Source of the DNA: an uncultured Alphaproteobacteria bacterium
GTDB taxonomy: Bacteria > Pseudomonadota > Alphaproteobacteria > UBA6615
Direction of reading: 5' to 3'
Assembly (NCBI GenBank): GCA_943787745.1
Contig: CALSNJ010000001.1
Coordinates: forward strand, 1 to 64,000
DNA: 64,000 nucleotides
Under the pieces are notes generated by a model. It made no database searches. It saw only the letters and a list, made by a program, of their open reading frames with translations, and was not told the DNA's origin. Below, piece after piece: positions 1 through 64,000 of this stretch (within the stretch, counting starts at the first letter, position 1; every line of letters begins with the position of its first letter). The translations under genes and the position numbers were made by a program.

Positions 1-3
1 TGT

Positions 4-822
4 CTAGCCCCCAAGTTCTGGGCCATTCCTGATTAGAGTTTCTGGAACAGGAGGGCGCATGTTGAGGGCCTGATGTGGGCGGATGTGATTGTACTGTCTG
101 AGCCACTGGTTGATGACGACCTGAGCCTGCTTTGTTGTGGTGAACCATTCGGCGTTGAGCACCTCGCGGCGCAGAGTTCCGTTAAATCGTTCGTTGTATC
201 CATTCTCCCAGGGTGACCCGGGATAGATCCGGATAGGCTTGATACCGACCCTTGCCAACCAGTCCTGCATCGCTTCCGCGACGAACTCGGGGCCATTGTC
301 GGAACGGATATATTCTGGAGTGCCGTGGCGCATGAGTAGCGGGTAGAGCGCCTCAAGGACATCCTCAGCTCCCATCCTGGTGCGAACCGCGACCGCTAGA
401 GCCTGACGGGTGTACTCGTCGAGAACTGTCAGCATCTTGTAACTCCGACCGCTGTCGAGCTTGTCGTGTACAAAGTCGATGCTCCAGACGTGGTTCGGAT
501 GGGTTGGCCGCAGCCGTATGATCGAAGCATCCTTGTGGTAGAGCCGTCGGCGCTTCTTGTGCCGTTGCGGCAGTTGAAGGCCTTCTTCGCGCCAGATCCG
601 CTCAACCTTCTTGTGGTTCACCTTCCAACCTTCGATGCGCAGCAGTTCGGCTATCTTGCGATAGCCGTAGCGCCCGTATTGCTTGGCCAGCCGGATCAGG
701 GCCAATCGCAGAGCATCATCATCTCGCCGGGCCGGTCGGTATTGCAGAGAACTGCGCGCCAGTCCGATCACCCGGCATGTCCGTCTCTCTGACGTCGCGA
801 GCTTCTGACGCGTATGGATCAC
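4..822 (-). CDS. IS3-family transposase OrfB (DDE integrase core)
   Basis: This 272-residue protein is the catalytic half of an IS3-type transposase. An HTH_21-like N-terminal part is followed by a retroviral-integrase (rve) core. The three acidic residues sit in WSIDFV (about residue 115), RSDNGPEFV (about 175) and ENGYNERFNG (about 210), so the active site appears intact. In this family OrfB is normally made as an OrfAB fusion by -1 frameshifting. The OrfA stop lies only about 24 bases upstream of the first ATG here, and an AAGGAAAGC run near the end of orfA is a possible slippery site. An exact second copy of the last 190 bp of the element is at 3471-3660. Confidence 0.93.
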   Translation of the reverse strand: MIHTRQKLATSERRTCRVIGLARSSLQYRPARRDDDALRLALIRLAKQYGRYGYRKIAELLRIEGWKVNHKKVERIWREEGLQLPQRHKKRRRLYHKDASIIRLRPTHPNHVWSIDFVHDKLDSGRSYKMLTVLDEYTRQALAVAVRTRMGAEDVLEALYPLLMRHGTPEYIRSDNGPEFVAEAMQDWLARVGIKPIRIYPGSPWENGYNERFNGTLRREVLNAEWFTTTKQAQVVINQWLRQYNHIRPHQALNMRPPVPETLIRNGPELGG

Positions 823-845
823 GGCCTGACGGACCTGCTCTGTCG

Positions 846-1136
846 TCAGGCCCTGGGCTTTAGGTGGGTCAAGCTTTCCTTGAGGATCAGCTTATCGAGT
901 TCGAGTTCCGCGACGATCTTCTTCAGCCGCACATTCTCTTTCTCAAGAGCGCGAAGTTCCGACAGTTGAGACTTCCCCATCCCGCCAAACCGCTTGCGCC
1001 AGTTGTAGTAAGTGGCATCACTAATACCCACGCCACGACAGGCCGACGGCACGTCACTGCCAGTCGACAGCTTCACCTCAATCTCACGCAGCAGCTTGAG
1101 TATGTCCTCATCCGAATAACGTTTCCGAGCCATCAC
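846..1136 (-). CDS. IS3-family transposase OrfA (helix-turn-helix)
   Basis: This 96-residue protein has the standard OrfA plan. An N-terminal helix-turn-helix (the DATYYNWRKRFGG segment looks like the recognition part) is followed by a leucine-rich coiled coil (LRALEKENVRLKKIVAELE) used for multimerisation. It binds the IS ends and partners with OrfB. The length is typical for the family. It lies just inside the inverted repeat at 1161-1187. Confidence 0.9.
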   Translation of the reverse strand: MMARKRYSDEDILKLLREIEVKLSTGSDVPSACRGVGISDATYYNWRKRFGGMGKSQLSELRALEKENVRLKKIVAELELDKLILKESLTHLKPRA

Positions 1137-1160
1137 ATCCCCCTTCAGTCTCTAAAAATA

Positions 1161-1187
1161 GTGGCCCAGTTTTAGGGGGGAAGGACA
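1161..1187. repeat. IS inverted repeat (orfA-side end)
   Basis: This imperfect inverted repeat matches bases 1-26: both ends read inward as TGTC, then a run of C, then CTGGGCCA. It marks the exact edge of the element. Sequence beyond 1187 resumes the ABC ATPase reading frame. Confidence 0.8.
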
Positions 1188-2025
1188 GCACCAGCCGTTC
1201 ACCCTCTTTCAGGTCAAATCGCGGTACAACGTTGAGCAACGCTTTCAGGTAGGGGTGCTGTGGGTTGCGGTAGATATCTTCCAGGCTGCCGCTCTCCATC
1301 ACATTGCCGCGGAACATCACCACCACTTCTTCAGCAACATTGGCGACAACGCCAAGGTCATGGGTGATCATCAACACAGCCATCTGAAGTTCGGATTGCA
1401 GATCCTTGATCAGTTTCAGGATCTGCGCCTGAATGGTGACGTCCAGTGCGGTGGTGGGCTCGTCGGCGATCAGCAAGGCTGGCCGGCACACAAGCGCCAT
1501 GGCGATCATGGCGCGCTGTCGCAGGCCGCCCGACAATTCAAACGGATAGGTCTTCATCGCCCGCGCCGGGTCAGGAAACCCGACCAGTCGCAACATCTCG
1601 GTCGAAAGCTCAACACCGGTCTGTTTGTCGACATTGCGGTGCAGGTGCAGGGCTTCGCTGATCTGATCGCCGACTGTGTGGAGCGGTGACAACGAGGTCA
1701 TCGGCTCCTGAAAAATCATCGAGACCCGTCCGCCGCGGATTGACCGCATCTTCGGGCCGTCACGATCGAGCTTTGCGAGGTCAACCGGCATGCCATCGCC
1801 ATTGGGGTCGGTGAACAGAATTTCACCGCCGGCGATGGTGCCGATATTGGGGAGGATGCCCATGATGGCCTGACTGCAGACGGATTTCCCGGAACCGGAT
1901 TCGCCGACCAGCGCGGTGGTACCTCCGGGTTTGATGCGGAACGACACCCCGTCGACGGCGCGTACCTCCTCGCCGTGGATTGTGAAATCGACCTTCAGGT
2001 CGCGAACAGTCAGAAGGTCATTCAT
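1188..2025 (-). pseudogene. Peptide/nickel-type ABC transporter ATPase, 3' end cut off by IS
   Basis: The remaining 279 codons encode an OppD/DppD-type ATPase of an oligopeptide importer. The Walker A motif GESGSGKS is at residues 41-48, the signature LSGGLRQRA near residue 153 and the Walker [13 protein letters not shown] near 175, followed by the oligopeptide-family tail (PQHPYLKALL). The frame runs into the IS and stops within it at 1108. Full-length relatives go on, either as a ~330-residue DppD or as a fused double ATPase of YejF type; which one is lost cannot be told. The start at 2025 is chosen because its ATG overlaps the upstream stop as ATGA. Function is doubtful because the fragment is truncated. 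Confidence 0.85.
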
Positions 2026-2573
2026 CGTCGCCAGTCCGCGGGGTTGCCCCATCCGCTCAGTGCAGCGGGAGTTGCATCGGTGGGTGTCGAGAGTCCGACA
2101 TCGCCCAGGCCAATCACGGCGAAATTGCGCGCCGTTGCGTCCGAGAGTTCAACATCATTCTTCCGGGCCGCCTGAAACGCGAGACGGCAAAGATCCTCAA
2201 ACCCTTCCAGGGTGGAATGGATCGCGATCCGGTGTTCGGCGCTGCGAAGCGTGAGTTGCATCCAGCCTGCTTCCCGGTCTCGGCGGGTTGAGAAGTAAGA
2301 AAGTTTCAGCGTGTCGAGACTGTTCCAGGGGATATGTGCGCGGCTCCACCCTTTTGTGGTGATTCCCGATTCATCAAGAGTCACGGTGGTTCTCATCTGC
2401 ATCAGGGTCCGCAGACCAAACAGCCCGAAAAAGGCGGCAAAAACCCCGAGGATATATGCAGCTGTGGCGCCGGCCTCGATAAAGAACATCGGGGTCACGC
2501 AGGCCGCGATTCCAAGTGCGACCCGAAGCAGGTCCGCGTTCAGATCGCGTCGATGATAACGGTGCGTGCTCAT
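2022..2573 (-). CDS. Small membrane protein with PH-like domain, unknown function
   Basis: This 183-residue protein has two hydrophobic segments near the N terminus (about residues 15-55) followed by a short beta-rich region. The layout is that of bacterial PH-like membrane proteins, but no named family is certain. Its start overlaps the deacetylase stop by ATGA (2570-2573) and its stop overlaps the ABC ATPase start by ATGA (2022-2025). It therefore sits in the middle of a translationally coupled three-gene unit. Confidence 0.65.
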   Translation of the reverse strand: MSTHRYHRRDLNADLLRVALGIAACVTPMFFIEAGATAAYILGVFAAFFGLFGLRTLMQMRTTVTLDESGITTKGWSRAHIPWNSLDTLKLSYFSTRRDREAGWMQLTLRSAEHRIAIHSTLEGFEDLCRLAFQAARKNDVELSDATARNFAVIGLGDVGLSTPTDATPAALSGWGNPADWRR

Positions 2574-3367
2574 GGGGCGGGGAAAATCTCGTCTGTGTTC
2601 AGCCAGCGTGCGGCACGGTGTTGCGTTGTGTGGGCAACAAACTCGCGCACAAACTCTTTCGAATCCCTTTCCATCACCAGATGGTGCGTCATAAGGCCGG
2701 TCGCCTCCTCAGCATCCACATGTCCCAGACGACGTGCGGAAAGATGCTCGATGGCATCTTTGAGAATATGGTCGGTGCCAAGAAATGCCCTGGGCCTGCC
2801 GGTCTGTTTGCCGCGCCAGTCGACGATATCCAAATGGACATTGTTTGCGCGCAACCCCGCGATCGGGTTCGGGCGGTTGCGCGGGCCAAGCGTGCTCAGG
2901 CCGCGAAAGCCCAGTTCGGGCAGAAACGGGATCAAGTGCGGGGCGATCCGGTTCCATGGCGGCACCAGTACGGGAACATGCCCGTCGAAGCGTTCGAGCG
3001 CCTGCGCACCGGTCGCGAGATCGCCAATCACATAGGCCGCAGGCCGGCTGTCATCGAGCTCGATCTTGCGACCGTCCGCATCTGCAAAATTCTTGTGAGA
3101 ATATCCGTGCTGAAGCACGGAGACGGACGGGGCGTTTGACAATAGATCCCGAAGGGCGACGGTGGCCGTGGCCGGGATCACCGCGAGCGCCAGCGGCACA
3201 TCAAGTGTGTTGCGCAGTTCGAGCAGCTGTTCAAGCGCGTCAGTGTGGTCGGCCGCATCGTCATCGCGCCACCAAAGTGTGGCTGTGCGCCCGTCCTCTT
3301 GCCAGAGGTCGAGCTCGCGCGTGAGGGCATCCCATGCCAAATCTGGCTGCTGCGCGCCTTTGGTCAT
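2570..3367 (-). CDS. Polysaccharide deacetylase-family protein
   Basis: This resembles NodB-fold carbohydrate deacetylases, which remove acyl groups from glycans using a metal held by an Asp and two His. Visible matches are WWRDDDA near residue 34 (the acidic metal site), LQHGYSHKNF (the H-x-x-x-H metal site) and VPPWNR (the conserved Pro-Trp catalytic loop). An ATG at 3367 is preferred because the frame above it (to 3427) is hydrophobic and unlike the family; it gives about 265 residues. It is the first gene of a minus-strand unit with the small membrane protein and the truncated ABC ATPase. The substrate is unknown. Confidence 0.8.
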   Translation of the reverse strand: MTKGAQQPDLAWDALTRELDLWQEDGRTATLWWRDDDAADHTDALEQLLELRNTLDVPLALAVIPATATVALRDLLSNAPSVSVLQHGYSHKNFADADGRKIELDDSRPAAYVIGDLATGAQALERFDGHVPVLVPPWNRIAPHLIPFLPELGFRGLSTLGPRNRPNPIAGLRANNVHLDIVDWRGKQTGRPRAFLGTDHILKDAIEHLSARRLGHVDAEEATGLMTHHLVMERDSKEFVREFVAHTTQHRAARWLNTDEIFPAP

Positions 3368-3470
3368 CGCCAAGGCCATGAGTGTCAAAATACTCCCTGC
3401 AAATCCGCGCCCCTCAACCCGGATCATATTCTTGTATGTACCCTAGCTGGATCAGGCGTCCGGGTTAACC

Positions 3471-3660
3471 ACGATTTAACGGAACTCTGCGCCGCGAGGT
3501 GCTCAACGCCGAATGGTTCACCACAACAAAGCAGGCTCAGGTCGTCATCAACCAGTGGCTCAGACAGTACAATCACATCCGCCCACATCAGGCCCTCAAC
3601 ATGCGCCCTCCTGTTCCAGAAACTCTAATCAGGAATGGCCCAGAACTTGGGGGCTAGACA
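3471..3660 (+). mobile_element. Inverted 190-bp terminal fragment of the same IS
   Basis: Bases 3471-3660 are an exact reverse complement of bases 1-190, up to the terminal TGTCTAG. Only the 3' end of orfB and the outer inverted repeat remain. It faces opposite to the full element, so the two matching IS ends point outward and enclose 1188-3470. The junction at 3470/3471 is not an IS terminus, so this copy is a deletion or recombination remnant, or an assembly join, rather than a fresh insertion. Confidence 0.95.
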
Positions 3661-3826
3661 GGCACGCGAAAACAAGGGCGTGATCTGGATTGTAAATCGC
3701 GTTGCGATGGCCGCGAAGTTTGAACGGGTCATCGTACTTGATGATGGGCGCCTTGCCGAACAGGGCACCTTTGAGGAATTGGACAAGGATGGAACCGCCC
3801 TGCGCGGCTTGCTGGAAACAGCATAG
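3661..3826 (+). pseudogene. ABC exporter ATPase, C-terminal remnant
   Basis: The last 54 codons of an ABC transporter nucleotide-binding domain remain. The region after the Walker B is recognisable: VIWIVNR (with Asn where the H-loop His usually sits), then FERVIVLDDGRLAEQGTF, the typical D-loop-to-C-terminus pattern of exporter-type ATPases. All upstream sequence is replaced by the IS fragment, so the gene has lost its start. It is not the same gene as the truncated ATPase at 1188-2025, which is an importer type. Confidence 0.85.
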
Positions 3827-3880
3827 CGCGAGGTGGTGACGTGACAGGTGGCCGGAAAAGGCTGCCAGGAGACTAATGAC

Positions 3881-4333
3881 GTGAGCCTGAACGAAGAAGT
3901 CGAGCTGCTGCGGAACATTCCGCTTTTTGCCAAACTGGAGCCCTCCAAGCTCAAGCTGCTGGCGTTCACCTCGGAGCGAATCACCTATGAAGCTGATCAG
4001 GTGTTGTTTCGGCAGGGCGATGTCGGGGATGCGGCCTATATCATTGTCGAAGGGGCTGCTGCCGTTCTGGTTGAAACCGGCGAAGGTGAGATCGAAGTGG
4101 CGACTCTGGGGCGCAATGACTTTGTCGGCGAAATCGCCATCCTGTGTGATGTGCCCCGTACCGCCACAGTGAAGGCAACCACACAGACCATCACGTTGCG
4201 TATCACCAAGGATTTGTTTTTCCGATTGGTGGCAGAGTTTCCCGAGATGTCAGTGGAGATCATGCGGGAGCTGGCCTCGCGTCTTGAGCACACAACCCAA
4301 CAATTGCGCGAAGCCCTGGCGAAGAACGCCTAG
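3881..4333 (+). CDS. Cyclic-nucleotide-binding (CRP-like sensor) domain protein
   Basis: This is a 150-residue protein made of one cNMP-binding domain. It shows the usual beta-roll start (LLRNIPLFAKLEPSKLKLLA), the EADQVLFRQGDVGD turn, and the phosphate-binding cassette segment FVGEIAILCDVPRTATV, which keeps the conserved Glu and Arg. No DNA-binding domain follows, so it is probably a sensor subunit rather than a transcription factor. The GTG start at 3881 is preferred because AGGAGA stands 8 bases upstream; a GTG at 3848 is the alternative. In related genomes such proteins often follow ABC exporters, which fits the remnant just upstream. Confidence 0.85.
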   Translation: MSLNEEVELLRNIPLFAKLEPSKLKLLAFTSERITYEADQVLFRQGDVGDAAYIIVEGAAAVLVETGEGEIEVATLGRNDFVGEIAILCDVPRTATVKATTQTITLRITKDLFFRLVAEFPEMSVEIMRELASRLEHTTQQLREALAKNA

Positions 4334-4350
4334 CGCGTCGGGCAATTCAT

Positions 4351-4839
4351 ATGAGCCGTCTCGACAGTTTTATCCGCCGCATGCAGGCCCAGCGCGACTG
4401 CCTGAACGATGCCGTGCGCCGGCTTGCCGATATACCCGGGCCGGTGCTTGATCTTGGTCTGGGCAACGGGCGCACTTTTGATCATCTTCGAGAGACGATG
4501 CCTGACCGCGAGGTGTTCGTGTTTGACCGGGTTGTAAACTCCAACCCCAAAAGCACACCGGATCGCGATCACATTTTTCTGGGCGAGGCCGAGGAGCAGC
4601 TCGCCATTGCTGGTGCGCGTTTTGGTCGGAGCGTGGCTCTGATTCACTCCGATCTCGGAACGGGCACTGATGAAGATGCAAAACTCGCGGCCATCATTGT
4701 GCCGTTGATTGTGCCCATGTTGCGCCCGGGCGGCATTCTGGTCGCCAACAATCGTTTCCCGGCAGATGCCTGGGACGAGTTGCCCTTGCCCGAGGGTGTC
4801 CCCGCCGAGCGCTATTTCATGTATCGGGTGGCCGACTAG
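4351..4839 (+). CDS. Class I SAM-dependent methyltransferase-like protein
   Basis: This 162-residue protein has motif I of the Rossmann methyltransferase fold (VLDLGLGNGRTFDHL, residues 32-46). An acidic second strand (VFVFDR) and a late PMLRPGGILVANN segment, typical of the strand-5 region, follow. It is shorter than most family members and the substrate is not evident. It lies 17 bases after the cNMP-binding gene and is probably co-transcribed with it. Its stop overlaps the convergent xthA stop. Confidence 0.75.
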   Translation: MSRLDSFIRRMQAQRDCLNDAVRRLADIPGPVLDLGLGNGRTFDHLRETMPDREVFVFDRVVNSNPKSTPDRDHIFLGEAEEQLAIAGARFGRSVALIHSDLGTGTDEDAKLAAIIVPLIVPMLRPGGILVANNRFPADAWDELPLPEGVPAERYFMYRVAD

Positions 4840-5624
4840 ATATCGAGGTCCACGATGACCGGCACGTGGTCGGACGCTTTGGTCCAGTCGCGCGCGTCCT
4901 TGATGATTTCGAATCCGCGCAATTTGCTCTTGAGAGACGGTGTGACCCAAACGTGGTCAAGGCGTCGGCCGCGGTTGCCTTCACGCCAGTCTTTCGAGCG
5001 ATAGCTCCACCAGCTGTAGAGTTTTTCGGGCTCGGGTGCGAAATGGCGCACCGCGTCCACCCAGTCATGGGCGGCCTGCAGGCGATCGAGATGTTCGATC
5101 TCGACAGGTGTGTGGCTCACGACCTTGAGCAGTTGCTTGTGGGACCAGACGTCTGATTCCAGTGGCGCAATATTCAGATCACCAACCATGATTCGTTTGG
5201 CCCGCGGTGTGGCGGTTTTCTGAAACCAGTCGGTGACTTCATTGAGGAATGCGAGCTTGTGCGCGAATTTGTCGTTTTTCTTGGGATCCGGCTCGTCGCC
5301 GCCGGCGGGGACATAGAAATTGTGGATCTCCACGCCGCCGGCAATTTTCACCGAGATGTGGCGGGTGTCTTCGCGTCCGCACCAGTCATTGCCGCCCTTT
5401 GCCGTGAAGGGAACTTTCGAGAGGATCGCGACCCCGTTATAGCCCTTCATCCCGCGCATATGGCGATGGGGGTAGAGGTCGCTCAGGGCGTCATGGGGGA
5501 ACAGCTCATCGACAACCTTGGTTTCCTGCAGGCAGACGATGTCCGGTGCGGCTTGTTTCTCAAGCTGTGCAAAGAGCGGCGCTCGCAGCCGCACCGAATT
5601 GATATTCCAGGTCGCGATCCGCAC
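4836..5624 (-). CDS. xthA: Exodeoxyribonuclease III (AP endonuclease)
   Basis: This is a 262-residue member of the EEP nuclease family, which cuts DNA 5' of abasic sites and trims 3' ends in base-excision repair. It opens with MRIATWNINSVRLR. The metal-binding Glu is in CLQETKV, the catalytic Asp/Asn in MVGDLNIAP, and the His in the SDHVPVIVD tail, all in the expected order and spacing. The length matches the family. Its position near lolA and ftsK is common in alphaproteobacteria. Confidence 0.95.
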   Translation of the reverse strand: MRIATWNINSVRLRAPLFAQLEKQAAPDIVCLQETKVVDELFPHDALSDLYPHRHMRGMKGYNGVAILSKVPFTAKGGNDWCGREDTRHISVKIAGGVEIHNFYVPAGGDEPDPKKNDKFAHKLAFLNEVTDWFQKTATPRAKRIMVGDLNIAPLESDVWSHKQLLKVVSHTPVEIEHLDRLQAAHDWVDAVRHFAPEPEKLYSWWSYRSKDWREGNRGRRLDHVWVTPSLKSKLRGFEIIKDARDWTKASDHVPVIVDLDI

Positions 5625-5633
5625 GGTTCGGTC

Positions 5634-6317
5634 CTAACGGACGGTGATTTCGATATCGCTCAGCCCGTCAATATGGCCGTGCATCTTGTCACCGGAGACC
5701 ACCGGGCCGACGCCGTCCGGCGTGCCCGTGTAGATCAGGTCGCCCGGGGCGAGTGTGACCAGGCCCGAGAGATTGGCGATGGTTTCCTGCAGGTTCCAGA
5801 TCATCAGCTTGAGATCGGAATCCTGCTTGGTTTCACCGTTCACCTTGAGCCAGATATTGCCTTCGGGGAAATGGCCCACTTCGGAAACCGGGTGGATGTC
5901 ACCGCAGGGTGCCGACTGGTCGAAGCCTTTGCCCATATCCCAGGGACGGCCCTTTTCGCGATGAGCGATCTGGACATCGCGACGGGTCATGTCGAGGCCG
6001 GTCGCGTATCCATAGACGTGATCAAGTGCATCGGCTTCGCTGATATTCGCGCCACCTTTCCCGATCGCGGCAACCAGTTCCATCTCGTAGTGGAAATTGC
6101 TCGTCTGCGGTGGGTAATCGATGGTGCCGCCGGTCGGCACAATGGCGTCTGTCGGCTTGCAGAAATAGAAGGGCGGATCGCGCTCGTCGCCACCCATCTC
6201 CCGGATATGAGCGACATAATTTCGGCCGACGCAGAAAATACGGCGGACCGGGAAACGTTTGCTTTCGCCCACGACGGCGACGGACACCTCTTCGGGTGCC
6301 GGAATGACGTAATCCAT
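5634..6317 (-). CDS. Fumarylacetoacetate hydrolase-family protein
   Basis: This 227-residue protein carries the FAH C-terminal-domain fold, which hydrolyses or decarboxylates 2-oxo acids with a bound divalent metal. Visible features are FCVGRNYVAH, FHYEMELVAAIG (the metal-binding E-x-E pair) and the closing GDLIYTGTPDGVGPV. The size suits the fumarylpyruvate or acylpyruvate hydrolase group. It ends 9 bases upstream of xthA in a minus-strand series. The exact substrate cannot be read from sequence. Confidence 0.88.
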   Translation of the reverse strand: MDYVIPAPEEVSVAVVGESKRFPVRRIFCVGRNYVAHIREMGGDERDPPFYFCKPTDAIVPTGGTIDYPPQTSNFHYEMELVAAIGKGGANISEADALDHVYGYATGLDMTRRDVQIAHREKGRPWDMGKGFDQSAPCGDIHPVSEVGHFPEGNIWLKVNGETKQDSDLKLMIWNLQETIANLSGLVTLAPGDLIYTGTPDGVGPVVSGDKMHGHIDGLSDIEITVR

Positions 6318-6376
6318 CCCTGACCTCTTATGTGAAAATGTTTGTTACAGCCGTCTTTGTAGAGCGCCGGCTGGCT

Positions 6377-7201
6377 TCAGGCAACGTCGGCACCCAGCCC
6401 AATGCCAAGGCGCGCTGCTGCGCGCCGCCGCGCGGCATTCCCGAAGGCTTCAAACAAGGCGCGGTTGAAGGTGTGAGATTCGGTTCGGAATTCGGCATGC
6501 CATTGCACGCCGATCACAAAGCCGGGCGCGTCGGGTATCGAAATGCCTTCGACGACGCCGTCATCGCTCAAGGCTTCGACAACCGCGCCGTCCGCCACCT
6601 TGTTGAGTCCCTGGCCGTGGAGCGAGTTCACAATCACTTCACGACCCTCGATTCCGGCTGCTTCGGCGATGCTTGCAAACAGGCCGCCATCTGACAATGT
6701 CACCGGGTGGCGAGGGGCGAAGCGGTTCGCCATGGTGTCGGTCTGGGGCATGCGGTGATCGTTGAACCCCTCAACCTCCCAGAGATAGGGGTGCAGGGAC
6801 CCGCCCATTGCCACGTTGATTTCCTGGATGCCGCGGCAGATTCCGAAGATCGGCAAACCGCGCTCGATCGATTTGCGCGCCAGCGGCAAGGTGGTGGAAT
6901 CCCGCAACGGATCCCGCATGGTTTCCTGACGGAACGGCTCACCATCATAGTGATGGGGCTCCACATTGCTGCGCCCGCCGGTCAGGACCATACCGTCAAG
7001 CCGGTCGATCACATCATCAACGGGATAGTCACCGCCGTGTTCGGCATCGCCCATAGTGGGCACCAGCACAGCAATGGCGCCGCAGGCCTCAATAACCGAG
7101 GCGACGTATTTGTAGCCGGTCGCGAGCATATCGAAGCCGTTATAGTCCTTCAGTTCGGCATTCACGCCGATCAGCGGACGGATGGTGTCGTTGCGGGACA
7201 T
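6377..7201 (-). CDS. Class I glutamine amidotransferase-like hydrolase (PuuD/peptidase C26 type)
   Basis: This 274-residue protein resembles gamma-glutamyl-GABA hydrolases. The nucleophile Cys is in PIFGICRGIQEINVAMGG (about residue 120) and the catalytic His is in GVQWHAEF (about 232). An ATG at 7201 is chosen because the frame above it overlaps the end of lolA and looks unrelated (begins MSRNDTIRPLIGVN). It may release glutamate from gamma-glutamyl amines or act on another gamma-glutamyl amide. No polyamine genes lie nearby to settle this. Confidence 0.87.
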   Translation of the reverse strand: MSRNDTIRPLIGVNAELKDYNGFDMLATGYKYVASVIEACGAIAVLVPTMGDAEHGGDYPVDDVIDRLDGMVLTGGRSNVEPHHYDGEPFRQETMRDPLRDSTTLPLARKSIERGLPIFGICRGIQEINVAMGGSLHPYLWEVEGFNDHRMPQTDTMANRFAPRHPVTLSDGGLFASIAEAAGIEGREVIVNSLHGQGLNKVADGAVVEALSDDGVVEGISIPDAPGFVIGVQWHAEFRTESHTFNRALFEAFGNAARRRAAARLGIGLGADVA

Positions 7202-7226
7202 CGAAGACTCGTCAGAAAGGAACAGA

Positions 7227-7874
7227 TCAATCCACAGAAATAACGGTGTTGGGATCAACGGTCGAGAACAATTCGTCCGGGTTCTTGAAGGTCACGCCAA
7301 ACCGGGGTTCCATCAGGGCAACCTCGACCCGCGCGCCCTGCGCATCGATCACGCGCCACTTGGCCAGACGCAATGGATTGTCTTCGAATGTGAGCGAGAC
7401 CGACCCGGAAGCCGGTGAATCTGTTTCGGCCACGGTCACGCGGAACGTGCTGGCGCCGCGTTCGAATTCGGTCACGGTCAGGTCACCACCAAGGACGATC
7501 GTGTCGTCGAGCAGGAACCCGGCCGGGGTCTCGCTGACCGGCAAAAAGGTCGTTTGCTGCAGCTCGGTGTCATGGAACATCAGAATAATGTCGCTGGCGA
7601 CCATCAGCACTGGAATCGGGGGTGAATACTCGATTCGCAGATGCTGGGGCCGGTCGAGAAAGATTCGCCCTTCGGCGACCCCTTGCTCGGAAAACTGCAA
7701 AAACCGGCTTTCCATGGTGGTGAGGCTGTTGAGATAGGTCTCGATCCGCGCGATATCGGCCTGGTCAGCCTTGGAAAGCGTCGCGGGTATGGCGTCGGCC
7801 ATGACGGTGGTGGGGCCAAACGCGACCGCGACTATCAAAGCGCCGGACAGCGCCCATGTTTTCAGATTGAACAT
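7227..7874 (-). CDS. lolA: Outer-membrane lipoprotein carrier protein LolA
   Basis: This 215-residue periplasmic chaperone moves lipoproteins from the LolCDE release complex to the outer membrane. An N-terminal signal peptide (about residues 1-27, ending near VMADA) is followed by the LolA fold. The pattern LTTMESRFLQFSEQG, then GRIFLDRPQHLRIEYSPP, is characteristic of the family. It lies directly downstream of ftsK, an order often conserved in alphaproteobacteria. Confidence 0.92.
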   Translation of the reverse strand: MFNLKTWALSGALIVAVAFGPTTVMADAIPATLSKADQADIARIETYLNSLTTMESRFLQFSEQGVAEGRIFLDRPQHLRIEYSPPIPVLMVASDIILMFHDTELQQTTFLPVSETPAGFLLDDTIVLGGDLTVTEFERGASTFRVTVAETDSPASGSVSLTFEDNPLRLAKWRVIDAQGARVEVALMEPRFGVTFKNPDELFSTVDPNTVISVD

Positions 7875-7935
7875 GCCCTCAAGATAGGTTGTCGAAGACC
7901 AAACCGCGAGTGGCGATTTTGTGGCGGTTTAACCG

Positions 7936-10374
7936 CTAGCTGTGGTCGCTGACGAGAACCTCGCGCTTGCCGACATGGTTGGCCTGTCCGACAACACCCT
8001 CTTTTTCCATCTGTTCGATAATCCGAGCCGCCCGGTTGTAGCCGATCTGGAGATGGCGCTGGATAAAGCTTGTGGATGCCTTCTGCTCCCGGGCCACCAG
8101 CGCAATGGCCTGATCGTAAAGGTCGTCGCCGCTGCTCTCTGTCGGCTCGAACCCGGGAATGCCGTCGGCAGCGCCCTCGTCTTCGGTGACCTCCTCGAGA
8201 TAGTCAGGTTCGCCCTGGGCTTTCAGGAAGGCGACGAGATCCTCGACCTCCGTATCAGCCAGGAACGGCCCATGGACACGGGTGATGCGCCCGCCGCCGG
8301 CCATGTAAAGCATGTCGCCCATGCCGAGAAGTTGCTCACCGCCTTGCTCGCCGAGAATGGTCCGACTGTCGATCTTGGTGGTGACCTGGAAACTGATACG
8401 TGTGGGCAGGTTGGCCTTGATTGTACCGGTTATGACATCGACCGAAGGACGCTGGGTGGCGAGGATCAGATGGATGCCGGCGGCACGCGCCATTTGGGCG
8501 AGGCGCTGGATGGCAGCCTCCACGTCCTTGCCTGCGACCAGCATGAGGTCGGCCATCTCGTCGACCACCACCACGATGAATGGCAACGGGTTCATGTCGA
8601 GAGGTTGTTCTTCGAAGACCGGTTTGCCGGTTTCCTCGTCGAACCCTGTCTGGACCTTGCGAGAGAGTATCTCACCCTTCTTGCGGGCCTCCTCGACGCG
8701 CTGGTTGTAACCGGCGAGGTTGCGGACGCCGAGCTTCGACATGGAGCGGTAGCGATCTTCCATTTCCCGCACGACCCATTTCAGGGCGACGACGGCTTTC
8801 TTGGGGTCCGTCACGACGGGGGAGAGCAGATGCGGAATGCCGTCATAAACCGACAGTTCCAGCATCTTGGGATCAATCATGATGAAGCGGCATTCCTCGG
8901 GGCGCAGGCGGTAGAGCAGCGAGGCGATCATCGAGTTCACACCGACGGATTTGCCCGAACCGGTGGTGCCGGCGATCAGCAGATGCGGCATGCGGGCAAG
9001 ATCGACAGTGACGGGTTGCCCCCCGATATCCTTGCCCAGTGCGAGTGCCAGCCCTGCAGAGCTTTTCTCGAAGTTCCGCGACGAAAGCAGTTCGCGCAGA
9101 TAGACGGTTTCGCGTGAGGCGTTGGGCAACTCGATGCCGATCACGTTCTGACCGGGCACGACGGCAATGCGGACAGACACCGCGCTCATCGATCGGGCGA
9201 TGTCGTCGGCCAGACCGATGACACGACTGGTCTTGGTGCCAGGTGCGGGCTCGAGTTCATAAAGGGTCACAACAGGACCGGGACGGACCTGGACGATCTC
9301 GCCGTTGACGCCGAAATCCTGCAGAACGGATTCCAGCAGGCGCGCATTGGCTTCGAGGTTGTCATCCTTGGCGCGACCAATAACCCGTGCAGCCTCGTCG
9401 GCCTCTTCCAGCAGGTCGAGAGGCGGGAACTCATATTCGCCCCCCGGCTTTGGTAAGTCGAGTTTGCGCTGCTTGGCCTCTTCGGCGCGCTTGCCGGGTT
9501 TGGGCTTGGGCGCACGCGGCGCGACCCGGCGTGACTGTGGCTCTTCGAATTCGTCCTCCACGTCGTCAATCTGCTCATTCGCGATAGGGCGGCGGGCCGG
9601 GGCGGATGTGGGCTCCAGCCGAGGCTCTTCCCGAACAGCGCCGCGTTCAGAAATCAGGCGGCGAACACCACTGGCGCCACGACGGGTCGCATCTGCACCC
9701 TGGCGTGCGGACCAGCCTGCACCCTGCGCGCCGACACGGATGCCGCCTGCCACACCGCGACCCATGCCGCGCCATTCGGTGCGGGTCAGGCCAAACGCCA
9801 CGAACAGGAAGATCGCCGCGAAGGGCGCAATGGTGATGGCCAGAATGGATGGCGCGATGCCAAACCCTGCGACCCAACCTGCGGTCGGATTGAAAGTCAG
9901 GGCCCCGAAGGTGCCGCCAAGGCCGGCGCGAATGGGCCATCCCGACGGTACGGGTGCGTGCTGCAGCGCAAAAGCAGCCAGACACATGGCGAGCAGCAGA
10001 CAAAGTACCCGCAGGCCTGTGCGATGGATCGGCAGGTGGCGGACCAGTCGGGTGCCCCAGGCGAGGAAGACAAGTGCCGGCAGGATCGCGACGATCCCGA
10101 ATGCCTGAAGTGACAGATCGGCCAGCGTGGCCCCGGTCGGTCCCAGCAGGTTCGTTGCCGTTTGTCCGGTGGCGTTGTTCAGAGATGCATCAAGGCTGTT
10201 GTAGCTGATCAGGGCCAGCGTGAGAGCTGTCGCAATCGAGAGCAGGCCGAGCCCTGTAATTTCGAAGGCGCGCCGGTGCAGGAATTCGCGTACCGGATCC
10301 GGCAGGAAAGTCAGGCGCTGGGCCAATCCGCGGGCCATGCCGCGCAGGTGTCCAGATTGTGTTCTTGCAGCCAT
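7936..10374 (-). CDS. ftsK: DNA translocase FtsK
   Basis: This 812-residue septal DNA pump couples chromosome-dimer resolution to division. The N terminus holds four or so hydrophobic segments (to about residue 195). A low-complexity charged linker (about 200-320) follows, then the RecA-like motor: Walker A IAGTTGSGKSVGVN near 466 and Walker B VVVVDEMADLMLV near 603. The C-terminal gamma winged helix (about 745-805, LQIGYNRAARIIEQMEKEGVVG region) would read KOPS sequences. The length is typical for alphaproteobacterial FtsK. It is followed by lolA after 61 bases. Confidence 0.96.
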   Translation of the reverse strand: MAARTQSGHLRGMARGLAQRLTFLPDPVREFLHRRAFEITGLGLLSIATALTLALISYNSLDASLNNATGQTATNLLGPTGATLADLSLQAFGIVAILPALVFLAWGTRLVRHLPIHRTGLRVLCLLLAMCLAAFALQHAPVPSGWPIRAGLGGTFGALTFNPTAGWVAGFGIAPSILAITIAPFAAIFLFVAFGLTRTEWRGMGRGVAGGIRVGAQGAGWSARQGADATRRGASGVRRLISERGAVREEPRLEPTSAPARRPIANEQIDDVEDEFEEPQSRRVAPRAPKPKPGKRAEEAKQRKLDLPKPGGEYEFPPLDLLEEADEAARVIGRAKDDNLEANARLLESVLQDFGVNGEIVQVRPGPVVTLYELEPAPGTKTSRVIGLADDIARSMSAVSVRIAVVPGQNVIGIELPNASRETVYLRELLSSRNFEKSSAGLALALGKDIGGQPVTVDLARMPHLLIAGTTGSGKSVGVNSMIASLLYRLRPEECRFIMIDPKMLELSVYDGIPHLLSPVVTDPKKAVVALKWVVREMEDRYRSMSKLGVRNLAGYNQRVEEARKKGEILSRKVQTGFDEETGKPVFEEQPLDMNPLPFIVVVVDEMADLMLVAGKDVEAAIQRLAQMARAAGIHLILATQRPSVDVITGTIKANLPTRISFQVTTKIDSRTILGEQGGEQLLGMGDMLYMAGGGRITRVHGPFLADTEVEDLVAFLKAQGEPDYLEEVTEDEGAADGIPGFEPTESSGDDLYDQAIALVAREQKASTSFIQRHLQIGYNRAARIIEQMEKEGVVGQANHVGKREVLVSDHS

Positions 10375-10409
10375 CGGGTTCGTCTTTCGTCTGCGTCGCG
10401 TTATTCGGG

Positions 10410-11612
10410 TCAGGAATCGAGTGTATTGAGGAGTCGCGTGATGGCGTCACACGTGGTGTCGAGATCGTGTACCAGCGCCATGCGGATATAGCGCGCGCCG
10501 GGATTGGAGCCGTCATCGTTGTTCTGTGCGAGATAAGCACCGGGCAGAACGCGCAGCCCGGCCTCGGTCCAGAGCTTGTAGGCGGCCGCCTCGCTGTCCG
10601 TGACATCGAGCCAGAGATAAAACCCTCCGCCGGGTCGGAACGCGCTGAACTTGCCGTCGAGCATGTCCAGGGCGAGGTCGAATTTGGCACGATAAAGCTC
10701 GCGGCTGGCCTCGACATGGGCTTCGTCGCGCCACAAGGCCGTTGATGCATTCATCACTGGCAGGGGCACTTGCGCGCCGCCATACTGGCGCAGGCGCAGC
10801 AACAGACGGATCAGTGCCGGATCGCCGGCGACAAAACCCGATCGAAGCCCGGGCACGTTCGAGCGTTTGCTCAGGCTGTGAAAGACGAGTGTGTTGGCAA
10901 AAGGGTTTTCGCCGCCGATCTCGCGGCAGGCATCAAGCAGCCCCGGCGGTTTCTCGCCGGTGTAGATTTCCGAGTAGCACTCGTCGACGGCGAGTACGAA
11001 GTCATGTTTGCGCGCAAGCCCGATGGCATTCTTAAGTTGGGCCATGGTCGCGACAGACCCCTGGGGGTTGGCCGGTGTGTTGATATAGGCCAGCGCTGCG
11101 CGGGAGAGATCTGCTTCGGCGACCTGATCAAAATCTGGCTGGAAACCGGTATTGGCACCGGCGGGCATGTAAACCACGTCCGCCCGGGCCAGCGCGCCGC
11201 CGCCAACATAGACCTGATAGAACGGGTTGGGCATCAGCACGGCAGGTGTGTTGCCGTTCTTGTTTGTTGGGACAGACAGCAGCGCGGCCATGAACAGGGC
11301 TTCACGCGTCCCTGCGACAATGGCGATGTGCTGACCGGGATCGATGGTACCGCTGTCCAGATCGTATCGCGTCTCAAGCCAGTCTGCGATGGCGCGTCGC
11401 AGCTCTTCAGGTCCGTTGGGGGGCGGATACCGGCCCCATTCGGACATATCCTGCGTGAGCAGGGGTCCGATGAACTCTGGCGCAGCATGTTTAGGTTCGC
11501 CGATCTGCATATGGATGGGCGTCATGCCGGCAGGCGGTTCGGTGGTTCCGAGCAATGCCCGGAGCCGGTCGAAGGGATAATCAGTGAGCGAGTCGAGTAT
11601 ATCGTTGTGCAT
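10410..11612 (-). CDS. Class I/II PLP aminotransferase, DapC-like
   Basis: This 400-residue fold-type I aminotransferase has its PLP lysine in HSLSKRSNVPGLRSG (about residue 250). The substrate and PLP-contact stretches INTPANPQGSVA and VDECYSEIY are also clear. The N-terminal LTDYPFDRLRALL and overall layout suit the succinyldiaminopimelate aminotransferase (DapC) branch of lysine and peptidoglycan precursor synthesis. That assignment is by resemblance only. It lies just upstream of ftsK on the same strand. Confidence 0.85.
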   Translation of the reverse strand: MHNDILDSLTDYPFDRLRALLGTTEPPAGMTPIHMQIGEPKHAAPEFIGPLLTQDMSEWGRYPPPNGPEELRRAIADWLETRYDLDSGTIDPGQHIAIVAGTREALFMAALLSVPTNKNGNTPAVLMPNPFYQVYVGGGALARADVVYMPAGANTGFQPDFDQVAEADLSRAALAYINTPANPQGSVATMAQLKNAIGLARKHDFVLAVDECYSEIYTGEKPPGLLDACREIGGENPFANTLVFHSLSKRSNVPGLRSGFVAGDPALIRLLLRLRQYGGAQVPLPVMNASTALWRDEAHVEASRELYRAKFDLALDMLDGKFSAFRPGGGFYLWLDVTDSEAAAYKLWTEAGLRVLPGAYLAQNNDDGSNPGARYIRMALVHDLDTTCDAITRLLNTLDS

Positions 11613-11850
11613 GCCAGGGTCGCCGTTTTCGCCAAATCGCGGCGCGAAATCAGAAAAACACTATCAGAGTCATGCAGTTGTATCCACAAGCTAATAAATC
11701 ACTCAAGAAAAATGCTTGCAGACCAAGTGAATCAGGCATGAATCTGCTGGCCTCAAGCATCACATGAGGAGAAAGAAAACTGATATATCCAGTGAAATCA
11801 ATAGGTTCGATAATGTCGTGAGATTAGAGGTGTGATTGTCATTGTTCAAA

Positions 11851-11881
11851 GAAAAAGGGCCCGGCGATAAACGCCGGGCCC
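11851..11881 (-). terminator. Rho-independent terminator of glnK-amtB
   Basis: A perfect 10-bp GC stem (GGGCCCGGCG at 11857-11866, mate at 11872-11881) with a 5-base loop is followed, on the minus strand, by TTTTTC. It lies 32 bases past the amtB stop. The rest of 11613-11912 holds no gene that can be supported. Confidence 0.9.
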
Positions 11882-11912
11882 AGTTTATAGGGAAGGTTGA
11901 AGTAAAGTTCGT

Positions 11913-13267
11913 TTAGGAACGCTGCGAACCGCGTCCGAACTCCGGATAGGCTTCGAGGCCGAGCTCGACCATGTCGAGACCGATATCCTCGTCCTCTTCG
12001 CTGACCCGGATGCCCATCGTGTATTTGAGCACCAGCCAGACGATCGAGCTTGTGATGATCACGAAGGCCGCGATCGACACGATGCCGATGATCTGTACAC
12101 CCAGCATGCCGGCACCGAAGATGCCAACCGCAAGCGTGCCCCAGATGCCCGCCACAAGATGGACCGAGATGGCGCCAACCACGTCGTCGATCTTGAGCTT
12201 GTCGAGCAGCGGGATCGCGATCACGACCAGGATGCCACCAATTCCGCCGATGATGATCGACATGAAGTGGTTGGTCAGGTCCGGACCCGCTGTGATCGAG
12301 ACCAGACCGGCCAGGGCGCCGTTGAGCGCCATGGTCAGGTCGACCTTCTTGTACATGATCTGGGTCATCAGCATGGCCGCCACGACACCGCCCGCAGCTG
12401 CGAGATTGGTGTTGGTGAAGACAATGGCCATGGCCGTGGCATCGAGAGCCGAACCCAGCGCCAGCTGAGAACCGCCGTTGAAGCCGAACCAGCCGAGCCA
12501 CAGGATGAACGTGCCCAAGGTGGCGAGCGGCAGATTGGCGCCCGGCATCGGGTTCACGCGACCGTCGGGACCATACTTGCCCTTACGTGCGCCGAGGATC
12601 AAAGCCCCGGTCACCGCGGCCCAGCCGCCAACCGAGTGGACAATGGTCGAGCCCGCGAAGTCGGAGAAGCCCATTTCTGCGAGCCAGCCGCCGCCCCATG
12701 TCCAGGAGCCCTGGATCGGGTAGATGATGGCGGTCAGGACGATCACGAAGATCAGGAACGGCCAGAGCTTGATGCGCTCTGCCAGTGTTCCCGACACGAT
12801 TGAGGCCGCCGTGGCCACGAAGACCATCTGGAAGAACCAGTCAGAGGCAACGGAATATCCGCCGCCGACGACCGCATCGACCATCTCGCTGTGGCTTCTT
12901 CTGCACCCAGCAGGGTCAGTTCAGCATCGCTCGGGTTGTAGAACAGCGCGAAGGAGCCGATGTAGCCGCTGACGTCGGTGTACATCAGGCTGTAGCCCAC
13001 CAGATAGAACATGATGCCCGCAATTGAGTAGAGCGCGATGTTCTTGAGGCAGATTGTTGCTGTGTTCTTGGAGCGGACCAGTCCGGATTCCAGCATGGCA
13101 AAGCCAGCTGCCATCCACATCACCAGCGCGCCATTAAACAGGAACGAGAAGGTGTTGAAGACGTAGGCGGTTTCCGGGTCGACCGCCGCCATGGCGGGAA
13201 CGGCCGCAAACATAACAGCCGCCGCAGCGAACAGGCCCGCGACTGCTTTTTTGGTATGACGAAACAT
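11913..13267 (-). pseudogene. amtB: Ammonium transporter AmtB, single frameshift
   Basis: Two frames together give one Amt/Rh channel of about 450 residues. The N-terminal part (12884-13267 and a little beyond) begins with a signal-peptide-like segment (to about residue 28) and has VMWMAAGFAMLESGLVRSKN. The C-terminal part (from 12884 down) has SDWFFQMVFVATAASIVSG and continues through all remaining membrane helices to a normal tail. The break is near 12888, where GCCACAGCGAGATGG appears to lack one base (restoring Ala-Glu-Met). Everything else is conserved, so this is either a recent mutation or a sequencing error. It is co-transcribed with glnK, which gates the channel. Confidence 0.88.
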
Positions 13268-13288
13268 TTTTCGAATAACTCCCTTTGC

Positions 13289-13726
<438 letters not shown>

Positions 13727-13814
13727 TTAAGTTATTGTTTATATTTAATAGTTTTGGGGGCGGCAGGAATTTTGCATATTTAATGTGCACATTCAGTAAG
13801 CACTAAAATCAAAG

Positions 13815-13844
13815 TGCACAATATTTGTGCACAATATTTGTGCT
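13815..13844. promoter_or_regulatory. Tandem NtrC-like palindromes
   Basis: TGCACAATATTTGTGCA (13815-13831) is a perfect 17-bp palindrome. A second copy differing only in the last base (13828-13844) overlaps it by four bases. The TGCAC/GTGCA half-sites match the NtrC enhancer consensus. They lie about 100-130 bases upstream of the sigma54-like site of glnK, a normal enhancer distance. They also lie just before the UbiH-family gene on the plus strand, so a start upstream of 13845 for that gene is unlikely. Confidence 0.6.
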
Positions 13845-13890
13845 TTTGTGCCGCATGGACATGCAGGGTTTGTCGCGCGATCTTCTGGTT

Positions 13891-15147
13891 ATGCATAAAA
13901 CACCCGCTCAAACCCAGACCTTCGAGGCCATTGTCATTGGAGCCGGCATGGCCGGTATGACGCTCGCCCATGCGCTGGCATCCGCTGGCATCGAGGTCGT
14001 GGTTGTCGACCGCGCAGATCCAGCCGGCATGCTCGAGGCGGGGCATGACGGGCGGACAACGGCCATTGCAGCGGGCAGCGCCAGTGTGCTCCGGGGGATT
14101 GGGTTATGGGATTCCATCGGGGTCCACGCTTGCCCGATTGAGACAATCCGGGTCAGCGATGGTGATTCGCTGATGTTCCTGCATTTTGATCATCGGGAGA
14201 CCGGCGATGTCCCGCTCGGTCACATTATCGAGAACCGCTTGATCCGGCGTGCCTTGTTCAGCCACGCCGCCAAGCGCCCCGACCTGACAGTCATGGCCCC
14301 CGCCAGAATTGCCGAAATTGATCGTGGAGAGACCGGCGTCACAGTTCGGTTGGCAGACGGCGCGGAATTGCGCGCCCGGGTTATATTTGCTTGCGATGGT
14401 CGGGGGTCAGCGACCCGGCAAGATGCCGGAATCAAGACAACCGAGTGGCGTTACAATCAGTCGAGCTTTGTCTGCTCGATTGCACATGAACATCCGCATC
14501 AGAATATCGCCCATGAACGGTTTCTCCCCGGAGGGCCCTTCGCGCTGTTGCCGATGACGGATCTGCCGAGCCCGGTGAAAGGACTACGACATCAATCCTC
14601 CGTTGTGTGGAGCGAGTCGAATGATCTGGTCCCGGCCATTCGTGATTTGGACGATGCCGGATTTACCAAGGCGCTTGGCCGATGTGTCGGTGGGTTCCTT
14701 GGCGAGATCGCGCTTGCCAGCCCGCGTTTTGTCCATCCGCTCGGTCTGAGCCACGCGCTCCGTTACACCGATCAACGCCTGGCGCTGGTGGGAGATGCTG
14801 CGCACGCCATTCACCCGATCGCGGGCCAAGGCCTGAATATGGGTATCCGTGATGTGGCAGCTCTGGCGGAAGTGGTGGTGGATGCACGTCGATTGGGCCG
14901 GGACATCGGAGATCCCGACATTCTCTCGAACTATGAGCGATGGCGTCGGGTCGACAACATGATGCTGACCGTCACCACCGATGGTCTGACGCGGTTGTTT
15001 TCAAATGATATCGCGCCAATCCGCGCTGTGCGCGATCTCGGTCTTGGCGTGGTCAATGCGACACCACCGGCCCGCCGCTTCTTTATGCGTCACGCCATGG
15101 GCGTTGTCGGGGATCTGCCAAGGCTGGTGCGTGGCGAAGCGCTTTAG
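13891..15147 (+). CDS. UbiH/UbiF/COQ6-family FAD monooxygenase
   Basis: This is a protein of about 418 residues of the flavoprotein hydroxylase family that hydroxylates the ubiquinone ring. The dinucleotide fold IVIGAGMAGMTLAHAL stands at the N terminus. The second FAD motif LVGDAAHAIHPIAGQGLNMG is near residue 300. Which ring position it modifies cannot be told. The start is uncertain: ATGs at 13855, 13861 and 13891 are in frame and none has a clear ribosome site. 13891 is chosen because it leaves only about ten residues before the FAD fold. Confidence 0.88.
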   Translation: MHKTPAQTQTFEAIVIGAGMAGMTLAHALASAGIEVVVVDRADPAGMLEAGHDGRTTAIAAGSASVLRGIGLWDSIGVHACPIETIRVSDGDSLMFLHFDHRETGDVPLGHIIENRLIRRALFSHAAKRPDLTVMAPARIAEIDRGETGVTVRLADGAELRARVIFACDGRGSATRQDAGIKTTEWRYNQSSFVCSIAHEHPHQNIAHERFLPGGPFALLPMTDLPSPVKGLRHQSSVVWSESNDLVPAIRDLDDAGFTKALGRCVGGFLGEIALASPRFVHPLGLSHALRYTDQRLALVGDAAHAIHPIAGQGLNMGIRDVAALAEVVVDARRLGRDIGDPDILSNYERWRRVDNMMLTVTTDGLTRLFSNDIAPIRAVRDLGLGVVNATPPARRFFMRHAMGVVGDLPRLVRGEAL

Positions 15148-15509
15148 GGATCGCGTGAGAGGTTTCGATCTTTGAGATCCTCAAGGTAACGCGCCCACCA
15201 ATCAGCGTGTTTCACGCCCATCTCATGCAGATACGCCCAGCTGAACAGGCCCGTGTCGTGCAAGTCGTCGAAATGGATTTGCACGGCGTAATTCCCGACG
15301 GGTTCGATTTTCATGATCCCGATATGGCGCCGTCCGGCAAGGATTTTGCGCTCGTCGGCGCCATGGCCCCGGACTTCGGCGGAAGGGCTGTAGACACGCA
15401 GGTACTCGGCGGGCAACACGAAGCGTGTGCCGTCGTCAAAGGCAACGGTCAGGCTTTTGCTGTCCTTGCTGTAACGCAGTTCGGTTGCATGCACGTTATG
15501 TTCGCTCAC
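15144..15509 (-). CDS. DUF971-domain protein (gamma-butyrobetaine hydroxylase N-terminal-like)
   Basis: This 121-residue protein matches the DUF971 fold also found at the N terminus of gamma-butyrobetaine hydroxylases; in bacteria stand-alone copies are linked to Fe-S metabolism. Visible are [23 protein letters not shown] and the closing [15 protein letters not shown]. The GTG start overlaps the Trm112-like stop by four bases (GTGA), so the two are translationally coupled. Its stop overlaps the convergent UbiH-family gene by four bases. Confidence 0.85.
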
Positions 15510-15706
15510 GCTGAATCCGCATCGAGCTCGCGGGCTTCCTCGGCCAGCATGATCGGAATTCCGTCGCGGATGGGATAGGCCAGACCGGCTTGCTTGCTGA
15601 TCAGTTCCTGCGCGTCCGCGTCATAGACGAGAGGGCCCTTGGTCAGCGGGCACACCAGAATTTCCAGCAGCTGGGGATCAACGGTTGTGGCGGCGGGCGA
15701 AGTCAT
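15506..15706 (-). CDS. Trm112/UPF0434-family protein
   Basis: This 66-residue protein has the short Trm112-like fold. [16 protein letters not shown] is followed by [21 protein letters not shown]. Only one of the usual zinc-site Cys residues is present (in VCP), as is common for the bacterial UPF0434 group. Eukaryotic Trm112 activates methyltransferases; the bacterial role is not settled. It sits in a compact minus-strand series with the LON-domain and CnoX-like genes. Confidence 0.88.
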
Positions 15707-15715
15707 GGCGCGTCC

Positions 15716-16384
15716 TCAGTTCAAAGCGGTGGTGCCGTTGTCATTGTCGGCACGCAATGCGGCTTCGATGAATCCAATCAGCAGTTTGCATTGCTGGGCG
15801 AGATTTTCGCTTTCCAACAGCACTTGTTTTTCCGCCGGATCAAACGGACAGACCATGGCGAGTGTTGTGATCAAACGCTCGTCGGGCGTTTTGACGAGCG
15901 AGTCCCAGTCAGCTGCTATGTTCTGGAGCTCGAAATATCCCTTCAGACTCGTGAGCAATCGCTCGCGTTCGACAGGTGTATCCGGGACAGGCTTGAGATC
16001 ATCTACAAATCGGCTGTAATCCGGAGTGATTCTGCGATAGCCGTCGCGTTGCTCCAGTTCGTCAGTAATATCGAAGCGGCACAGCCCGCGCAGCTCAATC
16101 ATGTAACGTCCGTCATCGGTTTCCTCGAAAACCCTGATGCGACCGATACAGCCCGTTCGATAGAGATTTGTGCCGTCGGGAGCGCTGAGCCCGGCCACAC
16201 CGTCGGCGGCGGGCTGGACGATTCCCATCATGCGATTGCCGGCAAGCGCGGCATCGACCAGGGCCAGATAGCGCGGTTCAAAGACGTTCAGGGGCAAGGT
16301 CCCGCGCGGCAGCAGCAGCACACCATTGAGCGGGAATAACGGCAGCTCGTCTGGCAGGGCAATTGCGGGTGCGTCTCCGGTCAT
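15716..16384 (-). CDS. LON substrate-binding-domain protein
   Basis: This is a 222-residue stand-alone version of the N-terminal domain of Lon protease, with no ATPase or protease part. Its start PDELPLFPLNGVLLLPRGTL and NVFEPRYLALVDAAL are diagnostic for the family. IGRIRVFEETDDGRYMIEL follows. It may recognise substrates or act as an adaptor. The ATG overlaps the stop of the CnoX-like gene (ATGA at 16381-16384), so they are coupled. Confidence 0.92.
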   Translation of the reverse strand: MTGDAPAIALPDELPLFPLNGVLLLPRGTLPLNVFEPRYLALVDAALAGNRMMGIVQPAADGVAGLSAPDGTNLYRTGCIGRIRVFEETDDGRYMIELRGLCRFDITDELEQRDGYRRITPDYSRFVDDLKPVPDTPVERERLLTSLKGYFELQNIAADWDSLVKTPDERLITTLAMVCPFDPAEKQVLLESENLAQQCKLLIGFIEAALRADNDNGTTALN

Positions 16385-17331
16385 GAAAACAGCACGGAAG
16401 ATAATTTGCGCCGACCCGAGGCCGTGAGGGGATCGGTCGGGCCAAGTGCTTCGAAGATCTTCAGGAGCTCTGTGCGCGCGGCATCTTCGTTCCAGTCGCG
16501 CTTGCGGCGAATGATTTCCACCAGAGAATCGATGGCCGCCTCGGCATCGTTTGTGGCGAAGGCCGCAACAGCAAAATCGAAGCGGGCCTGGTTGTCGGCC
16601 GGGTCGGCCTCGACTTTGGCGCGCAGCGCGTCGATTTCTCCGGCCATCGCGCTGCCGGCTTCTGCCAATTCGAGGGCCGAGATGGCACCTGTGAGTTCAT
16701 CGGACTTGAGGGCTTCGGGACTGGCCTGGTTTGCGATCTCGCGCGCTTTGTCGGTTTTCCCGGCTTTCAGATAGGCGCGAATCATGCCGGTCAGGGCCCG
16801 GATGTTGTCTGGCTCATGGTTGAGCACCTGTGCGTATAGCGCACCGGCATTGGCGATATCGTCGGCGGCGAGGGCCGCATCTGCTGCATCGAGCGCTTCA
16901 TCAAGGGGTGATGGTCCGGCTTCGGCTGCACCGCCGTGTTTCTGAATGAGCGCATCGACCCATGCCTGCACCTGACTTTCGGGCAAAGCGCCCTGAAAAC
17001 CATCTACCGGTTGGCCGTCTTTGAACGCGTAGACTGTCGGGATCGACTGGATCTGGAGCTGTGCGGAAATATCCGGGGCTTTGTCCACGTCGATCTTGAC
17101 CAGACGGACCGCTCCGCCGGCGTTCTGGACGACTTTTTCGATGATGGGCGTAAGAGTTTTGCACGGGCCGCACCAGGTCGCCCAGAAGTCCACAATGATC
17201 GGAACCTCGCGGGACGCTTCGATCACATCGGCCATAAAACTGTTCTGGTCGGAATCCTTGATCACCGCTGCGCCACCGGCGGCCGGTACAGGTGCATTGG
17301 CGTCTGTGACGATGGGGTCCATGGCGTCCAC
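16381..17331 (-). CDS. Thioredoxin-TPR co-chaperone, CnoX/YbbN-like
   Basis: This is a 316-residue protein. A thioredoxin domain (about residues 25-135) with the full redox motif WATWCGPCKTLTP near residue 50 is followed by TPR-like helices to the C terminus. This is the CnoX plan, in which the protein shields clients from oxidation and passes them to chaperones. Some CnoX proteins lack the CXXC; here it is intact, so a reductase role is also possible. It leads the LON, Trm112 and DUF971 series. Confidence 0.88.
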   Translation of the reverse strand: MDAMDPIVTDANAPVPAAGGAAVIKDSDQNSFMADVIEASREVPIIVDFWATWCGPCKTLTPIIEKVVQNAGGAVRLVKIDVDKAPDISAQLQIQSIPTVYAFKDGQPVDGFQGALPESQVQAWVDALIQKHGGAAEAGPSPLDEALDAADAALAADDIANAGALYAQVLNHEPDNIRALTGMIRAYLKAGKTDKAREIANQASPEALKSDELTGAISALELAEAGSAMAGEIDALRAKVEADPADNQARFDFAVAAFATNDAEAAIDSLVEIIRRKRDWNEDAARTELLKIFEALGPTDPLTASGRRKLSSVLFS

Positions 17332-17427
17332 TCTCTTCGTGCAAATTTATTGGTTGTTGGCCAGAAGATGGAGCCTTCGGCCCAGTGTATCAAGTCCCGT
17401 ATCCCGGCGGATGCCGCATAACTGGTG

Positions 17428-17931
17428 TCAGGGCAGATCAATCAGCTGTGGCGGATGACCGCATGCATCGAGAAATCGCACCAGTTCGTCCCGCCCGATC
17501 GCGGCTGTGGCCTCGTTGTGCAGCGGATGGGCGTTGATCGGGTTCTGCTCCAGAACGCTGCGGGCCAGCACCATTGTGACGACAGCTTCCACGTCATTTA
17601 GTACAGCGAAGGGCGTCACTGAGCCGGGTTTGACACCGAGGGACGTCTCGAGAAGTTCAGCGCTGCCAAAGCTCAGATTGCCGCGCGCACCGAGAATATG
17701 GCGTAAAGCCTTGAGATCGACCGAGGCATCTTCCGGCACTGTGACCAGCCATTGGCTGCGCTTTTTGTCGCGCAAAAAAAGATTCTTGATGTGGCTCCCC
17801 GGCATGGCCCCGCGCAGGGCCCGGGATTCCTCCACCGTGTGCAGCGCGGGGTGGCGGTGCATCGCGATCTCGATGCCAAGATCGGCCAGTCGAGCGAGCA
17901 AAGGGGCCTCGATTTGGTGTGCTTTTTCCAT
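17428..17931 (-). CDS. YbaK/PrdX-type aminoacyl-tRNA deacylase
   Basis: This is about 167 residues from an ATG at 17931 (MEKAHQIEAPLLARL); the frame above lacks family sequence. It resembles the editing domain of bacterial ProRS-like and PrdX proteins, which free mischarged alanine or cysteine from tRNA-Pro. Conserved stretches are the HPALHTVEES region, GSHIKNLFLRDKK (with the conserved Lys) and the late GSVTPFAVLND. The match is to stand-alone PrdX; the tRNA specificity is inferred. Confidence 0.87.
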   Translation of the reverse strand: MEKAHQIEAPLLARLADLGIEIAMHRHPALHTVEESRALRGAMPGSHIKNLFLRDKKRSQWLVTVPEDASVDLKALRHILGARGNLSFGSAELLETSLGVKPGSVTPFAVLNDVEAVVTMVLARSVLEQNPINAHPLHNEATAAIGRDELVRFLDACGHPPQLIDLP

Positions 17932-18022
17932 GTACGGGGTATAGCGCTTTTGCCAATACGACGGAATTGTCACATGACCCCTTGAAATCATGTGCCGGTT
18001 GCGGTTATGTCCCGTTCACGAC

Positions 18023-18097
18023 GCGGGAATAGCTCAGTGGTAGAGCATCACGTTGCCAACGTGAGGGTCGCGAGTTCGAATCTCGTTTCCCGCTCCA
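18023..18097 (+). tRNA. tRNA-Gly (anticodon GCC)
   Basis: The complete cloverleaf can be read. Acceptor GCGGGAA pairs with TTCCCGC; the D arm is GCTC...GAGC; the anticodon stem TCACG/CGTGA encloses TTGCCAA, giving anticodon GCC at 18055-18057; the T arm holds GTTCGAAT. A discriminator T and encoded CCA end it. A terminator follows at 18105-18132. Confidence 0.97.
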
Positions 18098-18104
18098 ATA
18101 GACG

Positions 18105-18132
18105 AAGGCCCGGCTGCATGCAGCCGGGCCTT
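18105..18132 (+). terminator. Terminator after tRNA-Gly
   Basis: A perfect 28-base palindrome (14-bp arms, AAGGCCCGGCTGCA) is followed by TTTATCTTT on the plus strand. It separates the tRNA from the convergent peroxiredoxin gene, whose stop is at 18158, and may serve both. Confidence 0.8.
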
Positions 18133-18157
18133 TATCTTTGGGATCTGTTGCGCCGCG

Positions 18158-18682
18158 TCAGGCGGCGATCTTCTCCAGAATATTCTGCGGTGAAGACATG
18201 CCGTAGGGGTCGGCCTCGCAATTGTCTTCAAAGCCGGGCTCCTCGAACCACTGCTCGACAACGCCATCATTGATGACGGCGGCATAGCGCCAGGAGCGCA
18301 TGCCGAAACCCAGATTGTCCTTGGCCACCAGCATGCCCATCTTGCGGGTGAATTCGCCCGAGCCATCGGGAATGACTTCGACGTTCTTGAGGCCCTGCTG
18401 ACGGCCCCAGGCGTTCATGACAAAAGCGTCGTTTACGGAGATGCAGTAAATTGCATCGATACCGTTCTGCTGAAATTCGCCATGCATTTTTTCAAAATCG
18501 GGAAGCTGATAGGTCGAGCAGGTGGGCGTAAATGCGCCCGGTAGCGAAAACAGGATCACACGTTTCCCGGCGAACAGGTCGTTGGTTTTTACCATCTCCC
18601 AGCGATAGGGGTTGTCGCCGCCGATGGAATCATCGCGTACGCGGGTCTTCAGGGTCACGTTGGGGGTTTTCTTGCCGATCAT
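18158..18682 (-). CDS. Peroxiredoxin, Prx5/redoxin type
   Basis: This 174-residue thiol peroxidase reduces hydrogen peroxide and organic peroxides. The peroxidatic Cys is residue 55 in LPGAFTPTCSTYQLP, the signature of the Prx5 branch. The CISVNDAFVMNAWG and CEADPYGMSSPQNIL stretches are also typical of alphaproteobacterial forms. The promoter side carries two palindromes of iron-regulator (Irr) type at 18718-18736 and 18767-18781, shared with the divergent dienelactone hydrolase. Confidence 0.93.
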   Translation of the reverse strand: MIGKKTPNVTLKTRVRDDSIGGDNPYRWEMVKTNDLFAGKRVILFSLPGAFTPTCSTYQLPDFEKMHGEFQQNGIDAIYCISVNDAFVMNAWGRQQGLKNVEVIPDGSGEFTRKMGMLVAKDNLGFGMRSWRYAAVINDGVVEQWFEEPGFEDNCEADPYGMSSPQNILEKIAA

Positions 18683-18717
18683 CGTGTTGCTCCGTGGGCG
18701 GTGTGTGCCCGGTTGTT

Positions 18718-18736
18718 TATTAGAATAATTCTAATA
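18718..18736. promoter_or_regulatory. Irr/ICE-like 19-bp palindrome
   Basis: TATTAGAATAATTCTAATA is a perfect palindrome around a central A. Its core TTAGAA-N3-TTCTAA matches the iron-control element recognised by the alphaproteobacterial haem-sensing repressor Irr. It lies 36 bases before the peroxiredoxin ATG, so bound protein would block that promoter. The regulator is inferred from the motif only. Confidence 0.6.
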
Positions 18737-18766
18737 TAGGGCGCCCGGATCAATTTCAAGTGCTTT

Positions 18767-18781
18767 TTGGAATTATTCCAA
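18767..18781. promoter_or_regulatory. Second Irr/ICE-like palindrome
   Basis: TTGGAATTATTCCAA is a perfect 15-bp palindrome with the same half-site spacing as the site at 18718-18736 (TTGGAA-N3-TTCCAA). It lies between that site and the dienelactone hydrolase start. It may be a weaker site for the same factor. Confidence 0.5.
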
Positions 18782-18871
18782 TATGTAGGTGAGGCACTAC
18801 GGTTTTTGGGATTTTGGTGGCAAGATTGATGAGAATGAATGGCTCTGTCCGGGCCAGACGGAGAAAATGAT

Positions 18872-19639
18872 ATGCGCGAAGAAACACTGAAAGTAACCAC
18901 ACCGGATGGTGAAATGAGCACCTTCCTTGTCCAGCCGGAATCCGGGGGACCTTTCGCACCAGTCGTCCTTTTCATGGATGTCTGGGGTATTCGTGAACAG
19001 CTGTTTGACCTCGCCCGTCATATCGCCACCGTCGGGTATGCCGTTGCGGTGCCAAATATGTACTACCGCATGGGCGATATGCATTTTGACTATCGTCGTC
19101 CCGATGGAAGTACAGCCTCGCTCAAGGATTTGCCGGAAGCCGATCAGCAGCGCATTCAGGAATTTCGGCTTCACCTGTCTGATGAGATGGCCGTCGCTGA
19201 TGCGGGCGCGCTGATGGCGCGTCTTGCGGAGGAAGAAACGCTTCGCAGTGATGTTGCGGGCTCTATTGGCTACTGCATGGGCGGGCGCCATGTGCTGCGT
19301 GTTGCGGCAGCTTATCCGGGTCTGTTCCGCGCGAATGCCAGCCTGCATCCGACCCGCCTGGTGGTCGAAGGTTCAGATTCACCCCACCGGGACGCCGGCA
19401 ACATCCGAGGAGAATTTTATGCGGGGTTCGGCGCGGAGGATCACTACACGCCGCGCGATGTCATTGCGGGGGTGCGTGCGGCCTTCAACGGCCAACCCGC
19501 GATCTATTCCGACACGGTGCATGCGGGTGTCGCCCACGGATATGCCATTCCGGACCGGGACGTTTATAACAAGCATGCAGCCATGCGCGACTGGGAAATC
19601 ATCTTCGCGATGTATGACAGAGTCCTGCGCGGGCGTTGA
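18872..19639 (+). CDS. Dienelactone hydrolase-family protein
   Basis: This is a 255-residue alpha/beta hydrolase. The nucleophile elbow is GYCMGG with Cys135, the residue that distinguishes dienelactone hydrolases from serine hydrolases. A late VAHGYAIPDR stretch contributes the His. The ATG at 18872 is chosen because GGAG sits 8 bases before it; an ATG at 18839 is the alternative. Family members open dienelactones in chloroaromatic breakdown, but many copies have unknown substrates. Confidence 0.9.
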   Translation: MREETLKVTTPDGEMSTFLVQPESGGPFAPVVLFMDVWGIREQLFDLARHIATVGYAVAVPNMYYRMGDMHFDYRRPDGSTASLKDLPEADQQRIQEFRLHLSDEMAVADAGALMARLAEEETLRSDVAGSIGYCMGGRHVLRVAAAYPGLFRANASLHPTRLVVEGSDSPHRDAGNIRGEFYAGFGAEDHYTPRDVIAGVRAAFNGQPAIYSDTVHAGVAHGYAIPDRDVYNKHAAMRDWEIIFAMYDRVLRGR

Positions 19640-19648
19640 TAGCGCTGT

Positions 19649-20185
19649 CTATTTCTGGACGGCAATCTTGTCCTGCATGGGTTTGCCCATGAAGTCGATC
19701 TTGCCGATCTGAACACCCTCCGCACGCAGCAGGTCGTAAGCCGTCGTGATGTGAAAGAAAACCTGCGGGTTGGCGAAATGCACCAGATGTTCAAGTGCAC
19801 CGTATGTCAGATCTGCCAGACGCGTCTTGACCAGAACGTCACGATTGGGGTCGCCGTCAAATTGATCGGCGTGCAAGCTTCCAAGAAATGAAAGTGTTCC
19901 CGCGATCCTTGCCTGTGCACTCGCGATATCGGTGTCCGGCTCCATATCGACCTCAGGTGCATCAACACCGGCCAGACGGGCTGCAGCATTGGCCGCATGG
20001 ACGCAGGCCTGACGAATTTGTTCTGCAAGAGAGAGCATGTCGGGCGCGAACCGTCGTTGCATCAATTCGGTTTCATCAAGGCCGGCTCCGCTGGCAAATT
20101 CTGCGGCACGACCAAGGATCGTATCCAGGCTGGTGAGCATTTGCTGATAGGTGGGAACGGAAATGGCGTACATGGAAATGGACAT
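19649..20185 (-). CDS. DUF1993-domain protein
   Basis: This 178-residue, mostly helical protein matches DUF1993, a DinB-like four-helix-bundle family of unknown function. Typical stretches are SVPTYQQMLTSLDTIL at the start and the HFANPQVFFHITTAYDLLR helix near the end. The start is supported by AGGAAA seven bases before the ATG. It converges on the dienelactone hydrolase gene and lies 24 bases after the bicupin gene. Confidence 0.88.
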   Translation of the reverse strand: MSISMYAISVPTYQQMLTSLDTILGRAAEFASGAGLDETELMQRRFAPDMLSLAEQIRQACVHAANAAARLAGVDAPEVDMEPDTDIASAQARIAGTLSFLGSLHADQFDGDPNRDVLVKTRLADLTYGALEHLVHFANPQVFFHITTAYDLLRAEGVQIGKIDFMGKPMQDKIAVQK

Positions 20186-20209
20186 AATCTGTTTTCCTGC
20201 TGGGCTGGG

Positions 20210-21127
20210 TTAGTCGAAACTGAAACCAATGGTGCGGCAACGGAAATAAAGCCCGCCATCCTGAACAACAAGGCTGAGCATCATGTCGTCACCTTCGTTG
20301 TGATGTTCATGAAGTTCGGCCGGCGGCGTGATCATCAATGCATATTGTTGCCAGTCGAGGCGATTGCCCTCTATCACCGAGTACACATCTTTTGATTGGA
20401 TCGGCAGGGTGAGTGCCACGGAATTGTGCCGATGGGGTCGCTGGACGTTGTGCGCATCGAGAGAGTTCATTGCCAGCTTTATGGTCGGATGAGCTGCATC
20501 GGCATTGCCCTCCCGTTCGCTGGTCAGGTGCAGTGCCAGTCCCGCGACATTCGGGTCGGCTTTCTGGATGTCCCGGACCTTGTCCATCTGTGTGCGGATA
20601 TCGGCAAGCGGATAGCGGACCGCTTGTGTTGGTGCATCTTCGGGTTTGGGCGTGGCAAGGCTGTGAAAGGCCAGTTCAGGTTCGTTGGTGAACAGGATGA
20701 GAACGGCATCATCAGCTTCGGTGGTGAGATGTGTTTCCCCGCCTCCTGGCAATGAGAAGACATCTCCGGTCTGCCAGTGCAGTGTTTCATTGCCTTTGGT
20801 CGCGGATCCGGTGCCCGCAATCACATAGTAGAATTCGCCGCTGGCGCGGAAGGTGCCAGACAAGGTCTCTCCGGCATTGATCCGCGCATATCGCGCGAGC
20901 ATCAAAGGCGTTGTAGCGGGTTCGTTGAGGCCGATCGTCTTGCCGATATCCAATGCGATCCAACCCGTTGGTGCATTGTCCGCAGTGGCCTGGGCCAACT
21001 CGTCAGCAAAGATATGTTGTGGAATGCTCGGGCGTTCGACCTTGAAGATATTTGCTGGGCTGTAATAGCGCGCACGTGCCACGAAGGCGTCGTCATCCTG
21101 ACTCGTCTGCGGTGTTGCACCGTCCAT
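20210..21127 (-). CDS. Bicupin protein
   Basis: This 305-residue protein has two cupin barrels. The first holds SGEFYYVIAGTGSATKGNE and WQTGDVFSLPGGGET. The second holds RPHRHNSVALTLP, then PPAELHEHHNEGDDMM, with the His-rich metal sites in both halves. Bicupins of this shape include gentisate- and oxalate-type oxygenases as well as isomerases, so the reaction is not assigned. It is divergent from the flavin monooxygenase at 21235. Confidence 0.83.
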   Translation of the reverse strand: MDGATPQTSQDDDAFVARARYYSPANIFKVERPSIPQHIFADELAQATADNAPTGWIALDIGKTIGLNEPATTPLMLARYARINAGETLSGTFRASGEFYYVIAGTGSATKGNETLHWQTGDVFSLPGGGETHLTTEADDAVLILFTNEPELAFHSLATPKPEDAPTQAVRYPLADIRTQMDKVRDIQKADPNVAGLALHLTSEREGNADAAHPTIKLAMNSLDAHNVQRPHRHNSVALTLPIQSKDVYSVIEGNRLDWQQYALMITPPAELHEHHNEGDDMMLSLVVQDGGLYFRCRTIGFSFD

Positions 21128-21234
21128 TTCGATCCTCCCGTTTCGGATTCAGACTCTAGTCCAACAACGCGCCGGGACCAATGGACTTGACCCCGCGCCT
21201 TGCGCCCCGTTCACTCGGGGTGGGGAGTTCCAAA

Positions 21235-22422
21235 ATGATCGAAGCCACTGCGAGTAATTTTTCTGTATTGCCCGACCTCATGGCCCGGGCAGAGGCGATT
21301 GTGCCATCACTGGTCGCGCGCGGGTTGGAAACCGAAACCTCGCGACGGGTGCCAGACGCGAATATCGATGAATTGAAAGCTGCTGGTCTGCATCGTATTT
21401 GTCAGCCCGCGCGCTTTGGCGGGCATGAAGCGACGCTGAACGAAGCCTGTGATGTGGTCGCGATGTTGTCACGTGGTTGCGCTTCGACCGGGTGGGTGAC
21501 GGGCGTCTACACGGATCATCAGATACTTGTTGGCATGTTCAACCCTCAGGCTGCGGACGATGTCTGGGGGGACAACCCTGATGCAGTTGTCTCGGCGGGA
21601 TTTACACCATCGGGCACCACGGAAGCCGTCGATGGTGGCTGGGCCCTGACCGGTGAGTGGGGTTGGGCGAGCGGTTGCGATCATGCGGACTGGCTGATCC
21701 TGGTCACCCTGCTTCCCAGCGGTGAAGCAGGCCAGAAGGAGCCCAATTATTGTCTCGTTCCCCGTGCGGAGGTCTCCATCGCCGACGATTGGCAAGTTAT
21801 GGGCCTGGCAGGAACGGGCAGCAAAACGGTCTCCGCCGAGAACGCCTTTGTTGCTGCTCACAGAACGTTGCCGCTTCGCCTGGCTGCTGGCGGTGGTGTG
21901 GTGCGTGGCCAGACCGATGCCCCGGCGTTGTACCGGTTGCCGCATTCGCCCTGCGTGCCATTTCTGCTGGTGGCGCCATCTTTGGGGATTGCCGAAAGCC
22001 TCCTGGAGTTGGTGACCGAGGAAATGAAAACCCGGGCGTCGCGCGGGGTCACTATTGGTGATTATCAAAGCCTGCAACTGCATATTGCGGAATCCGCCGC
22101 GGAGATCGACAGCGCTCGCCTTCTGATGATGCGTGACACGCAGTCGGCGATGGCGGCAATGAATGAAGGGCGTGAGCTGACGCTTGCTGAGCGGTCACGC
22201 AATCGCCGTGATCATGCTTATGTGGTTCGCCTGTGCCGCCAGGCGGTGGACCGGCTGTTCACGGCTATGGGCGGGCAGGGTATCTTTCTCGACAATGTCG
22301 CCCAGCGGAAATTTCGTGATATTCATGCCATGAGTGGGCATCTGGCGCTGAATTGGGACATCGCAGGCACGACCTATGGTCGTGTGGCACTCGGCCTCGA
22401 ACCGCAAGCACGGCTGATCTGA
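21235..22422 (+). CDS. Acyl-CoA-dehydrogenase-fold flavin monooxygenase
   Basis: This 395-residue protein has the acyl-CoA dehydrogenase fold but lacks the usual acyl-CoA context. It resembles the HsaA/HpaH/DszC group of two-component flavin monooxygenases, which use reduced flavin from a partner reductase to hydroxylate aromatics. Typical parts are GLHRICQPARFGGHEA, CASTGWVTGVYTDHQ, SGEWGWASGCDHADW-like residues and the late AMGGQGIFLDNVAQRKFRD. The ATG at 21235 has GGGAG eight bases before it. The substrate is unknown and no reductase lies beside it. Confidence 0.82.
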   Translation: MIEATASNFSVLPDLMARAEAIVPSLVARGLETETSRRVPDANIDELKAAGLHRICQPARFGGHEATLNEACDVVAMLSRGCASTGWVTGVYTDHQILVGMFNPQAADDVWGDNPDAVVSAGFTPSGTTEAVDGGWALTGEWGWASGCDHADWLILVTLLPSGEAGQKEPNYCLVPRAEVSIADDWQVMGLAGTGSKTVSAENAFVAAHRTLPLRLAAGGGVVRGQTDAPALYRLPHSPCVPFLLVAPSLGIAESLLELVTEEMKTRASRGVTIGDYQSLQLHIAESAAEIDSARLLMMRDTQSAMAAMNEGRELTLAERSRNRRDHAYVVRLCRQAVDRLFTAMGGQGIFLDNVAQRKFRDIHAMSGHLALNWDIAGTTYGRVALGLEPQARLI

Positions 22423-22793
22423 TGTTCTACGAAAACCACACCACACTGGAGATCATCGCGCAGTTGATGATCGCGACCCTTTTTGTCGGCACCTTGTTGA
22501 TCAATGCGACGACCAAGGTCAAACAACATGCTGATCGTATGGCCGCGATGAACGTACCCATGCCTTACGTTACGCTTTGGGCCGGGTTTGCGTTGCAGGC
22601 CGTTGGCGGCGCGATGGTGGCCGCCGACTGGCATACAGATATCGGGGCGATCATCCTGGTCGTTTTTACGGTGCTCGCGAGCGCAATTTTTCACCGCTTC
22701 TGGCTCATGGACGACCCCCTGCGTCGCCACATGCATCTCTCGATACTGTTTTCCAATATCGCGGTGGTCGGCGCGTTGTTACTGCTGATCTAG
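22422..22793 (+). CDS. DoxX-family membrane protein
   Basis: This 123-residue protein has four hydrophobic helices in the DoxX/DoxD arrangement (LIATLFVGTLLINATTK..., PMPYVTLWAGFALQAVGG..., and a final VVGALLLLI). Its ATG overlaps the monooxygenase stop (TGATG), so it is coupled to it. DoxX proteins are linked to quinone-dependent and redox functions in some systems. The role here is not evident. Confidence 0.85.
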   Translation: MFYENHTTLEIIAQLMIATLFVGTLLINATTKVKQHADRMAAMNVPMPYVTLWAGFALQAVGGAMVAADWHTDIGAIILVVFTVLASAIFHRFWLMDDPLRRHMHLSILFSNIAVVGALLLLI

Positions 22794-23725
22794 CGGCCCT
22801 TCGCCATCTCCAGATATGTCGTGTCGATGTAGTGTTCGGCCCCGTGCAGGTCATCGGGGGCGGGGCCGAACTCGGCGCGCAAATCGAGGACCGTCGCGAT
22901 GCCGGGCATGTCGAAGTTTCCCTCGCGCTGAAACCCGGTTTTCGGGTCAAGGAATACCTCACAGGCCGCGTTGGCGACCTCGCGGGACATCTGGGGCATG
23001 TTGGCGGTGATCAGGTCGAGTGATTCCTCCCGATTTCCATCCTCGAAGCACCAGTTTACCGCTTCCAGATAGGCGGCGATAAACCCGGCGAGTGTCTCGG
23101 CATTCTCTTTGGCCCAGGCGATACGTGCACCGCCCACCAGGCCCTGATAGCTGTCGAGCACGTCGCTGGCCCGCGCGAGGATATGGTGCCCCTTGGACGC
23201 CCCCAGAACCTCGAACGGCGTGACCTGCAAGGTCCCCTTTTGCTCGGGGTGCTCCATCATGGCCTGCCAGCGTTGCAGCACACCGCCGGTCGACATCCAT
23301 TCGATTTCCTTTTCTTCATCGATGCCGTTCAGGGCCAACATGCGGCGCAGCACGAACGCGAATCCGGTGGTCATGGCATCCACGGTCAGGATCTTGCCGC
23401 GTAAATCTTCGAAGCTCTGGATATCGGGCTGGACGACAAGTCTCAGGAAGGCATCGTCAGATCCCATGAAGGCAAAGAAATCCGTGTCACCCTCAGCCGG
23501 GACTTCGCCCTGTTTTTCGCGATAGGCGAATGATGTTGTCGATCGCGGTCATCGCAATGTCGAACTTGCCCGCGGCCAGGCCGGTCAGCTGTTCGACCGA
23601 ATTGGGGGTCATCACCAGTCTCGGTCTCGGATCCCGTCGCGCGCGCAAACATGCCGTGAGCGGCTCCGGCCCAGAGCGGCAGGTTGATGGCTCCTGGGAA
23701 CACGATTGATGATCAGTTTCTGCAT
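22790..23725 (-). pseudogene. NMT1/THI5-like ABC substrate-binding protein, frameshifted
   Basis: One family reading of about 310 residues is spread over at least three frames. An ATG at 23725 (GGGGGAAG site before it) gives MQKLIIN. A second frame gives VFPGAINLPLWAGAAHGMFAR, a third MTPNSVEQLTGLAAGKFDIAM, and the last frame runs from MGSDDAF (23467) to the normal C terminus. Breaks fall near 23700, 23640 and 23530. It resembles periplasmic binding components for nitrate, sulfonate or thiamine-precursor importers. No permease or ATPase lies beside it. Decay and read error cannot be separated here. Confidence 0.78.
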
Positions 23726-23839
23726 GGATTCTTCCCCCCTGTTTACCGCGTTCTGCGGTGCGCCGTCATATTGCGGTTTGCGCGATGCGCGAAAAAGCGT
23801 TTTGTTGTCAACTAATGACTGATCGCGTGACAATTTCCT

Positions 23840-24420
23840 ATGATGGCAGCAACACGATTGTCGGTGTTGCCGGGGCGTGCGCTGCGGCTGACTGGCGAAG
23901 CCTATCCGCTGTTCCGTCCACCTGATCCGGCGAGCGTGGCTGATCCGGGCGACTGCATCGATTTCCTCAAAGCCTCTGCATCTCAGCCTGTGCCCGGTGT
24001 TCGACATTCGGCTGCGGCGCTGGATGGGGCGATATTTCGATGCGGTGTCAGCGCAGGTGGATGCCCGGCCGGATTGCTCTGGCGCCGTCGCGGGTCTGGA
24101 CCCGATGCGTCTCACATCGTGCCTGGTGCTACGGCGCCTACCGGCCCTTGTCGAATGCATCCGTTCGAATGTGGAGGGGGTTCAGCACGCGGTACCGGTC
24201 CTGCTTTGGTGCGCAGACGGTCCGCTGGCGATCCGGTTTGAGCGAGCGCGGCCCCGGAGGAACTCCTCGGACGGTGTTGTCTTCGGAGACGCCGATCTCG
24301 GCCGCTTCGGCCGAGGAATTTCTGGCCGCACTGGGCGACGACATTGCTGAATACTGGCGCGATGTCGCCGCCCCGCGGCACCCGTTTGTGCGCAGCGCCC
24401 TTTCGGGGCTGCGCGGGTAA
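23840..24420 (+). pseudogene. Unknown ORF spread over three frames
   Basis: No family is recognised. The most continuous reading starts near 23840, shifts frame near 24000 (to FDIRLRRWMGRYFDAVSAQ...) and again near 24250 (to a C-terminal TPISAASAEEFLAALGDDIAEYW... segment ending at 24420). The residues look like soluble protein rather than antisense noise, and the coding strand opposes its neighbours. Confidence that it is a real gene is modest. Confidence 0.4.
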
Positions 24421-24424
24421 CGGG

Positions 24425-25636
24425 TCAGATGTTGAGTTCGAGGCAGTAGAGCCCACCGGCATGCCGGTCGACGCAATAGACGATCCGGTTTTCATCCACA
24501 TAGACGTCGTTGATCTGTGCCGTGGCGACCGGTGAATTGTCCGGCTTGGGCGGTACGAAGTACGCGACCTCCTTGGGCTGCAGCGGATCCTTCAGATCAA
24601 AGACCCGCAGACCACCATTGAAGAACGTACCGAAGATCAAATCATCGGACTGGAAGGACGGCCCCGGACGGTTTTCATGCAAGTTGTGGGCACCAAAGCG
24701 ACCGCCACGGTTGCGGAAATCGTCGAGCGGCGGCATCGGCAAGGTCGCAATCGGGACCATATTGTCCTCCTTGCGGGCGTCGACCACCCAGGCCAGTTTC
24801 GGCCAGTCGAGGGCATCGTCTTTGACGCTTTCATCGGTGACGATGAGGATGTCCTTGCTGAACAGCGGCAGCACTGTATGGGCAAACCCCGGATAGGGGG
24901 GATGCGGGTTCCATTCGCCGAGGACCTTCGGGTCGGACTTATCGGAGATGTCCATGATGAAGGTACCGCCGTCGAGATAGCCGAGATACATGCGGTCGGG
25001 ACGCTGCGGGTAGACGTTCGTGTTGTGGGCGCGGAAGCCGGAATCAATATCCGGGTGGCGCGGGGGCGGCGGCACGTTGTCACCTTCTCGGGTGCCAGGA
25101 TACCACCAGCGGCCGACTTCCTCGGGCTTGGTGGGGTTGCGGACATCGATGCAGCGATAGAACTGGTCATCCTTCGGGTTGGTCGGGACGAAGTCGTCCG
25201 AACCGCCCGCGAAATGGACATACTCACCATCGGCAAACCAAAGCTGATGGACACCGCGCGAATGCGGGCCGGAGCAGTCGAAGAAGGAAATCGATTTCGG
25301 ATCCTCGGGATTGGAGAGATCGAACAGCTCGACGCCCACCTTTTCCATGTTCACGCCCGGTGTCTGGTAGGCAACGGCCATGATGTCGCCGGTCACCTCG
25401 AGAGAATTCGAGCGCATTTCCATCACCGGAAGATCGGTCTGGCAGATGACTTTCGGGTTGCGTGGGTCGCTGACGTCAACGCCGGTGAAGTTTTTTGGTG
25501 CGGATTCATGGGCGAGCCACATGATCCGGCGACCGTCGGGCGCGACCTGCATGGCCATGCCTTCACCCATGCCACCAAAGCCGACAAGCGTGTCCTGGGA
25601 CAGCAATGTCATATTGTGAATTTCTTGACTGGCCAT
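24425..25636 (-). CDS. LVIVD-repeat beta-propeller protein
   Basis: This 403-residue protein is built of repeated units with the core pattern hydrophobic-hydrophobic-D-[IVL]-[ST]-[ND]-P, for example FTGVDVSDPRNPKV, VELFDLSNPEDPKS, IMDISDKSDPKVLG and VFDLKDPLQPKEV. This is the LVIVD beta-propeller plan. AGGAG stands nine bases before the ATG. No signal peptide is obvious. The family is poorly characterised. Here it follows a molybdenum hydroxylase and a solute transporter, so a metabolic role is possible. Confidence 0.8.
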   Translation of the reverse strand: MASQEIHNMTLLSQDTLVGFGGMGEGMAMQVAPDGRRIMWLAHESAPKNFTGVDVSDPRNPKVICQTDLPVMEMRSNSLEVTGDIMAVAYQTPGVNMEKVGVELFDLSNPEDPKSISFFDCSGPHSRGVHQLWFADGEYVHFAGGSDDFVPTNPKDDQFYRCIDVRNPTKPEEVGRWWYPGTREGDNVPPPPRHPDIDSGFRAHNTNVYPQRPDRMYLGYLDGGTFIMDISDKSDPKVLGEWNPHPPYPGFAHTVLPLFSKDILIVTDESVKDDALDWPKLAWVVDARKEDNMVPIATLPMPPLDDFRNRGGRFGAHNLHENRPGPSFQSDDLIFGTFFNGGLRVFDLKDPLQPKEVAYFVPPKPDNSPVATAQINDVYVDENRIVYCVDRHAGGLYCLELNI

Positions 25637-25681
25637 TCTTTCATTCTCCTCGCTGGGAAATTTTCGGTCGTTGTTGACCGA

Positions 25682-28030
25682 CTATACCGTGTCTTGGGTT
25701 GCTGTTTGTATGGTCTGCCAGACCCGTTCCGGGGTGGCAGGCATGTCGATATGGCGTACCCCGAGGGGGCCGAGCGCGTCGCAGATCGCGTTCATGACAG
25801 CGGGCAGTGCGCCCACCGTACCGGCTTCGCCGGCACCCTTCAGGCCCATGGGATTGTTCTTCGAAGGCACATTGTGCTCGATCACATCGAAGGACGGGAA
25901 ATTGTCGGCGCGCGGCATCGCGTAATCCATGAAAGAGCCGGTCAGCAGCTGACCGCTTTCTGGGTCATAGACCACCTGTTCGAGGAGCACCTGTCCGGCA
26001 CCCTGCACCACGCCGCCATGAACCTGACCCTTCACCATCATCGGGTTCAGCGCCACGCCCACATCATCGACGACGGTGTACCTGATCATCTCGACGACGC
26101 CGGTCTCCGGGTCGATCTCGACCTCGCTCACGTGGCAGCCATTGGGGTAGGTCGGTCCCGGCGGCAGGATAATGGCGCTTTCTGACAGGCCGATTTCCAG
26201 TTCGCGGGGCATTTTGGCCGCCTGATAGGACGCTTTGGCCACTTCGATCGAGCGTGATTTCCCGGTCGGTACCTCGCACCGTGAATGTCCCGTCTTCAAA
26301 CACAATATCGTCTTCTGCAGCTTCGAGCAGATGCGCGGATATTTTCCGCGCGCGCTCCACTACTTTTTCGGATGCGCGCAACAACGCCGCGCCGCCGACA
26401 CTGATAGAGCGCGAACCAAACGTACCCTTGCCGTGATGTACGAGATCGGTGTCGCCATACTGGACGCGGATCGATTCAAATGGCACGCCGAGTTTCTCGG
26501 ATGCAATCTGTGCGAAGGCCGTCTCGTGGCCCTGTCCGTGGGAGTGCGTGCCCATCAGCACCGAAACACCACCATCGGTGTCAAAACGGATCGCAGCACT
26601 TTCTTCGTTGGGGATGGGCAGCGGCCCGCCGGCGATTTCGATGACGCTGGCGATGCCCATGCCGCGGAGTTTACCCCGGGAACTGGCTTCGGTACGGCGC
26701 GCTTCGAAACCATCCCGGTCGGCGGCGGCCACGGCACGGTCGAGGCACACCTCGAACTCGCCGCTGTCATAGGTAAAGACAAAGCCGGTCTCATAGGGCA
26801 TGGCGTCCGGCGCAATCATGTTACGGCGGCGAAGTTCCACAGGGTCGATCCCGAGCTCCTGAGCCGCGACATCGATGGTCCGCTCAATGGCGTAGGAGGC
26901 CTCGGGACGTCCCGCGCCGCGATAGGTTGCCGTCGGGCTTGTGTGGGTAAACACGCCGCGTGCTTCGGCAAAAACATGCGGGGTCGTATAGACGCCTGAC
27001 AGACCGCCGAGATTGTTCGTCGGTGAGTGCGGCCCGGCATTGCTCATGTACCCGCCGAGCGCGGCATCGGTCGACACCCGAAAGGCGAGGAATTTGCCGT
27101 TGGCATCCAGTGCCAGTGCCGCCGTCGTGACATTGTCGCGGGCATGATAGTCGCTCGCGAGCGCCTCGCTGCGGGTGGCGGTGAAGCGGACAGGGCGTCC
27201 GGTCCGTTTGGCGGCCCAGAGCACGAGCCCATGCTCGGCAAAAGTGCTGCCGCGCATCCCGAAACCGCCGCCCATATCGGGAGAGATGACCCGCAATTTG
27301 CCTTCGGGAATTCCGAAGACGTTCTTGCAAAGGTCCGAACGCATCCGGTGAGGGGACTGAACCCCGGCATAGAGGGTGTAGCGTTCTTCGAGCGGATCGT
27401 AGAAACCGATCGCGGCACGGACTTCCATGGTGTTGGTGGACACCCGGCTGATGGTGAAATCAAGCTCGGTTACATGCGGTGCGGTGGCGAAGGCGGCGTC
27501 GGTTGCGTCCTTGTCACCGAGGCAAAACACAAAGCTCTCATTGCCGGGGACGCTGTCCCAGACCTGTGCGGAAGTGGCATCGCGGGCGCGGCCGGTGTCG
27601 GTGACAACGGGCGCGATTTCGTAATCGACTCCGATTGCCTCCGTCGCATCAACGGCCTGGGCGTAGGTTTCGGCGATCACGGCGGCGACGGCCTGGCCGA
27701 CCAGATGTACCTCTCCATCGGCGAGCAATGGATAAGGCGGTTCGACCATGGGCGAGCCGTCGCGCTGCTTGCGCTTGACGGCTACGGACAGCCCACCGAT
27801 GCCATCGGCGATTGAGGTCCTGCAGCGGTCAGAACTGCAATCACCCCGGGCATGGTTGCGGCGTCCGCGGTGTCGATGCCGGAGATTCCGGCGGCGGCAT
27901 GGGGAGAGCGCAGCACCGCCATATAGGCGGCGCCCGGGACCTTCCGGTCGTCGGTGTAGTTCCCCTTGCCGGTCAGGAGCCGCTGGTCTTCGACGCGCGG
28001 CACGGACTGACCGATGCCATACTCACGCAT
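25682..28030 (-). pseudogene. Molybdenum hydroxylase large subunit (CoxL/xanthine dehydrogenase family), two frameshifts
   Basis: Three pieces give one molybdopterin-binding subunit of roughly 780 residues. The N terminus (REYGIGQSVPRVEDQRLLTG) is broken near 27805; the centre (27749 down to about 26255) carries GGGFGMRGSTFAEHG and the AYRGAGRPE-like TYRGAGRPEASYA; the C terminus has the catalytic-Glu motif LKGAGEAGTVGALP. The active-site pattern is that of form II CoxL-like hydroxylases rather than true CO dehydrogenase. The usual FAD and 2Fe-2S subunit genes are not adjacent. Both breaks are single-base. The substrate is unknown. Confidence 0.85.
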
Positions 28031-28091
28031 CAGCGGTTCCTGGTTCGCGCCAGGGTTTTAGACGTCCCACAGTCAGTACCTGCATCGGGCC

Positions 28092-29621
28092 CTAGGCGTC
28101 CTTCTTCTCTTCACCAGCGGCCAGAATAGCCTCGCCTTCCTCCACGGCTTTGTCCCAGGCCTTTGGCTTGAAGGCGTAGTAAAGCGCGATGGCGATCATG
28201 ATGATGATGGTGACGGAGATCCACCGGCTGAAGATGAAGCTGAACGGGCTGTCATCAGAGACGATCAGAACGTTTCGCAACCCTTCTTCGGCAATGGGTC
28301 CAAGGATGATACCCAGCAGGATACCGGCGGGCGAGAAATTGTACTTCTGGGCCAGATAACCAACGATGCCGAAGAACACCATGATCCAGACATCCCATGG
28401 GTTGCCACTCGCCGCAAAGGTGCCCACAACGCAGAAGATCATGATGATCGGCGCCAGCAGGCCACGGGGGAACAGGGTCACATAGGCCATGGTCCGTGCC
28501 ATCACGGCGGCGATACCGCCCATGAAGAAATTGGCCAGGATGAATCCCCAGATCACCGTGAAGATGACATCCGGTGAATCCCGGAACAGTCGATCACCGG
28601 GCTGAAGGCCATGGATCATCAGGGCGCCCAGAATAACAGCTGCCGAGATGCCGCCGGGAATACCCAGCACAAACATCGGAATCAGAGAGGTTCCCGTGAC
28701 ACCGTTGTTCGATCCTTCGGTGGCCGCGAGGCCTTTGACTTCACCTTCGCCGAACTTGTCGCCGGGCTTGCCGCGCTGGATCTCCCAGGCATAGGCAATC
28801 CACTGGGCCACACTGGCGCCGGCGGCAGGCACGATGCCCATGATCAGGCCGGTCACCCAGCCGCGAACCAGAGACCAGCGGCAATGCATGATCTCAGACC
28901 AGCGTGGCATGATGTTCCAGCTGAGCTTGGTGGTGCCGGAAATATTCGATTTCGGACTGCCTTCACAAAGGGTCAGGGCCTGTGCGAACGCAAACAATCC
29001 GATCACGGCAGGAAGAATGCCGACGCCTGAAAGCAAACCGGTCATACCGTAGGTAAAGCGCGGGAATGCAGATGCGGCATCCACGCCGACGGTGCTGACA
29101 AGCAGGCCAAACAGTCCGGCTATAAGGCCTTTCAGGACCGCTCCGAATGACACCGCAGCAATCGCTGTCAGGCCAAGTAAGGCGACGACGAAAAACTCTG
29201 ACGGACCAAACAGAAGAGAAATCTTGGCCAGCGGCGGGGCCAGATAGAGCAGCGCAAATCCGCTGATCAGGCCACCCATGACCGAGGCAAAGGTGGACAT
29301 CCGGATGGCCTCGGTCGCACGGCCGCGCTTGGTCATCTCATAACCTTCGATGGCCGATGCGGCAGACGCCGATGTGCCGGGGGCACGCAGAAGAATCGCG
29401 GTAAATGAGCCGCCATAAATTCCGGCCGCATAGGTCGAGACCATCAAAATCAGCGCTGTATCGGCGGGCCATTCGAAGGAAATCGGAATCATCAACGCGA
29501 TCGCCATCGGTGGCCCAAGGCCCGGGATGGCGCCGATGATCAGTCCGACAATGATGCCAACAAACATCGCAGCCAGATTGACCAGTGTCAGAACGTTGCC
29601 GAGATATTCAATGCTTTCCAT
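28092..29621 (-). CDS. tctA: Tripartite tricarboxylate transporter large permease
   Basis: This 509-residue TctA-family membrane protein is the main channel of a TTT uptake system. The conserved opening GAIPGLGPPMAIALMIPISF and about twelve hydrophobic helices are visible. GGAGAG precedes the ATG. It forms the last part of a tctC-tctB-tctA operon. Family members carry citrate and other carboxylates; here nearby FAH, cupin and VOC genes suggest an aromatic or other organic acid. Confidence 0.95.
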   Translation of the reverse strand: MESIEYLGNVLTLVNLAAMFVGIIVGLIIGAIPGLGPPMAIALMIPISFEWPADTALILMVSTYAAGIYGGSFTAILLRAPGTSASAASAIEGYEMTKRGRATEAIRMSTFASVMGGLISGFALLYLAPPLAKISLLFGPSEFFVVALLGLTAIAAVSFGAVLKGLIAGLFGLLVSTVGVDAASAFPRFTYGMTGLLSGVGILPAVIGLFAFAQALTLCEGSPKSNISGTTKLSWNIMPRWSEIMHCRWSLVRGWVTGLIMGIVPAAGASVAQWIAYAWEIQRGKPGDKFGEGEVKGLAATEGSNNGVTGTSLIPMFVLGIPGGISAAVILGALMIHGLQPGDRLFRDSPDVIFTVIWGFILANFFMGGIAAVMARTMAYVTLFPRGLLAPIIMIFCVVGTFAASGNPWDVWIMVFFGIVGYLAQKYNFSPAGILLGIILGPIAEEGLRNVLIVSDDSPFSFIFSRWISVTIIIMIAIALYYAFKPKAWDKAVEEGEAILAAGEEKKDA

Positions 29622-29640
29622 GATCGATCTCTCCGCGGCG

Positions 29641-30090
29641 CTAGAACAACAGGCCTTCGGGCAAAAATGCGCCGAGAGCTATGGTGAAAAATACATAGAG
29701 CAACGGGAACAGGATCACGGCGGTGATCACGATCATTTTGTGATCACGCAGGCCGGTCATGTAGGTCGCAATGAAATAGAAGACGAAGGAGGTGACATAG
29801 AACCCGATCTGGAACACGCCGATCGCGTACAGAACGCCCAATAGCATGATGTAGAGGGGCTTCCAGGAGGTGTAGGAGAAGTCGACCTTCACCATCCCTT
29901 TGAGGCGTTCCTTGTCGCGCGCTGTGAAGGTGCGAACGAACATGCCCAGCGCCAGGACCATAATCCCGACTTCAGCAAATTGTGGAAACGCGCCAGCGCG
30001 CTGCGGCCAGCCTGTGGATTGGGTGTACATAAATCCACCGGCAAGAATCAGGGCTACGGCAACAATCCGTTCTGCCATCAGTCTGGTCAT
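29641..30090 (-). CDS. tctB: Tripartite tricarboxylate transporter small permease
   Basis: This 149-residue protein has four hydrophobic helices, the size and layout of TctB. The ATG at 30090 (MTRLMAERIVAVALIL) follows a GGGGGAG ribosome site; the longer frame upstream is not family-like. A 13-bp hairpin lies between it and tctC. Confidence 0.9.
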   Translation of the reverse strand: MTRLMAERIVAVALILAGGFMYTQSTGWPQRAGAFPQFAEVGIMVLALGMFVRTFTARDKERLKGMVKVDFSYTSWKPLYIMLLGVLYAIGVFQIGFYVTSFVFYFIATYMTGLRDHKMIVITAVILFPLLYVFFTIALGAFLPEGLLF

Positions 30091-30136
30091 GAGATCTCCC
30101 CCCAGGATGTCTCTTGAACTTACTAAATCGGGATGA

Positions 30137-30167
30137 CACGCCCTGCCGGAGAGACCGGCAGGGCGTG
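30137..30167. promoter_or_regulatory. Intercistronic hairpin between tctC and tctB
   Basis: A 13-bp stem (CACGCCCTGCCGG and its mate) with an AGAGA-type loop lies in the gap after the tctC stop. No T-run follows on the minus strand, so it is not a standard terminator. Such hairpins commonly protect the upstream mRNA end and let the binding protein be made in excess of the permease. Confidence 0.75.
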
Positions 30168-30200
30168 CGTGTGGAAACAGTGTTTCCGATACCCGTGTGC

Positions 30201-31211
30201 TTACTGAACGCCTTCCTGCTTCCAGTATGCAGCCTGTTCGGCGACCGTCTGGCCTTCGCGCAGGAGCTTCCACATGTCGTCGCCCTCGGCGAACTGCAGG
30301 TGGTTTTTGTTGGCTTTTTCCTTGGCGATGTACTCAGGATTGGCCATGGCGCGCTTGATCGCGTCGAGATAGACCTGACGCTTTTCTTCCTCAAGACCAT
30401 TCGCTGTGGCGATTGTACGGCCAGCATAGGTGATGTTGCGCTTGCCGGTGATCTCTTCGAAGGTGGGCACGTCCGGCAGCAACGGCCAGCGTTCCGGATG
30501 CAGGACCGCGATGGGGCGCAGCTGTCCTTCTTCAATGGAATTGATGAAGAAGCCGACATTGCCCGCGATCAGATCGACATGGCCACCGAGTGCCAACTGG
30601 ATCTTGGAGTTGTCGCCACGGCTGGTCACGAACTTCGCCTTGAAGCCCGGAACGGCCTGCTGTGCAAACGCCACACCGATATGGTCATCGCTGCCGAAGC
30701 TGCCCGGTGCCACAATGATGGCTTGTTTCTGAGCATATTCGAGGACGTCATCCAGGTCCTTGAAACGTTCATCGTCGGCACGCACCAGCCACAGGCCGGG
30801 GTCATAGGAGTGCCATGCGAGGAAGTTGAAGGATTCCAGTTTCTCCGAACGCTTCATGTCCGGGTTCAGGAACGAGAAGATATGCGGAATGTTGACGACG
30901 GCCAGCTTGTGGTCGTCGCGTCGCGGGTTCCAGTCATTGACGACCTGGCTCCACGACACCCAACCGCCACCGCCGGCGACGTTGGTCACCTTTACGGGAA
31001 CACCGAGTTCCTCGGCAAGATAAGGTGCAAACAGCCGGAACGTCCGGTCAGCGCCGCCACCCGGTGCAAACGGCACCTGCAGCTGGACGGGTTTGCTGGG
31101 GAAATCAGCGGCCGAAACGGTCGCTGGCGCGACCGCGGTCAGGCCAAGAACGGCCAGCGCCGTACCCGCAAGAAGCGGGATTTTCTTGAGATTAAACATG
31201 TGACGAACCAT
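30201..31211 (-). CDS. tctC: Tripartite tricarboxylate transporter substrate-binding protein
   Basis: This is a 336-residue periplasmic binding protein of the Bug/TctC family. A signal peptide ends near VSAADFP. It then has the family sequence ADFPSKPVQLQVPFAPGGGADRT and TNVAGGGGWVSW. Starts at 31211 and 31199 are both possible; AAGGG abuts the first and lies about 12 bases before the second. It is the first gene of the tct operon and defines its ligand range. Confidence 0.93.
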   Translation of the reverse strand: MVRHMFNLKKIPLLAGTALAVLGLTAVAPATVSAADFPSKPVQLQVPFAPGGGADRTFRLFAPYLAEELGVPVKVTNVAGGGGWVSWSQVVNDWNPRRDDHKLAVVNIPHIFSFLNPDMKRSEKLESFNFLAWHSYDPGLWLVRADDERFKDLDDVLEYAQKQAIIVAPGSFGSDDHIGVAFAQQAVPGFKAKFVTSRGDNSKIQLALGGHVDLIAGNVGFFINSIEEGQLRPIAVLHPERWPLLPDVPTFEEITGKRNITYAGRTIATANGLEEEKRQVYLDAIKRAMANPEYIAKEKANKNHLQFAEGDDMWKLLREGQTVAEQAAYWKQEGVQ

Positions 31212-31327
31212 CCCTTTAGAGTTTTTGGTTTTTATTACCCATAAACCCTAACGAGTCAGAATGTCGCAGGAAACAGTAAAAGAGAAAAATTCTCGGATAG
31301 TGAAACAACCAGGAAGGGTTATCTCAC

Positions 31328-31810
31328 TCAATCTGCAGCATCTGCGGCTGTACGGCTTGCTGACCTTCCGGCCTTTTCTGCTTCTTCGGCCGAGAAATTC
31401 AGCTCAACCTTGATGCCGTTGATCGGCTCCATAAAGAACAATTGGTAGAGCGACTGGTCATGCGCCTGTCGCTCGTTGTACTTGATGCCATTCTTTTCCA
31501 GGCGGTCGGCGAACTCGACAATACCCGAGCAGTTGAAGCAGACGTGATCGATCCGGCCTGATCCGGTGTTGGCCTCAGCCTTGGCGGCGGCCGTTTCGTC
31601 GCCGGGGCGCAGATACTCGTTCTGGTGATCTGAGTGATTGGCCTTGCCGATATGCACGACATCCTGATCGCCGATATAGAGCCAGTGAACCGGGAACCCG
31701 AACTCCGGGTGGTCACCGGAACGGAAACCGAGATTTTCCACCCACCAGTCACGTGTCCCGTCGGGATCGTCGGTGAGGATCAGAATGTGTTCCATGAAAT
31801 TAAGGCCCAT
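31328..31810 (-). CDS. VOC-superfamily (glyoxalase/dioxygenase-like) protein
   Basis: This 160-residue protein has the vicinal-oxygen-chelate fold. MEHILILTDDPDGTRDWWVENLGF opens it, the metal-type His lies in FPVHWLYIGD and HVCFNCSG, and a late FFMEPINGIKVELNF gives the final Glu. GGAG precedes the ATG at 31810. The family includes extradiol dioxygenases and isomerases. Its place before tctC and after the cupin suggests catabolism of the imported acid. Confidence 0.87.
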   Translation of the reverse strand: MGLNFMEHILILTDDPDGTRDWWVENLGFRSGDHPEFGFPVHWLYIGDQDVVHIGKANHSDHQNEYLRPGDETAAAKAEANTGSGRIDHVCFNCSGIVEFADRLEKNGIKYNERQAHDQSLYQLFFMEPINGIKVELNFSAEEAEKAGRSASRTAADAAD

Positions 31811-31928
31811 GGTTCGGCTCCGTCTTTAAGAATGTGCAAGATCGCGTTGGCTGATTGTGACCCAGCCGTGCCCGTGTCTCAACCGGTGATTGGGAACAAA
31901 ATCTGTCCGGTATTGACGCTAATCCCCG

Positions 31929-32468
31929 TTATTCGAGGGGTTTGGCGTCCACGAGAATAGCGGCGAGCAAGCAAGGTTCGTTGGTGCGGTTGGACCAGGC
32001 ATGCAATGTGCCCCGTTGAACACAGACGTCTCCGGCCTTCAGGCAGACTTCCTCATCATCGAGAATCAGCCAGACTTCACCGGAGATGATGACCAGATAG
32101 TCGACAGACTTGGTCTTGTGCATCCCCGGGTGTTTCTGCCCGTCGAGCCGGTCGCCCGCCCCCATCTTCTCGAAATATTCCTTCATCTGATCGAAGTTAC
32201 GCTCGGAGTCCGGCGGCAATTCGAGCACCCGGAACACCGCGCCCCCGGCCGGTGGCTCCAGTGTCACCTTGGTTTCAACGGTGTCGTCATTGCCGGTGTT
32301 GTCTTCGGGTACGGCCTGCGAGAGCCAGACATCGGACAGACGTACGTTTTCCTGTCCCTGTGGGGTGAGTACGTGCCCCAAGTCAGGGGTCATGGTTTCA
32401 TCGATCATGACAACAGCATTTCCTTCTGTGTCGTGACCCGTGATTACACGTCGAATATCGCGTGGCAT
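31929..32468 (-). CDS. Cupin-domain protein
   Basis: This 179-residue protein has a single C-terminal cupin barrel. SVDYLVIISGEVWLILDDEEV and DVCVQRGTLHAWSN give the two cupin motifs with the metal-site His and Glu. The N-terminal half is not recognised. It lies 12 bases downstream of the FAH-family gene and is probably in its operon. Confidence 0.85.
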   Translation of the reverse strand: MPRDIRRVITGHDTEGNAVVMIDETMTPDLGHVLTPQGQENVRLSDVWLSQAVPEDNTGNDDTVETKVTLEPPAGGAVFRVLELPPDSERNFDQMKEYFEKMGAGDRLDGQKHPGMHKTKSVDYLVIISGEVWLILDDEEVCLKAGDVCVQRGTLHAWSNRTNEPCLLAAILVDAKPLE

Positions 32469-32479
32469 CTGTCTCTCCC

Positions 32480-33517
32480 CTAGTTCTTGTCTGGTGACTG
32501 GCGATCTCGCCAGTCGGCTGGTTTCACGATTCTGTTTTGCAGGACGCCGATCCCTTCCACGTCCAGCTCAATCGTATCGCCGTCTGAAAGATAGCGGTTG
32601 TGTTCCAGCCCGCAGCCGGTCGGTACGGTGCCTGAACCAAAGATCTCGCCGGGATGGATGGATTGGTTGTGGCTGAGATGGGCCAGCACCCCTTCGAACC
32701 GGTGATCCATCATGGATGTGTTGCCCCGGCTCCATTCTTCGCCGTTGATGCGGGCTACCATCTCCTGATTGTAAGGGTCGTCCAGTTCATCTGCGGTGAC
32801 GATACAGGGCCCCATGGCATTGCCGGCATCGAAATCCTTGCCGGGCCCACCCATGCCGGCACCTGTGCGAATCTCGATGGCCTGAATATCGCGGGCGCTA
32901 ACGTCGTTGAAAATTGTGAACCCGAAGAAGTGCTTGGCTGCGTTTTCGGCCTTGATGTTGCTGCCTCCTGAGCCGGTGATGACGGCCCATTCCAGCTCAT
33001 AGTCCATGCGGCGGGCTTCGTGGGGCCAGATCACGTCATCTCCTTGGCCGATCAGACTGAGATGATTGCTGTTGAGGTAAACCGGGGCGGCCCCCCATTC
33101 CGGCGGGACATCCAGAGCACCCGAAGCGCGAAACCTCTCCAGCGCCGCCTCCGGGTCAGTTTCGCGCGCGGCAAGGCGGGTGTAGCGGACTTTGCGGGCA
33201 TTGCGGAGATGTTGCAGGAAACAGGTGCAATCGCGCAGGCGTCGGGGGTTGGGCAAAGGCGCGTGCAGCCGCGCGTTATCGTGTTCGATGATCGCTTCCG
33301 CCATGCCCTCCGTCTGCGTGCGTGCGCTGATATCGCGTGCTGAGTCGAGTGCCGCGGGTCCGGCATCGATCAGGGCGAGCATGCTGGTGAAATTTTTGTT
33401 CCCGGACCCCGTCAGGTCGGCAGCGGTGCGAAGATCAACGATCTGCTGATCATTGTTGATTAAGGCACCGAGGCGGGCATCCGCGCTGTCGGCTAATGAA
33501 AATGTGACAAGGCGCAT
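32480..33517 (-). CDS. Fumarylacetoacetate hydrolase-family enzyme, long form
   Basis: This 345-residue protein carries the FAH domain in its C-terminal two thirds. YELEWAVITGSGG gives the metal E-x-E, GFTIFNDVSARDIQ is the family signature, and GEIFGSGTVPTGCGLEHNR closes the site. GGAGG precedes the ATG. It leads a minus-strand series (FAH, cupin, VOC, tctCBA). Members hydrolyse acylpyruvates or 2-oxo-acid ring-cleavage products; the substrate is unknown. Confidence 0.9.
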   Translation of the reverse strand: MRLVTFSLADSADARLGALINNDQQIVDLRTAADLTGSGNKNFTSMLALIDAGPAALDSARDISARTQTEGMAEAIIEHDNARLHAPLPNPRRLRDCTCFLQHLRNARKVRYTRLAARETDPEAALERFRASGALDVPPEWGAAPVYLNSNHLSLIGQGDDVIWPHEARRMDYELEWAVITGSGGSNIKAENAAKHFFGFTIFNDVSARDIQAIEIRTGAGMGGPGKDFDAGNAMGPCIVTADELDDPYNQEMVARINGEEWSRGNTSMMDHRFEGVLAHLSHNQSIHPGEIFGSGTVPTGCGLEHNRYLSDGDTIELDVEGIGVLQNRIVKPADWRDRQSPDKN

Positions 33518-33605
33518 AATGGTTCCTCCCCCAAGGATGTCCGCGTCAACGCGACCACTCAGGGTTAAACAACCATACGGTTATGGCAAGCCCCGGCAGG
33601 GCAAG

Positions 33606-33965
33606 TCAGAACTCGAGGACGGAGCCCATCATCAGGACGGCGACCAGCGCAATCGCGTAGAGTCCGGTCAGGCTTGAAAGCATGAACACGATATTGCCGA
33701 AGGTGTGCAACGGGTGTTGGCGTCGCTCGACAGCCAAGCGGCCCTCTGAACGCCGCTCCCGGCCGGCCACAACAGAGAAGAAAACCGGGCGACCGGGCAG
33801 TGGCAATGTCAGTCGCAGGTCGACCGGATGGCGGCCGGATGAACCCACAGCGCTTGAAACCGCTGAGACCTGTTCCGGCGTGAAGCTGTCCCGGACGGGT
33901 GCCGGGATGCGCCGGATCGGATCCGGAGCGTGATGGTGATCGGTGTGAATGTCCTGCGCGCTCAT
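33606..33965 (-). CDS. Unrecognised small membrane protein
   Basis: This is a 119-residue protein with no recognised family. The first 75 residues are soluble (His-rich start IHTDHHHAPDPIRR), and one or two hydrophobic segments fill the C terminus (FMLSSLTGLYAIALVAVLMM). It is divergent from the glutamate dehydrogenase gene; the intergenic region contains a 13-bp inverted repeat (34029-34070). Confidence 0.55.
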   Translation of the reverse strand: MSAQDIHTDHHHAPDPIRRIPAPVRDSFTPEQVSAVSSAVGSSGRHPVDLRLTLPLPGRPVFFSVVAGRERRSEGRLAVERRQHPLHTFGNIVFMLSSLTGLYAIALVAVLMMGSVLEF

Positions 33966-34028
33966 ATGCGACCCCGGTTCGCCGGGTGGTACAACCCGGC
34001 CGTTGTTGGTGTTCGCAGTGAGTATGGA

Positions 34029-34070
34029 AAAACATGGTTAAGGAATGCTTTCGGGTGTTAACCATGTTTT
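34029..34070. repeat. 13-bp inverted repeat upstream of NAD-GDH
   Basis: AAAACATGGTTAA (34029-34041) and TTAACCATGTTTT (34058-34070) are perfect complements separated by 16 bases. It lies about 100 bases before the GDH start and 64 bases before the divergent small gene. It could be a regulator site or a hairpin; no match to a named operator is claimed. Confidence 0.75.
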
Positions 34071-34166
34071 ATCAAAGGCAGGCATAGATTTAGCCTGCGC
34101 GGCGGCACGGTCTTGCAACATCTGCAGGACAGCAAAGATCGCCGTGACATACAGAGGAACGCATCA

Positions 34167-37100
34167 ATGGCGCCGCGCACAAAGTCTCGTACGAACACGA
34201 TCGTCGAAAAATCAGCTCAGCTTGCAACCAAACACCGGGGCAAGCAGGCGGGAAAAGCCTGTTCTGACTTCATCAAGTCGCTCTATGCCAATGTCCCGCC
34301 GGCAGATATTGCATCGGCGAGCGCGGCCGAACTTTATGGGTCAGCTGCCTCCTTCTGGGATTTTGCACAAAAGCGCCAGCCGGGTCAGCCGCTGATCCGT
34401 GTCTTCAATCCGCGTCAGGACGCCCATGGCTGGCAGTCTTCTCATACTGTGATCGAAGTGGTTACGGATGACATGCCGTTCCTGGTCGATTCTCTGACGG
34501 CAGAGCTCAACTATCAGGGTTTGATCGTTCACATTGTGATCCACCCCATCCTGTCGGTTGCCCGCAATTCGAAGGGGGTCATCACTGATTGCCATCCGGC
34601 ATCGAAGGGTGACGGGAAGCATGAAAGCTTCATGCATATCGAAGTCAGTCAGCAAAGTGACCCGGCCGTATTGGCGCGGATGACAGGGCGGATCGAACAG
34701 GTGCTCGAAGATGTGCGCGCCTCGGTCGAGGACTGGCCCGCGATGAAGCAGAATGTCGCCGCCCTGATTACAGAGCTCAATGCTCAGCCGCCGAAGAAAA
34801 TTGCGAAAAGTGAGTTGGAACAAACCCGCGCGTTTCTTGAATGGCTGAACGACGACCATTTCACCTTTCTCGGCTATCGCGAATACAGCCATGCCGGGAC
34901 GGGTGACAAACAACGCCTGAAAACCAAACCCGGCGGTCTCGGGGTTTTGCGTGACGCCGATCGCGCCATTTTTGAAAACTGGGCTGATGACAAACCTCTG
35001 CCCGAGGATGTGCGATCCTTCATCCGCCAGTCTCGACTGATGATGGTGACCAAGGCCAATCAACGCGCCAGCGTACATCGTCGGGTGCATATGGATGTGA
35101 TCGGCGTGAAGACCTTTGACAATGAGGGCAAGGTCACCGGCGAACATATGATTGTCGGTTTGTTCACATCGGCGGCCTATAGCCGTTCGCCCATGAACAT
35201 TCCGATGTTGCGCAGCAAGATAGAGGCCGCGCTCGCGCATGCTGAGTTCCCGCCGTCGAGCCATGATGCAAAGGCGCTGGCGCATATTCTGGAAAATTAC
35301 CCGCGCGATGAACTGCTGCAGATTGACGAAGGCAAGTTGCTGGAAAACGCGTTGGGAATTCTGCATTTGCAGGAGCGTCAGCGGACCGCGTTATTCTTGC
35401 GTGAAGACCCGTTCAAACGCTATCTGACAGCCCTCGTTTTTGTGCCGCGGGACCGGTACGACACCAATTTGCGATTGAAGTTGGCAGGCATTCTTGAGGA
35501 TGCATTTGGCGGCAGCCTTGCCGCCTTCTATCCCGAATTCGGCACCGAATCCGTTCTTGCGCAAATTCTGTTCGTCATCAAAACCGGCCCCGACGGTATT
35601 CCGGCATACGACGTCAAGCGTATTGAAACGGAATTGCGTGAGGCCGCCCGCTCCTGGGAAGACCGTTTGCGCGATGCGGTGATCGAAACGCGCGGCGAAG
35701 AATCCGGTCTGGTCATGTTCCAGCGATACGGACAGGCGTTTTCGGCATCCTACCGAGATCGTTACGAACCGGCCGAGGCTGTGCTCGACATTGAACGGAT
35801 TGATGCAGCACGCGTGACCGATGGTCTGGAGCTCAATCTCTATCGTCCCGAAGACCAGCCGGACAATGCGGTGCATCTCAAGCTCTACAGTGCGGGGGAT
35901 CCGCTGCCGCTCTCGGATGTTATCCCCATGCTCGAGAATATGGGTGTGAAAGTGATCGGCGAGGAGCCGTTCGAGGTTGAGTATCTCTACGGTGACCACA
36001 AAGGCGAAATCTGGGTTCATGACTTTGCAATGGAATCCCATTCCGGCGCACAGATCGACTTGAAAGATGTGCGTGAGCCGTTCCACGAATGCTTCCGCCG
36101 GGTTTTTGAGGGCCGCGTGGCCGATGATGGCTTCAACAAGCTGGTGCTTGGTGCCGGACTGGAATGGCGTGAAATTCTGGTGCTGCGCGCCTATTGCAAA
36201 TTCCTGCTGCAAAGCCGGATCCAGTTCTCTCAGGCCTATATGGAAGAGACCCTCGCCAACAATCCCGTGCTTGCGGGATACATTGTGGCGCTGTTCTTCG
36301 CGCGCTTCGATCCCGCGGAGGCGGGAACGCCCGCCGGAAAGCGTCGGGTTGTGAAATTACGCAAGCAGATTACCGAAGCGTTGGATGCGGTGGTCAATCT
36401 GGATGAGGATCGGATTATCCGACGGTTTGCCAATGCGGTGGAATCCACTCTGCGCACCAACTTCTTCATGACTGAGGAAGATGGCGAATTGAAGCCCTAT
36501 GCCTCGTTCAAGATCGACAGCCAGACCATTGACGAGTTGCCCGATCCACGCCCCAAGAAAGAAGTCTTTGTCTACAGTCCTCGCATGGAAGGGTGCCATC
36601 TGCGTGGTGGAGACGTAGCACGTGGCGGCATCCGCTGGTCGGATCGTCGCGAAGATTTCCGGACCGAAATTCTGGGACTGCAGAAGGCGCAGACGGTCAA
36701 GAATGCGGTGATCGTACCGGTGGGCGCAAAAGGCGGCTTCGTCTGTAAGGCGCTGCCCGCTCCAACCGGGGATCCGCAAGCCGATCGACAGGCGACCCAG
36801 GAAGAAGTCATTGCCTGCTATTCCACGCTCATCCGCGGGCTGCTTGATATCACCGACAATCTTGTCGACGGGAAGTTGATCCCGCCTGTTGATGTTGTGC
36901 GGTGCGATGGCGACGATCCCTATCTGGTCGTTGCGGCCGATAAGGGAACGGCGACATTCTCGGATATCGCCAACGGCATCAGTCAGGATTACGGGTTCTG
37001 GCTCGGAGACGCCTTCGCGTCCGGTGGGTCGGCGGGTTACGACCACAAGAAGATGGGCATCACCGCCAAAGGCGCCTGGGAATCCGTCAAACGCCACTTC

Positions 37101-39044
37101 CGCGAATTTGGTCATGACACCCAGAAGGAAGATTTCACTGTGGTTGGCGTGGGGGATATGTCCGGTGATGTGTTTGGCAACGGGATGCTGTTGTCCAAGC
37201 ACATCAAACTGATTGCAGCCTTCAATCACCTGCACATCTTTCTGGATCCCGACCCGGACCCGGCCAAGAGCTTTGCCGAGCGCAAGCGGCTGTTTGCCTT
37301 GCCAAGGTCGAGCTGGACGGATTACGACGCCAAACTGATTTCCAGGGGCGGCGGAATTTTTGATCGCAAGGCAAAGTCGATCAAGCTGACCCCCGAGATC
37401 AAATCCGCACTCGGTATTGGCCGCGACAGCATGACTCCGAACGAATTGATCCAGGCGATTCTTGTTGCCGAGATTGATCTGCTGTGGTTCGGGGGGATTG
37501 GCACCTACATCAAGTCATCTGATGAATCTCACGCCGATGCCGATGACCGATCCAACGATCCTGTGCGGGTTGATGCGGAAACCTTGAACTGCAAGGTGAT
37601 CGGCGAAGGTGCAAATCTGGGCCTGACGCAGCTTGGTCGCATTGAATACGCTCGCAGTGGGGGCCGTCTGAATACGGACTTCATCGACAACTCCGCCGGT
37701 GTGGATTGTTCGGACCATGAAGTGAATATCAAGATTGCGCTCGATGATGTCGTCTCGGGCGGGGAGATGAACCTCAAGCAGCGTGATGCGCTGCTCGTGA
37801 AAATGACCGATGAAGTTTCACGGCTGGTTCTCAATGATAATTATCTCCAAACCCAGACCATTTCTCAGGCCGAACGTCGCGCCTCCGAGCAGCTTGAGGC
37901 TCAGTGGCGCGTGATGCGTGCGCTGGAACGCCGGGGACTGCTCGATCGGGCCATCGAACGCCTGCCGGATGATGAGGAAATGGCTGATCTTCAGGATGAT
38001 GATCTTGGCCTGACCCGCCCCGAATACGCGGTGCTGTTCTCACACGCCAAGATTGCCCTTTATGGTGACCTTCTGCCAACGGAAGTCCCCGATGACCCCT
38101 ACCTGATGCGGGATCTTGCGCGGTACTTCCCCAAGCCCCTGCGCGAACAATTTGCCGAACAGGTCTCGCGTCACCGTCTGCGACGGGAGATCGTTGCGAC
38201 CTATCTGACCAACTCACTGGTCAACCGGGTTGGTGCCACCTTCGTGCAGGACCTTCAGGAGCGATCCGGCGCGGCGCCTGCCGACATCGCCCGGGCCTAT
38301 GTGATCGCCCGGGATGCTTTTGACTTGCGCCCGGTCTGGCGGGATATCGAGGCGCTGGACCACAAGATCGATGCGGCGGTCCAGATGGATATGGCTCATG
38401 AACTGGAGATGCTGGTCGAACGCATGACCATCTGGTTTCTGAACAACGCCCGACGGCCGCTCGATATCGCGAGCACGATCGATCGCTATGCGCCGGGTAT
38501 CCGCGAACTGGTTGATAATCTGCCGGAAATTGTGGCCAAAGTAGACCGAATTGGAATTGAAAATGAAACTCAGCGCCTCGTTGATTTGAAAGTGCCCAAG
38601 GCGCTTGCCCGCAAGGTTGCAAGCCTTCAGGTGCTGGCTGCGGGCGGTGACGTCACTCAGATTTCGCGCGACTCAAGCGTGCCGGTTCTCGACACCGGGC
38701 GGGTCTATTTCGACCTTGGATCGCGACTGGGCATCGACTGGCTGCGCAACGCGGCGCGTTTGGTAGAGCCTGCATCGGATTGGGAGCGTCTTGCTGTGGA
38801 ATCCATCATTGATGACAGCTATGGGCATCAATCTGCTCTCACCAATCGGGTGCTGGATGTGGCCGGGGGCGGCAAGCTTGGTTCCAAAGCCGCCGAGGGC
38901 GTGATTTCCACATGGATCGAGTCACGCAACGGTGCGGTGGAACGCACTCTGCAACTGCTCGATGAACTGCGAGAAAGCGAGACGGTTGATCTGGCGATGC
39001 TCACGGTGGCAAACGGGCAGCTGCGCGGATTGCTCGCGCAGTAG
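34167..39044 (+). CDS. NAD-specific glutamate dehydrogenase, 180-kDa type
   Basis: This 1625-residue enzyme interconverts glutamate and 2-oxoglutarate plus ammonia using NAD; the large form is typically catabolic. A long N-terminal regulatory region is followed by the catalytic domain: the substrate segment GGIRWSDRREDFRTEILGL near residue 825 with VGAKGGF, and the dinucleotide site VVGVGDMSGDVFGNGML near 992. The ATG at 34167 has AGAGGA upstream; a TTG at 34113 is possible. The size is normal for alphaproteobacteria. Confidence 0.96.
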   Translation: MAPRTKSRTNTIVEKSAQLATKHRGKQAGKACSDFIKSLYANVPPADIASASAAELYGSAASFWDFAQKRQPGQPLIRVFNPRQDAHGWQSSHTVIEVVTDDMPFLVDSLTAELNYQGLIVHIVIHPILSVARNSKGVITDCHPASKGDGKHESFMHIEVSQQSDPAVLARMTGRIEQVLEDVRASVEDWPAMKQNVAALITELNAQPPKKIAKSELEQTRAFLEWLNDDHFTFLGYREYSHAGTGDKQRLKTKPGGLGVLRDADRAIFENWADDKPLPEDVRSFIRQSRLMMVTKANQRASVHRRVHMDVIGVKTFDNEGKVTGEHMIVGLFTSAAYSRSPMNIPMLRSKIEAALAHAEFPPSSHDAKALAHILENYPRDELLQIDEGKLLENALGILHLQERQRTALFLREDPFKRYLTALVFVPRDRYDTNLRLKLAGILEDAFGGSLAAFYPEFGTESVLAQILFVIKTGPDGIPAYDVKRIETELREAARSWEDRLRDAVIETRGEESGLVMFQRYGQAFSASYRDRYEPAEAVLDIERIDAARVTDGLELNLYRPEDQPDNAVHLKLYSAGDPLPLSDVIPMLENMGVKVIGEEPFEVEYLYGDHKGEIWVHDFAMESHSGAQIDLKDVREPFHECFRRVFEGRVADDGFNKLVLGAGLEWREILVLRAYCKFLLQSRIQFSQAYMEETLANNPVLAGYIVALFFARFDPAEAGTPAGKRRVVKLRKQITEALDAVVNLDEDRIIRRFANAVESTLRTNFFMTEEDGELKPYASFKIDSQTIDELPDPRPKKEVFVYSPRMEGCHLRGGDVARGGIRWSDRREDFRTEILGLQKAQTVKNAVIVPVGAKGGFVCKALPAPTGDPQADRQATQEEVIACYSTLIRGLLDITDNLVDGKLIPPVDVVRCDGDDPYLVVAADKGTATFSDIANGISQDYGFWLGDAFASGGSAGYDHKKMGITAKGAWESVKRHFREFGHDTQKEDFTVVGVGDMSGDVFGNGMLLSKHIKLIAAFNHLHIFLDPDPDPAKSFAERKRLFALPRSSWTDYDAKLISRGGGIFDRKAKSIKLTPEIKSALGIGRDSMTPNELIQAILVAEIDLLWFGGIGTYIKSSDESHADADDRSNDPVRVDAETLNCKVIGEGANLGLTQLGRIEYARSGGRLNTDFIDNSAGVDCSDHEVNIKIALDDVVSGGEMNLKQRDALLVKMTDEVSRLVLNDNYLQTQTISQAERRASEQLEAQWRVMRALERRGLLDRAIERLPDDEEMADLQDDDLGLTRPEYAVLFSHAKIALYGDLLPTEVPDDPYLMRDLARYFPKPLREQFAEQVSRHRLRREIVATYLTNSLVNRVGATFVQDLQERSGAAPADIARAYVIARDAFDLRPVWRDIEALDHKIDAAVQMDMAHELEMLVERMTIWFLNNARRPLDIASTIDRYAPGIRELVDNLPEIVAKVDRIGIENETQRLVDLKVPKALARKVASLQVLAAGGDVTQISRDSSVPVLDTGRVYFDLGSRLGIDWLRNAARLVEPASDWERLAVESIIDDSYGHQSALTNRVLDVAGGGKLGSKAAEGVISTWIESRNGAVERTLQLLDELRESETVDLAMLTVANGQLRGLLAQ

Positions 39045-39098
39045 TCCCCGGCCTTTCCATGGTGTGAAACCGGTCTCTGGGTTAAGAATTGGGGTCGG

Positions 39099-40058
39099 TT
39101 GTCTTCGCCGGCGGTCTGGATCGGGTCTCGCGTGAGCCAAAATTCTTCGACTTCGGCTGGAAACCTCGCGGTTCTCGCTGCGCTGGCGGCGTGTCTGTCG
39201 ACCGCGCTTGGCGGGTCTGCATTTGTGGCGATGCGGTTTCTGGTGACGGAAACCGAACCCGTCACCATCGCATTTCTGCGCAATTTCGTGGCGGCAGTGG
39301 TTCTCACGAGTATCGCGGTGGTGGTCATTCGGCGCTGGCCCTCACCCCGAGAGCTTCTGGTTATGGGGGCAATGGGTGCCGTGTTTTTTGGCGGCCTGCA
39401 GCTCATCTTTTCCAATGCCCTGGTTTACACAACCGCCTCGCGCGGGGCCTTGGCCTATACGACTGCCCCCTTCATGACGTTGTTGATTGCAGCGGCTTTC
39501 GGAATCGAGAGACCAACCCGTCAGAAATTCATCGGGATCGTCGTTGCGACGCTGGGTGTTGTTGTTGCGCTGGGTCAGGGCGCAGGCGCGCCACCCGACG
39601 CCTGGATCGGTGATGGCCTGATCCTGATTGGTGCATTGATTACGGCTGTATTTGGGGTCTGGTCGAGCCGGGCCCTGCAACGCCATTCGCCACTCGTCAC
39701 TGTGGTGGCGGGCGTTGTGCCCGGGTCGTTCCTGCTGTTTCTGTTCGCGCTTGCGACAGAAGCGCCGACATTTAAACCGGACCTCTCTCCGATTGGCTGG
39801 GCGGCCATGGCCTATCTTGGGATTGGGGCGGCCGTGATATCCTACACACTATGGCTCTGGGCCTTGCGTCATACGACACCGACGCTGGTGTCCATCGCGT
39901 TGCCGGTGAATCCTTTGATGGCGTTGTTCTGGGGTGCGATCTTGCTGGGTGAGGATGTCACCGTCGAAATGCTTATCGGGTTTGCGCTTGTGATCTGCGG
40001 GATAGCGATCGCCAACTGGCGACGTCGCGCTGCGCGTGAGGCTGCCCATGTTGAATGA
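39099..40058 (+). CDS. EamA-family (DMT) transporter
   Basis: This is about 319 residues with ten hydrophobic segments in two EamA repeats, the drug/metabolite transporter plan. The start is uncertain: a TTG at 39099 or a GTG at 39132 (MSQNSSTSAGN). It overlaps the following MFS gene by about 10 bases. The substrate is unknown; the family moves amino acids and metabolites outward. Confidence 0.88.
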   Translation: MSSPAVWIGSRVSQNSSTSAGNLAVLAALAACLSTALGGSAFVAMRFLVTETEPVTIAFLRNFVAAVVLTSIAVVVIRRWPSPRELLVMGAMGAVFFGGLQLIFSNALVYTTASRGALAYTTAPFMTLLIAAAFGIERPTRQKFIGIVVATLGVVVALGQGAGAPPDAWIGDGLILIGALITAVFGVWSSRALQRHSPLVTVVAGVVPGSFLLFLFALATEAPTFKPDLSPIGWAAMAYLGIGAAVISYTLWLWALRHTTPTLVSIALPVNPLMALFWGAILLGEDVTVEMLIGFALVICGIAIANWRRRAAREAAHVE

Positions 40059-41352
40059 GTCCCGGACAGAACAACCTGCCCGGCGCATGGATCGGCGTGC
40101 CGTGTGGTCCTGGTGCGGTTTTGACTGGGCGAATTCGCCGTTCCCCGCGGTGGTGCTAACCTTTGTGATTCCTGCCTATTTTACCCAGGCAGTGATGGAT
40201 GATCCGGCGCGCGCGGCCTCTCTCTGGGCGGTGATGACCGGTATCGCAGCGCTCACGATAGCCCTGCTCAGTCCTATTCTGGGGGCGATCGCCGATCAGG
40301 GGCGAGCCCGCAAACCATGGCTTGGGCTTTTCACCGTCGTCATGGCGGCGGGATCTTTGTCGCTCTGGTTCGTGAAGCCCGAAGCATCGGATGCGATGCT
40401 CTTGCTGGTTCTGGTTGCGGTCACCGTTGTGGCGTTCGAACTGTCGATGGTGTTTTACAACGCACTTCTGCCGAGCCTCGTGCCCGCGAGCTGGCTGGGT
40501 CGTATATCCGGCTGGGCCTGGGGCCTTGGGTATTTTGGTGGTGTCGGCGGATTGTTGCTGGTGCTGTTCATATTTGTGCAGGCGGACCCGCCTCCCTTCG
40601 GTCTGGATGGTGCGCCGGACAAACTGGAGAATGTGCGCATGGCCGGACCGGTGGTCGCGGTCTGGTTGCTGGTTTTCTGCCTGCCGTTGTTTCTCTGGAC
40701 TCCCGACCCACGAGGCCGTGGGCTTCCCATGAGGGCCGCCGTGCGAACGGGTCTCGTCGAGCTCTGGAGCACGCTGCGGAATTTGCGCCAGTATCCGCAG
40801 CTTTGGCGTTACCTGCTGGCGCGTATGCTGTTCACGGATGGCCTCAACACGCTGTTTGCGTTTGGGGGCGTATTTGCTGCGGGTACCTTTGGGATGCCGG
40901 TGGCCGAAGTTATTATTTTTGGGCTGATCCTGAATATAACCGCCGGGGCCGGCGCATTTGCATTCGGCTGGGTTGATGACCGGATAGGAGCCAAGCGCAC
41001 GATTCTGATCGGGATTGCGGGGATCACTGCGCTTGGGATTCCCCTATTGCTGGTCGAATCCAAGATCGCTTTTATCGTTCTGGGGTCTGGGCTTGGTGTT
41101 TTCTTTGGACCCGTTCAGGCCGCCAGCCGCTCGCTCATGGCGCGGATTATTCCGCCGGGTACGGAAAGCGAAATGTTTGGGCTGTATGCGCTATCGGGTA
41201 AGGCAACCGCGTTCATGGGGCCGTGGGCCGTGGCGGTCGTAACGACGGCGACCGGCAGCCAGCGCTGGGGTATGGCGACGGTTCTGCCATTCCTGATCCT
41301 GGGCGGGTTTCTGCTGTGGCGCACCGTGCGGGATGTCCCGTCAGAGGGCTGA
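40048..41352 (+). CDS. UMF1/Atg22-type MFS transporter
   Basis: This 434-residue protein has about twelve hydrophobic segments. The opening WCGFDWANSPFPAVVLTFVIP is diagnostic for the UMF1 group of major facilitator proteins, with FGPVQAASRSLMARIIP in the C-terminal half. The ATG at 40048 has GAGG 6-7 bases upstream. Family members are linked to export of amino acids or similar solutes. It overlaps the EamA gene, so they are co-transcribed. Confidence 0.9.
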   Translation: MLNESRTEQPARRMDRRAVWSWCGFDWANSPFPAVVLTFVIPAYFTQAVMDDPARAASLWAVMTGIAALTIALLSPILGAIADQGRARKPWLGLFTVVMAAGSLSLWFVKPEASDAMLLLVLVAVTVVAFELSMVFYNALLPSLVPASWLGRISGWAWGLGYFGGVGGLLLVLFIFVQADPPPFGLDGAPDKLENVRMAGPVVAVWLLVFCLPLFLWTPDPRGRGLPMRAAVRTGLVELWSTLRNLRQYPQLWRYLLARMLFTDGLNTLFAFGGVFAAGTFGMPVAEVIIFGLILNITAGAGAFAFGWVDDRIGAKRTILIGIAGITALGIPLLLVESKIAFIVLGSGLGVFFGPVQAASRSLMARIIPPGTESEMFGLYALSGKATAFMGPWAVAVVTTATGSQRWGMATVLPFLILGGFLLWRTVRDVPSEG

Positions 41353-41355
41353 ACC

Positions 41356-41676
41356 TTAAGAGAGACGGACAGCGGTGCCCGAGGCCACCACCATCAGCAT
41401 TGAACCACTATCCCCGACGACTTCGTAGTCCAGTGAAAGGCCGATAATGGCATCTGCGCCCCTTTCGGCCGCGTCCGCCTCGATATGCTCGAGAGCGCCC
41501 TCCCGTGCCGACACCAGTACTTTTTCGTAGCTGCCCGACCGGCCACCGACAACGTCGCGGACCGAGGCGAACATGTCGCGCACGATGTTGGCGCCGACAA
41601 TGGCTTCTCCGGCGCAGACGCCCAGATATTCTGCGACGCTGCGGCCTTCAATATGACCTGTCGTGGTGATGATCAT
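41356..41676 (-). CDS. YbjQ/DUF74-family protein
   Basis: This 106-residue protein has the YbjQ heavy-metal-binding-like domain. The stretch [28 protein letters not shown] and the closing [15 protein letters not shown] are typical. The ATG at 41676 follows GGAGG five bases upstream; the longer frame to 41820 is not family-like. It converges on the MFS gene. Confidence 0.92.
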
Positions 41677-41695
41677 GTGTGTCCTCCAGTCGGGT

Positions 41696-43282
41696 TTAGT
41701 GGCGGAAGTGACGCATGCCTGTGAAGACCATGGCAATACCGGCTTCGTCGGCAGCCGCAATGACCTCGTCATCCCGAACCGAGCCGCCAGGTTGAATAAC
41801 AGCTGTGGCGCCGGCTTCAATTGTGGTCAGGAGGCCGTCCGCGAAGGGGAAAAAGGCGTCCGAGGCGGCAACGGAACCGACCGTTAGTGGCTCGGGCTCG
41901 CCTGCGGCTTCGGCGGCTTCGCTGGATTTGAGTGCGGCGATCCGGGCTGCGTCCACGCGACTCATCTGTCCAGCGCCAATGCCAACCGTCGCGCCGTTCT
42001 TGGCGTAGACAATGGTGTTGGACTTCACATGCTTGCCGATGGTGAAGGCCAGCAACATGTCGGCGATTTCCTGTTCGCTGGGCTGACGCTTGGTAACGAT
42101 CTTGAGATCGGCAGCTGTGATGTGACCGGCATCGCGGTCCTGCAGCAAAAACCCGCCGGCCAGCGGCTTGATGTAGCGGCCGGTTGAGCGCGGGTCGGGC
42201 ATATCGCCGGTCAACAGGAGGCGCAGGTTTTCTTTGGCCGAAAACACAGCCCGGGCGTCGGCGTCCGCGTCTGGTGCAATCACCACCTCGGTGAAGATTT
42301 CGGTAATGGCTTCTGCGAGGGGGCCTGTGAGAGGTCGGTTTGAAGCGACAATCCCACCGAAAGCGCTGACCGGATCGCATTTTCGTGCGGCGCGGTAGGC
42401 GGCAACCAGATCATCGGCCGTGGCAACGCCGCAGGGGTTGGCGTGTTTTATAATCGCTATGGCGGGTGTGTCGAATTCGGCGGCCAGCTCGAAGGCGGCG
42501 TCGGCATCACCCAGATTGTTGTAGCTGAGCTCCTTGCCCTGAACCTGCTCAGCTTGCGCGACACCGGGGCGCGGGGCGCCGCCGATATAAAGCGCGGCGG
42601 TCTGGTGCGGGTTTTCACCATACCGCAGGACGGCGGCGCGTTTGCCTGATGTGACGTGGGTCTCGGGAAAATCCTCCCCCAATTCGCCGGACAACCAGGC
42701 CGTGATCGCACCGTCATAAGCTGCGGTGCGGGCGTAGGCCTTGGCGGCCAGTCGTCGGCGCAGATCGGCGGGAAGTTTACCGGCATTGGCATCCAGCGCT
42801 GCGACGATTTCGTCATAGTCCGAGGGATCGGTGACAACGGCCACATGGGCATGGTTCTTGGCGGCGGCGCGGATCATGGCCGGCCCGCCGATATCGATAT
42901 TTTCCACGCAGTCGTCGTAGCCAGCGCCGGATGCGACCGTGGCTTCGAACGGATAGAGGTTGATGACGATCAGATCGATCGGGCCGATTTCATGGGTTTC
43001 CATGGCAGCCTGATCTTCGGCGTGATCGCGGCGGGCCAGAATGCCGCCATGGATTTTTGGATGAAGCGTCTTGACCCGGCCATCCATAATCTCGGGGAAA
43101 CCGGTGTGGTCTGCAACTTCAATGACCGGGACATCGGCATTGGCGAGGGCGCGCGCAGAGCCGCCTGTCGACAGGATTTCAATGCTGTGGCGGGCCAGAG
43201 CCTGGCCGAGATCCGTCAGGCCGGTTTTGTCGGAGACGGAGATGATAGCGCGCGTGATCTGCGCGTCAGAATTGTTGGGCAC
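41696..43282 (-). CDS. purH: Bifunctional AICAR transformylase/IMP cyclohydrolase
   Basis: This 528-residue enzyme catalyses the last two steps of IMP synthesis. The N-terminal IMP cyclohydrolase domain starts [18 protein letters not shown] and holds STGGSARAL and [16 protein letters not shown]. The C-terminal AICAR transformylase domain has [11 protein letters not shown] near residue 280, with the catalytic Lys and His. Length and order are normal. It lies downstream of the CapD-like gene. Confidence 0.97.
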
Positions 43283-43341
43283 CGGTGGGGTCGTCCTTCA
43301 TAAAAATTGTTGTGGGGTTCTTTCCGGGCCAGGGACGGAAC

Positions 43342-45264
43342 CTATTTTGCGGCAATGGGTTGTGATGTTGATGGGTCGGACTGGAATTCGGGAACAAGCT
43401 GACCCAGCTGGTCACGGCAGGCGGCATTGTTGCCATCTCGCGCGGCTTGCCACAACTCGTCGATCGCGTGCTCAAGAACTTCGCGGTCTGCAACGCGCGG
43501 TGTCGCAAGCTGAATCGAGGCATTGTCGGTGGGGGCCAGGCTTTCTGAATCGTGGAACAACTCTTCATAGAGCTTCTCACCCGAACGCAGCCCAACAAAC
43601 TCGATCTCGACATCCTCGTAGGGTCGTTTACCGGCGAGACGGATCATCTGCTCGGCCAGATCGACGATCCGGACAGGTTCACCCATATCGAGAACAAAGA
43701 TACCTCCGGGCTCTCCGGCACCAAGTGTCGATGCCTGCAGAACGAGTTCCACAGCTTCCCGGGTGGTCATGAAATAACGCGTGATGTCGCGATGGGTCAC
43801 GGTAAGCGGGCCACCTGAGGCGAGTTGTCGCTCAAACAGCGGAACCACCGAACCGGTTGAGCCGAGCACATTGCCAAAGCGCACGGTGATGAACTGGCAG
43901 TCGCCCTCTCCGCGCGCCCGGTCCAGTGCCTGACAGTAACTCTCTGCGACGCGTTTGGTGGCGCCCATCGCGCTGGTTGGATTGACGGCTTTGTCAGTGG
44001 AGATAAGGACCATTTTTCGGGCCCCGGTCTCGCGGCACAAATCTGCAACGATCCGTGAGCCCCCGACATTGGTCAGCACACCCTCGGCGACATGTGTCTC
44101 GACGATGGGCACATGCTTGAGAGCGGCCGCATGGAAAACAAGCTCGGGCCGGGCATCTGCGAATACGCTGCGCATGGCCGTTTCGTCGCGGACATCGGCC
44201 AGGTGCGGGACATGTTCCGGGCCGTCGGTTTTCTCGCCAATCTCCAGGTCGATGGAGTAAAGATTGAATTCGGAGTTATCGACGAGATCAAGCCGCGAAG
44301 GTGCCAAGGCGGTGATCTGGCGAACCAGTTCGCTGCCAATGGTGCCGCCAGCGCCTGTGATCAGAACCCGGCTCCCCTTCACAAGTTCTTCCATTGCCGG
44401 ACGATCCAAGACGGCCTGGGGTCGGCCAAGCAGGTCTTCGACGGCGACGGGTTTAACCTCGATCGCGTCCCCGATCCCGGAGTGCAGTTCGGTCAGACGC
44501 GGGAGGCGCGCCATCGACATGCCGTGGGTTTCGGCGAGATCAAGAAGGCTTCGCATAAAGGCTGGGTCGAGGCCGTGCCGGGTCACAATCATCCGTTGCG
44601 GACGTTCGGCACGAAGCGCGAGTCGACGCATCACGCTGGTCAGGTCCTCGGGTTTCCCCAGAACCGGGACGTTACGAATATGCTGACCGACCCGTCTGCC
44701 CTTCTCATCGAGAATGCCAACCACGCGGTAAGCTGCACCGGGCTGGCGGTGAAGATCGCGAATGAAAGCCTCAGCCTCATCACCTGCACCCACAAGCAGG
44801 ACGGGAATCCCGGGTTTGCCGGTTGGATCTGCCGTGAGGGAGAAATGCCGATCCTTGATCAGCCGGTAGATGAACCGTGGCCCGCCCAGCAGGGCCATCA
44901 GCACAAACCAATTGATGATCGGGAGTGAGCGCGGCAGGAATTCCGCACGGGATGTGACGAACAATATCGGTACAAAAATAAGGACGGCAAGGCTGACAGC
45001 CTTGGTGATCTGAATCAGATCGTTCATCGACGCGTAGCGCCAGATTCCCCGATAAAGCCCCATCGGCCAAAACACGCAAGCCGCGACAACAGCGAACAAT
45101 GCGGTGCTCTGGATCACAAATTCCGTGGGGACGGTATCAATAGACGAGCCCATACGCAGCCACAGGGAAAGCGGCAGAGACATCGACGCCATGAAGATGT
45201 CGTGTCCGTATGCGATTTTCGCCCGGCCCAGAGGTAGTTTTGCGCGCATTCGCGGTCGTCCCAT
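43342..45264 (-). CDS. CapD/FlaA1-type nucleotide-sugar epimerase/dehydratase
   Basis: This 640-residue membrane enzyme makes the modified HexNAc sugar that starts many O-antigens and capsules. Four hydrophobic segments fill the N terminus and a CoA-binding-like domain follows. The SDR domain has VLITGAGGTIGSELV near residue 300 and STDKAVNPTSAMGATKR near 425, where Met replaces the usual catalytic Tyr as in FlaA1. It is next to a WecA-type transferase, the usual partner. Confidence 0.93.
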   Translation of the reverse strand: MGRPRMRAKLPLGRAKIAYGHDIFMASMSLPLSLWLRMGSSIDTVPTEFVIQSTALFAVVAACVFWPMGLYRGIWRYASMNDLIQITKAVSLAVLIFVPILFVTSRAEFLPRSLPIINWFVLMALLGGPRFIYRLIKDRHFSLTADPTGKPGIPVLLVGAGDEAEAFIRDLHRQPGAAYRVVGILDEKGRRVGQHIRNVPVLGKPEDLTSVMRRLALRAERPQRMIVTRHGLDPAFMRSLLDLAETHGMSMARLPRLTELHSGIGDAIEVKPVAVEDLLGRPQAVLDRPAMEELVKGSRVLITGAGGTIGSELVRQITALAPSRLDLVDNSEFNLYSIDLEIGEKTDGPEHVPHLADVRDETAMRSVFADARPELVFHAAALKHVPIVETHVAEGVLTNVGGSRIVADLCRETGARKMVLISTDKAVNPTSAMGATKRVAESYCQALDRARGEGDCQFITVRFGNVLGSTGSVVPLFERQLASGGPLTVTHRDITRYFMTTREAVELVLQASTLGAGEPGGIFVLDMGEPVRIVDLAEQMIRLAGKRPYEDVEIEFVGLRSGEKLYEELFHDSESLAPTDNASIQLATPRVADREVLEHAIDELWQAARDGNNAACRDQLGQLVPEFQSDPSTSQPIAAK

Positions 45265-45322
45265 TGGATTGCCCGCTTATACCACTAAGCAGACCCAGAC
45301 AAAGCCCCGGAACGTCTCAATC

Positions 45323-46344
45323 TCACGTGTTTGCGTGAAGAGATGTGCGTTTCATCCAAACCAGAAGCAAGATCACGAGGAAAAGCGCGCCGAGAACAGC
45401 GATCCAGGGCAGCAGTGATCCCGGGTTGGCCATTGTGGTCAGGACGGCAAGCACGACGAGGCCAATATTCGTCAGGGCCACTGCGGTGCTGACTTGTGCG
45501 TGGCTGCGGCCGTTTTGAACGGCTTTTTGGTAATAGTGCTCACGATGGGCCCGCCAGATTTTTTCCCCGCGTTGCAGGCGCCGCAGGAGCGTGAGCGTGG
45601 CGTCCACCAGATAATAGAGTGGCAGGATGATCGCAGCGGGCAGATACCCTGATGCCGCCAGTGACAGGAGCAGCCATCCGAGCAGGTACCCCAGTGGGAT
45701 GCTGCCGATGTCGCCGAGAAATATTTTTGCCGGATGCCAGTTCCACACCAAAAACCCTGCGGCCGCGGCCGCAATGACCAATCCGTGCCATGGCAGGCTG
45801 TCTGGCTGTTGAACGCAAGGAATCCGATCAGGGCGACGCCGCCCCCAATGCCGATCGCCTCGACGCCACTGATGCCGTCGATGCCGTCCATGAAATTGAA
45901 CAGGTTCACAAACCAGATCCAGCCAATGACCGTGATCGTGGCATCGAGCCAGAAAGGCAGAAGCCCCTGAAATACTGGCCCCTGCAACATCAGGACACCT
46001 GCGATTGCAGCCAGCACCTGCACGCCGAGGCGCGGCAATGCGCCCAGTGTGCGCAGATCATCAATCCAGGAAATCGCCGCCAGAGCGATGGCCGCCAATG
46101 GGATCACCCAGCGTGCGGTGATGCCTGGTTCGGACGGCACTGCGAAGGCGATCACGATCCAGACCGGCAGCAGCACGCTCATCACCCCGATCCCGCCACC
46201 GCGTGGTGTCGGGACATCGTGGGAGCTTCGCGCGTTGGGTGTGTCGAGAATGTTGTGGCGCAACAGCTGACCCCGCACGACCCACACCATCGCGATGGTG
46301 GCGAGTGCTGTTCCTGCAGCAAGTATGACAAGGGTCCAGATCAC
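45323..46344 (-). pseudogene. WecA/MraY-type undecaprenyl-phosphate sugar transferase, one frameshift
   Basis: This would be an about 340-residue polytopic GT4-superfamily initiator that loads the first sugar-phosphate onto undecaprenyl phosphate. The N-terminal frame holds DTPNARSSHDVPTPRGGG and FNFMDGIDGISG (about residue 150). The C-terminal frame holds HPAKIFLGDIGSIPLGYLLG and the tail. They join near 45800, where one base seems missing after AACAGCCAG. The conserved parts are intact on both sides. A terminator separates it from the glycan genes upstream. Confidence 0.87.
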
Positions 46345-46389
46345 GATGGTATCGCCTGAGGGTCGGTGATGATCGCTTGTAGCGGCAAA

Positions 46390-46417
46390 AACAAAGGCCC
46401 GGCAAGTTGCCGGGCCT
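46390..46417 (-). terminator. Terminator after the GT4 gene
   Basis: A perfect 11-bp stem (AGGCCCGGCAA / TTGCCGGGCCT, 46395-46417) is followed by TTTGTTTTT on the minus strand. It lies about 23 bases past the GT4 stop at 46440 and before the wecA-like gene. The large glycan operon therefore appears to end here, with wecA and capD transcribed separately or by read-through. Confidence 0.88.
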
Positions 46418-46439
46418 GTTAAGCGGGATCAAATCTGGA

Positions 46440-47579
46440 TCAGGGGGCCCTTAGACCCAGGTGATCGAGCTGGCGTGCGATGACCATATCTTCATCATAG
46501 AGCGCGCGTGCCCGGTCCAGTCCGGCTTGCCCGAGGCGTGTGCGCAGGCCTTTATCGGAGACCAGAGACTGGAGGGCGCCGGCAAGACTGACAGGGTCGT
46601 ATAGCGGCACCAGCAAGCCGGTTTTTCCATCGACGACTTCCTCGCGACTGCCGCGAATATTGGTCGCCACCACCGGCAAACCGGTCAACATGGCCTCAAT
46701 GATGGAGCGCGGCATACCTTCGCGGTGTGAAGGAAGCGTGAATATATCTGCCGCGCGCATCAGGTCCGGCATATCCTGTCGGTATCCGAGAAAACGAATG
46801 CGACCCGCAAGGTCCGGTTCGTGCGCCACAGCCTCGATCATGTCTGATATCCCCGACGCATGGTCGCTGCTGAGTCGCGTACCGACGGCCCAGAGTTCAG
46901 CATCCACATGGCGCATCGCTTCAAGCAGTTCGCCGTATCCTTTTTCGGCGACCAGACGGCCTGTCATCAGGATAACGATGCGATCCTCGGGCGTGCCGAT
47001 ATCTGCACGCAAGCGTGCCCGGGGTTCGTGGCTCCCGGCAGGCTTGAAGACATCGGGGTCGCTGCCATTGCCGATTGCCGAAATATCTCCGGTTTTGCAC
47101 AGGTGCAAACGCCGTGCGGTCTCGGCATCCTCTTCCGACTGGGTGAACAATGTGTGGGTGGCGCGACCGGCAAGCCACTCAGCCATGACATGCGCCTGGC
47201 GTTTGGGTGCGGGCATATTCTCATGAAAGTAAAAGCCATGCGCCGTATAGACAATCCGCGGAATACCAGCGCGGGCGGCCGCCAGCCTTCCCACAAAGGC
47301 GGCGGCGGGTGTGTGCACATGTACGAGGTCAAATTCCTCGCGCGCGAACAATTTTTGCAGGGCGTTTCCGGCACGCAGATTGCGAATGGGGTTTAACGAC
47401 CGAACGAGTGGTGCTGTCTCCACGCGTATCCCCTCTTCGCGCACCGCCCCGACTAGATCACCGTCTGCACACACGCCGACGACCTCATGCCCTTCGGCGA
47501 TCTGGGCATGCATCAACGGGCGCAGGAAATGATAGAGGGTGAAATCCACCGTGCTGAGCTGGCAGATTTTCAGGGGCAT
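46440..47579 (-). CDS. Family 4 glycosyltransferase
   Basis: This 379-residue GT-B enzyme has an N-terminal domain with FDLVHVHTPAAAFVGRLAA and a C-terminal donor domain with EGMPRSIIEAMLTGLPVVA, the E-x7-E motif of GT4. ILMTGRLVAEKGYGELLEAM gives the usual linker strand. It adds a sugar to the lipid-linked glycan; which sugar is unknown. It is the last gene before the terminator at 46390. Confidence 0.93.
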   Translation of the reverse strand: MPLKICQLSTVDFTLYHFLRPLMHAQIAEGHEVVGVCADGDLVGAVREEGIRVETAPLVRSLNPIRNLRAGNALQKLFAREEFDLVHVHTPAAAFVGRLAAARAGIPRIVYTAHGFYFHENMPAPKRQAHVMAEWLAGRATHTLFTQSEEDAETARRLHLCKTGDISAIGNGSDPDVFKPAGSHEPRARLRADIGTPEDRIVILMTGRLVAEKGYGELLEAMRHVDAELWAVGTRLSSDHASGISDMIEAVAHEPDLAGRIRFLGYRQDMPDLMRAADIFTLPSHREGMPRSIIEAMLTGLPVVATNIRGSREEVVDGKTGLLVPLYDPVSLAGALQSLVSDKGLRTRLGQAGLDRARALYDEDMVIARQLDHLGLRAP

Positions 47580-47586
47580 TGCGGGA

Positions 47587-48840
47587 TCAGTCGCTTGTCA
47601 GGGGGCTATTGGTGCCCCTGTCTGTTCCCAGCGGAACGGCTGCAATTACAATCATGGCTGTCAATCCCAGTGTGGCCATCCACCAGCCTTGCCAGATACC
47701 AAAACCCAGTTCGGCGATGGTGAACGCGCAGGCTGTTGCGGCGATCATCGTGGCTGGCGCTGCACGATTGTTTGCTGATTCCGGGATCGACACCACGATC
47801 AGAGAGAATACGGCAGCGATAAGCAGAAGCCCGATTAGACCAAGCTCCAGCCAAATCTGGACAAGTGCGTTATGGGGATGCAATGGCATCGCTTGTCCCA
47901 TTGTTGGGTTGTCTCCGAATTGAAACAGGAAAATCTGGTCATGCCCGCCCGGAATGGTTCGTGCGGCTTCCAGGCCCCAGCCGAAAAGGGGCTGTTCAAA
48001 GATTCGTTGAGAGGCGAATTCCCAGATCACGAACCGATGTACTTCGGAGTTCGGGCCCGGAATGTTTGCGATCAACCAGTCATTGATTACGGGCACAAGG
48101 AGATCGAAGAACGGTATGGCGATCACGGCTGCCGTAAAGCCAACAAACAGAAGACGTTTGCCCCAGCGTTGCGAAATCCAGCCCATACCAAATGCGCAGG
48201 CCCCCACGAGGAACGCGACCAAAGGTGCCGAAGGGGCCAGAAAATATAGCGCGAGGGCGCTCATGACGATCACGGCTGCCGCTGCGTACCGACCGTAGAG
48301 TTGGGCGACAACAAGGGCCACCGGCCAGACAAGCATCGCAATGACACTGGCTGTCCGATTGAGACTGTCGAGTTCATGGCCCGCCCGCGCCGATGTTCCC
48401 AGCCAGTCTGAGAGGGTGCCGCTCAACGCGATGAACAGGCCAATCACGGTCAGCCCAATGATGGTTCCTCGCACCAACCACCGTCCGAAGCTCAGACGTT
48501 GTGCGTGATCGAGCCGGGTTGCGGCGTCGATCAGAAAAATCAGACTGGTGCCGACAAGAGCCAGACGGATGGCTGTTTTGACGCCCCGGTCCGGGTTGAT
48601 TGTCCAGACGAGACTCAGTGCGGCCCAGCCTGCAAAAAGTGCCATAAGTACAAGCAGCAGACGGTTGGACAGCGGCCAGAAGTTCTGATGCGGAATGCGC
48701 AACGCTATGATCAAGGCAACGCCGATCACAGCAAGCACCCAGATTTGCAGTGTTGCCAGTGCCGCAACGGGCAAAAACAGGAAGCCCAGTGCATAGAGCA
48801 CATAGGCTTCTCGATTGTTCTGTGGCGTAACCTTGGTCAT
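47587..48840 (-). CDS. O-antigen ligase/polymerase (Wzy/WaaL family)
   Basis: This is about 417 residues with ten or more hydrophobic segments. The ligase-family pattern is clear in FGWGLEAARTIPGGHDQ and MPLHPHNALVQIWLELGLIGLL, with the functional His. It would polymerise repeat units or ligate the chain to a carrier. The start is uncertain: an ATG at 48840 or a TTG at 48876. It lies between the GT4 and asnB-like genes. Confidence 0.9.
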   Translation of the reverse strand: MTKVTPQNNREAYVLYALGFLFLPVAALATLQIWVLAVIGVALIIALRIPHQNFWPLSNRLLLVLMALFAGWAALSLVWTINPDRGVKTAIRLALVGTSLIFLIDAATRLDHAQRLSFGRWLVRGTIIGLTVIGLFIALSGTLSDWLGTSARAGHELDSLNRTASVIAMLVWPVALVVAQLYGRYAAAAVIVMSALALYFLAPSAPLVAFLVGACAFGMGWISQRWGKRLLFVGFTAAVIAIPFFDLLVPVINDWLIANIPGPNSEVHRFVIWEFASQRIFEQPLFGWGLEAARTIPGGHDQIFLFQFGDNPTMGQAMPLHPHNALVQIWLELGLIGLLLIAAVFSLIVVSIPESANNRAAPATMIAATACAFTIAELGFGIWQGWWMATLGLTAMIVIAAVPLGTDRGTNSPLTSD

Positions 48841-48888
48841 CCCCGGTCTTGTGCCCAATGGTGGCTGAGACAGCAAGCCGGATCGGTC

Positions 48889-50823
48889 CTATTTGATGGT
48901 GCGAGAATAGGCGCGATCCCAAAGCTGATACATCAACACGGCCCAAAGCTGACTCTGTAGGTTCTGACGGCCCGACAAATGATTATCCCAGGCCGCACGG
49001 ATCGGGCCGGGCTCGAGCAACCCTGAACTGCCAAGTGCCTCTTCGGTGAGAAGGTCCTCGGCCCAGTCCCGCAAGGGGCCACGCAACCAGTCGGAAATCG
49101 GAATCGCGAACCCGGATTTGGGACGATCAATCAGGCTGTCGGGAACATGTTTTGCCAGGATTTTCCGCAAGGGCAGCTTGGTCCGGCCGCCGGCAATGAG
49201 TTCGCTGCGTGGCAGGCGCCATGCGAATTCGACGAGCCGATGATCGAGCAGCGGTACGCGCACCTCTAGCCCATGGGCCATGCTGGCCCGGTCAACCTTG
49301 GTCAGAATGTCATCGGGCAGATAACTGACAGTGTCCGCCAACTGGAGTTGCCCCACGGAGTCCGTAAGTTCGGGATCGAGCCCGAAGGGCGCAGGGTTGT
49401 GCCGCGTGCCGCGCACGACCTCACGTGGGTCCTGCCATTGAGAGACGGTGGACAGGTAAGCCTGCTCGGCATCTGTAGCGGCGATTGCGGCGGCCGCTTT
49501 CCAAATCTTGTCGCCGAATTGTGGCGGCATGCGCCGGGGAATGGTCCGGGCGATTCGGTCCCAACTCTGGGGTGAAAGGGCCTGCATCGCGTTTGCCACG
49601 GTCCGGCGCAGGGCCGGCGGCAGGCGCCTCGCGCGGCGTGCGATTTTGGGCAGCGCAATATAACGGTTATAGCCGCCGAAAACTTCATCTCCGCCGTCTC
49701 CAGAAAGTGCGACGGTGACGTGTTCCCGTGTCAGGCGGGACAGAATGAAAGTCGGGATTTGGGAGGAGTCTGCAAACGGTTCGTCGTAGAAATCGGGGAG
49801 CGAACTGATAATACTCAATGCATCCCGGGGGGTGACCTGCATATCTGTGTGGTCGGTTCCAAGGTGTTCTGCGATGCGTCGCGCGTCTTGGGATTCGTCA
49901 TACCCAAAGGCGGGAAAGCCCATGGAGAAGGTGCGCACTTTCTGGGTGCTTGCATGCTGCATAAGGGATACGACGGTTGCAGAGTCGATTCCGCCTGACA
50001 ACCAGGCCCCCAGCGGGACGTCCGAAATCATGCGATCCGTTACCACTTGCTGCAGGAGGTTCTCGAATGCGCTTTGGACATCCGGGTCTTCGAGTGAGAG
50101 CGGCTCGGCCTGTCCGGATTGTGCGACCTGGCTGGCGGACCAATAGGTTCTGGTCTCGGTTTTGCCGTTGGCCGCAATCGTCATGATGGTGCCGGGCGCA
50201 AGTTTCTTGATCTCTCGGAATATCGTCGAAGGTGCGGGGATGTATGCAAACCGCAGGAATGCCGCGAGAGCGTCCGGGTCCCGTGTGGGCTCGATCAGTC
50301 CTGAAGCGTGGAGCGCCTTGATCTCGGACCCGAAGACATAGCGCTCGCCCTGATTTCCCCAATACAGAGGTTTGATGCCGAGCCGGTCTCGTACAAGGGT
50401 CAGGTTCCGGCTTTCGCGATCAAAGACCGCAAAGGCAAACATGCCGATCGCCGTCTTGACGGTTTTTTCCACACCCCATTTTGCGATCGCCGCGAGCAGT
50501 ACGACGGTGTCGGAAGCAGAGTTTATGTTGTGGCCTTCGGCGCTGAGCTGCCGCGCGATGTCGCGAAAGTTGTAGATCTCGCCATTGAAGACCAGAACAT
50601 AGCGCGCGCATGCCGATGTGGCGGGTTGCCGCCCCTCGGGCGTGGGGGCGATCACGGCAAGCCGGCGATGGCCGAGCCCGATTCCGGAGTCTGCGTCGAT
50701 CCAGGCGCCATCATCATCCGGCCCCCGATGCCGCAAACTGTCAGCCATGGCTTCGGTGTGGTGCTCCAGATAGTCGACGGCCAGGGTGCGGCTCAGATCA
50801 TAGATTCCGGCGATGCCGCACAT
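48889..50823 (-). CDS. Glutamine-hydrolysing asparagine synthase-like amidotransferase
   Basis: This 644-residue enzyme starts MCGIAGIYDL, with Cys2 as the glutaminase nucleophile once Met is removed. The synthetase half has AWLSGGIDSATVVS near residue 270 and RVPLLDHRLVEFAW later. Inside glycan loci such AsnB-like proteins are thought to amidate uronic acids rather than make asparagine. That role is an inference from location. The ATG at 50823 follows the GT2 stop by five bases. Confidence 0.93.
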   Translation of the reverse strand: MCGIAGIYDLSRTLAVDYLEHHTEAMADSLRHRGPDDDGAWIDADSGIGLGHRRLAVIAPTPEGRQPATSACARYVLVFNGEIYNFRDIARQLSAEGHNINSASDTVVLLAAIAKWGVEKTVKTAIGMFAFAVFDRESRNLTLVRDRLGIKPLYWGNQGERYVFGSEIKALHASGLIEPTRDPDALAAFLRFAYIPAPSTIFREIKKLAPGTIMTIAANGKTETRTYWSASQVAQSGQAEPLSLEDPDVQSAFENLLQQVVTDRMISDVPLGAWLSGGIDSATVVSLMQHASTQKVRTFSMGFPAFGYDESQDARRIAEHLGTDHTDMQVTPRDALSIISSLPDFYDEPFADSSQIPTFILSRLTREHVTVALSGDGGDEVFGGYNRYIALPKIARRARRLPPALRRTVANAMQALSPQSWDRIARTIPRRMPPQFGDKIWKAAAAIAATDAEQAYLSTVSQWQDPREVVRGTRHNPAPFGLDPELTDSVGQLQLADTVSYLPDDILTKVDRASMAHGLEVRVPLLDHRLVEFAWRLPRSELIAGGRTKLPLRKILAKHVPDSLIDRPKSGFAIPISDWLRGPLRDWAEDLLTEEALGSSGLLEPGPIRAAWDNHLSGRQNLQSQLWAVLMYQLWDRAYSRTIK

Positions 50824-50828
50824 GGTTC

Positions 50829-51746
50829 CTAGGCCCTGGCCGCGCGGCGGTTTTCGCGTGCGGAGTGGGACAGCGGACGCAGGATCCGGAAAATGCCAAG
50901 CAGAACCGGGTCGGGGAGGATCCGGTAGGCCATATCCCAGACGAGATAGGGAAACAGGGGACGCACGGATGGCTGCCTGCGCCATTTACGCCACAACCCC
51001 CAGAGACTTCGCGGGCGATAGGCCGCAGCGTGCTTGGTGCGAATGTGGCGCCAGAGGGAGATATGGCGCGCACGCGAAATGCTCGCCAGCATGCCGCCCG
51101 AGCTGACCCAGTAATGGAAATAGGGTTTGCCGAGCGCGATGCCGTTAAAGCCGTTCAGCCCGAGGCGGATGTTGAACTCCCAGTCTTCATACCCCAGCCG
51201 CATGTCTTCATCGTAGCCGCCGATGGTCTCCCAGGCGGTGCGGGGCATGAGCATGCAATAGGGCAGCTGGTTGAAGAAAAGCTGTTCGAACAGATTGAAG
51301 GGTTTTTGCAGTATCCCGTCGGCCTCGCCTTCCAGCGCAAGGTCCGCAAAGGCAAAGGACGGCACGGGTGCCTGCGTCACGGCCTTGTGTGCGACCGCCA
51401 GAAATTCCGGCGCGAGCCAGTCGTCGCAGTCCAAAGGCAGGATCAGTTTCGCGCGTGCTTCGCTGAAACCGCGGTTGCGGGCACCCGCGAGACCGCGGTT
51501 TTCCTGACGGATCATCCGGATCTCGTCCGGCATGGCATCGAGCAACTCAATGGTCTGGCGATCGGTGGAGCCGTCGTCGACGATGATGATCTCGAAATCC
51601 TGAAAGGTCTGGGCGCGCAGGCTTTCCAGCGCGCGCTCGAGAAAAGCGTGCGCGTTGTAGCAGGGCAGGACAACACTGATGGCGGGTGCGGAGATTAGTT
51701 GCGCTCCAGAAGCTGCTTGAAGATCGTCGCATGACGTCCGATCCAC
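50829..51746 (-). CDS. Family 2 glycosyltransferase
   Basis: This is about 305 residues of a GT-A fold. The N-terminal ISVVLPCYNAHAFLERALESL, FEIIIVDDGSTD and LILPLDCDDWLA give the nucleotide-sugar site and DXD-like motif. A GTG at 51746 is the only workable start in frame and lies inside the end of the upstream GT4 gene. It is in the glycan operon. Confidence 0.9.
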   Translation of the reverse strand: MDRTSCDDLQAASGAQLISAPAISVVLPCYNAHAFLERALESLRAQTFQDFEIIIVDDGSTDRQTIELLDAMPDEIRMIRQENRGLAGARNRGFSEARAKLILPLDCDDWLAPEFLAVAHKAVTQAPVPSFAFADLALEGEADGILQKPFNLFEQLFFNQLPYCMLMPRTAWETIGGYDEDMRLGYEDWEFNIRLGLNGFNGIALGKPYFHYWVSSGGMLASISRARHISLWRHIRTKHAAAYRPRSLWGLWRKWRRQPSVRPLFPYLVWDMAYRILPDPVLLGIFRILRPLSHSARENRRAARA

Positions 51747-52808
51747 TGGTTGAGGTCGAAGGCGGTTTCGGCCCGTTTTCGCGCCGCCTCTCCCATGGCA
51801 TCCGCGTTTTCAGCGACGGCGACCATCGCAGCTCCCAGCGCCTCCGGGTCGGGGCGGAACAATTGCGTCCCAGTCATCATGTGCCGGCACCCCGGCGCCT
51901 GCGTCGGCTCCCACCAGTTCGGGGACACCGCCACTTGCGACATAGACGACGGGCAGGCCGCAGGCCATCGCTTCGATCACGGTGTTGGGGCATGGGTCTG
52001 CGTGCTTGGTCATCACGTAGCCGTCGGCGTCTCGGTAAATTCCCGGCGCATCAGCTTGTAAGTAGGGCCCCACGAATGTGATATGGCCCGAGACATCGTG
52101 GCGTTGCGCGGCAAGGTCTGCCGCCGCGCGTGCGCCTGCGTCCAGAACCCCGGCAATTGTAAGGGCGGCATCAAGGCCTGACATCCGTGCTGCTGCGAGT
52201 CCTGCGATACTGTCCTCCAGACGGTACGAGAGGTGCGCCTGGATTTTCCCGGTCAGCAAGAACGTGAACGGGCGTTCGCGTTTCCGCACATCCGTTGCAG
52301 GCAAGAAATGTCCGATATCGACGGCGTTGAACAGGACCTCGCCGGGCGCGTCCCGGTGGCCCAGAAACTGATCGGCACAGCTCCGGCAGAACGAGCTTTG
52401 CCAGAAGACATGGTCGGCCAGTTCATAGGCTGCCGACATGCGCGCGTTCTGGGCTTGCCAGTCTCCATCGAACCACCCCGGATAGAACACACCGTTCTGG
52501 TTGTGCACGATCCCGAGACCGCGGGACTTCAGGTTTTCCAGCGCCGCGCGAGAAAGATAGGGCGCATTGCTCAGGCTGTAGACCGTGTTGAATGCTGCGC
52601 GGGTTTGCGGAAAGGCCGTTTGCAGGCGCTGGACCTTGACCAGTGGCCCTCCCTGATCACCGCTGCGGGCACCGCCATAGAAGACCGCAGGTTCATCGCC
52701 GGGTTTGCCCGCGCGTGCGCATAGGCGGGCTCGCAGGTCCGTGAGCGTGCGATATCCCGATCGGGCGATGGCCTTCATCAGGGGGTCGCGGCGTTGTGTT
52801 CCAGACAT
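51695..52808 (-). pseudogene. Family 4 glycosyltransferase, one frameshift
   Basis: Two frames give one GT4 enzyme of about 370 residues. The first reads from MSGTQRRDPLMKAIARSG to TVIEAMACGLPVVYVASGGVPEL and GVPAHDDWD. The second continues QLFRPDPEALGAAMVAVAENAD to the stop at 51695. They join near 51860 by a single-base change. The donor-site Glu residues are present. An intact gene in the living organism is likely if this is a read error. Confidence 0.87.
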
Positions 52809-52826
52809 TTTGGAGATGGTTTCGGT

Positions 52827-53582
52827 CTAGGCCGCGACGCAGCGTGCCCAGATTTCCCCCCAGGGCGTGCGCAATTCGACGATCTTGAAGCCGGCGCGTG
52901 TCACCTCATCCTCAAAGGCCTCGCGTGTGTGCTCGATACGGTGATCGGGATCGGAGAGGAAGTTTGCCCCCACCTCGCGGCGCATCGGCATGTGCCAACT
53001 GCGTTCGAACAGTGGAACCCGGATCAGAATTGTCTGGGGCGAGAGACGTTCACGAATCTTGGCCAGAAAGCCGACGCGTTCATCGATATGCTCGAGGACG
53101 TTGGAGAGAACCACCACATCCCAAGCGCCATCCGGGAAGGCCTCGGTGGCGTCACCTTCGACAAAAGTCAGATTGGATGGATTGGCGGCCTTTCGGGCCT
53201 GCGCCACATTATCAGGTTCGATATCGATTCCCGTGACTTCCGCCTCCGGGACAGATTGTGCGATGGAACGGGCGACCGCACCATAGCCACAACCAATATC
53301 GAGGACCCGATTGCCCGGTGCTACATGTGTCGCGAAGAAACCATGATAGTCGGTCAGGTGATGTTTGGGGTGCTCGCCTTCGCCGAATGCCATGGCGCGT
53401 TCGTTGATCACTAGCTCGAGTGAATCTTCGATGGTGTAAAGACGTCTTAGCGAGTCACTGGGCGCGCCGATCCGGGATTCAAGAACGGCAAAGCCCATCA
53501 CGATCCGCCGGCGAATGGCGAACGGGATGATCCGGTAAAGGATGGAAAGAAGGGCGGCCAGCCCAAGTGCGATGCGTTTCAT
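52827..53582 (-). CDS. Class I SAM-dependent methyltransferase
   Basis: This 251-residue protein has motif I VLDIGCGYGAVARSIAQ (about residue 97) and the later DVVVLSNVLEHIDERVGFL. An N-terminal hydrophobic segment (LGLAALLSILYRIIPFAI) suggests membrane association. Its start overlaps the upstream GT4 stop by four bases (ATGA, 53579-53582). It probably methylates a sugar of the glycan. Confidence 0.9.
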   Translation of the reverse strand: MKRIALGLAALLSILYRIIPFAIRRRIVMGFAVLESRIGAPSDSLRRLYTIEDSLELVINERAMAFGEGEHPKHHLTDYHGFFATHVAPGNRVLDIGCGYGAVARSIAQSVPEAEVTGIDIEPDNVAQARKAANPSNLTFVEGDATEAFPDGAWDVVVLSNVLEHIDERVGFLAKIRERLSPQTILIRVPLFERSWHMPMRREVGANFLSDPDHRIEHTREAFEDEVTRAGFKIVELRTPWGEIWARCVAA

Positions 53583-54685
53583 GTTCGCTCGATCAGTGGC
53601 TTGTAGACATTGTGATAGTGCTGTTCGCCGACATGGCGCCAGTCATAGGCTTCAATGGAGTCATGGGCTGCCGAGGTGACGCGCTCACGCAGTGCAGAAC
53701 TTTCGAGGAGCGCGGCGGATTTTTGAACTGTGGCGACGGTGTCGCCGACCTCTACCAGAAAACCGGTCGCGCCGTCTGTGATCACATCGGGGGCCATACC
53801 AACACGACTGGAGACAAGCGGCACGCCGGTTGCCGCGCATTCAAGAATCGCTTTGGGTCCGCCTTCCTCCCGGCTGGTCATCAGATAGAGGTCGAGTGCG
53901 TGATAGGCCGAGACAATCTGAAGGTAGTCGTCGAGGAAGTGATGGGCGTAGGGCACGCCCATTTCGTCAAGACCGGTTTTGACATAACCACGCGCCGGAC
54001 CGGTCAGCAGAACAAAGACAGGAAAATCCCGGGCGAGTTTTTCGACCGCCTCGAGAAACAGATCGGGGCCCTTGACCATTTTCGGGTCATTGCCTTCACC
54101 CCAGCCATTTCCGTCTTTCTGGAAAGATCCGATGGCCAGCCGGTCGTCTGGGATACCGAACTGGCGCCGCGCTGCCTGTCGTGTTTCAGGCGAAGGCGGC
54201 GTAAACAAGGTCGTGTCTACGCCGATCGGGATACGCACCAGCCGTTCATCGGGAACGCCCCAGCTGCGCAGGCGGGATTCGACCTCAGTGTTTGCGACAA
54301 TCACCCGGTCGATTTTGTCCATGGCCCCCCGGAAGGCATCCACATGTCGGGCCATATCCGGCCCGTCCTCGGGCTTGCCGTGGAAGTAGCTGATTGCGAC
54401 GGCGGTCTTGGGAGAGATGTGCTCGTGCCAGACTTCCCACATGAACTGGCTGCCGAAATGGGCCACACCGTTGACCACGCGTTCCGGGCGGGTCGTCAGA
54501 CTTGCTGTCCCGGGTGAAATTTCATTCACACGACGGCAAATTTGGATGCCGTCCCATCGGATCGACCAATCTCGTCGTTCCACCACAAAGGACACCGGTG
54601 ACTGACCGGGGACAGGAAGGCCAAGTGCATCCATGGTTCGCCATGGCAGTGCGGCAACACCGCGCAAACGATCGCGAAGGCTCAC
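53579..54685 (-). CDS. Family 4 glycosyltransferase
   Basis: This 368-residue GT-B enzyme has RLVRIPIGVDTTLFTPP before the donor domain and REEGGPKAILECAATGVPLVS, the GT4 E-x7-E region, near residue 270. The start overlaps the upstream methyltransferase stop (ATGA, 54682-54685). It belongs to the glycan operon; donor and acceptor are unknown. Confidence 0.92.
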   Translation of the reverse strand: MSLRDRLRGVAALPWRTMDALGLPVPGQSPVSFVVERRDWSIRWDGIQICRRVNEISPGTASLTTRPERVVNGVAHFGSQFMWEVWHEHISPKTAVAISYFHGKPEDGPDMARHVDAFRGAMDKIDRVIVANTEVESRLRSWGVPDERLVRIPIGVDTTLFTPPSPETRQAARRQFGIPDDRLAIGSFQKDGNGWGEGNDPKMVKGPDLFLEAVEKLARDFPVFVLLTGPARGYVKTGLDEMGVPYAHHFLDDYLQIVSAYHALDLYLMTSREEGGPKAILECAATGVPLVSSRVGMAPDVITDGATGFLVEVGDTVATVQKSAALLESSALRERVTSAAHDSIEAYDWRHVGEQHYHNVYKPLIERT

Positions 54686-55512
54686 GCGTCGGGGCCCGGT
54701 CTGCGTTCGCAGATGCCGTACATCACCGCACCAAACGGCGCGAACCTGTCTGCAAGGATGGCGGCGCGCATCAGGGGGCGGTAGAGCGGCGCGAGCTTCT
54801 TTCGTGCTGGCAGACGCAGCAGCATTTCCGGGATGGTGATGAAGATCACGTGCAGCAGAAGGCTGAACAATCCGCCCAATGCGAAAACAGAGGTGTTGCT
54901 GGATTTGAAGCGTTTTGCGACAGCGCCGCGCGCGTATTGGCGGTAGCCGTGCCAGAGATAGGCATAAAGGGCGGCGCCTGAAGGGATGATGTGTAACTGG
55001 ATTCCGCCGGGGCGCAGCGTGGTTCGGAGATGGGTGATCAGCTTGGCGTCGTCCGGGATATGCTCAAGCGCCGAGTTGGAGAAGATCAAATCGAAACGCG
55101 CACCCGGTTCAAGGTCGTGTGCGTCTATCAATTCAAAGCTCGAATCAAAGGGTGTATCGCGTTCCCGGTCGAACCGGTCGAAGACATCCACGCCGGTATA
55201 GGTCCCGTGATAACCCGCCTGTGCGAGAATTTCGCGTGCCCGGCCGCTGCCGCACCCAACTTCGAGGATATTAATCTTCCCGGGTGGAATCATCTTTGGA
55301 AGTTCTGCCACCATAAAGGCTTCGGAAAGCGCGCGGCCGGGTGATGGCGATGCAGACTTCAGAGCTGCAAGCGCGGCCGCGTCGGCGCGCCAGTGCTGGT
55401 GGGTCGCAAATTGCGTTGGGGTCAGGTCACGCAGGCCGCGTATGGCGTTTTGCCATAGATAGCGCATGCGGTCTGCGGGCCGCAGGCGCACATCTCCATT
55501 CAGTTCACTCAA
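54682..55512 (-). CDS. SAM-dependent methyltransferase with hydrophobic C-terminal region
   Basis: This is about 276 residues. Motif I is NILEVGCGSGRAREILAQ and the motif-IV-like stretch is FDLIFSNSALEHIPDDAK. A hydrophobic patch, FALGGLFSLLLHVIFITIP, lies in the C-terminal third and may bind the membrane or a lipid-linked acceptor. A TTG at 55512 is taken as the start because it overlaps the previous stop (TTGA); other starts (GTG 55491 or a later ATG) are possible. Confidence 0.87.
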   Translation of the reverse strand: MSELNGDVRLRPADRMRYLWQNAIRGLRDLTPTQFATHQHWRADAAALAALKSASPSPGRALSEAFMVAELPKMIPPGKINILEVGCGSGRAREILAQAGYHGTYTGVDVFDRFDRERDTPFDSSFELIDAHDLEPGARFDLIFSNSALEHIPDDAKLITHLRTTLRPGGIQLHIIPSGAALYAYLWHGYRQYARGAVAKRFKSSNTSVFALGGLFSLLLHVIFITIPEMLLRLPARKKLAPLYRPLMRAAILADRFAPFGAVMYGICERRPGPDA

Positions 55513-56306
55513 ACCTTCGGCTTTCGTGCGACGGCGAGCAGCATATGCGCGACCAGTCCGGAGGGAATGACAGGCGCGATTGCCGCGCTCATGGCCTTGG
55601 ATAGGAACCACTGATAGGGCATGCCGAACTCGTGCTGAAGCGAGCGCAGGACGCCCTGGCGTTTGCCGATTGCCTTGATATCGAGAACCTCAAAACCGCT
55701 CAGCGCGACCAGATCCCGAAACTCTCCGCGGGTCAGGCGCCACTGATAGAAGCGCGCGCCATCTTTGTCTGGGAGGGCTGATTTGCGCCAGTCACTTGCC
55801 GCACGCAGGGCGTGGCGCAAATTGTCGAAAGGTACAGAGGTAAACAACAACCCGCCGGGTTTCAGAACTCGGTAAGCTTCATCAATACAGGGCGAAAGGC
55901 CGGCTTCGAAATGTTCGAATGTGCCCCACGAGAAGTAGGCATCGAAGGACTCATCAGGCAATCCGGTTGCGCGAATGTCGCCGATCTGGAAATCATGCTC
56001 GGGAAACCTTGTGTTCAGCGCCCCGACGGTTTTTCGGCTGATATCCAGGCCCAGCGTGGGCCACCCCTGTTCCGAAAAATGAATGGTCCAGTCGCCCAGT
56101 CCGCAGCCCCCGTCGAGCATACGCGCGCCGCGAGGCAGGTCCTTGAGATAAGGGGCCATCACCTTGTATTCGTCTTTTCGCGGAATGTTCGCCACCGTGT
56201 CGGATGGTCCACCCATTTCATCCCACTTGGCCGTCCAATAGCGCTCGACGAAATCTGTTTCGTCGTCTTCGATATGGCCGTCGTCAGTCAAATAATCTTT
56301 GCGCAT
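55509..56306 (-). CDS. SAM-dependent methyltransferase
   Basis: This 265-residue protein has motif I MLDGGCGLGDWTIHFSEQ near residue 60 and the later FDAYFSWGTFEHFEAG and VLKPGGLLFTSVPF stretches. It is an independent methyltransferase from the one overlapping it downstream, with different motif I residues. It lies 10 bases after the GT4 gene at 56316. Confidence 0.9.
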   Translation of the reverse strand: MRKDYLTDDGHIEDDETDFVERYWTAKWDEMGGPSDTVANIPRKDEYKVMAPYLKDLPRGARMLDGGCGLGDWTIHFSEQGWPTLGLDISRKTVGALNTRFPEHDFQIGDIRATGLPDESFDAYFSWGTFEHFEAGLSPCIDEAYRVLKPGGLLFTSVPFDNLRHALRAASDWRKSALPDKDGARFYQWRLTRGEFRDLVALSGFEVLDIKAIGKRQGVLRSLQHEFGMPYQWFLSKAMSAAIAPVIPSGLVAHMLLAVARKPKV

Positions 56307-56315
56307 GGGCCTCTC

Positions 56316-57344
56316 TCAGAGCGGAAGCTGGTTGGCGAGAAATGTCATCGGGTGACGGAACGGTTTGCGAGCACCGACGAGTTTCGAGCGCTGGTCGATA
56401 AGCGTCTCGAACAGGGCAATATACTGATTCGTCGTCCGCGCCGCGATGTGCGGATAATTGGTCATACGGGCTGCGTAGGTCGGATAGTCACGCAGCATTT
56501 CTTCAAGGGCATCATCAAAAGTGTCCGGGCCAAAGCCGACACCGAAACCTTTGCAGTATTCCGGCAGGGCGCCACTTTCGAGATAGAGAACCGGGAGCCC
56601 GCATAGCGCGCCTTCATTCTGGTGGTTGCTTCCCGGTTCGTTGATCGACCCGGTGACATAGGCGTGGTGGCTTCTCAGAGCGTCTGCCAGTGCAGCCCCA
56701 TCAAGGGGTGAAACATAGTTGGCGTTCTTGAACTTAAATCCCGGCGGCAAATTGCCGATATAGGTGAATGATATCCGCGCGCGCCATTCCGGCTGTGCCA
56801 GAAGTTCGTCAATCCGCTGATAGGTGTCGAAGCCCTTCATCCAGTTTCCACCCCAATGGTGTGTGACCAGACGCAACGGGCCCTCACCCGACCACGGGGT
56901 ATGCCCTTCTGCATGAAAGACCACGGGATCTGCGCCGTTGAGAATCACACTCGAATTTTCCGCGTTCTTGTCGTGCCAGACAGAAATATCACGGCGCATC
57001 CACTCTGCCACAAAGACTGTGTGGTCAGCGGCATAGTTGGCGCGCTTGAGGCGACGGTTCATCCCACGGGTCCCTTTGCGTTCGTCGCATTCGTTGATCC
57101 GATGGATGACGAGGGTTTTGGGGTCTCGGAAGGCGACATGACGGAGCATGGCACCGGGACCAAATGACACGGCGGGATTGCGCCAGCGCGGATCAATCAT
57201 CAGCACGATGTCTGTGTCGTTGCCGCGCAATTCGGTGGTCACGGTATCACCACGAGCCTCCAGCGCTGCTGTCAGATTGGCGACGAACCGGTTCCCACCC
57301 CCCCAGGGGCCGCTTTGAACACGATGATTGATGGCAATCTTCAT
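56316..57344 (-). CDS. Family 4 glycosyltransferase-like protein
   Basis: This is about 342 residues from an ATG at 57344 (MKIAINHRVQSGPWGGGNRF), which overlaps the SGNH gene stop (ATGA). The GG near the start fits the GT4 acceptor loop, and NEGALCGLPVLYLESGALPEY supplies the donor-domain Glu. The overall fit is weaker than the other GT4 genes, so the family call is moderate. Confidence 0.78.
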   Translation of the reverse strand: MKIAINHRVQSGPWGGGNRFVANLTAALEARGDTVTTELRGNDTDIVLMIDPRWRNPAVSFGPGAMLRHVAFRDPKTLVIHRINECDERKGTRGMNRRLKRANYAADHTVFVAEWMRRDISVWHDKNAENSSVILNGADPVVFHAEGHTPWSGEGPLRLVTHHWGGNWMKGFDTYQRIDELLAQPEWRARISFTYIGNLPPGFKFKNANYVSPLDGAALADALRSHHAYVTGSINEPGSNHQNEGALCGLPVLYLESGALPEYCKGFGVGFGPDTFDDALEEMLRDYPTYAARMTNYPHIAARTTNQYIALFETLIDQRSKLVGARKPFRHPMTFLANQLPL

Positions 57345-58348
57345 GGGCGTGACATGCTTTGTGTGGTCGTCATTGAGGTCATGCCGAAGCAAGTTTGAAG
57401 AAGGTCACGGGTGGCTTGGATGGCACCTCCCGGAGACAGATGATCGGCATTTGCAAACGCGTCGTCCGGATAGTCAGACCACAGGTCAGCATGGGGAACC
57501 CCCAGTTCGCCGGCGATCGCGGAGACGAGTGTGCGGGCGCCGGCAAAGCTTGGTTCGGACACAACTGCGGCTTGATAGGCTTTGCTGACAGGCATGGTGA
57601 CGAGACATAGTTCGGCGCCTGCGTCCGAAAGCGCCTGCAGACGGTCGCGGAGAGCAGATGCGAGTGTGGTGTTCTGAAAACCGGGAACCGGCGTGTGATG
57701 CTGGCTGCGAATTTCGGCCTGGGTGCGACGCTGATCTGCGCTCAGGTCGGCAAAGGTCATGGGTGTATCTGCTGTTTGCGACGTCTCTCGCGGGACACGC
57801 ACGAGCAATCCCGGATCATCGATCACTGTGCGGATATAGCTGATCAAGTATCGACGGTAATTTGGGCGCAATGTATGCAGCCATGGATCCTCGTCAGACA
57901 GAAAGTCGGTGAGCAGCTTTTCCTGATTTGCATGGATACGCGCCTGGGAGAACTGCTGGGGCGGCACGCCGACAATGGCCTTGCCGTCGGGGTTTTTCGC
58001 GAGCCAGGCTTCGAGCTTGCCCAGGACGGTCGCCAAGGAATCTCCCGGCATTGCGAAGTTTGCGATATCGACGGTTCTCATAACTCCGTCATTCACGCGC
58101 GAATCTCCGAACGCCGCCACCTTCGGTCCGGGCGTCCGGAACACGATCCTGGCCTGATCAAAGGAATCGGTTGGCAGGATGTGACGGCGCACCAGCGTCT
58201 CGCTCGCCGCCAGAGCGGCACCAACGGTGACGGCAAGGACGACCGTGAAGGCTGTGACGAATGTTCTAGAACTGGAAATAGATGAATTCCCCGGGGGTGC
58301 CCTGCAGCTGGCGCAGAACGAGTATTGCGGCGGCGACCCCGGTTGCAA
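57341..58348 (-). CDS. SGNH-like hydrolase, likely glycan O-acyltransferase partner
   Basis: This is about 300-335 residues. One hydrophobic N-terminal helix (FVTAFTVVLAVTVGAALA) would anchor it to the membrane. The SGNH domain has VAAFGDSRVNDGVM for the nucleophile Ser and a late ADHLSPGG for the Asp-His pair. The start is unclear: a TTG at 58348 overlaps the MBOAT gene by about 80 bases, and no ATG lies closer. It pairs with the MBOAT gene, as in AlgI/AlgJ-type systems that acetylate polysaccharides. Confidence 0.82.
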   Translation of the reverse strand: MQPGSPPQYSFCASCRAPPGNSSISSSRTFVTAFTVVLAVTVGAALAASETLVRRHILPTDSFDQARIVFRTPGPKVAAFGDSRVNDGVMRTVDIANFAMPGDSLATVLGKLEAWLAKNPDGKAIVGVPPQQFSQARIHANQEKLLTDFLSDEDPWLHTLRPNYRRYLISYIRTVIDDPGLLVRVPRETSQTADTPMTFADLSADQRRTQAEIRSQHHTPVPGFQNTTLASALRDRLQALSDAGAELCLVTMPVSKAYQAAVVSEPSFAGARTLVSAIAGELGVPHADLWSDYPDDAFANADHLSPGGAIQATRDLLQTCFGMTSMTTTQSMSRP

Positions 58349-59828
58349 CGCCGGTGATCAGATTGGGACGCCACATATTTGTCAGGATCTTGAGCTTGCC
58401 GGAGGTTTCGGAAATTGTGTCAGACAGGACCGGACGGAACTTGTGGAGCAGGGACTGGCTGTTGTGCAGGAACCAGACGGCGGCCAAAACAATCCCATAC
58501 CAGAGCAGTTGAAAGCCGCCGCCAAACAGCGGGGTCTGACCAAACACGACACCGAAATTCTCGAGCATCGGTCCGGCAGAACCCAGGGCGTTGAAATAGT
58601 GTGTCGGCAACACGAGCCCGTTCAATCCGATCATCCCGGCATAGATCGACTGCGCGGTGTCGAGCGAATCGGCCCGGAACACGACCCACGCAACAATGAT
58701 AGCCAAAAGGGTGACGCAGCGCCCGGCCCATCGCGCGGCCCGGGATGGTGTGGTGTGGGTGCCGGTCAAACGGCGCCAAAGATGATTCACCACCAAATAC
58801 AAACCATGCAGGGCGCCCCAGAGAACAAAGGTCCATGCCGCGCCATGCCAAAGGCCGCCAAGCAGCATAACGATCAGGAGATTGGTATAGCGGCGAGACG
58901 GACCGTTCCGGTTGCCGCCCAAGGGAATGTAGAGATAGTCGCGCAGAAAGCGTGAAAGGGTGATGTGCCAGCGTCGCCAGAAATCAATGATGCTTGTGGC
59001 TTTGTAGGGAGAGGCAAAGTTGACGGGCAGGCGAATGCCAAACATCAATGCCAGCCCGATGGCCATATCGGTATACCCGGAAAAATCAAAATAGATCTGG
59101 AAGGTGAATGCCAGAGCGCCGGACCAGGCTTCAATCAGCGGCACAGGTGCGCCGAGGGCTGCTGATTCAAAAACGCGATCCGACCAGAAGCCCATACGGT
59201 CGGCGATCACGGTCTTCTTGAACAGGCCGATGGTGAAGATCGTGAAACCGACAGCGAGGTCGTCCCAGATATGTGTGTCGCGGGTGGTCTGTGCGAACTG
59301 CGGCATCATCTCCTTGTGATGCACAATCGGCCCGGCAATGAGCTGCGGGAAAAACGTCACGAACAGCAGATAGGATAACAGGTCCGGGTCTTCCGCAGCT
59401 CCGCTATGGGCGTCCACCAGAAAAGCGATTTGCTGGAACGTGAAGAATGAAATCGCCAGCGGCAGGGCGATGTGCAGGGTGGTGAGATCGAGCCCGGCGG
59501 CGAGGTTGATGTTGCCGATAAAGAAATCGGCATACTTGAAATAACCCAGCAGGCCGAGATTGATGGCGATGCCGAAAATCAGAAGCGACCGGGATGGCTT
59601 GCCCTGACGGTGGCGCGCCGAGAGGTTGCGCCCGAGAATAAAATTGACCGCGGCCGAACCCAGAAGAAGTCCGATAAAGCGTGGGTCCCACCACCCGTAG
59701 AACACCAGAGAGGCCAGGACGAGCAGACCCAGAGCGGCACGCATGCCGCCGAACTCACGGACCGCGTGATAGCCGATCACCGCGAGCGGCAGGAACAGCA
59801 GAATAAATTCCGGCGCGTGGAAGAGCAT
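58266..59828 (-). CDS. MBOAT (AlgI-type) membrane O-acyltransferase
   Basis: This 520-residue membrane protein has many hydrophobic helices. The conserved IDFWRRWHITLSRFLRDYLY and the catalytic His in LLGGLWHGAAWTF (about residue 326) are both present. AlgI-type proteins pass an acyl group across the membrane to a partner that acts on the polysaccharide; the SGNH gene directly downstream is the probable partner. Confidence 0.94.
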   Translation of the reverse strand: MLFHAPEFILLFLPLAVIGYHAVREFGGMRAALGLLVLASLVFYGWWDPRFIGLLLGSAAVNFILGRNLSARHRQGKPSRSLLIFGIAINLGLLGYFKYADFFIGNINLAAGLDLTTLHIALPLAISFFTFQQIAFLVDAHSGAAEDPDLLSYLLFVTFFPQLIAGPIVHHKEMMPQFAQTTRDTHIWDDLAVGFTIFTIGLFKKTVIADRMGFWSDRVFESAALGAPVPLIEAWSGALAFTFQIYFDFSGYTDMAIGLALMFGIRLPVNFASPYKATSIIDFWRRWHITLSRFLRDYLYIPLGGNRNGPSRRYTNLLIVMLLGGLWHGAAWTFVLWGALHGLYLVVNHLWRRLTGTHTTPSRAARWAGRCVTLLAIIVAWVVFRADSLDTAQSIYAGMIGLNGLVLPTHYFNALGSAGPMLENFGVVFGQTPLFGGGFQLLWYGIVLAAVWFLHNSQSLLHKFRPVLSDTISETSGKLKILTNMWRPNLITGVATGVAAAILVLRQLQGTPGEFIYFQF

Positions 59829-59837
59829 CGCGGTGGC

Positions 59838-60958
59838 TCAGTCGGCCTTTTGGACTGTCGCCACAAGTTCGCGCATGGATGTTTCCATCCGCGCGAGGGC
59901 AAAGACCCGCTCGGCGGTCTCTCTTGCGGCCGCGCCCATTTTCTGGCGCAACGCGTCGTCATTCAGCAGGGCGGCGATGGCCGTTTCAAGGGCGTTGGTG
60001 TCTCCGGGCGGCACCAGGATGCAATTCTCACCGGAGACAAAGGCATCCCTGTCCCAGAGGCCCCGGATGTCCGACAGGATTACGGGTTTGCCGCAGGCCA
60101 TGGCCTGCAAGGTCACGCTGTAGCCCGTGGGTTGCAGAACATCTTTCAAGGGGACAACCACCACGCGGCAGCGCCGGTAGATATCCCGCAGCACGGCGTC
60201 GGTGATTGCCATGTCGTGGAAGCTGCCCGAAATCTGCTCGACTGCTTTCGTCCGGCGGGAATGTCGAGCGACAGTCCGCTCAGGATGCGCAGCGGGGCTT
60301 CGAGTGAGCGGCCAATAACGTGGCGTAGTCTCGGGACGGGTCGGACTCCGGCGGCGAAACAACCCCGTCACGACCATCATCTGCTGCTGGCGCGGGGGTC
60401 CAGAAGGCGGTATCGATTCCGAACCGGAACAGGCTGGTCCGCGCCGGGTCCAGATCATAGGTGTCGATGGCATATTGCCGATCGGTGTCACCGAAGAAGA
60501 AGGCGTGATCGAGACCGTGAAGTCCGGCGCGGGTGCGCGCTTCGGCCACTGCCCGGAACGCGGGCGGCGTGCGCTGGGTGAAGGTCGAGATGCCGTGGAA
60601 CCCGCCCACCAGACGGGCTGTCGCGCCCAGAGCACGGGCATGCTGGCCAAGAGAAATACTGAAAGCCGTCGGTGAAGCTGATCGCCATGTCATTGCTGGT
60701 GAGTTCCGGGAGCACGGCGCGCACCCGTTCGGCGCTGGTGCCATAGCGCATGAGCCGGTTGCGCAGGATTTCCCATTTCAGATGCAGCTCTGGCCACTGT
60801 CCCGTCGGGATCGCGCCGGTTGTCGGCGAAACTCGCGACATGTCTGTCGTCGGCCAGCGCGTTCATGCCGTAGAAGAATTCGCTGCGGTGTGGTTCCGTC
60901 GGCCGACCTGCAGGCGGTCAAACCGTCCGCGACCGGGAAAGAGTATGACGATGTCCAT
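59838..60958 (-). pseudogene. Family 4 glycosyltransferase, several frameshifts
   Basis: A full-length family reading is spread over many frame changes. An ATG at 60958 begins MDIVILFPGRGRFDRL. Later parts are FFYGMNALADDRHVASFADN, LHLKWEILRNRLMRYGTSAE, LGATARLVGGFHGIS and, from about 60250, a normal donor domain (GYSVTLQAMACGKPVILSD, GLWDRDAFVSGENCILVPPG). Breaks fall near 60885, 60835, 60665, 60300 and 60255. So many single-base breaks in conserved sequence point to poor read quality. Confidence 0.8.
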
Positions 60959-60972
60959 GTCGCGCTGCGGAC

Positions 60973-61969
60973 TCAGTCGTCCAGTCCGGTGGGGGCGGCG
61001 AAGTCGGTCGCGTGATACCAGTCGACCATCCGGGCGAGGCCGTCATCGAGCGAAACATCAAGCGTCAAAATCCGGGACCAGGCCTTCGAAGCGGGTCATC
61101 TCGGCGCTTTTGGTGAAGCGCCCTTCGGGCTTGCTCGGGTCGGTTTCGATTTTCGGGTCGCGCGCTGCCGCCTGCGCGATCCGCGCGACAAGGTCGAGCA
61201 TGGAGACGGTTTTCTCGGTTCCGAGATTGACCGCGCCGTCGTCACATCCGGCGGCCACGAGGGCGTGCATCATGCGGGCGCAATCCCGGGCATGGATATA
61301 GGACCGTCGCTGGCCGCCTGAACCCCAGACAATGACCGGGTCTTCGCCATCCATGACCCGTTTGACCAGCATCGGAATGGCCTGACTGAAATTGCCGGCC
61401 CAGCGATAGCGTTCACCGAAAATGTTGAAGGGTCGCGCGATGGTGAGGGACGTGTCGGTCTCGCGGGCAAAAAGCTCGGACTTCAGTTCGAGCAGACGTT
61501 TGGCCCAGCCATAGCCCCAGTTGACGGCCTCGGGTTCACGCGTGAACAGCGGCATTTCGGGAATGATGTCCGGGCCGTCATCGGGATACACGCAGGAGGA
61601 ACTCGTGACCATCAGCCATTGCGGAGGCTGCTTGGCGAGGGATGTCAGGAGGTTGTGGGTGATCGCTTCATTGTGGTGAAGGATTGAGACATGGCGGCCC
61701 TGAGAATAGGCCACGCCGAAAGCCCGGCTCGCCAGATGGTAGACCGCATCGACCGGGTCTCCGAGAGCCTGAGATGTGAAGCCGGGGTCCTCGAGGTCTC
61801 CCTCGCGAACCTCAATATGATCGCTGACGGCGGCAAGGTTTTCGGCCCGGCCGCGCGAGAAATCATCGACCACCACCACGTCGCACCCTTGGTCGACAAG
61901 GTGTTCCACCAGAGAAGATCCGATCAATCCGGCACCGCCGGTCACGAGGACACGTTGAAAATCAGGCAC
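60973..61969 (-). pseudogene. NAD-dependent nucleotide-sugar epimerase, C-terminal frameshift
   Basis: This extended SDR enzyme has VLVTGGAGLIGSSLVEHL at the start and the catalytic YGWAK near residue 153. It continues to VPDFDA, where the frame stops at 61058. The next frame supplies a plausible tail (LDVSLDDGLARMVDWYHAT) ending at 60973. One base change near 61062 explains the break. It probably makes or epimerises a sugar for the glycan. If the shift is a read error the product is about 331 residues. Confidence 0.87.
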
Positions 61970-61975
61970 GACAGG

Positions 61976-62702
61976 TCATTCCGAATTGTTCGATAGGAAA
62001 GGAGGGAGGCTGGAAATGATCTCGGGCCCACCAGCGGGCGGGGTACCGGTCTCGAGCAGGACACCGGCGGAAACCAGCGGACCGATTTCCGGGGGCAGGA
62101 CAGCGTTGGCGTTCCGGGGTGTTTCGTAGCCGAAAATCTCGGCCCGACGGATGTCGCGGCGTTCCGCGATCTCTCGCAGGAACCGGTCTGCTGAAAGAAC
62201 CACAAAGTACATCGGCGGGTCGCTGGCGATATAAGCGCGTTCGATATCTGCCAGGTGGTCGGACATGGCAGCGAGTTTGATGTCGAACAGGACATGGCGG
62301 CGAGACCAGGAAATCATGCGATCGAGCAGGGCGTCAAAGCGCGGTTCGTGCTGCATGACCCCGGTCGCGTTGACCAGGTCGGCTGTGTTTTCAGGTTCAA
62401 ATGTCAGCGCGTTCACGCAATGAAAATCATGTGCGGGATAAAGCGCCCGGGCGCGCGCCACGCTGGCCTCGCTGAGATCGAGACCGGTGTAGCGCGGCGT
62501 GGCGCCCAAAGTGGCGAGCAATTCTACAAAACGCCCGCTGGCACAGCCGATATCGATGACGCTTCTGAATTGCGGGTGCGATCGGTTTGAGCAAGCGGGT
62601 TTCGCTGTCGAAGAAATCCGCCGCGCCTTTCCCGGCGAAGCGGTCGACGATGTCATCCTGGTTCCAGCGCCGATAGTGCGGGTCGAGGTCCGGGCCGGTC
62701 AT
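61976..62702 (-). pseudogene. SAM-dependent methyltransferase, one frameshift
   Basis: The N-terminal frame starts at an ATG (62702) with MTGPDLDPHYRRWNQDDIVDR and DFFDSETRLLKPIAP. The second frame continues SVIDIGCASGRFVELLAT (motif I) and ADLVNATGVMQHEPRFD to the stop at 61976. The join lies near 62575. Its ATG overlaps the deacetylase stop as ATGA. It is the fourth methyltransferase of the cluster. Confidence 0.85.
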
Positions 62703-63661
62703 GAGGTCACCGGAATGTCGTTGGTGTCGATCCGCGGCAGCGCCAGCGGCGTGTCGCGCGTAAGATCGGCGATCGCGCGGCTCCAGCGTGAACGCGGCGG
62801 TGCAACCAGCCTGTTGCGCGGCCGCAGATGTGGCGGCGTCATCGAAGGCCCCATAGGGGTAGCAAAAGCTCCAGCCATCTCCGGTCGGGAGCCCAAGGGA
62901 CTCCAGAAACTCCCGGGACCCCTGGAACTCGCGGTCGCGCGCAGTCCGGGTTCGAGTTCGTTCATGCGATTGTGGCGTTCACCATGGCCCTCCGAGCGCC
63001 ATGCCGCCGGCATGCATGTCTCGCAATTCCTCGACATTGGCATAGAGCTGTTTGGCGAAATCCTGCTCGTCCGATGACACATGGCGGGCGAACAATTCGC
63101 TCGCAGATTCGGGCGCGCAGCGTTGCGGCGGCAGGCGTGTCTGCAGGGCGCGTTTGACGAACATGGCTTCGGGCGGATTGTGCAATCCGGCGACAGCCAG
63201 CTCGCGATAGAGGGTTTGGGAATCGGGCAGGTCGTGATCTGCGCGGGCGTCGTCGATCGCGGTGCGGGTCTCGTTGGATATTGTCTCCAGCCCCGCCGCG
63301 GCGATCGCAAACTGGATCTTGTTTACATCAAGGACCTCGTGGTCCCGGGCGGCCCGGGCGACGGGGAAGAAGACCCCCTGCCAGCCCCGCTCCGCAAGTC
63401 GTGGAAACACGATTTCGAAATGGTCACGATACCCATCGTCGAATGTCAGCAGGCAGGCATTGGCCGGAAGGGCGCGTATTGCCGTCCTGGGTGGCCGCGA
63501 TAACGGCGTCCAGCGTGACGGGTGTGAAGTTGCAGGCGATGTGTTCGAGCTGGTGGTCAAACTCGGTCACACTGCGCGCGTGCAGGTCGGCCGGCGCCTC
63601 GTCGCGCACATAGTGCCATGTGATGATCGTGACGCGGCGATCGTGCGTGCGTATCGCTCAT
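62699..63661 (-). pseudogene. Polysaccharide deacetylase, multiple frameshifts
   Basis: An ATG at 63661 overlaps the sulfotransferase stop (ATGA). A frame change gives RRVTIITWHYVRDEAPADLH, and another ACLLTFDDGYRDHFEIVFP, the NodB motif with the metal Asp residues. Further changes near 62985, 62950 and 62785 lead through WSFCYPYGAFDDAATSAA to a normal end. At least five single-base breaks occur in under 1 kb. The protein would remove acyl groups from the glycan. The density of breaks suggests sequence error. Confidence 0.8.
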
Positions 63662-64000
63662 GTGTCTCCCCAGCGCGCACCCAGACGCGCATAGAAAGGG
63701 TCAAGCTCAGTGCGAACCGTTGCGGCTTCCTCGGGGGTGATCAGGTCACGCCACTGGTGGATGGATGATTCGAAGATTGGTTTCTCAAGTGAGATCGATG
63801 TCTTGCTGTCCCGCCCGGTGACCTGCCTGACCGTGTCGCGTTCACGGGATGTGGCGGCGGTGTCGATTTCTGCGCAATTTGCGTCCCAGTCGAGTTCGCA
63901 GAATGCCAGCACGCGCCGCATGGCACCTTCGGTGTTGCTGACCAGATCGGTATAGTCGACTTCCATATAATTCTCGCTCGATGTTCCGAGTACAGCGGCT
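63658..64000 (-). CDS. Sulfotransferase-family protein, C-terminal part
   Basis: The frame is open to the window edge, so the N terminus and PAPS-binding loop are not seen. The visible part (YTDLVSNTEGAMRRVLAFCELDW, then RDSKTSISLEKPIF and HQWRDLI) is the typical C-terminal third of bacterial sulfotransferases. It would add sulfate to the glycan or another acceptor. The family call rests on this tail only. Confidence 0.72.
   Translation of the reverse strand, partial: AAVLGTSSENYMEVDYTDLVSNTEGAMRRVLAFCELDWDANCAEIDTAATSRERDTVRQVTGRDSKTSISLEKPIFESSIHQWRDLITPEEAATVRTELDPFYARLGARWGDT

Follow-up and report, generated by a model that had tools for sequence, protein, structure and literature searches.

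Predicted Irr boxes assign a Prx5-type peroxiredoxin gene to a peroxide-defence gene set conserved across an alphaproteobacterial order

The two palindromes that lie between a gene for a Prx5-type peroxiredoxin (prx) and a divergent gene for a dienelactone-hydrolase-family protein (dlh) are, as predicted from sequence, very probably binding sites for Irr, the iron- and haem-responsive repressor. By carrying them, prx joins a small peroxide-defence set (catalases, Dps and rubrerythrin) that bears the same site across the whole order, a solid but incremental result, with new targets for a known regulator. We consider it likely that both palindromes are Irr operators and that Irr represses prx within a peroxide-defence regulon. 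Descriptions of Irr have mostly centred on rhizobial haem and iron genes; the site counts given below suggest that its best-conserved sites in other alphaproteobacteria lie at peroxide-removing genes and at the rubrerythrin gene beside irr.

The palindromes and their flanking genes

Within the window, i.e., the whole stretch of 64,000 nucleotides that was analysed, the locus comprises the following features.

18158-18682, minus strand: prx, 174-residue Prx5-type Redoxin/AhpC-TSA peroxiredoxin (Pfam Redoxin, 6e-27)
18720-18734: box 1, TTAGAA-TAA-TTCTAA = TTAGAATAATTCTAA, proposed Irr operator of prx
18720-18757, minus strand: possible prx promoter, TTGAAA-17-TATTAG, its -10 running into box 1 (by eye only)
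18767-18781: box 2, TTGGAA-TTA-TTCCAA = TTGGAATTATTCCAA, second proposed Irr operator
18872-19639, plus strand: dlh, dienelactone-hydrolase-family protein of 255 residues, divergent from prx (Pfam DLH, 1.4e-29)

The initial annotation had reported two equally spaced palindromes here and had matched the first to the Irr element. Both are present, its coordinates 18718-18736 being those of the perfect 19-bp palindrome TATTAGAAT-A-ATTCTAATA that contains box 1, and both match the Irr box, or ICE (palindrome TTAGAA-N3-TTCTAA). The two boxes fit TTRGAATWATTCYAA, with TT-GAA invariant in the half-sites, and because they have a TWA middle in common, a 7-1-7 arrangement (TTRGAAT-W-ATTCYAA) describes them better than a 6-3-6 one; Fur-family operators are built on the 7-1-7 plan. 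The pattern TTNGAANNNTTCNAA has three matches in the window compared with 0.10 ± 0.33 expected from the shuffled window. The third match, at 55905, falls within a coding frame, and boxes 1 and 2 are the only sites of the window that agree at 13 or more of the 14 specified positions. Box 1 ends 37 bp before the prx ATG, and box 2 is located 84 bp upstream of the start codon of prx and 90 bp upstream of that of dlh. A distance of 47 bp, or some four and a half turns of the helix, separates the box centres. This would set the boxes on roughly opposite faces of the DNA, a geometry that speaks for two independent operators more than for a single cooperative site.

The earlier identification of the flanking genes as encoding a peroxiredoxin and a dienelactone hydrolase is confirmed by the Pfam matches. 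The prx product combines the Redoxin domain with the PGAFTPTC motif of Prx5-type peroxiredoxins (PGAFTPTCS, containing Cys55) and has a second cysteine, Cys80. Its nearest solved structure is that of Haemophilus HI0572 (1nm3, E 5.7e-45), with which it shares the peroxiredoxin domain and the PGAFTPTCS motif; unlike HI0572, it has no fused glutaredoxin domain in its 174 residues. The dlh product has the DLH domain and a GYCMGG sequence that corresponds to the Cys nucleophile motif. Fold family and GxC nucleophile motif are thus common to dlh and the dienelactone hydrolases 1din and 3f67, but the relationship is distant (E 2.6e-12 with 3f67, a putative dienelactone hydrolase), and dlh is found outside any aromatic ring-cleavage operon. 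Its start at 18872 is preferred for the better ribosome site, judged by eye, an in-frame ATG at 18839 being a possible alternative.

As for the promoter of prx, a TAYA or AATA sequence immediately precedes the box in most prx orthologues. An automatic scan returned no sigma-70 promoter above threshold at the prx/dlh locus, and the placement given above is therefore one that we infer.

A tRNA-Gly (GCC) gene occupies positions 18023-18097 of the window, between a ybaK-like gene and prx. On the other side, a DUF1993 gene (19649-20185) adjoins dlh; in genome G023 it adjoins prx and a cupin gene, so that a small gene neighbourhood is partly conserved, in a different order. The pairing of prx with dlh was considered as a general module and rejected, as outside this genus it was seen only in G023, where the two genes are convergent; none of the named loci has it except the record that duplicates G005.

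Conservation of the box in the genome and the order

In its own genome, TTNGAANNNTTCNAA matches eight sites, versus two for the reversed control pattern. Five copies are intergenic: two between prx and dlh, and one each before katG (L007), in the irr-rubrerythrin spacer (L009) and before dps (L011). The other three, which fall within coding frames or at gene ends, appear to be fortuitous. A wider scan (17-mer, two mismatches) gave 14 sites against 28 for the control, which means that degenerate matches carry no information.

The initial annotation had proposed a search for the motif at iron genes, naming bfr, hemA and suf. This expectation holds for dps (iron storage) and for the rubrerythrin gene beside irr, and the box before dps means that the motif does occur near a known iron gene, the absence of which had been named as a reason to abandon the Irr reading. 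It does not hold for bfr, where no box is present in this genome (best score 10/14), nor for hem and suf genes, for which a pattern scan of the genome found no copy with up to two mismatches, hemA and suf not being located individually. Since Irr targets vary between species, a box at bfr, hemA or suf is not a strict requirement. Rather than a general iron and haem gene set, the sites mark peroxide-defence genes (katG, dps, the rubrerythrin gene rbr and prx, with katA in relatives).

The same gene set emerges from the 24 genomes of the order, in which TTRGAAYNRTTCYAA has 25 strict sites versus four for the reversed control. As many as 23 of them lie at rbr (7), prx (6, among them boxes 1 and 2), dps (6), katG (3) or katA (1); the remaining two are found at an allophanate-hydrolase-like gene (G010) and in a mobA/cupin region (G015). 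The rough binomial chance of 23 out of 25 sites at this set is about 1e-76, taking six target genes with 200 bp for each in 3 Mb. Scoring was possible for 12 dps genes, and in 11 of them a box with at least 11 of 14 positions lies within 3-39 bp of the start; the irr-rbr spacer carries a box in several genera of the order. The box before prx is likewise conserved in relatives: in all four other close orthologues (G003, G005, G006 and G023; 76-87% identical), a 14/14 box is found 41-62 bp upstream of the ATG, within spacers whose remaining sequence is very dissimilar. On the other hand, no counterpart of box 2 precedes dlh in G003, G005 or G023. Box 2 was seen in this genome only, and it is here that the dienelactone hydrolase gene may be under Irr control.

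Irr and the other candidate regulators

Three Fur-family proteins are encoded in the 3.27-Mb genome: a Fur/Mur-like protein (L001), Irr (L002) and a Zur-like protein (L003), the last adjoining zinc-transporter-like genes. L002 belongs to the Fur family (PF01475), carries the HxH haem motif (HHH in NIEDHHHFF) and has no CxxC zinc site and no Cys at all; its gene has fabA and a rubrerythrin gene as neighbours. It scores 210 bits with NCBIfam NF045678 IrrA (cut-off 150) and 194 bits with the NCBIfam Irr model (cut-off 170), so that the genome does possess the Irr homologue on which the initial annotation had made its proposal depend. An N-terminal Cys-Pro haem regulatory motif of the Bradyrhizobium Irr type is absent from the N terminus of L002; it is also missing in Rhodobacter sphaeroides Irr (PMC3413700) and hence does not define the Irr family. 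The recognition helix reads ATVYN in Irr, ATVYR in Fur and QVYR in Zur, the PerR/Irr-type Asn being found only in Irr among the three. As irr is present in nearly every genome of the order, its co-occurrence with the box is uninformative, and presence or absence cannot prove the match.

A sizeable minority probability goes to the same Irr-family protein working as a PerR-like, metal-loaded peroxide sensor that is freed from DNA by H2O2 oxidation. The PerR box is TTATAATNATTATAA, from which the present box differs by one base per half, having a G/C instead of a T/A pair at base 4, and it is not a PerR box in the strict sense. Common to the system described here and to the PerR regulon of Bacillus and its relatives are the 7-1-7 plan, the TTA outer bases, the recognition-helix Asn and targets such as catalase, Dps and peroxidases, the gene set (catalases, Dps, rubrerythrin, Prx) being typical of PerR. 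The recognition-helix Asn and the regulatory Asp of PerR are shared by PerR and Irr (PMC8638967); the shared Asn fits the description of our box as a PerR box with G at base 4, and is a possible reason for the likeness of Irr and PerR boxes. Furthermore, PerRB and PerRA are the NCBIfam models that rank next after Irr for L002, though both far below their cut-offs, and DNA binding by R. sphaeroides Irr is favoured by Mn (PMC3413700). The sole OxyR-like protein of the genome, a LysR protein (L270:1480-2412; G000:C7:103556-104458) that is 37-38% identical to Escherichia coli OxyR, has a His aligned to the peroxidatic Cys199 of the latter and keeps the equivalent of Cys208, which makes a peroxide input through Irr a more attractive possibility. 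However, all Irr proteins studied respond to haem or iron (PMC7762939), and L002 exceeds the Irr cut-offs by a wide margin, retains HxH as its haem motif and has no CxxC zinc site such as that found in Bacillus PerR. A broader proposal, which we put forward tentatively, is that Irr might be the main, PerR-like peroxide-response regulator of the order, replacing an OxyR whose only relative has no Cys199, with the Prx5-type prx, and possibly dlh, having been recruited to it.

That the boxes are read by Fur/Mur (L001) and not by Irr is improbable. Fur boxes, too, follow the 7-1-7 plan and contain the GAAYNRTTC core, and a Fur-like site with that core exists in the genome, but this site is a distinct perfect palindrome, TTGAGAACCATTCTCAA, at L020:1501-1517 (G000:C2:224048-224064), which precedes the gene for an iron ABC-transporter-like binding protein by about 29 bp, the kind of location expected for a Fur site. 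The recognition helix of Fur has Arg, and the box is adjoined by irr, not by fur, in many genera; Fur/Mur was disfavoured as regulator on the helix Arg and the separate site. The TTGAGAACCATTCTCAA site also lies a few kb from bfr.

Little probability likewise falls to an unrelated oxidative-stress regulator (LysR, MarR, Rrf2 or other) reading the palindrome. Palindromes of such a length are recognized by regulators of many families, and the OxyR-like LysR protein exists; on the other hand, no regulator of these kinds was found adjoining the boxes, what they match is the Irr/PerR half-site with its invariant TT-GAA, and the box recurs beside irr. OxyR itself was set aside because its relative has no Cys199, and to our knowledge the box does not resemble an OxyR site. 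Finally, functionless chance palindromes can be dismissed on the shuffles and the conservation: although short palindromes are generally common in AT-rich spacers and two-mismatch copies are no commoner than in the control, 0.1 match is expected per window, the box is kept before prx orthologues in diverged spacers, and nearly all strict sites fall at a single functional gene set.

Proposed repression by Irr and comparison with known systems

With Irr as the preferred regulator, a dimer would bind TTRGAAY-N-RTTCYAA. Occupying box 1, it would repress prx by covering the DNA immediately before the prx start, with the -10 element and the start point probably included; the box is near the prx start and, by eye, over the -10, from where a bound Fur-family dimer should repress. 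Box 2 would probably exert the same repression on the divergent dlh promoter, and since katG, dps and the rubrerythrin gene are preceded by the same operators, the whole would form a compact Irr-controlled regulon against peroxide and iron damage. Repression would be lifted either by haem, signalling iron sufficiency, at the HxH site or by peroxide inactivating Irr, and catalase, Dps, rubrerythrin and Prx would be switched on together. Such a model has a single Fur-family repressor tie haem and iron status to the supply of catalase, Dps, rubrerythrin and thiol peroxidase. A thiol peroxidase does not need iron, and iron or haem would admittedly be an odd signal for it.

Several properties of characterized Irr proteins are relevant to this model. 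Known Irr proteins are bound to DNA without haem, and haem leads to their release or degradation (PMC7762939); in Bradyrhizobium, the haem-dependent degradation is promoted by reactive oxygen species (PMC3413700). The R. sphaeroides protein binds to Irr boxes at mbfA and ccpA, both of them oxidative-stress genes; the 5' end of mbfA maps within the Irr box, and an irr mutant of this species shows peroxide resistance (PMC3413700). The system described here shares with the Irr box/ICE system of alphaproteobacteria the sequence, the location close to gene starts, the presence of irr in the genome and targets in peroxide defence or iron storage, such as mbfA and ccpA in R. sphaeroides (PMC3413700). 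The targets themselves differ, being prx, katG, dps and a stand-alone rubrerythrin gene here. Two boxes in one divergent spacer, a bfr gene without a box and no box seen at hem or suf also set it apart from the known ICE system.

Distribution across the class

In a survey of 142 genomes of the class, TTAGAAYNRTTCTAA matched 43 loci outside the order. Rubrerythrin genes account for 14 of these (13 beside irr), katG for six, dps for four, and katA, a cytochrome c peroxidase gene and an AhpC/TSA peroxiredoxin gene for one each; five loci concern Fe-S assembly or Rrf2 (one sufB assignment among them being by eye only) and 11 are of other kinds. This tally indicates that the emphasis of Irr boxes on peroxide and iron is general, in agreement with the R. 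sphaeroides targets and mutant phenotype described above (PMC3413700).

The link to prx is more restricted. In a set of 80 named prx loci, a box occurs only in Kiloniellales-like, Rhodospirillales-like and a few other metagenome-assembled genomes, five loci having the strict box (including the record equal to G005) and some more a box with one mismatch. It is absent at about 60 loci of Rhizobiales, which bear irr, and the prx box is thus lineage-specific and its link to prx not universal. In a genome of another family (G055), an Irr box at L282:1501-1515 stands 34 bp upstream of an AhpC/TSA-type peroxiredoxin gene other than prx, so that an independent link to a peroxiredoxin may exist.

Three further arrangements were encountered in the survey. 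Two Irr boxes, 32 bp apart from start to start, are found in the irr-rubrerythrin spacer of a genome from another alphaproteobacterial family (L301:1501-1547, G090). At L305:1501-1515, an Irr-like gene is directly followed by an Irr box and then by katG, where rubrerythrin is usual. Lastly, at L297:1501-1515 in a small (1.1 Mb) genome, an Irr-type box directly precedes a Fur-family gene, which may point to autoregulation.
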